Source: an uncultured Bacteroidales bacterium (GTDB taxonomy: Bacteria; Bacteroidota; Bacteroidia; Bacteroidales; Muribaculaceae). From it: a stretch of DNA of 34,858 nucleotides. The notes beneath the pieces were generated by a model. It was not told the origin of the DNA, did no database searches, and saw only the letters and a program-made list of their open reading frames with translations. The translations under genes and the position numbers were made by a program. This document shows positions 1-34,858 of the stretch, piece by piece. The stretch is from contig CAMTKF010000029.1 in NCBI GenBank assembly GCA_947072905.1, positions 1-34,858 of the forward strand, in the 5' to 3' direction. Each line of letters begins with the position of its first letter. Positions within the stretch are counted from its first letter, which is position 1.

Positions 1-109
1 GTGTCAATGATACAAAATTTTTCATCTTCCGACTCTGTAATCTATTTGCATAAACACAGGATTTTTACCATGCGCCCAACCTTATTACTTAGGTGGAGGT
101 AATCAAGGC

Positions 110-406
110 TTGCGTGATGATCTGTATACTGCCATATTGAAGACCATACCTGTAAGGCCGGACTCTGTTTCAGGCCTAGCTTTTGTCAGCTTCAAAATTA
201 CAAAACAGGGTATGATTGACCCTAATTCCATTAAGGTAATCCGAAATCGGTCTGTGCCTGATGATTATATGAATGCCGCAATTGAAGCAATCAAAAGTTT
301 AGGCAAATTTGAACCGGGTAAAATTAATGGAACCCCGGTAAATGTAACATATACTATTTCTGTTTTCTATCCTGTTCCGGCAGAATTTATAAAGACGGGC
401 GAATAA
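110..406 (+). CDS. TonB C-terminal-domain protein, N-terminally incomplete
   Basis: The product resembles the C-terminal periplasmic domain of TonB, the part that contacts TonB-dependent outer-membrane receptors. The family pattern is visible: a GGG turn followed by a helix, the strand AFVSFKITKQGMI, the helix DDYMNAAIEAIKSL, then FEPGKINGTPVNVTYTISVFY. The N-terminal membrane anchor and proline-rich linker of a normal TonB are missing. The frame is open only back to base 41 (a TAA lies at 38-40), and that stretch adds about 23 residues but no convincing signal peptide. The only usual start codon in it is the TTG at 110. It is either a gene remnant whose N-terminal half is frameshifted or lost, or a stand-alone TonB_C protein with an odd start. 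The domain call is fairly sure; function is not. Confidence 0.55.
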   Translation: MRDDLYTAILKTIPVRPDSVSGLAFVSFKITKQGMIDPNSIKVIRNRSVPDDYMNAAIEAIKSLGKFEPGKINGTPVNVTYTISVFYPVPAEFIKTGE

Positions 407-419
407 TTATCACCAACAC

Positions 420-590
420 CTACGCCTGAACAATGAGGTCGTAAATACCCCAACACATAATTGAAGCGATGAAACTCACTATGAAGATTCGCAAAGGTTT
501 CGACTTTATAATATTGAACTTGTCGCATAGCAAAAGCAGAAGCCACGCTACTGCTGCCATCGTAATGTAGACATACCAATTATTAAGCAT
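420..590 (-). CDS. Small two-helix membrane protein, unknown
   Basis: A 56-residue product beginning MLNNWYVYITMAAVAW has two hydrophobic segments, roughly residues 6-21 and 34-51, separated by a basic loop (DKFNIIKSKPLR). This is a topology typical of small inner-membrane proteins. The frame stays open 15 codons further upstream to base 635, but that extension is polar and the internal ATG at 588-590 puts the first helix close to the N-terminus, so it is preferred. The gene converges on the TonB_C fragment with a 13-nt gap. I recognise no family. It could also be non-coding; the hydrophobic pattern and codon use are the only support. Confidence 0.4.
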   Translation of the reverse strand: MLNNWYVYITMAAVAWLLLLLCDKFNIIKSKPLRIFIVSFIASIMCWGIYDLIVQA

Positions 591-652
591 GATGATTTGA
601 GTTTGATGTTTTTTATTAGACGCAAGTTTTGTCAAATAATCACATCACCATG

Positions 653-668
653 CAAGTAAATTTACTTG
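653..668. promoter_or_regulatory. Perfect 16-bp palindrome, possible operator
   Basis: CAAGTAAATTTACTTG is a perfect inverted repeat with no spacer. It lies between the end of the kinase gene and the small membrane-protein gene, on the upstream side of the latter. A dimeric regulator could bind here, or it could be incidental in AT-rich DNA. Confidence 0.3.
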
Positions 669-690
669 GAGCATTAAACCGTGTTATATT

Positions 691-2073
691 CTACGGTTTT
701 AGATACTCGAAATTTACGGTTTCTGTAATATATCGCCACCGGTGCCTTGCCAGTCCTGAAACACGGTTTAAGTCAGCATCGGCATATTTGGCTTTTGCAA
801 GGGCGCTTGCCCGGCTTTGTATCCGGGCCGCAGATGTCACCAGCTCGTAAGCGTCTTTGCGTTCTTGTATTGTAGCGGAGTCGCTTTGCAATGTGGTGAA
901 GGACGTTTTAATAAGGCTGTCAGTCGTCAGTACAACATACTTGTCGAGCTTGTTTTGACTGAACAGAGCAACATACTTTGCCTCGGCTATACATACGCCA
1001 TATTCATCTTTGATCAGTTCTTCGGGGGGCACCATTATTCCCGATATCATGTTTGGGTTGTCGGCTCTCTGTGATTTGTAATCGGGGGCTGCATTACTTG
1101 TCGTCGGTTTGTCTTCGTTTGGCGGAATTGTTTCGGCATGTTCTTCAACCATTTTGGGCTCTTCGTGCATTACGGCTATTGTATCGTATGGCATAAGGTC
1201 ATTTTCGTGCTGATGCGCCACGGGTTTCATAATCAAATAAAGTGCCGCATCAATAAGCGCAATGCCTGCCGGAACCAATAACGCGAGCTTGCGTCTAAGG
1301 AATGAACGACCGGTCAAAGCCTTATATTCGTTTATGGCTTCCAAAGGGCTTCTCACCGAGTGGTCGGCAAGCTTGCGTGACACTTGCAAGAGAGCTTTAC
1401 GGCACTTAACCGGTGCAACCGGCAGCAGGTCTGATAGCAGTACCCCTAAGGCGTATGTGTCGTTATAGGTATCAACGCTCGAATCATCCTCAATCTTTTC
1501 AGGTGGAGTGTAGCGCACGGTACCTGCGGAGTTGTGGAGGAGATAAAACGACTCAGAGTCACTGAACCCGAAATCAATAATCTTAAGTGAGTGTGACCGG
1601 GGCATCCATATTACGTTTTCGGGCTTGAGATCACGATGAATCAATCCTGCCGAATGTATTGCGTCAAGTCCTTGCGCCAGACATTCTATTATTCTCACGA
1701 TATCAGCCGCCGATAGTGGCTGCCGTGCAGCTATGATATCTGCCAAAGTAACCCCGGGACAGTATTCCGCAATAATTGCAGGTCCGATGTCCGGCAAAGT
1801 ATCAAAATCGTATGTATGAGCCACAAATGGGCTGTCAACCATTATTCCGCAGTCAAATTCCTTGCGCAGAGCTGTGCGGGCGAGGGGTTCGTGCAAATAC
1901 TGTTCGCGCAGAGCCTTGATAATGAATATACGGCCGTGCCGTCGGGCTGTGAACACACGGCAGAAACCATGCTCCGACTCATAGAGCTTACGGAAATAAT
2001 GGTATCCGGAATCTGACTGAAATCCGGTTACGCGCTCATCAGGGGAATTAAAAAAACTTGACTCGTCGTTCAT
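691..2073 (-). CDS. Hanks-type Ser/Thr protein kinase, single-pass membrane
   Basis: The 460-residue product has an N-terminal eukaryotic-like kinase domain (about residues 20-250). Visible motifs are the ATP-anchoring Lys53 (FIIKALR), catalytic loop HRDLKPEN (146-153), DFG metal-binding motif (167-169) and TPPE (189-192) in place of APE. The glycine loop is degenerate (SEHGFCRV). A membrane helix follows at about 263-283. The remaining 175 residues should be extracytoplasmic; they have a polar linker and a helical C-terminus rich in Ala, Lys and Asp, with no PASTA repeats. The frame is open 13 codons further upstream, but the ATG at 2071-2073 is chosen because a TAnnTTTG promoter box lies at 2081-2088, leaving almost no leader. 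Substrate unknown; the neighbouring unknown genes are candidates. Confidence 0.85.
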   Translation of the reverse strand: MNDESSFFNSPDERVTGFQSDSGYHYFRKLYESEHGFCRVFTARRHGRIFIIKALREQYLHEPLARTALRKEFDCGIMVDSPFVAHTYDFDTLPDIGPAIIAEYCPGVTLADIIAARQPLSAADIVRIIECLAQGLDAIHSAGLIHRDLKPENVIWMPRSHSLKIIDFGFSDSESFYLLHNSAGTVRYTPPEKIEDDSSVDTYNDTYALGVLLSDLLPVAPVKCRKALLQVSRKLADHSVRSPLEAINEYKALTGRSFLRRKLALLVPAGIALIDAALYLIMKPVAHQHENDLMPYDTIAVMHEEPKMVEEHAETIPPNEDKPTTSNAAPDYKSQRADNPNMISGIMVPPEELIKDEYGVCIAEAKYVALFSQNKLDKYVVLTTDSLIKTSFTTLQSDSATIQERKDAYELVTSAARIQSRASALAKAKYADADLNRVSGLARHRWRYITETVNFEYLKP

Positions 2074-2080
2074 AATCAGA

Positions 2081-2088
2081 CAAAAGTA
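2081..2088 (-). promoter_or_regulatory. Promoter -7 box for the kinase gene
   Basis: On the minus strand this reads TACTTTTG, matching the Bacteroidetes -7 consensus TAnnTTTG. A -33 match is weak. Transcription would begin only a few bases before the ATG at 2073, so the mRNA would be leaderless or nearly so. Confidence 0.5.
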
Positions 2089-2135
2089 ACAAATTTTTTT
2101 ATCAATTCCCAATAAATCTTAATGATACGGTCGAC

Positions 2136-2717
2136 TCATTTTTTGACAGGGATGTAGCGCAGGGCGGTCAGACCTGTTTTCTCAGCCGCCACATAGTTTC
2201 CCAACACGATCTCCCCGTTCATCACATCAGATGCAAAAAACGCATTGCCTTTCGAAAAAATCATGGCCGTGAACGTGTATCCAACCTGAAGTTTTGCCAT
2301 TCTTGCCGAAACCACCCTGAATCGGTTGGCTCCGAGAAATTCCATTGTCAGATGACGGCCCGGATTCCACTCACACTCCACTATGTCGCCCGGTACGAGG
2401 TTTGCGGCCAGCAGCGTTGTCGATGTTATAAACGAACTCTCGATGCGATTGCTCCTCATAAGGTTTTCTATATAATGCTGCCAGTCGCGATATCCGAGAA
2501 ACCGCGACAACACATTAAGGGTGGTCATACTGCGCGAGGTGGAGTCGGGCACGTATGCCCACAACCGTTTTAAAGTTGAAGTACTCGGTGAGTCTTTCAT
2601 CACCTTCTGTATCTCCAGATTCAAGACATTGAAGTCTGATGGTGTTTTCATCGTGCGGCCCACCTTGTGCTCAAGATCCTGACGCAAACACTCTAAATAA
2701 TATTGAGAATCATGCAT
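2136..2717 (-). CDS. Unknown 193-aa cytoplasmic protein
   Basis: There is no signal peptide or membrane segment. The N-terminal part (about residues 1-85) is helical and contains the pattern STLKRLWAYV...TLNVLSRFLGYRDWQHYIE, which I associate with an N-terminal module in many uncharacterised Bacteroidetes proteins and which has a helix-turn-helix-like look. The C-terminal half (about 105-193) is rich in strands (LVPGDIVECEW, LTMEFLG, YTFTAMIF) and may be a small beta-barrel. It is transcribed in the same direction as the kinase gene and ends 62 nt before the kinase ATG, so both may be coexpressed, although the kinase has its own -7 box. A regulatory role is inference; no named family is claimed. 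Confidence 0.65.
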   Translation of the reverse strand: MHDSQYYLECLRQDLEHKVGRTMKTPSDFNVLNLEIQKVMKDSPSTSTLKRLWAYVPDSTSRSMTTLNVLSRFLGYRDWQHYIENLMRSNRIESSFITSTTLLAANLVPGDIVECEWNPGRHLTMEFLGANRFRVVSARMAKLQVGYTFTAMIFSKGNAFFASDVMNGEIVLGNYVAAEKTGLTALRYIPVKK

Positions 2718-2791
2718 TTCTTTTGGTTTACTGCCCTGATATTCGCCATTATTCTCATAGCCGAATTAAGGAGTCATAATCAATTTCATTA

Positions 2792-2821
2792 CAAAATTAA
2801 CAAAACCAAGTCACATGCAAA
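2792..2821 (-). promoter_or_regulatory. Promoter for the 193-aa gene
   Basis: The minus strand reads TAATTTTG at 2799-2792 with TTTG at 2821-2818, separated by 18 nt. This is close to the Bacteroidetes -33/-7 arrangement. The implied leader before the ATG at 2717 is about 70 nt. Confidence 0.5.
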
Positions 2822-2825
2822 ATAG

Positions 2826-2855
2826 TTTGAACCTATTTGAACTGATTTGAATCTA
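2826..2855 (+). repeat. Three TTTGA repeats phased every 10 bp
   Basis: TTTGA occurs at 2826-2830, 2836-2840 and 2846-2850, exactly 10 bp apart, with partly conserved spacers. The array sits between two divergent promoters (minus at 2792-2821, plus at 2897-2904). Helical phasing suggests a protein binding several turns on one face of the DNA; this is inference. Confidence 0.4.
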
Positions 2856-2896
2856 TATGGTACAAGATGAATCAAAATGATATAGGCGAAAGTTAT

Positions 2897-2904
2897 TACT
2901 TTTG
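2897..2904 (+). promoter_or_regulatory. Promoter -7 box for the zinc-ribbon/lipoprotein operon
   Basis: TACTTTTG matches TAnnTTTG and lies about 48 bp before the ATG of the zinc-ribbon gene. No clear TTTG is seen 19-21 bp upstream. Confidence 0.45.
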
Positions 2905-2951
2905 TCCATTGAAAACTAATCATTTTTTTCGTTAACTCTCAAAGGATTACC

Positions 2952-3614
2952 ATGAATAAGAAAAAGTGCCCCTACTGTGGCGAAGAAATAAGTAATTCTG
3001 CCGTAAAATGCCGCTTTTGCGGTGAATGGCTCTCAGAGTCTGCACCATCGGCTGCTGAAAATACCTCAGACGGCAAGGCATACGCACAGGTCCTGATCTC
3101 TGAACTTCCCTCCATAACCGAATCAGACCCCGGCATGGTGCCCGCCGGCGCACAACCGCGTGGAGTTGCGGCTCAGGCCTCGCCCCAGCCGCCATTGCAA
3201 GCCACGCAGTTCAACGCCAATGGTCAACCCCAGCAGGTAATCATGCCTCAGATAGTGATTAATAATGAGGTTTCACAAAACACTGATGTGGACGTGAACG
3301 TCAATCAAAGTGCAAGCTCTTCATCATCTTCTTCCGGATGGTTATGGTTCGAACTGTTTGTCGTGGCCGGTATAGCATGGGCTGTATGGAGTTTCTGGAT
3401 TGGTGTTGCGGTGCTGATCGGCTTGGCTATTGCCATACAGATTCCGGTACTCGGCCATGCGATTTGTATAATCCTTGGCGCTGCTGTAGGCCTTGTGTCG
3501 GGCGTTCTCGCCTCTACATTCGGTGCGCCTACCTGGCTCGCCGTAGTCATAGGAATTATAGTGGGAGTTGGAATTATAGGTGTAAATCTGGAAGACAGAG
3601 AAGCTGATGATTAA
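2952..3614 (+). CDS. Zinc-ribbon membrane protein
   Basis: The 220-residue protein opens with a zinc ribbon: Cys6-x2-Cys9 and Cys20-x2-Cys23 (CPYCGEEISNSAVKCRFCG). A disordered Pro/Gln/Ala-rich linker and a serine run (SASSSSSSSG, about 120-129) follow. The C-terminal third is strongly hydrophobic, with three or four membrane helices between about 130 and 213, and an acidic tail ends the protein. There is no signal peptide, so the ribbon should face the cytoplasm. Similar zinc-ribbon plus membrane-helix proteins are common and mostly uncharacterised. It is the first gene of a plus-strand run that continues with secreted and lipid-anchored proteins. The last bases overlap the ATG of a decayed lipoprotein copy at 3607. 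Confidence 0.75.
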   Translation: MNKKKCPYCGEEISNSAVKCRFCGEWLSESAPSAAENTSDGKAYAQVLISELPSITESDPGMVPAGAQPRGVAAQASPQPPLQATQFNANGQPQQVIMPQIVINNEVSQNTDVDVNVNQSASSSSSSSGWLWFELFVVAGIAWAVWSFWIGVAVLIGLAIAIQIPVLGHAICIILGAAVGLVSGVLASTFGAPTWLAVVIGIIVGVGIIGVNLEDREADD

Positions 3615-3717
3615 GACTGTTAAATACATAGCAACGGTCATAATAAGAAAATCTGCGTGACTTCCATACTGTCAGACGAAATGTTGGTATTCAACCTCAC
3701 GCTATATATATATTAAC
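3607..3717 (+). pseudogene. Decayed partial copy of the 5287 lipoprotein gene
   Basis: From ATGATTAAGACT onward this stretch parallels the gene starting at 5287 (shared GCAACGGTCATA), then jumps to a segment matching that gene near 5411 (shared GTCAGACGA and ATGTTGGTA). About 87 bp corresponding to residues 13-41 of the parent is missing. The two halves are in different frames, so the ATG frame meets TGA after 17 codons, while the second half reads NKKICVTSILSDEMLVFNLT before a stop. It is a relic, showing that the parent gene was once duplicated on both sides of the 515-aa gene. Confidence 0.7.
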
Positions 3718-3761
3718 AATGTAATGCCTGATAGATGGTTAGGCGGCTATATTTATTGCAC

Positions 3762-5282
3762 ATGAGAAAGCTGAAAATTGTTTTTGCCATGGCCTTTATA
3801 CTAATTAATGTTATAACAGTCCATGCAAACGAATCTGAACCGGGTGATGTCCGTTATGACAGTCGGACAATTCAGTTGGATCCTGATCTGCGGAAAACCA
3901 AGTTGTACTATGACTCAAGAGAGTTTAAGGAAAGATGGCGTAAGGCAATCGCTATTCCTGCAGACGATGAGGCGGAGTACATTTTGTGGACTCGTACTTT
4001 TCCGGCTTCAGCTTCATTGGAAAAAGTACAGAAAGATTCACTCAGGATATACAATTACAGGTTGTATTATGCCCTCAATAATAATGAAATGTTGGCTAAA
4101 CTGAGTCGAAACATAGGAAAGGGGCTTCCACAAGACAAAGATTACTGGTGGTTCAACCAGAATTATCCCGAGCTGCCTACTCCTCCAACTTACGCTGAAT
4201 TAGTAGTTTCTCTTATAAACACTCTTGAAAAAGAGAAGGACATAGAGAATGCTAAAGAAGACTTCTCCCGAGGCATAATAAGTAAAAAGCTTTCCAATGC
4301 CATAAACGATCAAATAAATAACTCTTACTACGCATCTCAAGACTGCAGGAAGGCAATCAGAAAAATTTCTGCATCAGGCATAGAAAGTTTCGTAAAAGAA
4401 AAGTGGGGAAAGGAATTCACCGCCGGCGATGTTGAACTGATTGACTCCATTCCTAACCCTTGGAATCGGCGAAAGCGTATGCTTCTGGCAATTGAACGTG
4501 ATGATAATGGCCCGAATTGGAGCCTTTTTTCTCTCTTATGGAGAGATATAAATGGCGACGAATGGAACTGGATCAATAACGAGAAACCAATCAAAAAGAC
4601 TGAAAGATATCCAATCAGTGTGGAATATAAATATTACGAATCTCATCCTCAATACCGATTCACGCCTGAAGTATATGAAAGCACTATGCATTTCGCATAC
4701 GATGGGAAAGGTAATTTACAACGCGTATTAATGCCCAAATACAAATTGTCATGGCAAGATATGGGCAGCAATGACAGCGATGTAGGTATGGCCATCGCCC
4801 GCATGGCTTATGAGAATAATGACTATGACATTAAATCCGCAAATTCTTCAACGCTGAAGTATGTTCGTGTTGTACTTGGATTGGAAAAGCTTACCGGCAA
4901 AGCCCGGGCTCAGGCTGCCAAAGCCTCAGAAGATATGGTAAAAGCATATAAACAAGCTGTTGAAGACGACATCCGTTATGGTAATTCAAGAAAAGGAGAA
5001 GCTGCAGCCCGAAAGAATGCGGCGAATTTCTTTGGAGCTATGCTCTCAGCTGCTTATGCTAATCATGATGAGGCCGGCGCAGGTTGGTTTAGTCAAATAG
5101 AACATGACTATTGGGATATTCTTAAACTCGGTCCATACAAAATGGAGCGATTAAGCGATACATCCGTAAAATATATTTATGTAGACAAAGAACTGAAACC
5201 TGTAATTGAGCTTTCCGTTGCATATCAAACGGCCGCTCCATACGAAGTTAAAAGAACCATACAAGCCAAAAGAATAGATTAA
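3762..5282 (+). CDS. Secreted 506-aa protein, unknown
   Basis: The ATG at 3762 gives a clear signal peptide (MRKLKIVFAMAFILINVITVHA, predicted cleavage before NES); an earlier in-frame ATG at 3735 would add nine residues before it and is less likely. The mature part has no hydrophobic segment and is charged, with several Trp-rich stretches (DYWWFNQNYPELP, LLWRDINGDEWNWINNE). Around residues 380-430 an Ala/Lys-rich helical region suggests a coiled segment. No catalytic motif is recognised. It sits between the zinc-ribbon gene and two lipoprotein genes, 4 nt before the next ATG, so it is cotranscribed with them. Location is periplasm or beyond; function unknown. Confidence 0.7.
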   Translation: MRKLKIVFAMAFILINVITVHANESEPGDVRYDSRTIQLDPDLRKTKLYYDSREFKERWRKAIAIPADDEAEYILWTRTFPASASLEKVQKDSLRIYNYRLYYALNNNEMLAKLSRNIGKGLPQDKDYWWFNQNYPELPTPPTYAELVVSLINTLEKEKDIENAKEDFSRGIISKKLSNAINDQINNSYYASQDCRKAIRKISASGIESFVKEKWGKEFTAGDVELIDSIPNPWNRRKRMLLAIERDDNGPNWSLFSLLWRDINGDEWNWINNEKPIKKTERYPISVEYKYYESHPQYRFTPEVYESTMHFAYDGKGNLQRVLMPKYKLSWQDMGSNDSDVGMAIARMAYENNDYDIKSANSSTLKYVRVVLGLEKLTGKARAQAAKASEDMVKAYKQAVEDDIRYGNSRKGEAAARKNAANFFGAMLSAAYANHDEAGAGWFSQIEHDYWDILKLGPYKMERLSDTSVKYIYVDKELKPVIELSVAYQTAAPYEVKRTIQAKRID

Positions 5283-5286
5283 ACAG

Positions 5287-5703
5287 ATGATTAAGACTAT
5301 CAAATATATAGCAACGGTCATAGTTGCCGGTATGATGCTTTGCGGTTGTGATTCAACACCCTCTTCATCCAAGATTCTTCCTGACTTTGTCAAGAAAGTG
5401 AACGCCGAAAGTAAGAAGACCGGTGTGACTGCCATTATGTCAGACGAGATGTTGGTACTCAACCTCAAGCTTGAAAAGACTCCCGAAAACTATGGAAAGG
5501 CTCTGATGATGAGGGCCTCGCAAGATGCTAAAGACTGCTTCGTGGAGAGTCTTACCGGACGTCTGTGCGAGGGGCCTGTCCTCGAACAAATCGTGAATAA
5601 AGAGTTAAATCTGGCTTTTGCCATCACTGTTGACGACATGGAGCTGAACGCAGTGTTCACACCCAAGGATATCAAGAAATTTATGAAGGAGAACACAAAA
5701 TGA
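5287..5703 (+). CDS. Small lipoprotein, unknown
   Basis: A 138-residue product with a lipoprotein signal: hydrophobic stretch IATVIVAGMMLCGC, with Cys21 followed by Asp-Ser as the likely lipidation site. The mature domain is a mixed helix/strand fold of about 115 residues containing TAIMSDEMLVLNLKLE and LNLAFAITVDDMELNAVFTPKDIKKFM. No family is recognised. It starts 4 nt after the 515-aa gene and its stop overlaps the next start (ATGA at 5700-5703), so the genes are translationally coupled. A damaged second copy lies at 3607-3717. Confidence 0.7.
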   Translation: MIKTIKYIATVIVAGMMLCGCDSTPSSSKILPDFVKKVNAESKKTGVTAIMSDEMLVLNLKLEKTPENYGKALMMRASQDAKDCFVESLTGRLCEGPVLEQIVNKELNLAFAITVDDMELNAVFTPKDIKKFMKENTK

Positions 5704-6668
5704 TACTATATTCACTACATAAGTATGCCGGTATATTGGCCGTATGCCTTGCGGCTGCGCTGTTTACGTCCTGCGACAAATACACCTCGCATGTCGACGA
5801 CCTTGTGGCTGCTCTGCCCGATGCCTGGGACGACTGCGATGATGCTCTTGAAAACTACTCGGTCGACATTCTGAAAGAGATTGAGGCCGATCCTGATAAA
5901 CTTGTCAGTGGTACTCAGGCCGACTATATTCAATTTGGTCACCTCTTCAATCTCACACAACCTATCGACCATACCGCCAGAGCCATAGGCTCGGCTATAT
6001 TCGGCGAATTTGCCGATTTGGCATACGCAGTCAACGACGCTTCAATCGACAACAAAACCAAAAAAGCCGCCACTCAGTTTATCAACGAGAAGTTCAATCA
6101 GAATTGGGCGCTTCTCTTTGGTGCGATATGCGCTCTCGACGGCGGCTTTGAATTGTCATACGAGCGCGACTCGTTTACCGACAAAGACTTCGATTACGAG
6201 CCTTCAGAATTGGTAAAGATACTGAAGGAACAAGGGTACTTGTCAGGCGGTTTTTCGATAGGTGGCATGCCCTTACCCTCGTCTTCAGATTACGATACAT
6301 CGGCAGTGGAAGTTGATACCCCTATAGAAGTTGAAGCCGCTTATGAAGTAGTGGAAGGTGATCCTCCGATTGAAGAAGATATGGCTAAATATAGTGGTAC
6401 TATTGCCGGAAAGGAAGTTTCGATGCAATTATTTTACGATGATGGTGAAGTGACAGGCTGGTACCGCTATGCCGGAAATGACGGACAACTTGACCTTACC
6501 GGAACTTACGACGGCGAATTTCTGACTTTGGAGGAATCATATAATGGCAAGAAGACCGGCGACCTGAGAATTCAGGTAAACCATAACTCAACTCCCGTAA
6601 GACTGTCGGGAACCATTACCAACTACAAGGGCAATACATACAATGTTGAGCTCTCTCGAATCAACTGA
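5700..6668 (+). CDS. Lipoprotein with acidic linker and C-terminal beta domain
   Basis: The N-terminus (IL AVCLAAALFTSC, Cys25) is a lipobox. The mature protein has a helical half (about 30-190) starting with a short VDDLVAALPDAWDDCDDALE segment, an acidic, low-complexity linker (about 205-240), and a C-terminal strand-rich domain (YSGTIAGKEVSMQLFYDDGEVTG onward), in which short repeated beta units recur (GWYRYAG, LDLTGTYDG, RLSGTITN). No enzyme motif is seen. The start overlaps the stop of the preceding lipoprotein by 4 nt. Part of the operon 2952-7524; likely periplasm-facing at the inner or outer membrane. Confidence 0.7.
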   Translation: MILYSLHKYAGILAVCLAAALFTSCDKYTSHVDDLVAALPDAWDDCDDALENYSVDILKEIEADPDKLVSGTQADYIQFGHLFNLTQPIDHTARAIGSAIFGEFADLAYAVNDASIDNKTKKAATQFINEKFNQNWALLFGAICALDGGFELSYERDSFTDKDFDYEPSELVKILKEQGYLSGGFSIGGMPLPSSSDYDTSAVEVDTPIEVEAAYEVVEGDPPIEEDMAKYSGTIAGKEVSMQLFYDDGEVTGWYRYAGNDGQLDLTGTYDGEFLTLEESYNGKKTGDLRIQVNHNSTPVRLSGTITNYKGNTYNVELSRIN

Positions 6669-6696
6669 TAAACCAAACATTATAAATCTTACTTAA

Positions 6697-7038
6697 ATGA
6701 AAAAATTTCTTTTAATCGGAGCTACTTTAATGCTCTTGCTGTCGGCATGTAGTGCCGGTAGCTACGACCAGAAAAAGGTTGACCAACTGATCGAAAACAA
6801 GGAATCGTACACCGCAAACGACTATCAGACTATGATAGACCAAGTGGGATACGCGCTCGACGATGCCGAAAAAGCCGGCAACTTTGAGAAATGGGCATCT
6901 GAGAACGAAGAAGAGTGTCAAGCACTTATGGGCCTTGGCCTTGCACTTCAAGAATGCGCAGAATCAGACAGCGATTTCCCCGCCTCAAAGAAAGACGAAG
7001 TGAAGAAGCTGGTGGACCGTATAAATAAATTAAAATAA
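6697..7038 (+). CDS. Small lipoprotein, tandem copy 1
   Basis: The signal MKKFLLIGATLMLLLSAC ends in a lipobox Cys18. The mature 95 residues are helical and acidic (YDQKKVDQLIENKESYTANDYQTMIDQ). The next gene, starting at the very next base, is a near copy: by eye about 15 differences over the first 320 bases, several of them silent. Copy 1 ends soon after KKLVDRINKLK and lacks the acidic tail of copy 2. The duplication must be recent. Function unknown; both copies share a VDxL...YTANDYQTMID pattern loosely similar to the start of the preceding lipoprotein. Confidence 0.7.
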   Translation: MKKFLLIGATLMLLLSACSAGSYDQKKVDQLIENKESYTANDYQTMIDQVGYALDDAEKAGNFEKWASENEEECQALMGLGLALQECAESDSDFPASKKDEVKKLVDRINKLK

Positions 7039-7524
7039 ATGAAAAAATTTCTTTTAATCGGAGCTACTTTGATGCTCTTGCTGTCGGCATGCAGTGCCGG
7101 TAGCTACGACCAGAAAAAGGTTGACCAACTGCTCGAAAACAAGGAGGCCTACACCGCAAACGACTATCAGACCATGATAGACCAAGTGGGATACGCACTC
7201 GATGATGCCGAAAAAGCCGGCAACTTTGAGAAATGGGCATCTGAGAACGAAGAAGAGTGTCAAGCACTTATGGGCCTTGGCCTTGCACTTCAAGAATGTG
7301 CCGAAGCAGACAGCAATTTCCCCGCCTCAAAGAAAGACGAAGTGAAGAAACTGATGGCACGTTGGAAAAAAATAATAGAGAAGAGCATGTCCGTTGCCAT
7401 GCCTGTTGATGAAGTCAACATCTATGATTCAGCGGCAGATACAGCGGTATTGGTAGAAGAAACGGTTGTTATGGAAGAAGTGGTAGACTCCGTAGATGGG
7501 GGATACTACGAAGTAGTTGAATAA
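7039..7524 (+). CDS. Small lipoprotein, tandem copy 2 with extended tail
   Basis: It is a near-identical paralogue of the previous gene (lipobox Cys18, same helical core) beginning directly after its TAA. After residue 107 it diverges: MARWKKIIEKSM leads into a 45-residue Val/Glu/Asp-rich tail (VLVEETVVMEEVVDSVDGG) that is strongly acidic. The tail probably represents the ancestral length, with copy 1 truncated, or it was acquired after duplication. It is the last gene of the run and is followed by a terminator. Confidence 0.7.
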   Translation: MKKFLLIGATLMLLLSACSAGSYDQKKVDQLLENKEAYTANDYQTMIDQVGYALDDAEKAGNFEKWASENEEECQALMGLGLALQECAEADSNFPASKKDEVKKLMARWKKIIEKSMSVAMPVDEVNIYDSAADTAVLVEETVVMEEVVDSVDGGYYEVVE

Positions 7525-7564
7525 GCCAAGACACGTCTTAAAACCGCATTCCATACAATGCATA

Positions 7565-7602
7565 ATAAGGGAGCGAATCACGCAGCTGATCGCTCCTTTT
7601 TT
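7565..7602 (+). terminator. Rho-independent terminator of the lipoprotein operon
   Basis: Stem GGAGCGA (7570-7576) pairs with TCGCTCC (7590-7596), extended by A-T pairs, followed by a run of six T. Confidence 0.8.
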
Positions 7603-7633
7603 CATTCTTGGTTAACTCTTAAATCTGCATACC

Positions 7634-8344
7634 CTAAAGTGTGTCAAGAATTACAGACGGAGCTATTTCCATTTTTGAGAAAGCGAACAGTTTCTTGCCA
7701 AGGTCTTTAATAGATGCTCCGATGTGATAGAGGGTATCATCAATAATCATGAAACGGTCATGAATGTCGGCCACATACTTAAGTTCGATAGGTGGATATT
7801 GGCGGTTGTGGCGTTGCAGGTCAAGTCGTAATTGCCTTGAACGGTCTGCGTCGGTATATATGATGGCTTTAACGCCATTGTCGCGCTTATCAAATAAAGT
7901 GAGGACCGACTCATCCACATAATTGTCAATCAACACAATTCTTTTTTTAGCATATTTTACGAGGTCACAAACAAACCTATAAGCGTCAAATATCTGACCG
8001 TTGAAGAAAATACCTTCAACCGGAGGAAGTGATGCTTTAACAAAGAAATCAAGCTTATCCGAGAGTTCGTCAAGTCGGTGGTCATGCTCGGCCAGACGGT
8101 GGTCAATCCGCGACTCCATGTTTAGAAGACGTTGATTCACGCTGTATCCCCGAAGCAGATACTCCTTTAGCACATTATTCGCCCATTTACGGAACTGTGT
8201 AGCATTGATACTGTTAACCCTATAGCCAACAGATAGAATTGCATCCAGATTATAAAATTTAGTTCGGTAATTTTTCCCGTCTGCGGCAGTTAGTTCCAAA
8301 ATGGAACATACTGAATCCTCATCTAACTCTCCAGATTTGAATAC
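7634..8344 (-). pseudogene. RhuM family gene with PLD-like C-terminus, 5'-truncated
   Basis: The readable part matches RhuM-type proteins: VFKSGELDEDSVCSILELTAADGK (read upstream of the only nearby start, a TTG at 8299), then YNLDAILSVGYRVNS and FRKWANNVLKEYLLRGY. A coiled segment follows, then an HKD-nuclease-like domain (ILIDNYVDESVLTLF, HDRFMIIDD, YHIGASIKDLGKK). A TGA at 8345-8347 blocks the frame directly before VFKSGEL, and the expected N-terminal DNA-binding part (roughly 70-100 residues) is absent; the DNA beyond is a repeat region. Family members are common near restriction-modification systems and mobile elements, but none is present here. Translation from the TTG is possible, so a shortened product cannot be excluded. 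Confidence 0.75.
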
Positions 8345-8382
8345 TCAAATCTTCAAACGCCCAATCATCCTCCTTCAATTCG

Positions 8383-8407
8383 AACTGTTCGGAATTTCCG
8401 AACAGTT
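8383..8407. repeat. 25-bp palindrome with 12-bp arms
   Basis: Arms AACTGTTCGGAA and TTCCGAACAGTT are perfect inverted repeats around a single central T. It lies just upstream of the broken RhuM gene and before the large inverted-repeat element. It could be an operator for a dimeric repressor or a cruciform-forming end of the decayed region. Confidence 0.6.
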
Positions 8408-8416
8408 ACCCCTCGT

Positions 8417-8763
8417 GGGTGTTGCAGTACCTCATGTTGGTATGGTTGGATAATTGATAGCATAATGCCTTGGTTCTCGGTAAGATGGCATCCGAAGGAA
8501 GCCTGTGAGCTCGTAGCCGGGTATGCACGACCGCAGGGAGGGCATGCCCGGAAGGCATATACACAATGATAAGGCATTCGTAGAAAGCCGATTATATATT
8601 GTGGGTCACTTGTATAATCGGCTTTCTACGAATGCCTTTACTTTTTTTATGGTTACCGGGCATGCCCTGCGCTTCGGTTACACCTACGCGCGTGCATACC
8701 CGGCTACGAGTTTACAGGCTTCCTTCGGATGCCATATTCCGAAGATGAGGTTCTGCAAAACCC
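8417..8763. mobile_element. Nested inverted-repeat element, probable MITE-like insertion in an older repeat
   Basis: Four nested arm pairs are visible: 8417-8440 with 8739-8763 (imperfect); 8487-8529 with 8691-8733 (41 of 43 matching); 8539-8551 with 8656-8668 (13/13); and a central hairpin 8571-8596 with 8613-8638 (26/26). The segment 8470-8733 looks inserted: ATGCC occurs at both junctions (8465-8469 and 8729-8733), and removing the 264 bp leaves a sequence that aligns without gaps to the solo repeat at 10911-10959. There is no transposase inside, so any movement would need one supplied elsewhere. Open frames within the element are accidents of the palindromes. Confidence 0.7.
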
Positions 8764-8853
8764 TCGCCCTATTTGAATAGCCTGTTGATATGAAGGCTGA
8801 TGTTTTGTTTGGCAGATTGAAACAAATATTTCTTTAATCGGAAAAGAATGCTT

Positions 8854-8861
8854 AACTTTGC
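8854..8861 (+). promoter_or_regulatory. Promoter -7 box for the riboswitch transcript
   Basis: TAACTTTG matches TAnnTTTG exactly and lies just before the first riboswitch helix, implying a leader of roughly 460 nt before the transporter gene. Confidence 0.6.
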
Positions 8862-8872
8862 AGCCGCATTGG

Positions 8873-9100
8873 TTCATGGCTGCTTCGGGCGGCTATGGAT
8901 AATAGCATTTTTTGAGCTTGAAATTCATCATATTTTTTCAAGTTCATGCTATAAAAGGGAACCGGGTGCGAATCCCGGACAGTCCCGCTACTGTAAGTCC
9001 TATTTCAAACGGACAGGATTCTGTAATGCCACTGGCACCGGGGTGCCGGGAAGGCTTTCCGGTCTGGGGATAAGTCAGGAAACCTGCCATGCGACCCGTT
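8873..9100 (+). ncRNA. Cobalamin (adenosylcobalamin-type) riboswitch
   Basis: The conserved core is plain: AGGGAACCGGGTGCGAATCC, then GGACAGTCCCGCTACTGTAA, then GCCACTGG and CCGGGAAGGC, and the B12 box AAGTCAGGAAACCTGCCA at 9072-9089. CATGGC at 8875-8880 can pair with GCCATG at 9086-9091 to close the structure. The segment from 9100 to the ATG at 9327 should hold the expression platform; no U-tract terminator is apparent, so control of ribosome access is more likely. In this family ligand binding lowers expression of the downstream gene, here a DASS transporter. Confidence 0.95.
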
Positions 9101-9326
9101 TTTCAATAATCCCGAGGATTGGATATTGAATTGTACCGACATACGACAAGCCACCGGCTCTGTAGGGGTGATTTTTAGGTTTTGGTTGTGATGCTTGCTT
9201 GTGAGAGCAGGCTCAGTGTTGTTGTGTTGCAATTCCGGATTTATTCCGGTATTCTTCTCCTCGCCATTTATTGAACTGAAAGAATAAGTATGACTAATTG
9301 AATTATACAACAATAATTAATCAATC

Positions 9327-10844
9327 ATGTTTACTATTTTTCATGGCTTCCATCTTGTAGAAGCTTATCACGAATGGAAAAAAGAGCATCGCAGTAATAA
9401 GAATCCTATGGGATTGAAGGTGCTCAAGCTTGTGATCGCTGTTGCAGTGGCATTGTTCCTGTGGATAGCGCCGTCTGAATTTTACGGACTTCCCGGCCTT
9501 AACGCCGTTCAGCACCGCGTGCTGTCGATTTTTGCCTTTGCAGCGCTGATGTGGCTCTTTGACAGCGTGCCGGCCTGGACCACTTCTTTGCTTGTGGTTG
9601 TGCTGTTGCTGTTCTGCACTTCTGACAGTGCCTTGTGGTTCTTCCAGACCGACTATGCCACGGGCACTAAGTTTGAGAATCTGGTGAGCAATACCGCCCT
9701 GCTGCATTGCTTTGCCGACCCCACCATCATGCTGTTTATCGGCGGTTTTATCGTTGCTATCGCCGCTACCAAGAGCGGCCTCGACGTCAAGCTGGCCAAG
9801 GTGATGCTGGCGCCTTTCGGCACCAAATCTGAGACTGTGCTGCTGGGCTTCCTGCTCGTTACAGCCGTATTCTCAATGTTCATAAGCAATACTGCCACCG
9901 CAGCCATGATGCTCACCTTCCTGTCGCCCGTGCTCAAGGCACTTCCTGCCGACGGCAAGGGTAAGATAGGTCTGGCTCTGGCCATTCCGGTGGGTGCCAA
10001 TATCGGTGGTATCGGTACTCCTATCGGTACACCTCCCAACGCTATTGCTCTGAAGTTCCTCAACGACCCCGCCGGTATGGACCTCGGCATAGGTTTCGGC
10101 CAGTGGATGATGGTGATGGTACCCTTCACCCTGGTTATGCTCTTCATAGCCTGGATTGTGCTGAAGAAGCTCTTCCCCTTCAAGCAGAAAACAATCCACC
10201 TCGAAATCGAATCTCACCACGAAGGCAGCTGGAAGGATGTGCTCGTGTACGTCACATTCATATTCACCGTGGGCCTGTGGCTCACCGACTCTGTTACCGG
10301 TGTCAATGCCAACGTAGTGGCCATGCTGCCGCTGGGTGTGCTGTGTATGGCAGGCGTAATCACCAAGCGCGACCTTGAACAGATATCTTGGAGCATCCTG
10401 TGGATGATTGCCGGTGCGTTTGCCGTAGGTGTGGCCATGCGTCAGTCGGGCCTTGCCGAATGTATGATTGCCGCCATTCCGTTCAACGAATGGTCGCCGC
10501 TGTTGGTTATTATCGGCTCGGGACTCCTGTGCTACCTTATGGCCAACTTCATCAGCCATACCGCTACAGCCGCCCTGTTTGTTCCCATCCTTGCCATCGC
10601 CGGCACCTCGATGTCAGAAAACCTCGCGGCATTTGGCGGCGTATCAACCCTGCTTATCGGTGTAGCCATCTGCTCATCGCTGGCCATGGTGCTCCCCATC
10701 TCCACACCTCCCAATGCCCTTGCCGATGCTACAGGCTTCATCAAGCAGAAGTATATGGTTACAACCGGTCTTATACTTGGTCTTATCGGTTTGTTGCTTG
10801 GCTATCTGGTACTGATATTCTGCGGCATAAACGGAGTGTTCTAA
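9327..10844 (+). CDS. DASS/SLC13 family sodium:dicarboxylate-type symporter
   Basis: The 505-residue protein has about 11-13 membrane helices. The two inverted DASS repeats are recognisable: SNTATAAMMLTFLSP (about 189-203) with IGTPPNAIALKF (about 235-246), and SHTATAALFVPI with ISTPPNALADAT near the C-terminus; the first carries the SNT sodium/carboxylate motif, the second has SHT. Family substrates are succinate, other C4-dicarboxylates, citrate or sulfate; the sequence does not decide which. It is the only gene between the cobalamin riboswitch and a terminator, so B12 controls this transporter alone. A link to B12-dependent methylmalonyl-CoA/succinate metabolism is inference. A role in cobalt or corrinoid-precursor uptake is an alternative. 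Confidence 0.9.
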   Translation: MFTIFHGFHLVEAYHEWKKEHRSNKNPMGLKVLKLVIAVAVALFLWIAPSEFYGLPGLNAVQHRVLSIFAFAALMWLFDSVPAWTTSLLVVVLLLFCTSDSALWFFQTDYATGTKFENLVSNTALLHCFADPTIMLFIGGFIVAIAATKSGLDVKLAKVMLAPFGTKSETVLLGFLLVTAVFSMFISNTATAAMMLTFLSPVLKALPADGKGKIGLALAIPVGANIGGIGTPIGTPPNAIALKFLNDPAGMDLGIGFGQWMMVMVPFTLVMLFIAWIVLKKLFPFKQKTIHLEIESHHEGSWKDVLVYVTFIFTVGLWLTDSVTGVNANVVAMLPLGVLCMAGVITKRDLEQISWSILWMIAGAFAVGVAMRQSGLAECMIAAIPFNEWSPLLVIIGSGLLCYLMANFISHTATAALFVPILAIAGTSMSENLAAFGGVSTLLIGVAICSSLAMVLPISTPPNALADATGFIKQKYMVTTGLILGLIGLLLGYLVLIFCGINGVF

Positions 10845-10866
10845 ACCCATAATTCCCCAAAATAAT

Positions 10867-10896
10867 GAAAAAGAGGCTGCAAAGCCTCTTTTTTTA
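10867..10896 (+). terminator. Terminator of the DASS transporter gene
   Basis: Stem AAAGAGGCT (10870-10878), loop GCAA, stem AGCCTCTTT (10883-10891), followed by further T residues; A-rich on the other side. Confidence 0.85.
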
Positions 10897-10910
10897 TGGT
10901 TGTGATAGGG

Positions 10911-10959
10911 TAATTGATGGTATAATGCCATATTCCGGGAGTCAGGTTCTGCAATACCC
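10911..10959 (+). repeat. Solo copy of the repeat interrupted at 8.45-8.76 kb
   Basis: TAATTGATGGTATAATGCC (10911-10929) matches 8451-8469 at 17 of 19 positions, and the next 30 bases match 8734-8763 at 24 of 30. Here the two parts are adjacent; in the other copy they are separated by 264 bp. Confidence 0.7.
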
Positions 10960-11032
10960 AATTTTATGATGTGGTATAATTACTTCCATATCGGCTCCTG
11001 TATCTTCTTCAAAACAGTGTGGAGCTGATTCA

Positions 11033-11124
11033 TAATAAAAAAGTGACCCGTCAGCAGTTCTACGGGATGCTAACGGGTTCGGTTATCTTTGACTCGGTAG
11101 AAACCGATTATCTCCTTACTTTGT
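11033..11124 (-). ncRNA. Candidate small RNA, about 90 nt
   Basis: A near-ideal promoter (next entry) drives minus-strand transcription into DNA with no gene. The transcript would contain a short hairpin (ATCGG...CCGA around 11092-11108) and a stronger one, ACCCGTTAGCA (11078-11068) pairing with TGCTGACGGGT (11056-11046) with one mismatch, followed three bases later by six T. That order, promoter - hairpin - terminator-like hairpin, is that of an intergenic sRNA. I do not recognise the family. Ends are estimated from the promoter and U-tract. Confidence 0.5.
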
Positions 11125-11128
11125 TCCG

Positions 11129-11160
11129 CAAAGTTACAACGATTTTATCATAAGAACAAA
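11129..11160 (-). promoter_or_regulatory. Strong Bacteroidetes promoter with no downstream gene
   Basis: On the minus strand TTTG (11160-11157) is followed after exactly 20 nt by TAACTTTG (11136-11129). This is one of the two best -33/-7 matches found in the window, and it points into the gene-free stretch. Confidence 0.7.
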
Positions 11161-11310
11161 TTATAGAGGGATAAAATGATATGATTAACTGATTTTTAAC
11201 ATTTTATCAGTATTATCCGACATAATGTTTTTTCTTATACAGGAATGTACGGCTGATATGTTTTGCCATACCGATATCAACCCGGTTCAGTAGATTGTAT
11301 GTATAAAACG

Positions 11311-11352
11311 CAGGCTCGGCCACTGATTTTCAGTGGCCGAGCCTTGTATTTT
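11311..11352. terminator. Strong bidirectional terminator
   Basis: A 15-bp perfect stem, AGGCTCGGCCACTGA (11312-11326) with TCAGTGGCCGAGCCT (11330-11344), has a 3-nt loop. Six T follow on the plus side (11347-11353 region), and TTTTATA on the minus side. It ends the nucleotidyltransferase operon coming from the right. Confidence 0.85.
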
Positions 11353-11408
11353 TTGCTTTATCCGATTTTTATCGGACAGCAATTATTTGATTTCTGCTGA
11401 TGTCTGTA

Positions 11409-12311
11409 TCAGAACATCTTTTCGGGGTATGTGCCGTCGGCGTGGAGCGAGGCGAGTTTGTCTACAACACCCTGACGGTCGGCGGCGTATGTTACGCCAA
11501 ACCAGCGAGAATCGGTGTCGAGTACCTTTACGGTAGCTTCGCCGTTCTTGATGAGAGTGTCGATGCACAGGGGGATGAAGAATTCAGCCTTGGGAGTGTT
11601 GATGTCGCGGTCGAGGAAGCGACGGAACTCGCGGTCGCTGTACTTGAAGTAGTCGGGTGTGAAGCCCCAGAGGTTCATTGATACGGGAGTCTTGGGGTCG
11701 AGGGTCTGCACCTGATCGTTTTCGTCGGTGAAAACGATGTTGTGGTCCTTGTCATACGAGATGGCAGTGCGTTCAACCACGTCGGTGAGCAGGCCGTCCT
11801 TGGTCTGGCAAACGCCGCGTGCCACTGAGCCGTTTTCGGTCATTGTGTTGCCTACGCGGAAGCCAACCATAGAGTAGTCGCCTTCGTGAGTGCGTTCGCG
11901 CATGAGGTCTTCGGCGATTACGCGGAAAGCGTCGCGGCCGTAGAAGTCATCGGCGTTGATTACGGCAAAGGGAGTGTCGATGGCTTCAGCGCCCATAAGT
12001 ACGGCGTGGTTTGTGCCCCAGGGTTTGGTGCGGTCTTCAGGGCAGGTGTAGCCTTCGGGAAGTTTGTCGATAGACTGGAATACCACCTTCACGGGGATGT
12101 GGCCTTCGTATTTTGAGAGGATTTTTTCGCGGAAGTCTTTTTCAAAGTCCTTGCGGATTACAAAAACTACTTGTCCGAATCCCGACTGGATAGCGTCGTA
12201 GATAGAGTAGTCCATGATTGTTTCGCCGTGAGGGCCGAGACCGTCGAGCTGCTTGAGGCCTCCGTAGCGTGAGCCCATTCCGGCTGCAAGTACAAATAAT
12301 GTTGGTTTCAT
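11409..12311 (-). CDS. Sugar nucleotidyltransferase (NTP_transferase family)
   Basis: The 300-residue protein begins with the nucleotide-binding signature LAAGMGSRYGGLKQLDGLG (residues 8-26), and INADDFYG (about 119-126) supplies the Asp residues for metal binding. This is the fold of glucose-1-phosphate thymidylyl/uridylyltransferases, which join a sugar 1-phosphate to an NTP. It is shorter than RmlA-type enzymes with added acyltransferase domains, and the exact sugar cannot be read. It is last in galK - GH51 - this gene, 19 nt after the GH51 stop. A plausible job is activating the galactose 1-phosphate made by GalK, which is inference. No signal peptide; cytoplasmic. Confidence 0.8.
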   Translation of the reverse strand: MKPTLFVLAAGMGSRYGGLKQLDGLGPHGETIMDYSIYDAIQSGFGQVVFVIRKDFEKDFREKILSKYEGHIPVKVVFQSIDKLPEGYTCPEDRTKPWGTNHAVLMGAEAIDTPFAVINADDFYGRDAFRVIAEDLMRERTHEGDYSMVGFRVGNTMTENGSVARGVCQTKDGLLTDVVERTAISYDKDHNIVFTDENDQVQTLDPKTPVSMNLWGFTPDYFKYSDREFRRFLDRDINTPKAEFFIPLCIDTLIKNGEATVKVLDTDSRWFGVTYAADRQGVVDKLASLHADGTYPEKMF

Positions 12312-12330
12312 GTTTGGGATATAATTGGAT

Positions 12331-13875
12331 TTATTTTAATGTAACAGACACTATGCTGAGGGCGGGGATGTCGAGGGTGAGGGTGTTGCCCTTAACCTTG
12401 GCACCCTTGAAAGGCACCGGCTTTACGTTTTCGGGATTTTCAAAGGTGTTCATGGCGTGCATGTCCTTGGCTGTGAGGATTTCTGCATCGGCCACTTTGA
12501 GACCCTTGAGGCCGTCGATGTTGATGTTTACCTTATGGCCTTCATTGAGCATGGGGTTGGTAAGGCTCACTGTGATCGAGCCGTCGGCAGCCTTGGTAGC
12601 TGTGGCGCCCAGCTCGGGATAGGGGCGGCCCTTCTTATCCTTGAAAATCTCGCAGTTGAAGTCGAGGGGGATGTTTACGGCATCCTGATGCGGACGGTAC
12701 ATGCGGAATACGTAGTAGGTGGGCGATTTGAAGAATTTGTCGCCCTTGGTGTACCACATGGTCTGGAGCACGTTGGCCAGCTGTGCGATGTTTGTCATGC
12801 GCACGCGGTCGGCGTGGTTGTGGAAGATGTTGAGGGTGAGTGCGGCAACCATGGCATCGCGCATGGTGTTCTGCTGCAGCAGGTGGCCGGGGGTAGAGCC
12901 GGGTTCTTCGTCAAACCATGTACCCCATTCGTCAACGAGCAGACCCACTTTTTTCTTGGGGTCGTACTTGTCCATGATAGCGATGTGCTTGTTGAGCACG
13001 GTGTCAATCTCAAGGGCTTTACCAAGGGTGGCGTAGTAGTCGGTTTCGTCAAACTGAGTGGCCGAGCCTTTGGTTTTCCAGTCGTCCACGGTGTAGTAGT
13101 GGAGCGAGAGCCCGTCCATACGTCCGCGACCCACGCGTTCCATCAGCACCTTGGTCCAGTTGTAGTCGTAGTCGCTTGCTCCGGAAGCAATGCGGTATAG
13201 CTTGTTTTCGGGCTGATTGCGCATGTAGGTCGAGTAGCGGCGGTAGTTGTCGGCATAGTACTCGGGGCGCATGTTTCCGCCGCAACCCCACGACTCGTTG
13301 CCGATACCGATGAATTTGAGCTTCCAAGGCTCGGTACGTCCGTTGGCGGCGCGTTCGCGGGCCAGGGGGCCGTTGGGGGCGGTGACGTATTCCACCCACT
13401 GGGCGGCTTCCTGCACTGTGCCGCTGCCGATGTTCACCGACAGGTAAGGCTCTATGCCTGCAAGTTCGCACAGGTCAAAGAATTCGTGAGTGCCGAATGA
13501 GTTGTCCTCTACGGTTCCACCCCAGTTGTTGTTGATGAGAGTGGGTCGGTTTTTGGGGTCGCCTATACCGTCGCGCCAGTGATAGTCGTCGGCAAAGCAG
13601 CCGCCGGGCCAGCGCAGCACGGGCACCTTGAGGTCGCGCAGGGCTTCGAGGGCATCGTTACGGTAGCCTTTGGTGTTGGGAATGGGAGAGTCTTCGCCTA
13701 CCCATATACCCTCGTACACGCATGCGCCGAGGTGTTCGGCAAACTGGCCGTAAATCATGCGCGATACGGTGTCGGTGGCCTGATCGGGATGTATATTGAT
13801 GTCAATAGTGCCGGCGGCGGCCGCGAGGGCCGCGCCGAGCGCTATTGAAGATGTAAACAGTGATTTAAACTTCAT
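12331..13875 (-). CDS. GH51 alpha-L-arabinofuranosidase, secreted
   Basis: A signal peptide ([22 protein letters not shown]) precedes a GH51-type catalytic barrel and C-terminal beta domain. Family landmarks are YGQFAEHLG near residue 42, [13 protein letters not shown] (about 88-100), the acid/base Glu194 in [11 protein letters not shown] and the nucleophile Glu316 in LLVDEWGTW. The 514 residues equal a full-length enzyme. It removes terminal L-arabinofuranose from arabinan, arabinogalactan or arabinoxylan. The upstream neighbour galactokinase, 18 nt away, hints at arabinogalactan-type side chains of pectin as the source. No SusC/SusD pair accompanies it. Confidence 0.95.
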
Positions 13876-13893
13876 GAGGGGCGGATGTGGGGA

Positions 13894-15030
13894 TTATTCT
13901 TCCCAACGGCGGGCACCGTCGCTTATGATAACTTCGTATACTTTGGGTTCGTGACCGTACTTTTCGTTGAAGCGGGTCTTGGCCTCGTTGATGAAGTTGT
14001 CGAGCAGTTCGTTCTTCACGAGGTTGATTGTGCAACCGCCGAAGCCGCCGCCCATGATGCGTGAGCCGGTAACGCCGCATTCTTTGGCGATGTCGTTGAG
14101 GTAGTCGAGTTCTTCGCAGCTTACCTCATAGTCCTTTGAGAGACCGTTGTGAGTGGCATACATGCACTTGCCCACGGTTTCGTAGTCGCCGTTGTTGAGG
14201 GCGTCGCACACGTCGAGCACGCGCTGTTTTTCCTCGATAACGAATTTGGCGCGGAAGTAGTCTTCGGCAGTTATGTCGCTCTTTACGGCTTCGAGCATTT
14301 CCATAGTGGCGTCGCGGAGTGTTTCAAGGCCAAGGCGCTTGGCAACGCGTTCGCAGGATGCGCGGCGCTTGTTGTAGGGCGAGTCGGCCAGTTCGTGCTT
14401 AACGCGAGAGTCGAGGAGCACCAGAGTGTAGCCTTCGGGATTGAAGGGGTAGTATTCAAATTCCATTGAACGGCAGTCAAGGCGCATCAGGTGACCCTTC
14501 TTGCCGCATACGCTTGCAAACTGGTCCATGATACCGCAGTTTACGCCGCAGTAGTTGTGTTCGGTGCTCTGGCCTATGCGGGCGAGTTCAAACTTGTCGA
14601 TGTTATTTTCGTTGAAGAGGTCGTTGAGAGCGAAAGCGAAGCAAGATTCGAGAGCTGCCGAGCTCGAAAGGCCTGCGCCCAGGGGTACGTTGCCGGCAAA
14701 TACGGCGTCGAAGCCCTGTACCTTGCCGCCGCGCTTGAGTATCTCGCGGCATACGCCGAAGATGTAGCGTGCCCATGACTGCTCGGGAGCGTCGGCTTCG
14801 TTAAGACCGAATTCGGCGTAGTCGTCGATATCTATGGAGTACACGCGTACCTTCTCGGTGTCGTTGGGACGGATTTCAGCAGCGATTACCTTGTCGATGG
14901 CGCCCGGGAATACGAAGCCGCCGTTGTAGTCGGTGTGTTCGCCTATGAGGTTGATACGGCCGGCTGAGGCATAGAAGGTACCTTCGCCGCCGAAACGTTT
15001 TTCAAATTCTGAGTGGATTTTTGCTTTCAT
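13894..15030 (-). CDS. galK: Galactokinase
   Basis: Galactokinase phosphorylates alpha-D-galactose at C1 with ATP, the entry step of the Leloir pathway. GHMP-kinase motifs are all present: the galactokinase signature GRINLIGEHTDYNGGFV (24-40), the ATP loop PLGAGLSSSAALE (about 105-117) and the C-terminal GSRIMGGGFGGCTINLV. Length (378) is standard. It is the first gene of the operon with GH51 and the nucleotidyltransferase, preceded by a TATCTTTG box at 15066-15073. galT and galE are not in the window. Confidence 0.96.
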   Translation of the reverse strand: MKAKIHSEFEKRFGGEGTFYASAGRINLIGEHTDYNGGFVFPGAIDKVIAAEIRPNDTEKVRVYSIDIDDYAEFGLNEADAPEQSWARYIFGVCREILKRGGKVQGFDAVFAGNVPLGAGLSSSAALESCFAFALNDLFNENNIDKFELARIGQSTEHNYCGVNCGIMDQFASVCGKKGHLMRLDCRSMEFEYYPFNPEGYTLVLLDSRVKHELADSPYNKRRASCERVAKRLGLETLRDATMEMLEAVKSDITAEDYFRAKFVIEEKQRVLDVCDALNNGDYETVGKCMYATHNGLSKDYEVSCEELDYLNDIAKECGVTGSRIMGGGFGGCTINLVKNELLDNFINEAKTRFNEKYGHEPKVYEVIISDGARRWEE

Positions 15031-15065
15031 GATTTTATGATTTATGAGTTATTTATATCTAAGTG

Positions 15066-15073
15066 CAAAGATA
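15066..15073 (-). promoter_or_regulatory. Promoter -7 box for galK operon
   Basis: The minus strand reads TATCTTTG, an exact TAnnTTTG match, about 36 bp before the galK ATG. No well-spaced -33 TTTG. Confidence 0.55.
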
Positions 15074-15129
15074 ATTAAAAAATTATTATGAGTATGTGGC
15101 AATCTCTTCCAAATATGTGTCCGAATCTC

Positions 15130-16437
15130 TTATTTTTCTACAGAGAGTATGTACACGGGTTGGGGAGGTGTAGTGGTTACACGCTCACCGTCGCCCTGGT
15201 CGGTCTGCTGTACGTAGATATTGAGCTTTCGGTCGCCGCGCCACAGGTCGTAGTCGAGCGATGGTTCCCATGCGCCTACGCTGAAGTCGGTGAGGTCTGA
15301 GATCTGCCATGGCGAGGATGCGTCGGGACGGTATGCCATGCTCACCTTGCTGCCGCGCTCGGTGTCGCGGAATATATAGAATACTTCGTCACCGTCGGCT
15401 ACCAGACGCGGGCGCGAGATTGGAATCATCTTGGTGCCCCCGCCCGAGAGCGAGAATGGGGTTGAGCGGCGGTTGACCACACTCATGCGCCAGCCGGTGC
15501 CGTCGTTCTCTACAAGGCGATAGCAGGGAATTGAGTCGCCCTGTTCGCGCCAGTATGTCGCAATCATGGGGTGATTGGCGGTGTTGGCAGTCATGGAAGT
15601 CTGGTTGATAAGCTCTGATTTCTGAGGAATCTTCCATGCTATTTCGGCGGTGGCGGCGGTGATGGGCAGTTGGTATGCTGTGCCGTCGCTGCGTTGCCAG
15701 GTCTTGCCGCCGTCCAGCGAGCGGGCGTAGCACAGGTCGTGGTTGGTCTCTACCATCCAAGTCTCGCGCCATACCCACGACAGGTGTATTGTGGAGTCGT
15801 CGCCCACGCACAGCTGCCAATAGGCGTTGCGGTCGCCCTCGCCGTCGAGCAGCACGTCGTGCAGTCGTTCCCAAGTGGCGGTGTCAGGGTCGTATATGTT
15901 TATTACCATATTGCCTCCGCCCGAGAAGCCTGAGCGGTAAACAAACAGCATCTTGCCCGAGGGCAGGGGATAGAATTCAGGATAGGTGACGTCTTTCTCG
16001 TCGCGGCCCACCATAGGTTCGAGCGGCCCCAGCGACAGCGAGCCCGGAGCTATAGAGCGGGCATAGTGCAGCGGATGGCCGTGGTGGTCGAATGCCACGT
16101 GCAGATACCCGTCGCGGTCTACGCCGAGCGATATAATGTTGTGACCGTCAGATACTTTGCCGCGGTAGGCGGTGTGGCGTACTTCCCAATTGTCGGTGCC
16201 GATACGACGCTTGGCCAGAGTGACGAATCCCTCGGGATCGTAGAACGAGGCATACTGCCATCCATCGTGTGAAACGACTGAGGATGAGCGGAATACGGCA
16301 GTGTTGACAGAGGTTGCGCTATATCCCGGAGCTATCTTGCTGAGCGAAGTCTTGAAGTCGGTAGCTGAGGAAGCCAAGGTACCCGCAGATAGCATCATTA
16401 CGAGTCCGGCGATTTTGGCTAATGATGATTGGTTCAT
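15130..16437 (-). CDS. BNR_4 beta-propeller, polysaccharide-lyase-like, secreted
   Basis: A signal peptide (residues about 1-25) leads into a 410-residue BNR_4 propeller. This fold contains ulvan-lyase-type families (PL24, PL25), whose active sites use two His residues about 20 apart. Here His99 (SDGHN) and His118/119 (AFDHHGH) have that spacing, and the following YPEFYPLPSGKMLFVYRSGFSGGGN matches the conserved Tyr/Arg region I associate with those lyases. Substrate is unknown: ulvan is unlikely in a gut organism, so a rhamnose- or galactose-linked uronic acid polymer is more plausible. An unsaturated uronate product would feed the neighbouring kduI/kduD operon. It has its own promoter box and no operon partner. 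Confidence 0.75.
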   Translation of the reverse strand: MNQSSLAKIAGLVMMLSAGTLASSATDFKTSLSKIAPGYSATSVNTAVFRSSSVVSHDGWQYASFYDPEGFVTLAKRRIGTDNWEVRHTAYRGKVSDGHNIISLGVDRDGYLHVAFDHHGHPLHYARSIAPGSLSLGPLEPMVGRDEKDVTYPEFYPLPSGKMLFVYRSGFSGGGNMVINIYDPDTATWERLHDVLLDGEGDRNAYWQLCVGDDSTIHLSWVWRETWMVETNHDLCYARSLDGGKTWQRSDGTAYQLPITAATAEIAWKIPQKSELINQTSMTANTANHPMIATYWREQGDSIPCYRLVENDGTGWRMSVVNRRSTPFSLSGGGTKMIPISRPRLVADGDEVFYIFRDTERGSKVSMAYRPDASSPWQISDLTDFSVGAWEPSLDYDLWRGDRKLNIYVQQTDQGDGERVTTTPPQPVYILSVEK

Positions 16438-16470
16438 ATATGAAGTTATTCAGAATTTCGATGGTACGCA

Positions 16471-16478
16471 CAAATTTA
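16471..16478 (-). promoter_or_regulatory. Promoter -7 box for the BNR_4 gene
   Basis: Minus-strand TAAATTTG matches TAnnTTTG, 33 bp before the ATG at 16437 and downstream of the kduI terminator, so the BNR_4 gene is independently transcribed. Confidence 0.5.
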
Positions 16479-16511
16479 CACAAAATCAACGGAAAAACCG
16501 GCAAAAAAACG

Positions 16512-16550
16512 CAAAAAAAGCAGCGCGGAGGGTTTAGTCCGCGCTGCCTG
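16512..16550 (-). terminator. Terminator of the kduI operon
   Basis: GCAGCGCGGA (16520-16529) pairs with TCCGCGCTGC (16538-16547) across an 8-nt loop. On the minus strand the stem is followed by seven T (16519-16513) and more T-rich sequence. Confidence 0.9.
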
Positions 16551-16576
16551 TGGGTTTTATGGATTGATATCCGGGT

Positions 16577-17497
16577 TTATTTCATTTCGAGGTATGTCAC
16601 CTTGTCCATGTCGCTGTAGTCGAGGTTTTCACCACCCATGCCCCAGATGAACATGTAGTTTGAGGTGCCGGCTGCGGCGTGGATAGACCATTCGGGGTTC
16701 ATCACGGCCTGTTCGTTGTGAAGCCAGATGAGACGGTTTTCCTGAGGTTCGCCGAAGAGGTGGCAGATGGCGTTGCCTTCGGGAACGTTGAAGTAGAAGT
16801 AAACTTCCACACGACGGTCGTGGGTGTGTGCGGGCATTGTGTTCCACACGCTGCCGGGCTTAAGCTCGGTGAGGCCCATCTGAAGCTGACAGGGACCTTC
16901 TTCGAGTACGTTGTTGACGATGAGCTGGTTGATCACACGGTCGTTTGACTCTTCCATCTTGCCGGCTGCAAATGAGTTGGCCTTGATAGAGCCCTTGCGG
17001 CCGTCGATGGTGATAAGCTGAGTCTTGTATTCCTTGTGAGCGGGGGTTGAGTTGATGTAGAACTTGGCGGGATTGGCAGCATCCTTAGAGCGGAAAGTAA
17101 CATCCTTCTTGCCGCGGCCTACGTAGAGGGCGTCCTTGAAGTTGAGTTCGTAATCCTTGCCGTCGACTGTGATGATGCCGGGGCCGCCGATGTTGATGGC
17201 GCCGAGTTCGCGGCGTTCAAGGAAGTATTCGGCCTTGAGGGGATCGATGGTTTCAAGCTTCACGGTCTGTCCTACGGGAATCACGCCGCCGTAGATGATG
17301 CGGTCGTACATCGAGTAGGTGAGGTTGATTTTGTTCTGCTCCATGACGGTGGGCATCATGAAGTGAGAACGGAGCTGTTCGGTGTCGTACTTCTTGAAGT
17401 CGTCGGGATGTACGGCACGCAGCAGCGAGTAGTCGGTCTGTGCCTGCGAGGCGATGGCTGCGCTCATAAGAGCGATAGCGGTTAAGAATTTTTTCAT
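16577..17497 (-). CDS. kduI: 5-keto-4-deoxyuronate isomerase with a signal peptide
   Basis: KduI converts 5-keto-4-deoxyuronate, formed from unsaturated uronic acids, to 2,5-diketo-3-deoxygluconate. The cupin metal ligands are visible: His224 and His226 ([11 protein letters not shown]), Glu231 and His273 (EWSIHAAAG). The body starts [19 protein letters not shown], as in classical KduI. Unlike the classical cytoplasmic enzyme, this one is preceded by a typical signal peptide ([19 protein letters not shown], cleavage before Gln-Thr), giving a 306-residue precursor. The upstream gene, 1 nt away, is a permease and kduD lies beyond it, consistent with isomerisation before uptake. Last gene before a strong terminator. 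Confidence 0.93.
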
Positions 17498-17498
17498 A

Positions 17499-18920
17499 TT
17501 ATTCGATTGATTGTATTTCTGTAGAATTTTTCTGTTCCATGAGTTTCTGGTTGCGGATGATGTGAACGCGGTTCCACCACATCATGCCGCATGCGAGCAG
17601 TACAAGGATTCCGGCTCCGATCCATTTGAGCTGGATGGTGCACCAATAGAGCAGAGCGGCCAGCGGGCTTGAGGCAAAGTCGAGCGAACCGCCTTCGAAT
17701 CCCTGCGGAATGGCCACGGCAGCATCGCCGGTAGCGGCAAATACGTCCTTGGCTGCCAGAGTGAATCCGCCGGCAAGGTAGGTCACAAGGTAGAGGCCCA
17801 GAGTGAGCACTACAAGACCGATGATGAAGGTCTTGATCACATTACCCTTGGTGAACGGAAGTACCAGGGGGAATACGTAGAACATACCGGCCAGTGATGC
17901 CAGGGGCAGGAACTGGTTGCCCGGAAGCACTACTGCAAGCAGCAGGGTGACGGGGATGAGAAGCAGCGACACTACCAGAGTGGTGGGGTGTCCAATAACC
18001 AGTGCGGGGCTCATGCCGATGTTAAGACCGTCGGCGCCCTTGAACTTGCGTGCGATGAGCGAGCGGGTGGCATCGCTGATGGGCTTGAGGCCTTCGATGA
18101 AGAGAACGGTAACGCGTGGTATGAGTTCCATTACGGCACCCATCTTTATGCCAAGACCGAGGATGTAGGGAATCTTGTCGACAATTTCGGCAAAAGAGCT
18201 GCAGGTAAGGCAGCCGATGATTACACCTACCACAACGCCCAGGAAGAGGGGTTCGCCCAGCAGGCCGAATTTCTTCTTCATGCCTTCGGCGTCAATTTCG
18301 AGCTTGTTCATGCCGGGGATGGCGTCAAGGCCCTTGTTGATGGCCCATGCAAAGGGTACGAAACCTGCGCAGAAGGGTTGGGGGATTGAGATACCGTCCA
18401 TGTCCTTGTAATAGCCCTGGAATTTCTTGGCGGTGATATCGGCCAGTACCAGTGTGATGATGTAGCAGATGATGGCGCCGAAGAAGCCCCATGCCAGCGA
18501 CTCGCTCACGAAGAAGATCACAGCGCCGATAAAGGCGAAGTGCCAGTAGTTCCAGAGGTCGATGTTGACGGTGCGGGTAGTCTTGGTGACGAGCATAAGC
18601 AGGTTGACTGCAAGACATACGGGAATAATGAACGCTCCCACGGCAGTGTTGTATGCTACGGCAGCGGCGGCGGGCCATCCCATGTCGAACACCTTGAGCT
18701 GGAGGTCGTAGATTTCAACAACGGTGTTGAGGGCGGGGCCGAGGGCCGATGTAAGCAGGGCGGTTACGATAGACAGACCTACGAAACCGACACCCACTTT
18801 AAGGCCGGCCTTAAGTGCGTCGCCAAACTTGATGCCGATGCACACGCCCAGGATGGTGAAGATGATGGGCATCATCACGGCGGCTCCAAGGCCTATGATG
18901 TAAGAAAATACTTGTTCCAA
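17499..18920 (-). CDS. Orphan PTS galactitol-type IIC permease
   Basis: The 473-residue protein has about 10-12 membrane helices and resembles the EIIC-GatC family (AT superfamily): [24 protein letters not shown] near the N-terminus, [19 protein letters not shown], and [23 protein letters not shown] in the middle. Normal PTS uptake needs EIIA and EIIB proteins plus EI/HPr; none is encoded here and Bacteroidales generally lack sugar PTS. It therefore probably works as an unphosphorylating carrier or channel. Lying between kduD and kduI, its likely cargo is a keto-deoxy sugar acid; that is inference. The frame starts with TTG at 18920, since a TAA closes it eight codons upstream. The short C-terminal tail is polar. 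Confidence 0.85.
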
Positions 18921-18965
18921 TGTGAGGATATTAATATGTTAATGATGTGTTACCATAAGCCTATG

Positions 18966-19000
18966 CCACAGAGCGCGGAGCGGGGCTTCGCAGTCTGTGG
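18966..19000. other. Hairpin between kduD and the IIC gene
   Basis: CCACAGA (18966-18972) pairs with TCTGTGG (18994-19000), with a GC-rich inner part that can add pairs. No U-tract follows, so it may be an mRNA processing or stability element within the operon. Confidence 0.4.
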
Positions 19001-19023
19001 CTGTATAGGGTGTGGAGTCTGTG

Positions 19024-19818
19024 TTATTTGGGCTGTTTGCCGATGTAGGCAAGGATACCGCCGTCTACGTAAAGTACGTGTCCGTTTACGAAGTCTGAAG
19101 CGTCAGAAGCGAGGAACACGGCCGGACCCATGAGGTCTTCGGGAGTACCCCAGCGGGCAGCGGGAGTCTTTGAGATGATGAATGAGTCGAAGGGATGACG
19201 TGAGCCGTCGGCCTGACGTTCGCGCAGGGGAGCGGTCTGTTCAGTGGCAATGTAGCCCGGGCCGATACCGTTGCACTGGATGTTGTGTTCGCCGAATTCA
19301 GAGCAGATGTTGCGTGTGAGCATCTTCAGGCCGCCCTTAGCAGCAGCGTATGCGCTCACGGTCTCGCGGCCGAGTTCGCTCATCATAGAGCAGATGTTGA
19401 TAATCTTGCCGTGGCCTTTCTTGATCATTCCGGGGATAACGGCCTTGGCGCAGATGTAGGGAGCCACGAGGTCAACGTCGATCACACGACGGAAGTCTTC
19501 AACAGCCATTTCTTCCATGGGTATGCGCTTGATGATACCGGCGTTGTTTACCAGGATGTCGATGGTGCCTACGGTCTTTTCGATGTCGGCAACCATGGCT
19601 TTTACTGATTCTTCGTCGGTAACGTCGCACAGATAGCCCTTGGCGTCTATGCCGAGTTCCTTATATGCTTTGAGTCCGCGGTCTACGGTTTCCTGACGTG
19701 AGCAGTTAAAAACGATTTTGGCGCCGGCCTGGGCGAATGCTGTGGCGATGGCGAGACCAATGCCGTAAGCAGCTCCGGTAACAAGGGCAACTTTGCCTTC
19801 AAGTGAGAAGTTTACCAT
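19024..19818 (-). CDS. kduD: 2-dehydro-3-deoxy-D-gluconate 5-dehydrogenase
   Basis: A classical short-chain dehydrogenase of 264 residues: nucleotide loop TGAAYGIG (14-21), NNAG (about 91-94), Ser144 and the Tyr157-x3-Lys161 catalytic pair (SAYAAAKGG). Overall similarity is to KduD/gluconate 5-dehydrogenase proteins; KduD reduces 2,5-diketo-3-deoxygluconate to 2-keto-3-deoxygluconate with NAD(P)H. Being in an operon with kduI settles the choice between the two names. No signal peptide; cytoplasmic. The kinase and aldolase that would finish the pathway (kdgK, kdgA) are not in the window. Confidence 0.9.
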   Translation of the reverse strand: MVNFSLEGKVALVTGAAYGIGLAIATAFAQAGAKIVFNCSRQETVDRGLKAYKELGIDAKGYLCDVTDEESVKAMVADIEKTVGTIDILVNNAGIIKRIPMEEMAVEDFRRVIDVDLVAPYICAKAVIPGMIKKGHGKIINICSMMSELGRETVSAYAAAKGGLKMLTRNICSEFGEHNIQCNGIGPGYIATEQTAPLRERQADGSRHPFDSFIISKTPAARWGTPEDLMGPAVFLASDASDFVNGHVLYVDGGILAYIGKQPK

Positions 19819-19860
19819 GATTATTAAGGTGATTGGTTAATATTTGGTTTGTGAGATTTA

Positions 19861-20844
19861 TCAGTTTATTATTGAAACGGTTATCAGATCGACTTTTTCT
19901 GCAGTAGGCTCCACTTCCACTGCAGGCATCGAAGCCGGAATCAGCACTGTGGTGCCACGCCGTATGGGAGTGACGTTGCCGTCGGGGTCGTGCAGCAATG
20001 CGCTGCCGTCGATGCACACAAATACCGTGAAGCTCTTGCCCTGCGGCAGATCGAGCGTGCCTCGGTTGCCCACCGACAGCAGGGTGGCAAGGAAGTGCTG
20101 GCTGTAATCGAGCACTACATCCTTGTTGAGCGAGGGGGCTACGTTGCTCACGTTCTTGCTGAGGTCGTCGAAGTTGAGCGCGTCAATGCTTTCTTCCACA
20201 TGCAGCTCGCGCGGATTGCCGTCTGAGTCGCGGCGGTCGAAGTCGTATATGCGGTATGTGAGGTCGCTGGCCTGCTGTATCTCGCACACGAAGTTGCCAG
20301 GCCCAAGGCTGTGGATACGACCTGCGGGAATGGGAACCACATCGCCTGCCTTGGCCTTGAACTTATGCAGTGAGCTTATTATGGAGTTGTCGGCTATCTT
20401 GTGGCGGAATTGCTCCTTTGACAGCTTTTCCTTGAAGCCGGCATAGTAGTATGCGCCTTTGGCCGGGGCTATGCTGTACCATAATTCGGCTTTACCGCTG
20501 TCGTTGTGACGCTCGGCGGCAAGTGTGTCGTCGGGATGCACCTGCACCGAGAGATCGGCGTTGGAGTCGAGGAATTTGATGAGCAGCGGGAATCGGTTGC
20601 CATATCGTTCGGTGACTGTGCTGCCGAGGATTTCGGCGGGATGGCGTTTAGTCAACTCGTTGATTGACAGGCCGTCAAACTCTCCGCCGTCTACGATTGA
20701 CTCTTTGCCCTGCAGGGGCGAGATTTCCCAGCTCTCGCCTATATTGTCGCCCTGTGGGGGTATGCCTTTGAAGTCTGCAATGCGGGTGCCACCCCATATC
20801 ACGGATTTAAAGATATTGTGAAATTTAAGAATAGGCAGTTGCAT
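19861..20844 (-). CDS. manA: Class I mannose-6-phosphate isomerase
   Basis: Type I phosphomannose isomerases interconvert mannose 6-phosphate and fructose 6-phosphate with zinc. Diagnostic pieces are IWGGTRI near the N-terminus, the zinc site QVHPDD, KAELWY with the next ligand Glu, and PAGRIHSLGPG with the last His. An in-frame ATG at 20889 exists, but a promoter box (TAACTTTG, 20894-20887) overlaps it, so the ATG at 20842-20844 is taken, giving 327 residues. It is the first gene of the manA-kduD-IIC-kduI unit; kduD follows after 42 nt. Its role in uronate use is unclear; the substrate may differ from mannose 6-phosphate. Confidence 0.88.
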   Translation of the reverse strand: MQLPILKFHNIFKSVIWGGTRIADFKGIPPQGDNIGESWEISPLQGKESIVDGGEFDGLSINELTKRHPAEILGSTVTERYGNRFPLLIKFLDSNADLSVQVHPDDTLAAERHNDSGKAELWYSIAPAKGAYYYAGFKEKLSKEQFRHKIADNSIISSLHKFKAKAGDVVPIPAGRIHSLGPGNFVCEIQQASDLTYRIYDFDRRDSDGNPRELHVEESIDALNFDDLSKNVSNVAPSLNKDVVLDYSQHFLATLLSVGNRGTLDLPQGKSFTVFVCIDGSALLHDPDGNVTPIRRGTTVLIPASMPAVEVEPTAEKVDLITVSIIN

Positions 20845-20886
20845 GAATAATTCGTTGGCTTTAATATAGTGCCGGAGCTTAGAGGA

Positions 20887-20918
20887 CAAAGTTATGAAAA
20901 AAACGTCAATCTACCAAA
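20887..20918 (-). promoter_or_regulatory. Promoter of the manA-kduD-IIC-kduI operon
   Basis: On the minus strand TTTG (20918-20915) lies 20 nt before TAACTTTG (20894-20887), the consensus spacing. It sets the transcription start near 20882 and decides the manA start codon. Confidence 0.7.
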
Positions 20919-20931
20919 ATAAAAAGCTGTA

Positions 20932-22125
20932 TCAATATGAGAGTTCAACTTTGAGCGGGTGACGGCGAGCGGCTGCGTAGTGTTTGAGATATTCGCCCCA
21001 CTGCTCCATCGAGGGTATGTCGGCTCGGTCCCATGCAAAGCCCCACGAGTAGCTGAATGGGCTGTCGGGCTGTACCTTGGCTGTGGCTACGATGTGGCCC
21101 TGGGTCTCGCGAGCCGAGTCGGCCGCCCGGTCAAGCACCACGCCGAGCATGGCACGGCCGTTGTCTTTGCCCTGGGTGGGGTCGGCGTATGCTATGTAGC
21201 CATCGGCGGCGTTGAGTATGGCCGCAGAGTCGTCGCGTCGCGGAAATCCGGCGGCTATGGTGGCCGGGTCCTTAAGGTTGTCGAACCAAACTTTAGTATT
21301 ATTGAGATGCGAGCGGGTGTCGAGGGTGATTATACGGTGCTCGGTGATGGTGTCGCCGGCAAATTCGCGCGGAGCGAAGTCAACCAGTACAGTGAAGCGC
21401 ACAGGGCCGTTGTCGAGTATGGTGGCCTTGTCGTAGCACCAAGCAAAGCGCAGCGAGTCGTTCTCCATCAGAGCGGCCACACCGTCGCCCAGCGTGGGGC
21501 CTACGGCATAGCAGTCCATGCCCAGGCCGTGGTCGAGGTGATATGTGAATGAGTTCTCGAAATCCTTGGCCAGCTTGGGGTCAATCTTGCGCAGTGAGTC
21601 CACTTTGGCCCAGTTGGCCGATGAACATTGCTCGCCGTATAGTATATCGAGTACTGGCTTGTCTTGCGGATGTTTGAAGAATATGTCGTAGCCAAAAGCA
21701 CGCTCGCCGCGACGCTGTGTGGCAGGGCCATACACGCGGAATCCCACCAGCTCGTTTTCCCATGATATGTCGTCGGCGCGTTCGGGGCGCAGGTCGCCCT
21801 CAACTGTCGAGAAGTACGACGGCGCCTGGGCCGAGGGCAGTATGGTGTATGTGGCGGTGGCCGAGGCCGGAGCCGATACCGGGAACACGAGCTTGTGGTC
21901 GTATGTTATCTGTGAGGGAATCTCTGTGCCCCGGGCATCCTTTACGATGCAGTAGGATGAGCCGAGCCTGCTCAGAACAGAGTCGGCCATAAGTTCAACT
22001 GTCTCGGCATTGCGAGCCGCGGGCAGGTCGTTGCTTATGCTGACGGTTATGGAACCGGTATTCTGAGCCGAGGCAAACATTGCCACCGAGGCCATTGTGC
22101 TGAAGATAAGATTTGCGAGTTTCAT
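20932..22125 (-). CDS. DUF4861 family secreted protein
   Basis: A signal peptide (MKLANLIFSTMASVAMFASAQ) precedes about 375 residues that resemble DUF4861 proteins, which occur in Bacteroidetes loci degrading uronic-acid polysaccharides. Supporting stretches are ISWENELVGFRVYGPA, YDIFFKHP, YHLDHGLGMDCYAVGPTLGDG and YSWGFAWDRADI. Catalytic role is not established to my knowledge; a carbohydrate-modifying or lyase-like function on unsaturated uronates is inferred from repeated neighbourhood. It is upstream of the manA-kduD-IIC-kduI unit, each with a promoter, and diverges from pyrG. Confidence 0.8.
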   Translation of the reverse strand: MKLANLIFSTMASVAMFASAQNTGSITVSISNDLPAARNAETVELMADSVLSRLGSSYCIVKDARGTEIPSQITYDHKLVFPVSAPASATATYTILPSAQAPSYFSTVEGDLRPERADDISWENELVGFRVYGPATQRRGERAFGYDIFFKHPQDKPVLDILYGEQCSSANWAKVDSLRKIDPKLAKDFENSFTYHLDHGLGMDCYAVGPTLGDGVAALMENDSLRFAWCYDKATILDNGPVRFTVLVDFAPREFAGDTITEHRIITLDTRSHLNNTKVWFDNLKDPATIAAGFPRRDDSAAILNAADGYIAYADPTQGKDNGRAMLGVVLDRAADSARETQGHIVATAKVQPDSPFSYSWGFAWDRADIPSMEQWGEYLKHYAAARRHPLKVELSY

Positions 22126-22162
22126 GACATCGTAAGAGTTAGCCGATTTGTAGATTTGGTGG

Positions 22163-22193
22163 CAAAATTACAAAAAAATGTTTATATTGACAA
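22163..22193 (-). promoter_or_regulatory. Promoter of the DUF4861 gene
   Basis: Minus-strand TAATTTTG (22170-22163) preceded by TTG (22193-22191) with a 20-nt spacer; about 37 bp before the ATG. Confidence 0.55.
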
Positions 22194-22243
22194 TAAGGGG
22201 CATTTTATGTAATAAAAATCGCAGTGGTGTGGTGGAATTTTTG

Positions 22244-23908
<1,665 letters not shown>

Positions 23909-23913
23909 ACCCT

Positions 23914-25998
23914 ATGGATAAGAATACACTTTGGGGAATGCTCTGCATGGCGGCCATCTTCTTTGGCTTCATGTACTGCAACCGCCCCTCCCAAGAGCAG
24001 CTCGAGGCTCAACGCGCCGCAGCCGGCGCGCAGACTTCCGCCGCCACTGCCCCTGAGTCGGCCGCGGCTTTAGATTCGCTAACCCCTTCGCTCAAAGCAT
24101 CGCTGGCCGAGGCCATACGCACTCTCGGCACAGCTTCAGACAGCGCATACGTGCTTGAAGACGGCAAATTTGCCGTTAAACTCGGTGGCGCCGGCGAGCT
24201 CACAGGTATAGTGAAGGTAGGTGCCAACAACGTTACTGTAGACGACCTGCGCTTCCCTGCAACAAGCAAGGTTTTGCCCGTGGTAAGGGCCGAGGCTCTC
24301 AGCGAGGTAAGCAAGCTTGTGGCAAAGGTTGGAAAATATCGCGGCTTTGCCCGTAACCTCGGAGGTGAAAACGTAGCCACCGTAATCGAAAACGACAAGC
24401 TTAAACTAACCATAGACTCGCGCGGCGGTATGATAAGCGCGGTGGAACTGAAGGATTACACAACCGAAGTGGGCGATGCTCCCGCACCCATACAGCTCTT
24501 CAAGGGTGCCAACGACGGATATTCGTTTGTGCTCACCACCACCGACCAGCGCCTTGATACCCGCGAATTCAACTTCAAACCCGTGGTTGAGAGCGACACA
24601 TCGGTGATGATGACCCTCGATATGGCCGACGGTGCCGTGTGGGGTATCCGCTACACCTTGCATCCCGAATCATACCTCGTAGGTATGGAAGTGGTGCAGA
24701 AAGGCGTATCGGCAGTGCTGCCCGCATCTACATCGTCGATTGACTTCAACTGGCATCAGACCATGGCCCGTAACGAGAAGGGTCGCGTGTTTGAAGAACG
24801 CAACTCGGCCATTTATTATAAATATGTGGGAGATTCACCCGAAAACCTCTCTGAAACCAAGGATGACTCAGAAGAACTCAACGGCCGCATCAAGTGGGTG
24901 GCATTCAAGAACCAGTTCTTCTCGAGCGTGCTCATTCCGCGCACATACTTCACCTCGGCAACTCTCAACAGCCGTCTGCTCAACGACGATCCCACTTACC
25001 TCAAGGATATGGACATGAAGTCGGCTCTGCCCTACAACACCGCCGACGGCGCAGTGGCTGCTTTTGACTTCTACTTCGGTCCCAACGACTATCCCCTGCT
25101 GTCGAAACTCTCCGATCAGATCTCGCCCGACGAAGACCTGTCGCTCACACGCCTGATACCGCTGGGATGGGGACTCTTCCGCTACATCAACACATGGATA
25201 GTGATACCGGTATTTACCTTCCTGAGCTCATTCATCTCGAGCTATGGCCTTATAATACTGCTTCTCACCATCTTTATCAAGCTTATCATCTTCCCCTTCA
25301 CCTTCAAGAGCTACAAGAGCCAGGCCAAGATGAGAGTGCTTCAGCCCGAAATCCAGGAAATCAACGATAAATATCCCGGTCAGGAAAACGCCATGAAACG
25401 CCAGCAGGAGACAATGGCTCTTTACAGCCGCTGCGGTGCCAGCCCCTTCTCGGGTTGTCTGCCCATGCTCTTCCAGATGCCGGTGCTCATTGCCATGTTC
25501 TCGTTCTTCCCCTCGGCCATCGAGCTGCGCGGCGAGAGCTTCCTGTGGGCCAAGGACCTTTCGGCTCCCGACTATATTTTCACCCTGCCGTTCTCAATTC
25601 CGTTCTACGGCAACGGTGTGAGTCTGTTCTGTCTGCTGATGACCGTGGTCAATGTGGTGTACATGCACATTAACATGCAGAACCAGCCCGGTGGCAACTC
25701 AATGCCCGGCATGAAGTGGATGATGTACATCATGCCCGTTATGTTCCTGTTCATATTCAATGACTATGCTTCGGGTCTCAGCTACTACTACTTCCTGTCG
25801 CTGTTGATCACCATCGGTCAGACATGGATTTTCCGCCACTGCATCAACGAGAAGAAAGTACGCGAACAGCTTCTTGCCAATGCCAAGAAACCCCGTAAGA
25901 AATCGGGCTTCATGGCACGTCTCGAAGAAGCTCAGCGCCAGCAGCAGGCCATGCTCCGCCAGCAGGAAGCTGCCCGCGGCAAAGGCAAACGTAAATAA
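23914..25998 (+). CDS. yidC: Membrane protein insertase YidC
   Basis: YidC inserts inner-membrane proteins alone or with Sec. The order is right for a Gram-negative homologue: an N-terminal helix (LWGMLCMAAIFFGFMYC), a large periplasmic beta-domain (about 60-420) containing GGMISAVELKDY and FNWHQTMARNEKGR, then the Oxa1 core with five helices from about 430 (SSFISSYGLIILLLTIFIKLIIFPFTF). Within the core are LQPEIQEINDKYPG, SGCLPMLFQMPVLIAMF and GLSYYYFLSLL. The C-terminal tail is basic and Gln-rich (RQQEAARGKGKRK), a possible ribosome contact. At 694 residues it is longer than Proteobacterial YidC, as usual for Bacteroidetes. Confidence 0.97.
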   Translation: MDKNTLWGMLCMAAIFFGFMYCNRPSQEQLEAQRAAAGAQTSAATAPESAAALDSLTPSLKASLAEAIRTLGTASDSAYVLEDGKFAVKLGGAGELTGIVKVGANNVTVDDLRFPATSKVLPVVRAEALSEVSKLVAKVGKYRGFARNLGGENVATVIENDKLKLTIDSRGGMISAVELKDYTTEVGDAPAPIQLFKGANDGYSFVLTTTDQRLDTREFNFKPVVESDTSVMMTLDMADGAVWGIRYTLHPESYLVGMEVVQKGVSAVLPASTSSIDFNWHQTMARNEKGRVFEERNSAIYYKYVGDSPENLSETKDDSEELNGRIKWVAFKNQFFSSVLIPRTYFTSATLNSRLLNDDPTYLKDMDMKSALPYNTADGAVAAFDFYFGPNDYPLLSKLSDQISPDEDLSLTRLIPLGWGLFRYINTWIVIPVFTFLSSFISSYGLIILLLTIFIKLIIFPFTFKSYKSQAKMRVLQPEIQEINDKYPGQENAMKRQQETMALYSRCGASPFSGCLPMLFQMPVLIAMFSFFPSAIELRGESFLWAKDLSAPDYIFTLPFSIPFYGNGVSLFCLLMTVVNVVYMHINMQNQPGGNSMPGMKWMMYIMPVMFLFIFNDYASGLSYYYFLSLLITIGQTWIFRHCINEKKVREQLLANAKKPRKKSGFMARLEEAQRQQQAMLRQQEAARGKGKRK

Positions 25999-26029
25999 GC
26001 ACTGAAGCAAGCGCTTGATAAGACTCTGT

Positions 26030-26059
26030 GCCGGCCTCGGTTTGAGGCCGGCTTTTTTT
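26030..26059 (+). terminator. Terminator of pyrG-yidC
   Basis: GCCGGCCTC (26030-26038) and GAGGCCGGC (26044-26052) form a perfect 9-bp stem with a 5-nt loop, followed by seven T. Confidence 0.92.
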
Positions 26060-26079
26060 AAGAAACAGCTCATAATACT

Positions 26080-28461
26080 ATGAAAAGAATAAAAAATATA
26101 TTGTTATCCGGCTTGTTGGTGACCGTGTCTGTAGCAGGCGATGCTTCGGCCCCGGTGAGTTTTGGCAACGCTTCTAAATTCAATGAAGGGTGGAAGTTCT
26201 ATCTCGGTAATGACTCAACTGCCTTGGCTCCGGAATTCAATGATGAGTCGTGGCGTAATCTCGAACTGCCACACGACTGGTCGGTTGAAGGGCAGTATTC
26301 GCCATCACTGGCGAGCTGTACGGCATATCTGCCGGCAGGTATAGGCTGGTATCGCAAGTCATTTACTGTTAATGACTCTCTTCCCAAGCATTACATATAC
26401 TTTGAGGGCGTATACAACCGCAGCGAGGTTTATCTCAACGGACATCTGTTGGGCAAGCGTCCCAACGGTTATGTTTCGTTCATGTACGACATGACTCCGT
26501 ATCTGCTCCCGGGCGAGAATGTTCTGTCAGTAAAGGTGGACCACAGCAAGTATGCCGACTCGCGCTGGTACACCGGCTCGGGTATTTATCGCGATGTGTG
26601 GATGGTGTCGGCCAATGATTGCCACATAGCGCAGTGGGGCGTGGGCTACGATGTGACCAAGTTTGACGACCGCCGCGCCGAGATGGATGTGGATGTTGCC
26701 GTTGAGAATCCGGTAAAGAATGCCAACCTGAGTGTGGAAATCGTTGATGCCGCAGGCAAGGTAGTGGCACGCAAGACTGTGAAATCGGTGAAAGGCAAGA
26801 ATATAATGAAAATGAGTGTGCCCAAACCGCAAAGATGGGATCTAGACCATCCTTATCTCTATTCAATGAAGGTTGCCCTGACCGAGGGCGATAAGGTAAT
26901 TGACTCTACCGAGGTACCGGTTGGATTCCGTTCTCTCGAATTTTCGGCCGACAAGGGATTTGCCCTCAACGGCAGGTGGATGAAGGTGAAGGGCGTGTGT
27001 CTGCACCACGATGCCGGTGTACTTGGGGCTGTGGTACCCGAGGCTGTATGGGAGCGACGCCTGCGACAGCTCAAGGACTTGGGTGTTAATGCCATACGCA
27101 TGAGCCATAATCCGCAGGCACCGGTGGTATACGACCTGTGCGACCGTCTTGGTCTTCTTGTCATGGACGAAGCTTCTGACGAATGGGAGTTCCCAAAGCG
27201 TAAATGGATGAATGGTTGGAATGGCGGAGTGGCGAGCTACGACGGTTCGTATGACTTCTTTGAGGAATGGATAGACCGCGATGTGGCCGATATGGTTCGC
27301 CGCGACCGCAATCATCCGTCTGTTTTCCTTTGGAGTATAGGCAACGAGGTGGATTATCCCAACGATCCCTATTCGCACCCTATACTCGACGGCTCCACAA
27401 TCAGTCAGCCCATGTATGGCGGCTACAACCCAAAAGCGCCCAATGCCGAAAGGATAGGATTCATAGCCAAGCGGCTCAACGATGTGGTGAAGTCCATTGA
27501 CAAGTCGCGTCCTACCACCGGAGCCTTGGCAGGAGTGGTGATGTCAAACAATACCATATATCCCGAATCGGTTGATGTGGTAGGTTATAACTATACCGAA
27601 GACCGCTATGACCAAGATCACGAAACCTATCCCGGGCGTGTGATTTACGGTAGCGAGAACCGTTCGGACTACGGTGCGTGGAGGGCCGTCACAGACCGGG
27701 ATTTCATCTTCGGCCAGTTTATATGGACCGGCACCGACTACCTTGGCGAGGCTAAGAAGTGGCCATCGCGCGGGCTGGGTACCGGACTGCTCGACTTCGG
27801 CGGTTTCATAAAGCCGAGGGGCTACTTCCGCGCATCGCTATGGAGCGATAAGCCTATGGCTTATATCGGTACATATCCCCGCCATGACAGGCTGTCGCTC
27901 GATGCTCCCGATTTGTGGAATTATGATGACGGCCGGGAGATAAGGGTGGTGTGTTATACCAACGGTGCCAAGGCCAGGCTGCTGCTCAACGGCGCACAGG
28001 TGGGTTCTACAAAAGATTATGACACTGCCACGGGCATAATATACTGGGATATACCCTTTGCCCCGGGAACGCTTAAGGTTGAGGCGCTCGACAGCAACGA
28101 CAATGTCATATCCGATTATTCAATAACCACTTCAGGACGCCCCTACAGTCTGTCGGCATCGCAGATTGGTGAGACCAACAAGGGCATAGCGCATGTGGTG
28201 GTGGACGTACTTGATGAAAACGGCAATGTGGTGAAACTTGCCGACAACGATATTACTTGCCGTATTGAAGGGCCTGCTGAACTGCTCGGACTCGAAGCCG
28301 GCAACGATGCTGATATGAGCGATTATAACGATAACCGCCAACGCGCCTACCGGGGACGGTTGCTGGCATACATCCGCGTAGATGAGCATAATAAAGAATC
28401 CGTAAAAATTACATTTACTTCGCCGTTGCTGAAAAAGTCGGAAATAATACTGAATAAGTAA
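26080..28461 (+). CDS. GH2 family glycosidase, beta-galactosidase-like, secreted
   Basis: A signal peptide is followed by the GH2 domain order: jelly-roll sugar-binding domain (about 30-180; WYRKSF, FEGVYNRSEVYLNG, DSRWYTGSGIYRDVW), an Ig-like domain (190-285), then the barrel (from about 290; KGVCLHHDAG, AIRMSHNPQ). Acid/base is Glu423 (SIGNEVDYPN) and the likely nucleophile Glu526 (YGSENRS). The C-terminus adds two beta domains resembling those of Bacteroides GH2 beta-galactosidases with DUF4982. Substrate could also be a beta-glucuronide. It is cotranscribed with GH16 three nt downstream, so the pair may act on one glycan. No promoter is evident in the 27 bp after the yidC terminator. Confidence 0.9.
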   Translation: MKRIKNILLSGLLVTVSVAGDASAPVSFGNASKFNEGWKFYLGNDSTALAPEFNDESWRNLELPHDWSVEGQYSPSLASCTAYLPAGIGWYRKSFTVNDSLPKHYIYFEGVYNRSEVYLNGHLLGKRPNGYVSFMYDMTPYLLPGENVLSVKVDHSKYADSRWYTGSGIYRDVWMVSANDCHIAQWGVGYDVTKFDDRRAEMDVDVAVENPVKNANLSVEIVDAAGKVVARKTVKSVKGKNIMKMSVPKPQRWDLDHPYLYSMKVALTEGDKVIDSTEVPVGFRSLEFSADKGFALNGRWMKVKGVCLHHDAGVLGAVVPEAVWERRLRQLKDLGVNAIRMSHNPQAPVVYDLCDRLGLLVMDEASDEWEFPKRKWMNGWNGGVASYDGSYDFFEEWIDRDVADMVRRDRNHPSVFLWSIGNEVDYPNDPYSHPILDGSTISQPMYGGYNPKAPNAERIGFIAKRLNDVVKSIDKSRPTTGALAGVVMSNNTIYPESVDVVGYNYTEDRYDQDHETYPGRVIYGSENRSDYGAWRAVTDRDFIFGQFIWTGTDYLGEAKKWPSRGLGTGLLDFGGFIKPRGYFRASLWSDKPMAYIGTYPRHDRLSLDAPDLWNYDDGREIRVVCYTNGAKARLLLNGAQVGSTKDYDTATGIIYWDIPFAPGTLKVEALDSNDNVISDYSITTSGRPYSLSASQIGETNKGIAHVVVDVLDENGNVVKLADNDITCRIEGPAELLGLEAGNDADMSDYNDNRQRAYRGRLLAYIRVDEHNKESVKITFTSPLLKKSEIILNK

Positions 28462-28464
28462 TTA

Positions 28465-29292
28465 ATGAAAAAGTCAATTATAGCTTTAGCTTTGCTCACC
28501 ACGTCTATGGCCACTGAGGCCCGTGAACTTGTATGGAGTGATGAGTTCAATGTAGATGGCCCGCTCGACGAGCGATATTGGAATTACGAAAACGGTTTTG
28601 TACGAAACCATGAGGAGCAGTGGTATCAGCCCCAAAATGCTTATTGTCGCGATGGTCTGCTCGTGATAGAGGCCCGCCGTGACAGTATCGTAAATCCTGA
28701 TTACCAACAAGGTGCTACCGACTGGCGCAGAAGCCGCCCGGTGGCCGCTTGGTCATCGGCCTCGGTAAACACTGCCGGCAAGGTGGAATTTACATACGGC
28801 TCCATGGAAGTACGTGCCCGTATTCCTGTGGGACCGGGTGCATGGCCTGCTATATGGACATTGGGACGCGATATGGTATGGCCTTCGTGTGGCGAGATAG
28901 ATGTGATGGAATACTATCGTATAGGTGGAGTACCTCACATCCTTGCCAATGCCGCATGGGGTACAGACAGAAAGTATACCGCCCGATGGAATTCCACCAA
29001 AGTGCCGTTCAGTGATTTTTTGGAGAAAGATCCCGACTGGGCTTCAAAATTCCATGTATGGAGAATGGATTGGTCGGAGGATGCGATAAAAATTTATATT
29101 GATGATAATCTGATTACCGACATACCTGTGGCTGAAACCGTCAATGGCAGCGATGGAGCTTATCGCAACCCCATGAAGCAGCCTCATTACGCATTGCTCA
29201 ACCTTGCCTTGGGAGGCGATAACGGAGGTGCGATCGACCCATCGGCAATGCCTATGCGTTATGAAATTGACTACATAAGACTGTATAAATAG
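28465..29292 (+). CDS. GH16 family endo-glucanase/galactanase, secreted
   Basis: After a signal peptide (MKKSIIALALLTTSMATEA) comes a single GH16 beta-sandwich of 255 residues. The active-site motif GEIDVMEY places nucleophile Glu144, Asp146 and acid/base Glu149; the extra residue (EIDxxE) is typical of laminarinase/agarase/carrageenase-type subfamilies rather than lichenases. Aromatic residues around WPAIWTLG and the strand FHVWRMDW are conserved in the family. The substrate is probably a beta-1,3-glucan or beta-galactan; pairing with a GH2 beta-galactosidase-like protein slightly favours the latter. Stops 1 nt from the convergent DUF486 gene. Confidence 0.9.
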   Translation: MKKSIIALALLTTSMATEARELVWSDEFNVDGPLDERYWNYENGFVRNHEEQWYQPQNAYCRDGLLVIEARRDSIVNPDYQQGATDWRRSRPVAAWSSASVNTAGKVEFTYGSMEVRARIPVGPGAWPAIWTLGRDMVWPSCGEIDVMEYYRIGGVPHILANAAWGTDRKYTARWNSTKVPFSDFLEKDPDWASKFHVWRMDWSEDAIKIYIDDNLITDIPVAETVNGSDGAYRNPMKQPHYALLNLALGGDNGGAIDPSAMPMRYEIDYIRLYK

Positions 29293-29293
29293 G

Positions 29294-29668
29294 TCAATTT
29301 TCCATGAATACGAAGTAAACCGCGGCTATCAGGCACAGGAATGCGGCAAGGTGGTTCCAGTGGAGCGACTCGCCTTTGAAGAAAAAGATGGTGAATACTG
29401 CAAATACGGCCAGGGTTATGGCTTCTTGTATCACCTTGAGCTGCGGCAGGGTGAAGTAGCCGCCGTTGTCGTGGAAGCCGAAGCGGTTGGCCGGTACCAT
29501 GAAGCAATATTCGGCAAAGGCTATGCCCCACGACAGCAGTATGATGAATATAAGCGGGGTAGTGGATGATATCACCTTCATTTCCTGGAGCTTGAGATGG
29601 CCATACCAGGCAAAGGTCATGAAAATGTTGGATATTACAAGCAGCAGAATCGTAGTCCAGGCACTCAT
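29294..29668 (-). CDS. DUF486/DMT family membrane protein
   Basis: Four membrane helices in 124 residues with the family sequence FMTFAWYGHLK, WGIAFAEYCFMVPANRFGF and FTLPQLKVIQEAITLAVFAVF identify DUF486, a small branch of the drug/metabolite transporter superfamily with no established substrate. It lies 18 nt after the ArgC-like gene on the same strand and is probably cotranscribed with it. Confidence 0.88.
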   Translation of the reverse strand: MSAWTTILLLVISNIFMTFAWYGHLKLQEMKVISSTTPLIFIILLSWGIAFAEYCFMVPANRFGFHDNGGYFTLPQLKVIQEAITLAVFAVFTIFFFKGESLHWNHLAAFLCLIAAVYFVFMEN

Positions 29669-29686
29669 AATTGTTATCTGTTTTTT

Positions 29687-30583
29687 TTAGAAACCGGTGA
29701 GTTCGTCGAGCCCGAAAAGCAGGTTGAGCATGTGTATGATATTGCCGGCCTGCTTGAAGCGCACATCAATGCCAACGGTTATCACAAGCCGGCCCAGTCC
29801 GTCGTTGCCAAGTCCTATCACGGTCTTGTTTGTGCCGCTCACCATCACTTCGTTTACGGGATGGCTCGGGAATACTATGTGGCGGTGGTCGCTGTAGAAT
29901 TCATCATACATCTTGCGTACATCCTGCAGGTTCATCTTGGTGTCTACGGTGAGTATGCAGCAGGCAAAATGGCTGTTGTCGGTCTCGATAACGTTAACCT
30001 CTATAGGCGATTCAAACGAGGTCTGAAGCTTTTGCAGGATGTCGGTGCGCAGTTTCTTGAATGTGAGCGGGCTCAGAGTGGTGGCCGGCACCCTTATGCC
30101 GGGCAGGGCTGTGGGCGATGGCATAAGTATGGTGCCCTGGATGAGCGAGTTGAGCATGAGGTGCTTGGCCAGCGGCATCAGGGCTATGGCCATGAGATAG
30201 GTGTACATATCGGGCTGTATGGCCAGTCGGCCGCCGCGCACCATGGGCTTGCGGTTGTACTCGCATACCCCCAGAACTGCATCGTCGTAGCCGGTGAGCT
30301 TGAGCAGCGGACCCAGCAGTATGGCCTTGGCCTTGTCGTTTGACGACATGAATGACTCAAGTTCCTGAAAGTCGTTACCGATGTACAAGTCGATGGTGTC
30401 GAAGTCGGGTCGGGTGGGAATCTTGCCTACCTCTCCCTGCAGATGGTCGAAAACGGCGGCAATGCCTTCGGCCGGCATGTTGGCGCCGGCCACCCAGCGC
30501 AGGTCTATGTCGGGGTGGTTGATCAGTAATCTTATCAGCTCGGGGCCGATGAGTCCCGAAAAGTTAACACCTGTTTTTATCAT
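29687..30583 (-). CDS. ArgC/Asd-like dehydrogenase homologue lacking the catalytic Cys
   Basis: The 298-residue protein has the overall plan of N-acetyl-gamma-glutamyl-phosphate/aspartate-semialdehyde reductases: a degenerate N-terminal Rossmann motif (VNFSGLIGPELIRLLINHPD, where ArgC has GxSGYTGxEL), a middle catalytic domain, and the C-terminal signature AGNIIHMLNLLFGLDELTGF. In place of the catalytic segment (GCYPTA in ArgC) it reads MPSPTALPG, so the acyl-thioester Cys is replaced. It is also shorter than ArgC (about 320-345). Reductase activity is therefore unlikely; a regulatory or other role is possible. It follows waaA by 63 nt and precedes DUF486. Confidence 0.7.
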   Translation of the reverse strand: MIKTGVNFSGLIGPELIRLLINHPDIDLRWVAGANMPAEGIAAVFDHLQGEVGKIPTRPDFDTIDLYIGNDFQELESFMSSNDKAKAILLGPLLKLTGYDDAVLGVCEYNRKPMVRGGRLAIQPDMYTYLMAIALMPLAKHLMLNSLIQGTILMPSPTALPGIRVPATTLSPLTFKKLRTDILQKLQTSFESPIEVNVIETDNSHFACCILTVDTKMNLQDVRKMYDEFYSDHRHIVFPSHPVNEVMVSGTNKTVIGLGNDGLGRLVITVGIDVRFKQAGNIIHMLNLLFGLDELTGF

Positions 30584-30646
30584 GACTTGTGTTTTTTGTT
30601 GGTAAGGCTTTTTGTGAGAAAGAGTTTAATAGAATGTATATGCCGT

Positions 30647-31897
30647 TCAGATTTTTGAAAATAAGTCGGCATATATCAGGTCGGTGGCGCCGATGCTGCG
30701 TTGGATGTATTCGGCGGCAGCCTCGCCGGCCGAGTGGCGGGCGCAGGGATTGTCGAGCATGTTGTCGAGTACGCGGTTGCACTCTTCACGGCTGTTTATC
30801 TCGAAACCTCCGCCACAGGCTATAAGGTCTGACGCTTCCTTGAATTTATGGTGGCGCGGACCGAATAATACGGGAATGCCGAAAACGGCAGCCTCGTTGA
30901 TGTTGTGGATGCCGGCACCGAATCCTCCGCCGATATATGCCACCGAGCCATAGTTGTACAAGCTGCTCAGCAGACCGAAACAGTCGATGATCAGCACCTG
31001 CTCGTCGCCATTGAGGTCGCTGGGAAATTGCAGCTCCGACAGCAGTACAGCCTTTCCGGCAAAGCGTTTGCGCAGCAATCCCAGGCGTTCCTTGTCGAAC
31101 TCGTGCGGAGCGATGATGGCCTTGACCTGCGGATTTGCCTTTATCCAGGGTATGTATATATCTTCGTCGGCGGGCCAGCTGCTGCCTGCGATTAGTGTGA
31201 ACTTGGTATTCTCGGTAAACTTGCCTGCAATCTTCACCTCCTTGGCCATGCGCATTATGTCGGTTACGCGGTCAAAGCGGGTGTCGCCGGCAACGGTGGT
31301 GTTCTCTATGCCTATGCCGGCCAGCAGTTTGCGCGAGGCCTCGTCCTGCAGATACAGGTGATTGAACTTGCGCAGCATGTTGCGCGCCCATTCGCCGCCA
31401 GGACGGAAAAACCGTTGGCCGGGGCGGAAAATCGACGATATCAGATAGGTGGGTATGCCGCGGCGGTGGAGCTGTTCGAGGTAGTTGCCCCAGAATTCAT
31501 ATTTCACGAATATGGCCATCTTGGGTTTGGCCGCGTCGAGAAAGCGCTTTACCCTGGCCGGGGTGTCGAATGGCAGGTATGCCACGGTGTCAACACGGTC
31601 GTAGTTGCGGCGCACATTATATCCCGAGGGCGAGAAGAATGTGAGCAGTATCTTCTTGTCGGGGTGCTCCCTGCGCAGGCGTTCGATGAGGGGGCGACCT
31701 TGCTCAAATTCGCCGAGCGAGGCCGCATGAATCCACACATCGTAGCCGTCGGGCGCTTTGGTCAAGCGCTCGGATTCGAGGGTATCGAGGGTAGCGCGCT
31801 GTCCTGCGATCATGTCGCTCACCTTTTTCGATTGCAGCGAAGCCAGGCGTGCGGCTGCCCCGTAAAGCGAGATGCCGATGTTATACAGCGGGTTCAT
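30647..31897 (-). CDS. waaA: 3-deoxy-D-manno-octulosonic acid (Kdo) transferase
   Basis: WaaA attaches Kdo to lipid A precursor at the cytoplasmic face of the inner membrane. The N-terminal glycosyltransferase domain contains [20 protein letters not shown] (about 57-76), with the essential Glu region, then [11 protein letters not shown] and the conserved KYEFWGNYL and [10 protein letters not shown]. The C-terminal half has the donor-binding [28 protein letters not shown]. The length, 416, is normal. Its start overlaps the end of gltX by 17 nt, so the two genes are translationally coupled. Four residues from the end are ordinary; no anomaly seen. Confidence 0.95.
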
Positions 31898-33422
31898 CCA
31901 AGACTATGCTATCAATTGCTCTATGCAGACGTTTGATTGTTTCTTCCTTGCCCAGGATTTCAGTGATTTCAAACATGTGGGGGCCTTTGCATTCGCCTAC
32001 CACGGCAAGGCGGAAGGCATTCATCACATTGCCCATGTGGAGTTCGTTGCTCTTGATCCACTCCATTACCACAGGTTCGGCGGCGGCTGCCGAGAAGTCG
32101 TCGAGGCCTTCGAGCACCTCTATAAGGCGGCGCATGATGGCCGGAGTCTCGGCATTCCAACGCTTCTTCACGTCCTTGGGGGCGTAGGCTGTGGGAGCCT
32201 CGAAGTAGAAACGGGCCGACTCGGTGAGGTCTTTCACAAAGTTGATGCGGCTCTTCAGGGTGGCCACTGCGCGGGTGATATACTCGTCGCTGAAGGCCGA
32301 CATATCTACGCCACAAGCCTCCATCTGTGGCTTGAACAGAGCGGCTATGCGCTCGTCGGGTGTATTCTGCAGGTAGGTGTGGTTGAACCAGCGGCCCTTT
32401 TCGTATGCGAATTTGGCACCGGCCTTGGAGCAGTGGTCAAATGAGAATTTCTTTATAAGCTCGTCCATGCTCATCACCTCGGTATCGTCGCCGGGATTCC
32501 AGCCAAGGAAAGCGAGGAAGTTTACAACGGCTTCGGGCAGGTATCCGCTTTCGCGGTAGCCTGAGGATATGTCGCCCGACTTGGGATCGTGCCACTCGAG
32601 CGGGAATACGGGGAAACCAAGGCGGTCACCGTCGCGCTTTGAGAGCTTGCCCTTGCCGTCGGGTTTGAGCAGCAGTGGCAGGTGTACAAACTGCGGAGCG
32701 GTGTCGGCCCAGCCGAATGCTTCGTAGAGCAGCACGTGCAGGGGTGCTGAGGGAAGCCATTCCTCGCCGCGTATCACGTGCGACACTTCCATGAGGTGGT
32801 CGTCTACGATATTGGCCAGGTGGTATGTGGGCAGGTCGTCGGCGCTCTTATACAGTACTTTGTCGTCGAGAATATCGCTCTTGATGGTTACCTTGCCGCG
32901 CAGCAGGTCGTCTACTACCACATCGCGGCCGGGTTCTACCTTGAAGCGTACCACATACTGGGCGCCTTCGTCGATAAGGCGCTTGACCTCATCGGCATCC
33001 ATGGTGAGCGAATTGCGCATCGACATGCGCGAATGGGCGTCGTACTGGAAGTTGGGCACCTCGGCACGCTTGGCCTCGAGCTCGGCGGGGGTGTCGAAAG
33101 CAATGTAAGCGCGGCCGCGGTCGAGCAGCATCCTGACATGCTCGCGATATATGTCGCGGCGCTCGCTCTGCTTGTAGGGTCCGAAGGGTCCGCCCTCGCG
33201 CACACCTTCGTCAATGCCTATGCCCAGCCAAGCCAGGGCTTCGTTGATATAATCTTCAGCTCCGGGCACAAAACGCTGGGAGTCGGTATCTTCGATACGA
33301 AGAATCATTGTACCGCCATTCTGACGGGCAAAAAGATAGTTATATAAAGCGGTGCGCACACCTCCGATATGGAGCGGCCCTGTGGGCGACGGTGCGAAAC
33401 GCACTCTTACCGGTCGAGTCAT
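31881..33422 (-). CDS. gltX: Glutamyl-tRNA synthetase
   Basis: A class I aminoacyl-tRNA synthetase charging tRNA-Glu. The signatures are [21 protein letters not shown] at the N-terminus (HIGH motif) and KLSKRDGD (KMSKS class); SRGEEWL appears as IRGEEWLPS. The open frame extends 18 codons upstream, but the ATG at 33420-33422 is chosen because it matches the family start ([15 protein letters not shown]) and lies downstream of the TATCTTTG promoter box. It gives 513 residues, as expected. First gene of gltX-waaA-(ArgC-like)-DUF486. Confidence 0.96.
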
Positions 33423-33447
33423 GTCTGTGTTGATTTTAAAACAAATG

Positions 33448-33455
33448 CAAAGATA
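33448..33455 (-). promoter_or_regulatory. Promoter -7 box for gltX
   Basis: Minus-strand TATCTTTG, an exact TAnnTTTG match, about 25 bp before the gltX ATG; the upstream TTG is spaced 22 nt away. Confidence 0.55.
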
Positions 33456-33537
33456 CGCAATTTTCAGCGAATTCACGCAAGATTATCCCAATTAATAAAT
33501 TTATGGCATTTACAATTATTGTGAAACGTGCTATAAG

Positions 33538-34227
33538 CTAATCTATCAGTTGCAGGATGAACGGCGTGAGCATGGCGGTGAGCAGACCGTTGATGGTAAG
33601 GCCCAGCGACGAGAAAGCACCGTAGTGCTCGCTGCGCTCCATGGCTACCGAGGTGCCCACGGCGTGTGCGGCCGTGCCTATCGACAGGCCTTGGGCTATG
33701 GGACTGCTCACATGTGTGAGCTTCACAATCTTGAACCCGGCCATGCCGCCGAATATGCCGGTACACACCACCACTGCGGCGGTGAGAGCCGGAATGCCAC
33801 CCACAGCCGACGATATTTCCATGGCTATTGGAGTGGTAACGGCTTTGGGAGCCAGCGACATGATTATCTCATGTGACGCGCCCAGGGCCTTGGCCACCAA
33901 TACCACCGATACTATGCCGGCCACGCATCCCGCTATCTCTGACAGCAGAAGCAGCAGCCATTGCCTGCGTATTGATGACAGCTGGCGGTACAGAGGCACA
34001 CCCAGGGCTACCACGGCAGGCTTAAGCCACATCTCTATATATTCGCCTCCGGCCTTGTAGGTGTCATAGTCTATGCCAAGGCTCTTGAGCAGGACAATCA
34101 TCGCTATCATCGACACGAGGATAGGGTTGAGCAGCTTTATGCCGGTGCGACGCTGCAGCTGCTGCGCTACCATGAATGATATGAAAGTGGTGGCGATGAG
34201 AAAAATCTTGTTGGTGAAAAATTCCAT
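33538..34227 (-). CDS. lrgB: LrgB/CidB family membrane protein
   Basis: The 229-residue protein has about 6-8 membrane helices and the LrgB signatures NPILVSMIAMIVLL, SLAPKAVTTPIAMEISSAVGGIPALTA and GTAAHAVGTSVAMERSE. LrgB acts with LrgA; the pair was first studied as holin/antiholin-like modulators of murein hydrolases, and plant and Bacillus relatives move glycolate or pyruvate. Here the partner gene lies 6 nt upstream on the same strand. Function in Bacteroidales is unproven; 3-carbon acid transport is a fair guess. Confidence 0.92.
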   Translation of the reverse strand: MEFFTNKIFLIATTFISFMVAQQLQRRTGIKLLNPILVSMIAMIVLLKSLGIDYDTYKAGGEYIEMWLKPAVVALGVPLYRQLSSIRRQWLLLLLSEIAGCVAGIVSVVLVAKALGASHEIIMSLAPKAVTTPIAMEISSAVGGIPALTAAVVVCTGIFGGMAGFKIVKLTHVSSPIAQGLSIGTAAHAVGTSVAMERSEHYGAFSSLGLTINGLLTAMLTPFILQLID

Positions 34228-34233
34228 AGCGGG

Positions 34234-34611
34234 TCAAATTTTCTGGAGATGTGTGTTCTGTTGTTTTTTTCGCGTCAAGCTTTTGCGCACCAACCGGTGG
34301 GTCCAGCCCGTCACAGCTATTATAACCACCGTGCTCACCACAGATGCCGCTATGATGGGGAGCCACTGCTCAGAGATGATGCCAAGGCAGTTCATCAGAC
34401 CCACGCCCGCCGGCACAAAGAAGAAGCCGAGGTTGTGGGTGAGGAAGTCAGACAGCCGCTCCACCCGGTTCAGCTTTATGACACCGGCTTTGAGCGAGGT
34501 GGTAAGCAGTATCATGCCTATGATGCTCGATGGAACAGGCCATCCGGTGAGCCATACCACCAACTCTCCCAATGCCACAAAGGCAAACAGTATTCCGAAT
34601 TGTACAATCAT
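34234..34611 (-). CDS. lrgA: LrgA/CidA family membrane protein
   Basis: A 125-residue, four-helix protein with LrgA features: WPVPSSIIGMILL (about 24-36), LTHNLGFFFVPAGVGLMNCL in the middle, and a basic C-terminal tail (RKSLTRKKQQ). It is the first gene of the lrgA-lrgB pair. Its leader contains a 12-bp hairpin (34635-34667), which may control expression. The family regulates, or transports with, LrgB. Confidence 0.9.
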   Translation of the reverse strand: MIVQFGILFAFVALGELVVWLTGWPVPSSIIGMILLTTSLKAGVIKLNRVERLSDFLTHNLGFFFVPAGVGLMNCLGIISEQWLPIIAASVVSTVVIIAVTGWTHRLVRKSLTRKKQQNTHLQKI

Positions 34612-34634
34612 TATTTCCGTTTATTAACAATTAA

Positions 34635-34667
34635 GCCACACGAAAATCCTGAGGTTTTTCATGTGGC
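34635..34667 (-). promoter_or_regulatory. Hairpin in the lrgAB leader
   Basis: GCCACACGAAAA (34635-34646) can pair with TTTTCATGTGGC (34656-34667), one mismatch, around a 9-nt loop containing CCTGAGG. It lies 24 nt upstream of the lrgA ATG. There is no U-tract, so it is more likely a regulator site or translation-control element than a terminator. A poor promoter match (TAATTTCG on the minus strand, 34689-34682) precedes it. Confidence 0.45.
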
Positions 34668-34716
34668 TGTTATATTACGGTGCGAAATTACGAAATAATT
34701 ATGACTCTCACAAAAT

Positions 34717-34858
34717 TTATTTTGCCACAATTTGCTGTGCAAGAGTGTAGAGTGCAAGAACGCACTCATATACTTCAGCTCTTAGAGCTTGTTTAATAAC
34801 AAATGTTAACGACAGGGCGGTCAGTAGTTGAGCGATTATGTCGTGAGGATGAGGGAGT
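34717..34858 (-). other. Possible 3' end of a gene running off the window
   Basis: The minus strand is open from the right edge to TAA at 34717-34719, 46 codons, and reads as a plausible helical C-terminus (LLTALSLTFVIKQALRAEVYECVLALYTLAQQIVAK). It matches nothing I recognise and the region also holds small inverted repeats (GAGTGC/GCACTC, 34750-34767). It may equally be non-coding or part of a repeated element. Confidence 0.25.

Follow-up and report, generated by a model that had tools for sequence, protein, structure and literature searches.

In the window (the whole stretch of 34,858 nucleotides analysed here, from an uncultured Bacteroidales bacterium), a KduI-family protein with a predicted signal peptide adjoins an orphan galactitol-type EIIC, itself preceded on the same strand by a DhuD-like SDR reductase (Table 1). 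We propose that the leader-bearing KduI would carry out isomerisation, one step in the degradation of pectin-type sugar acids, in the periplasm, with 2,5-diketo-3-deoxygluconate as product, that the EIIC would move this compound through the inner membrane as an elevator-type carrier without phosphorylation, by facilitated diffusion or ion symport, and that the DhuD-like reductase, then KdgK and KdgA, would complete the route in the cytoplasm; as a whole, this sequence of steps appears fairly probable to us. Its direct basis is gene content, the leader sequence, conserved linkage and the absence of PTS proteins by four HMMs, together with a predicted carrier fold; from these we infer the secretion of KduI, the substrate and energy source of the EIIC, and flux through the route. 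On balance, we also lean towards the broader reading that a PTS permease devoid of phosphorylation machinery and a secreted isomerase were recruited for 2,5-diketo-3-deoxygluconate import, isomerisation being periplasmic and the cytoplasmic enzyme replaced where the arrangement was adopted.

Table 1. Features of the KduI-EIIC locus, in window positions
Feature	Positions	Strand	Details
BNR_4 protein, GH145/PL42 kind (Rha-GlcA cleaving), leader-like N-terminus	15130-16437	-	PF15892; relatives 5muk/5mum/5mvh, 7esk
KduI	16577-17497	-	306 aa; NCBIfam PRK00924, 398 bits vs cutoff 250
KduI predicted signal peptide	17441-17497	-	residues 1-19, cleavage before Q20
Orphan galactitol-type EIIC (EIIC-GAT)	17499-18920	-	473 aa, TTG start; Pfam PF03611, 264 bits
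DhuD-like SDR reductase	19024-19818	-	264 aa, N-terminus MVNFSLEGKVALVTG; leaderless, predicted cytoplasmic
Type I mannose-6-phosphate-isomerase-like gene	19861-20889	-	TIGR00218 above cutoff
DUF4861 / BT3233-family protein, leader-like N-terminus	20932-22125	-	PF16153 and NF058564 above cutoff

The EIIC stop codon lies 1 nt from the KduI ATG, the SDR and EIIC genes are 103 nt apart, and 42 nt separate the SDR gene from the gene preceding it; since these same-strand gaps are short, the SDR-EIIC-KduI run is likely to be a single operon. The gene order kduI-IIC-kduD given in the initial annotation is real, although the reductase appears DhuD-like and the span described there also takes in the mannose-6-phosphate-isomerase-like gene. 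Neither that gene nor the BNR_4 neighbour was retained as a member of the module, each having 0 matches among 80 related loci. The BNR_4 gene is located downstream of KduI; its product keeps the posterior catalytic histidine (His48 of BT3686) and the anterior histidines of the GH145/PL42 site (His57, DGHNIIS, FDHHGH), as matched by counting along the 5muk alignment with the sites given in the consulted part of PMC8377490. The DUF4861 / BT3233 family is a frequent companion at KduI loci in clusters of ORF neighbours. Its predicted model (pLDDT 90) resembles enzymes of the GH38, PL26 and alpha-galactosidase types only in part (best TM 0.51 by query), too weakly for an activity to be named. The 20 window ORFs scanned with Pfam include no GH88/105 gene, which counts against the split model.

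The window protein is predicted to be a KduI-family isomerase, its activity being that expected of the family, and alignment to 9kd0 and 1xru places in it the motif HxHxxRxE and a later histidine, the metal ligands of KduI. The signal peptide claimed in the initial annotation is borne out as a type-I leader, with relatives agreeing in a rule-based test, and a periplasmic location of this KduI is a well-supported prediction; the cytoplasmic KduI of the classical route is not what this leader predicts. The closest solved chain, 9kd0 (E 2.5e-156), belongs to the leader clade and aligns with the whole mature protein from Q20, the predicted mature end, whereas 9kcz resembles the leaderless type. 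Both are known to us as structures only, no paper describing either having been found in open-access text.

A survey of other Bacteroidales, proposed in the initial annotation, found the pairing of EIIC and leader-bearing KduI conserved: a leader is present in 78 of 79 EIIC-linked KduIs and in 0 of 66 others, as called by a custom rule (extension before the core plus a 9-residue hydrophobic window) rather than by SignalP, which counts against the call. This comparison, from which 13 re-fetched duplicate loci and four KduI rows without a recognisable core motif (L059, L129, L162, L164) were left out, argues for pairing beyond chance. The two groups differ in kind: the 79 linked proteins have extensions of 27-49 residues with hydrophobic window means of 2.0-3.5, whereas the 66 unlinked ones have extensions of 8-23 residues and no uncharged window of nine. 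These differences speak against the reading, very improbable in our estimate, that KduI is not secreted despite its leader, or is held at the inner membrane, leaving an ordinary cytoplasmic pathway with an unusual importer; that the leader is called by a sequence rule is a point in its favour.

Of 295 Bacteroidales genomes drawn evenly, our own included, 8 hold EIIC and 73 hold KduI (fragment KduI matches G011:C251, G131:C219 and G164:C246 were left unfetched), and in all 8 EIIC genomes a leader-bearing KduI lies 5-175 bases from the EIIC match. A scan of named genomes gave EIIC loci in records titled Phocaeicola vulgatus, Bacteroides faecis, Muribaculaceae and others; of its 80 best loci, 75 contain KduI, four have sequences that stop within 1.7 kb of EIIC, and one (L011) genuinely has no KduI nearby. 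Two EIIC genomes of the draw, G182 and G078, each hold a second, leaderless KduI that has lost the first metal-site histidine and, in G078, also the glutamate and the later histidine; in G272, which belongs to the same genus but has no EIIC, KduI retains these residues. Against the split model, locus L049 has a further KduI that lacks a leader, falls in the same clade and has its motif intact.

How often the pattern arose was examined in a KduI tree built from a thinned set of 29 of the 77 leader rows and from 65 other rows, with sequences of fewer than 230 core residues left out. Three changes of leader label are needed, with G078 and G182 placed apart from the main leader clade. The tree suggests two origins of leader-bearing KduI, a count we did not adopt since a single origin is compatible with the AU test (p 0.354). 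Given the three changes and this result, the association amounts to few independent events, which counts against the split model, and may go back to one gain or two.

The genome of origin, 99.92% complete, has one EIIC-GAT and one KduI in HMM searches. Searches with four HMMs, for HPr (PF00381), the EI N-domain (PF05524), PTS_IIB (PF02302) and EIIA_2 (PF00359), gave 0 matches in this genome; in the same order, these models match in 7, 7, 6 and 7 of 14 control genomes. The initial annotation described a IIC without EIIA or EIIB and named such partners elsewhere in the genome as evidence against its proposal; none was found by these four HMMs, so that an ordinary PTS was rejected for this module. 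Loss of PTS coupling at this EIIC is well supported.

The protein belongs to EIIC-GAT both in sequence and in its predicted fold. With the galactitol-specific model TIGR00827 it scores 377 bits, below that model's cutoff of 542, a result that fits a changed function yet weakens reasoning from GatC. In each of the 5 EIIC loci opened outside Bacteroidota, EIIA and EIIB come before the EIIC. Conservation across 87 Bacteroidales EIICs, together with absence from 5 PTS EIICs, singles out residues K215, K363, D392 and D399, but all four lie outside the hairpins assignable to the pocket and none could be taken to mark an acid-binding site. The clearest change in a pocket hairpin is at the tip of hairpin 2 (Q181, P182, C184); UlaA ligand residues (consulted part of PMC6048161) were compared with this EIIC by position only. 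These conserved differences from PTS relatives are silent on the substrate, and that the EIIC imports the diketo-deoxy acid is something we infer from gene linkage. In the part of PMC10989795 consulted, an E. coli member of this EIIC family is reported to admit unphosphorylated xylose.

The reductase was expected to be a cytoplasmic KduD; it has no leader and is predicted cytoplasmic, but the KduD identity is not supported. The protein scores 232.7 bits against the kduD model TIGR01832 (cutoff 338.85) and 502 bits against PRK07097 (cutoff 369), and its nearest solved chains are 4z9x, 3cxr, 4u8g and 9kd1 (4e-139 to 5e-135). It matches 4z9x, a DhuD, at 4e-139 and 4z9y, a KduD, at 1e-46. By these scores it appears DhuD-like rather than KduD. 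The split-compartment idea has strong comparative support, and the four HMMs found no PTS partners in this genome; the reductase is probably a different one from that first named.

Among 85 linked loci, ORF clustering found DhuD only in 41, an MFS carrier only in 23, both in 1 and neither in 20; EIIC and KduI are the constant pair, because DhuD and MFS vary. Since clustering misses genes under longer antisense ORFs (EIIC itself was recovered in 82 of 85), such counts are lower bounds. An MFS of the galactonate/hexuronate kind occurs in at least 24 of the 85, often adjoining KduI, and is a possible importer there, which counts against the split model; our genome encodes a homologue 57% identical. 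This would suit an alternative that we hold unlikely, in which the substrate of EIIC is the unsaturated uronate itself or a different sugar and periplasmic KduI is a neighbour of the same regulon, its product entering by the MFS uronate carrier. However, no such MFS was seen in 61 of the 85 loci, so that it was rejected as a constant importer, the homologue in our genome sits in a run read by eye as UxaC-MFS-UxaB-UxaA, among galacturonate-pathway-like genes, and the alternative leaves unexplained why KduI has a leader only near EIIC.

E. coli KduI has a side activity on hexuronates, and pectinesterases occur in at least 10 of the 85 linked loci. Both would favour a further alternative, in which periplasmic KduI acts on saturated glucuronate, galacturonate or another open-chain uronate and EIIC imports the resulting keto acid. 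We regard this as improbable: GH88/105 genes are found in at least 25 of the 85 loci, and KdgK and KdgA lie between EIIC and KduI in at least 10, which favours an unsaturated-uronate route. In at least 13, the next gene beside EIIC, read divergently, is a GH88/105 gene with a leader; we count this and the pectinesterases in favour of the split model. Our genome has four GH88/105 matches, of which the three strong ones all bear leaders (one lipoprotein-type, by eye), and one GH88/105 gene has close to it genes that read by eye as KdgK- and KdgA-like. DhuI, considered as an alternative cytoplasmic isomerase, has no clear candidate in this genome, the single LacAB_rpiB match being a 159-aa frame of RpiB-like length.

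If correct, the split model would make EIIC a named, conserved candidate importer for uronate in gut bacteria, perhaps the missing import step, and give the orphan EIIC known since 2018 a candidate role. It would also supply a reason for the two kinds of KduI and suggest a path from group translocator to ordinary carrier. The consulted part of a review of glycosaminoglycan use by Bacteroides describes freed monomers as just "imported into the cytoplasm"; for those of heparin it names one putative hexose transporter with a hexokinase, and for the unsaturated uronate itself no transporter (PMC9067506). In the main text of a B. thetaiotaomicron reconstruction, as available, "KduI", "KduD" and "PTS" have 0 occurrences (PMC3878776), and open-access text yielded no paper that places KduI in the periplasm or connects it with the EIIC.

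This EIIC shares sequence family and fold with GatC (9u82, Leminorella grimontii) and its fold with UlaA (4rp8, 4rp9, 5zov). GatC and UlaA are PTS group translocators using EIIA/EIIB (for UlaA, the part of PMC6048161 consulted), whereas no partners were found here. Zafar and Saier 2018 reported from Bacteroides an orphan homologue of the galactitol IIC, TC 4.A.5.1.4; in the portion of that paper at hand (PMC6281302), it is likewise single, without PTS proteins, and proposed as a secondary carrier, but is called monocistronic with no substrate or KduI link given, whereas our EIIC adjoins KduI. The Type E kduI-dhuD hybrid cluster of Bacteroidota (mSphere 2025, PMC12838403, in part) likewise combines a KduI-type isomerase with a DhuD-type reductase, in strains often having GH88/105-type enzymes (UGL, YteR). 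In the main text of that paper, as available, "signal peptide", "pts" and "iic" have 0 occurrences and "periplasm" occurs once, on Dickeya; unlike the cluster described there, our locus has an EIIC between the kduI and dhuD-like genes. The streptococcal and enterobacterial unsaturated-uronate routes (in part from PMC12838403) use the same chemistry after uptake, with di- or oligosaccharides entering the cytoplasm first and being isomerised there, whereas at this locus isomerisation is proposed to be periplasmic.

The window carries a galactitol-type PTS permease (EIIC-GAT, here EIIC) adjoining a KduI with a predicted N-terminal signal peptide (leader); we refer to the pair as the module. The first 19 residues of this KduI are followed by Gln20, the residue at which its alignment to the closest solved KduI (PDB 9kd0) begins. 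The leaderless SDR reductase, which the initial annotation had named KduD, groups with PRK07097 and chains 4z9x, 3cxr, 4u8g and 9kd1, which are probably DhuD, and not with kduD or 4z9y; the KduD assignment is not supported.

Genes of the module region (rows one to six in 5' to 3' order on the minus strand) and a symporter outside the module
Feature	Coordinates	Strand	Order
DUF4861 protein	20932-22125	minus	1
Mannose-6-phosphate-isomerase-like gene	19861-20889	minus	2
SDR reductase (DhuD-like)	19024-19818	minus	3
EIIC-GAT permease	17499-18920	minus	4
KduI	16577-17497	minus	5
BNR_4 protein	15130-16437	minus	6
DASS-family sodium-coupled anion symporter (TIGR00785 above cutoff)	9327-10844

The BNR_4 protein, of GH145/PL42 type, keeps both the rhamnosidase posterior His and the lyase anterior histidines, so hydrolase and lyase are not distinguishable; if a lyase, it would yield unsaturated glucuronate right beside KduI. 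The DUF4861 protein has a beta-rich fold, partly like GH38 and PL26 domains, and its family occurs in 44 fetched loci (23 with EIIC and 21 KduI loci without it).

Import through EIIC without phosphorylation, as initially proposed, would be contradicted by PTS partners encoded elsewhere in the genome. Profile searches of the 2.69 Mb assembly (94 contigs, the window being contig 29; 99.92% complete), which holds one EIIC-GAT and one KduI, gave no match to any of the four partner families searched: HPr, the EI N-domain, PTS_IIB and PTS_EIIA_2. Among 14 control genomes the same families were found in 7, 7, 6 and 7, respectively. Outside Bacteroidota, EIIA and EIIB precede EIIC in all five relatives opened, chosen among 40 listed of 450 plasmid records (a sixth record opened was an unannotated Phocaeicola).

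The survey of other Bacteroidales envisaged in the initial annotation shows that the EIIC-KduI pair recurs. Among 295 genomes sampled evenly from the order, the window's own included, EIIC-GAT occurs in 8 and KduI in 73 (72 above cutoff); in 8/8 EIIC genomes a leader-bearing KduI lies 5-175 bases from the EIIC match. A phylum-wide draw of 395 genomes gave an EIIC match in four, three of them above cutoff and all three from this order, again including the window's own. A scan of named genomes found at least 583 EIIC relatives, and in the best 80, a set biased to close kin because only the best were kept, KduI lies within the locus in 75; four of the remaining loci end no more than 1.7 kb from EIIC, and one (L011) is without KduI. 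None of these 80 loci holds a match to the window's BNR_4 gene or to its mannose-6-phosphate-isomerase-like gene. Three loci (L013, L022 and L048) come from MAGs titled, probably in error, Paenibacillus, Clostridiales and Lachnoclostridium; their EIICs share 84-86% identity with the window's own.

By our own calling rule rather than a published predictor, and with non-independent rows from close kin, a leader is present in 78/79 KduIs no more than 3.5 kb from EIIC and in 0/66 of all others (13 re-fetches and four rows without the core motif excluded). The sole linked KduI failing the rule (L038) is leader-like by eye, and the unlinked KduIs include the second copy of locus L049, with 4.8 kb between it and an EIIC. 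In a phylogeny of 94 KduIs, three changes of the leader label are needed, of which well-supported branches impose two, but a single origin of leader-bearing KduI is not rejected (p 0.354); the leader-EIIC association is a strong pattern, yet may stem from one or two gains.

In G078 and G182, two drawn genomes that belong to a single genus, the module is accompanied by a second KduI, without a leader, at a KduI-DhuD-DUF4861 locus (L128 and L127, respectively). In both leaderless copies the first metal-site His is replaced, in G078 also the Glu and the later His, and their tree branches are long; these copies look degenerate or altered in function, at an otherwise normal locus. In G272, of the same genus and with no EIIC match, the KduI motif is intact. 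Given the motif loss in G078 and G182, the leader-bearing KduI is the only intact-motif KduI found in 8/8 EIIC genomes of the draw, although a copy could be missed at their completeness of 86-99.9%. A cytoplasmic KduI step is thus hard to maintain in EIIC-bearing species of the order draw. The counter-case, from the named set, is L049, which has EIIC with both a leader-bearing and a leaderless KduI, of the same clade and both motif-intact; the leaderless copy (L049:15204-16061) is nested inside the leader-bearing clade, possibly as a return to the cytoplasm.

Neighbours were counted by ORF clustering in 85 linked loci of unequal length, and the counts are lower bounds because antisense ORFs masked some genes: DhuD in at least 42, KdgK 29, GH88/105 proteins 25, KdgA 24, MFS 24 and DUF4861 23. 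In 13/85, including Bacteroides and Phocaeicola, the gene next to EIIC is a divergently oriented GH88/105 gene with a leader, and MFS is often found 3' of KduI. In L052 and other loci of these two genera, GH88/105 and pectinesterase genes diverge from EIIC-KduI-MFS, giving these gut commensals a compact module for pectin products. Many other linked loci read DhuD, (DUF4861), EIIC, (KdgK, KdgA), KduI, and in ten KdgK and KdgA both sit between EIIC and KduI. A GltD-like flavoprotein gene occurs in 20 linked loci (L010, L013, L019, L042, L057, L069 and others), often between KduI and KdgK/KdgA; in five it is paired with a protein that resembles the remaining half of a PRK12778-type oxidoreductase.

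The simplest account is a periplasmic KduI, with secretion predicted, and a putative import of diketo acid by EIIC. GH88/105 enzymes would release unsaturated uronate in the periplasm, where KduI would isomerise it; EIIC would import the diketo acid, and the DhuD-like reductase, KdgK and KdgA would process it inside the cell. No GH88/105 gene is among the 20 window ORFs scanned; the genome as a whole has four matches, the three strong ones with, by eye, a leader at the start (one lipoprotein-type), and one strong leader-bearing gene lies near KdgK-like and KdgA-like genes (named by eye). The genome also has one LacAB_rpiB gene, and its sole homologue of the MFS adjoining KduI in Bacteroides sits, by eye, in the run UxaC, MFS, UxaB, UxaA.

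We found no paper linking a periplasmic KduI to IIC in open-access text; a subscription paper may exist. The part consulted of a glycosaminoglycan review (PMC9067506) names no carrier for unsaturated uronate. A 2025 mSphere survey defined a kduI-dhuD hybrid cluster of Bacteroidota (PMC12838403), and the terms "signal peptide", "pts" and "iic" are absent from its main text. According to Zafar and Saier (2018; PMC6281302), 5/7 Bacteroides strains have a single galactitol IIC homologue, which lies in monocistronic operons, cannot function by PTS and is perhaps a secondary carrier. A leader-clade KduI has already been handled by a structural group, in PDB 9kd0, starting at its predicted mature end.
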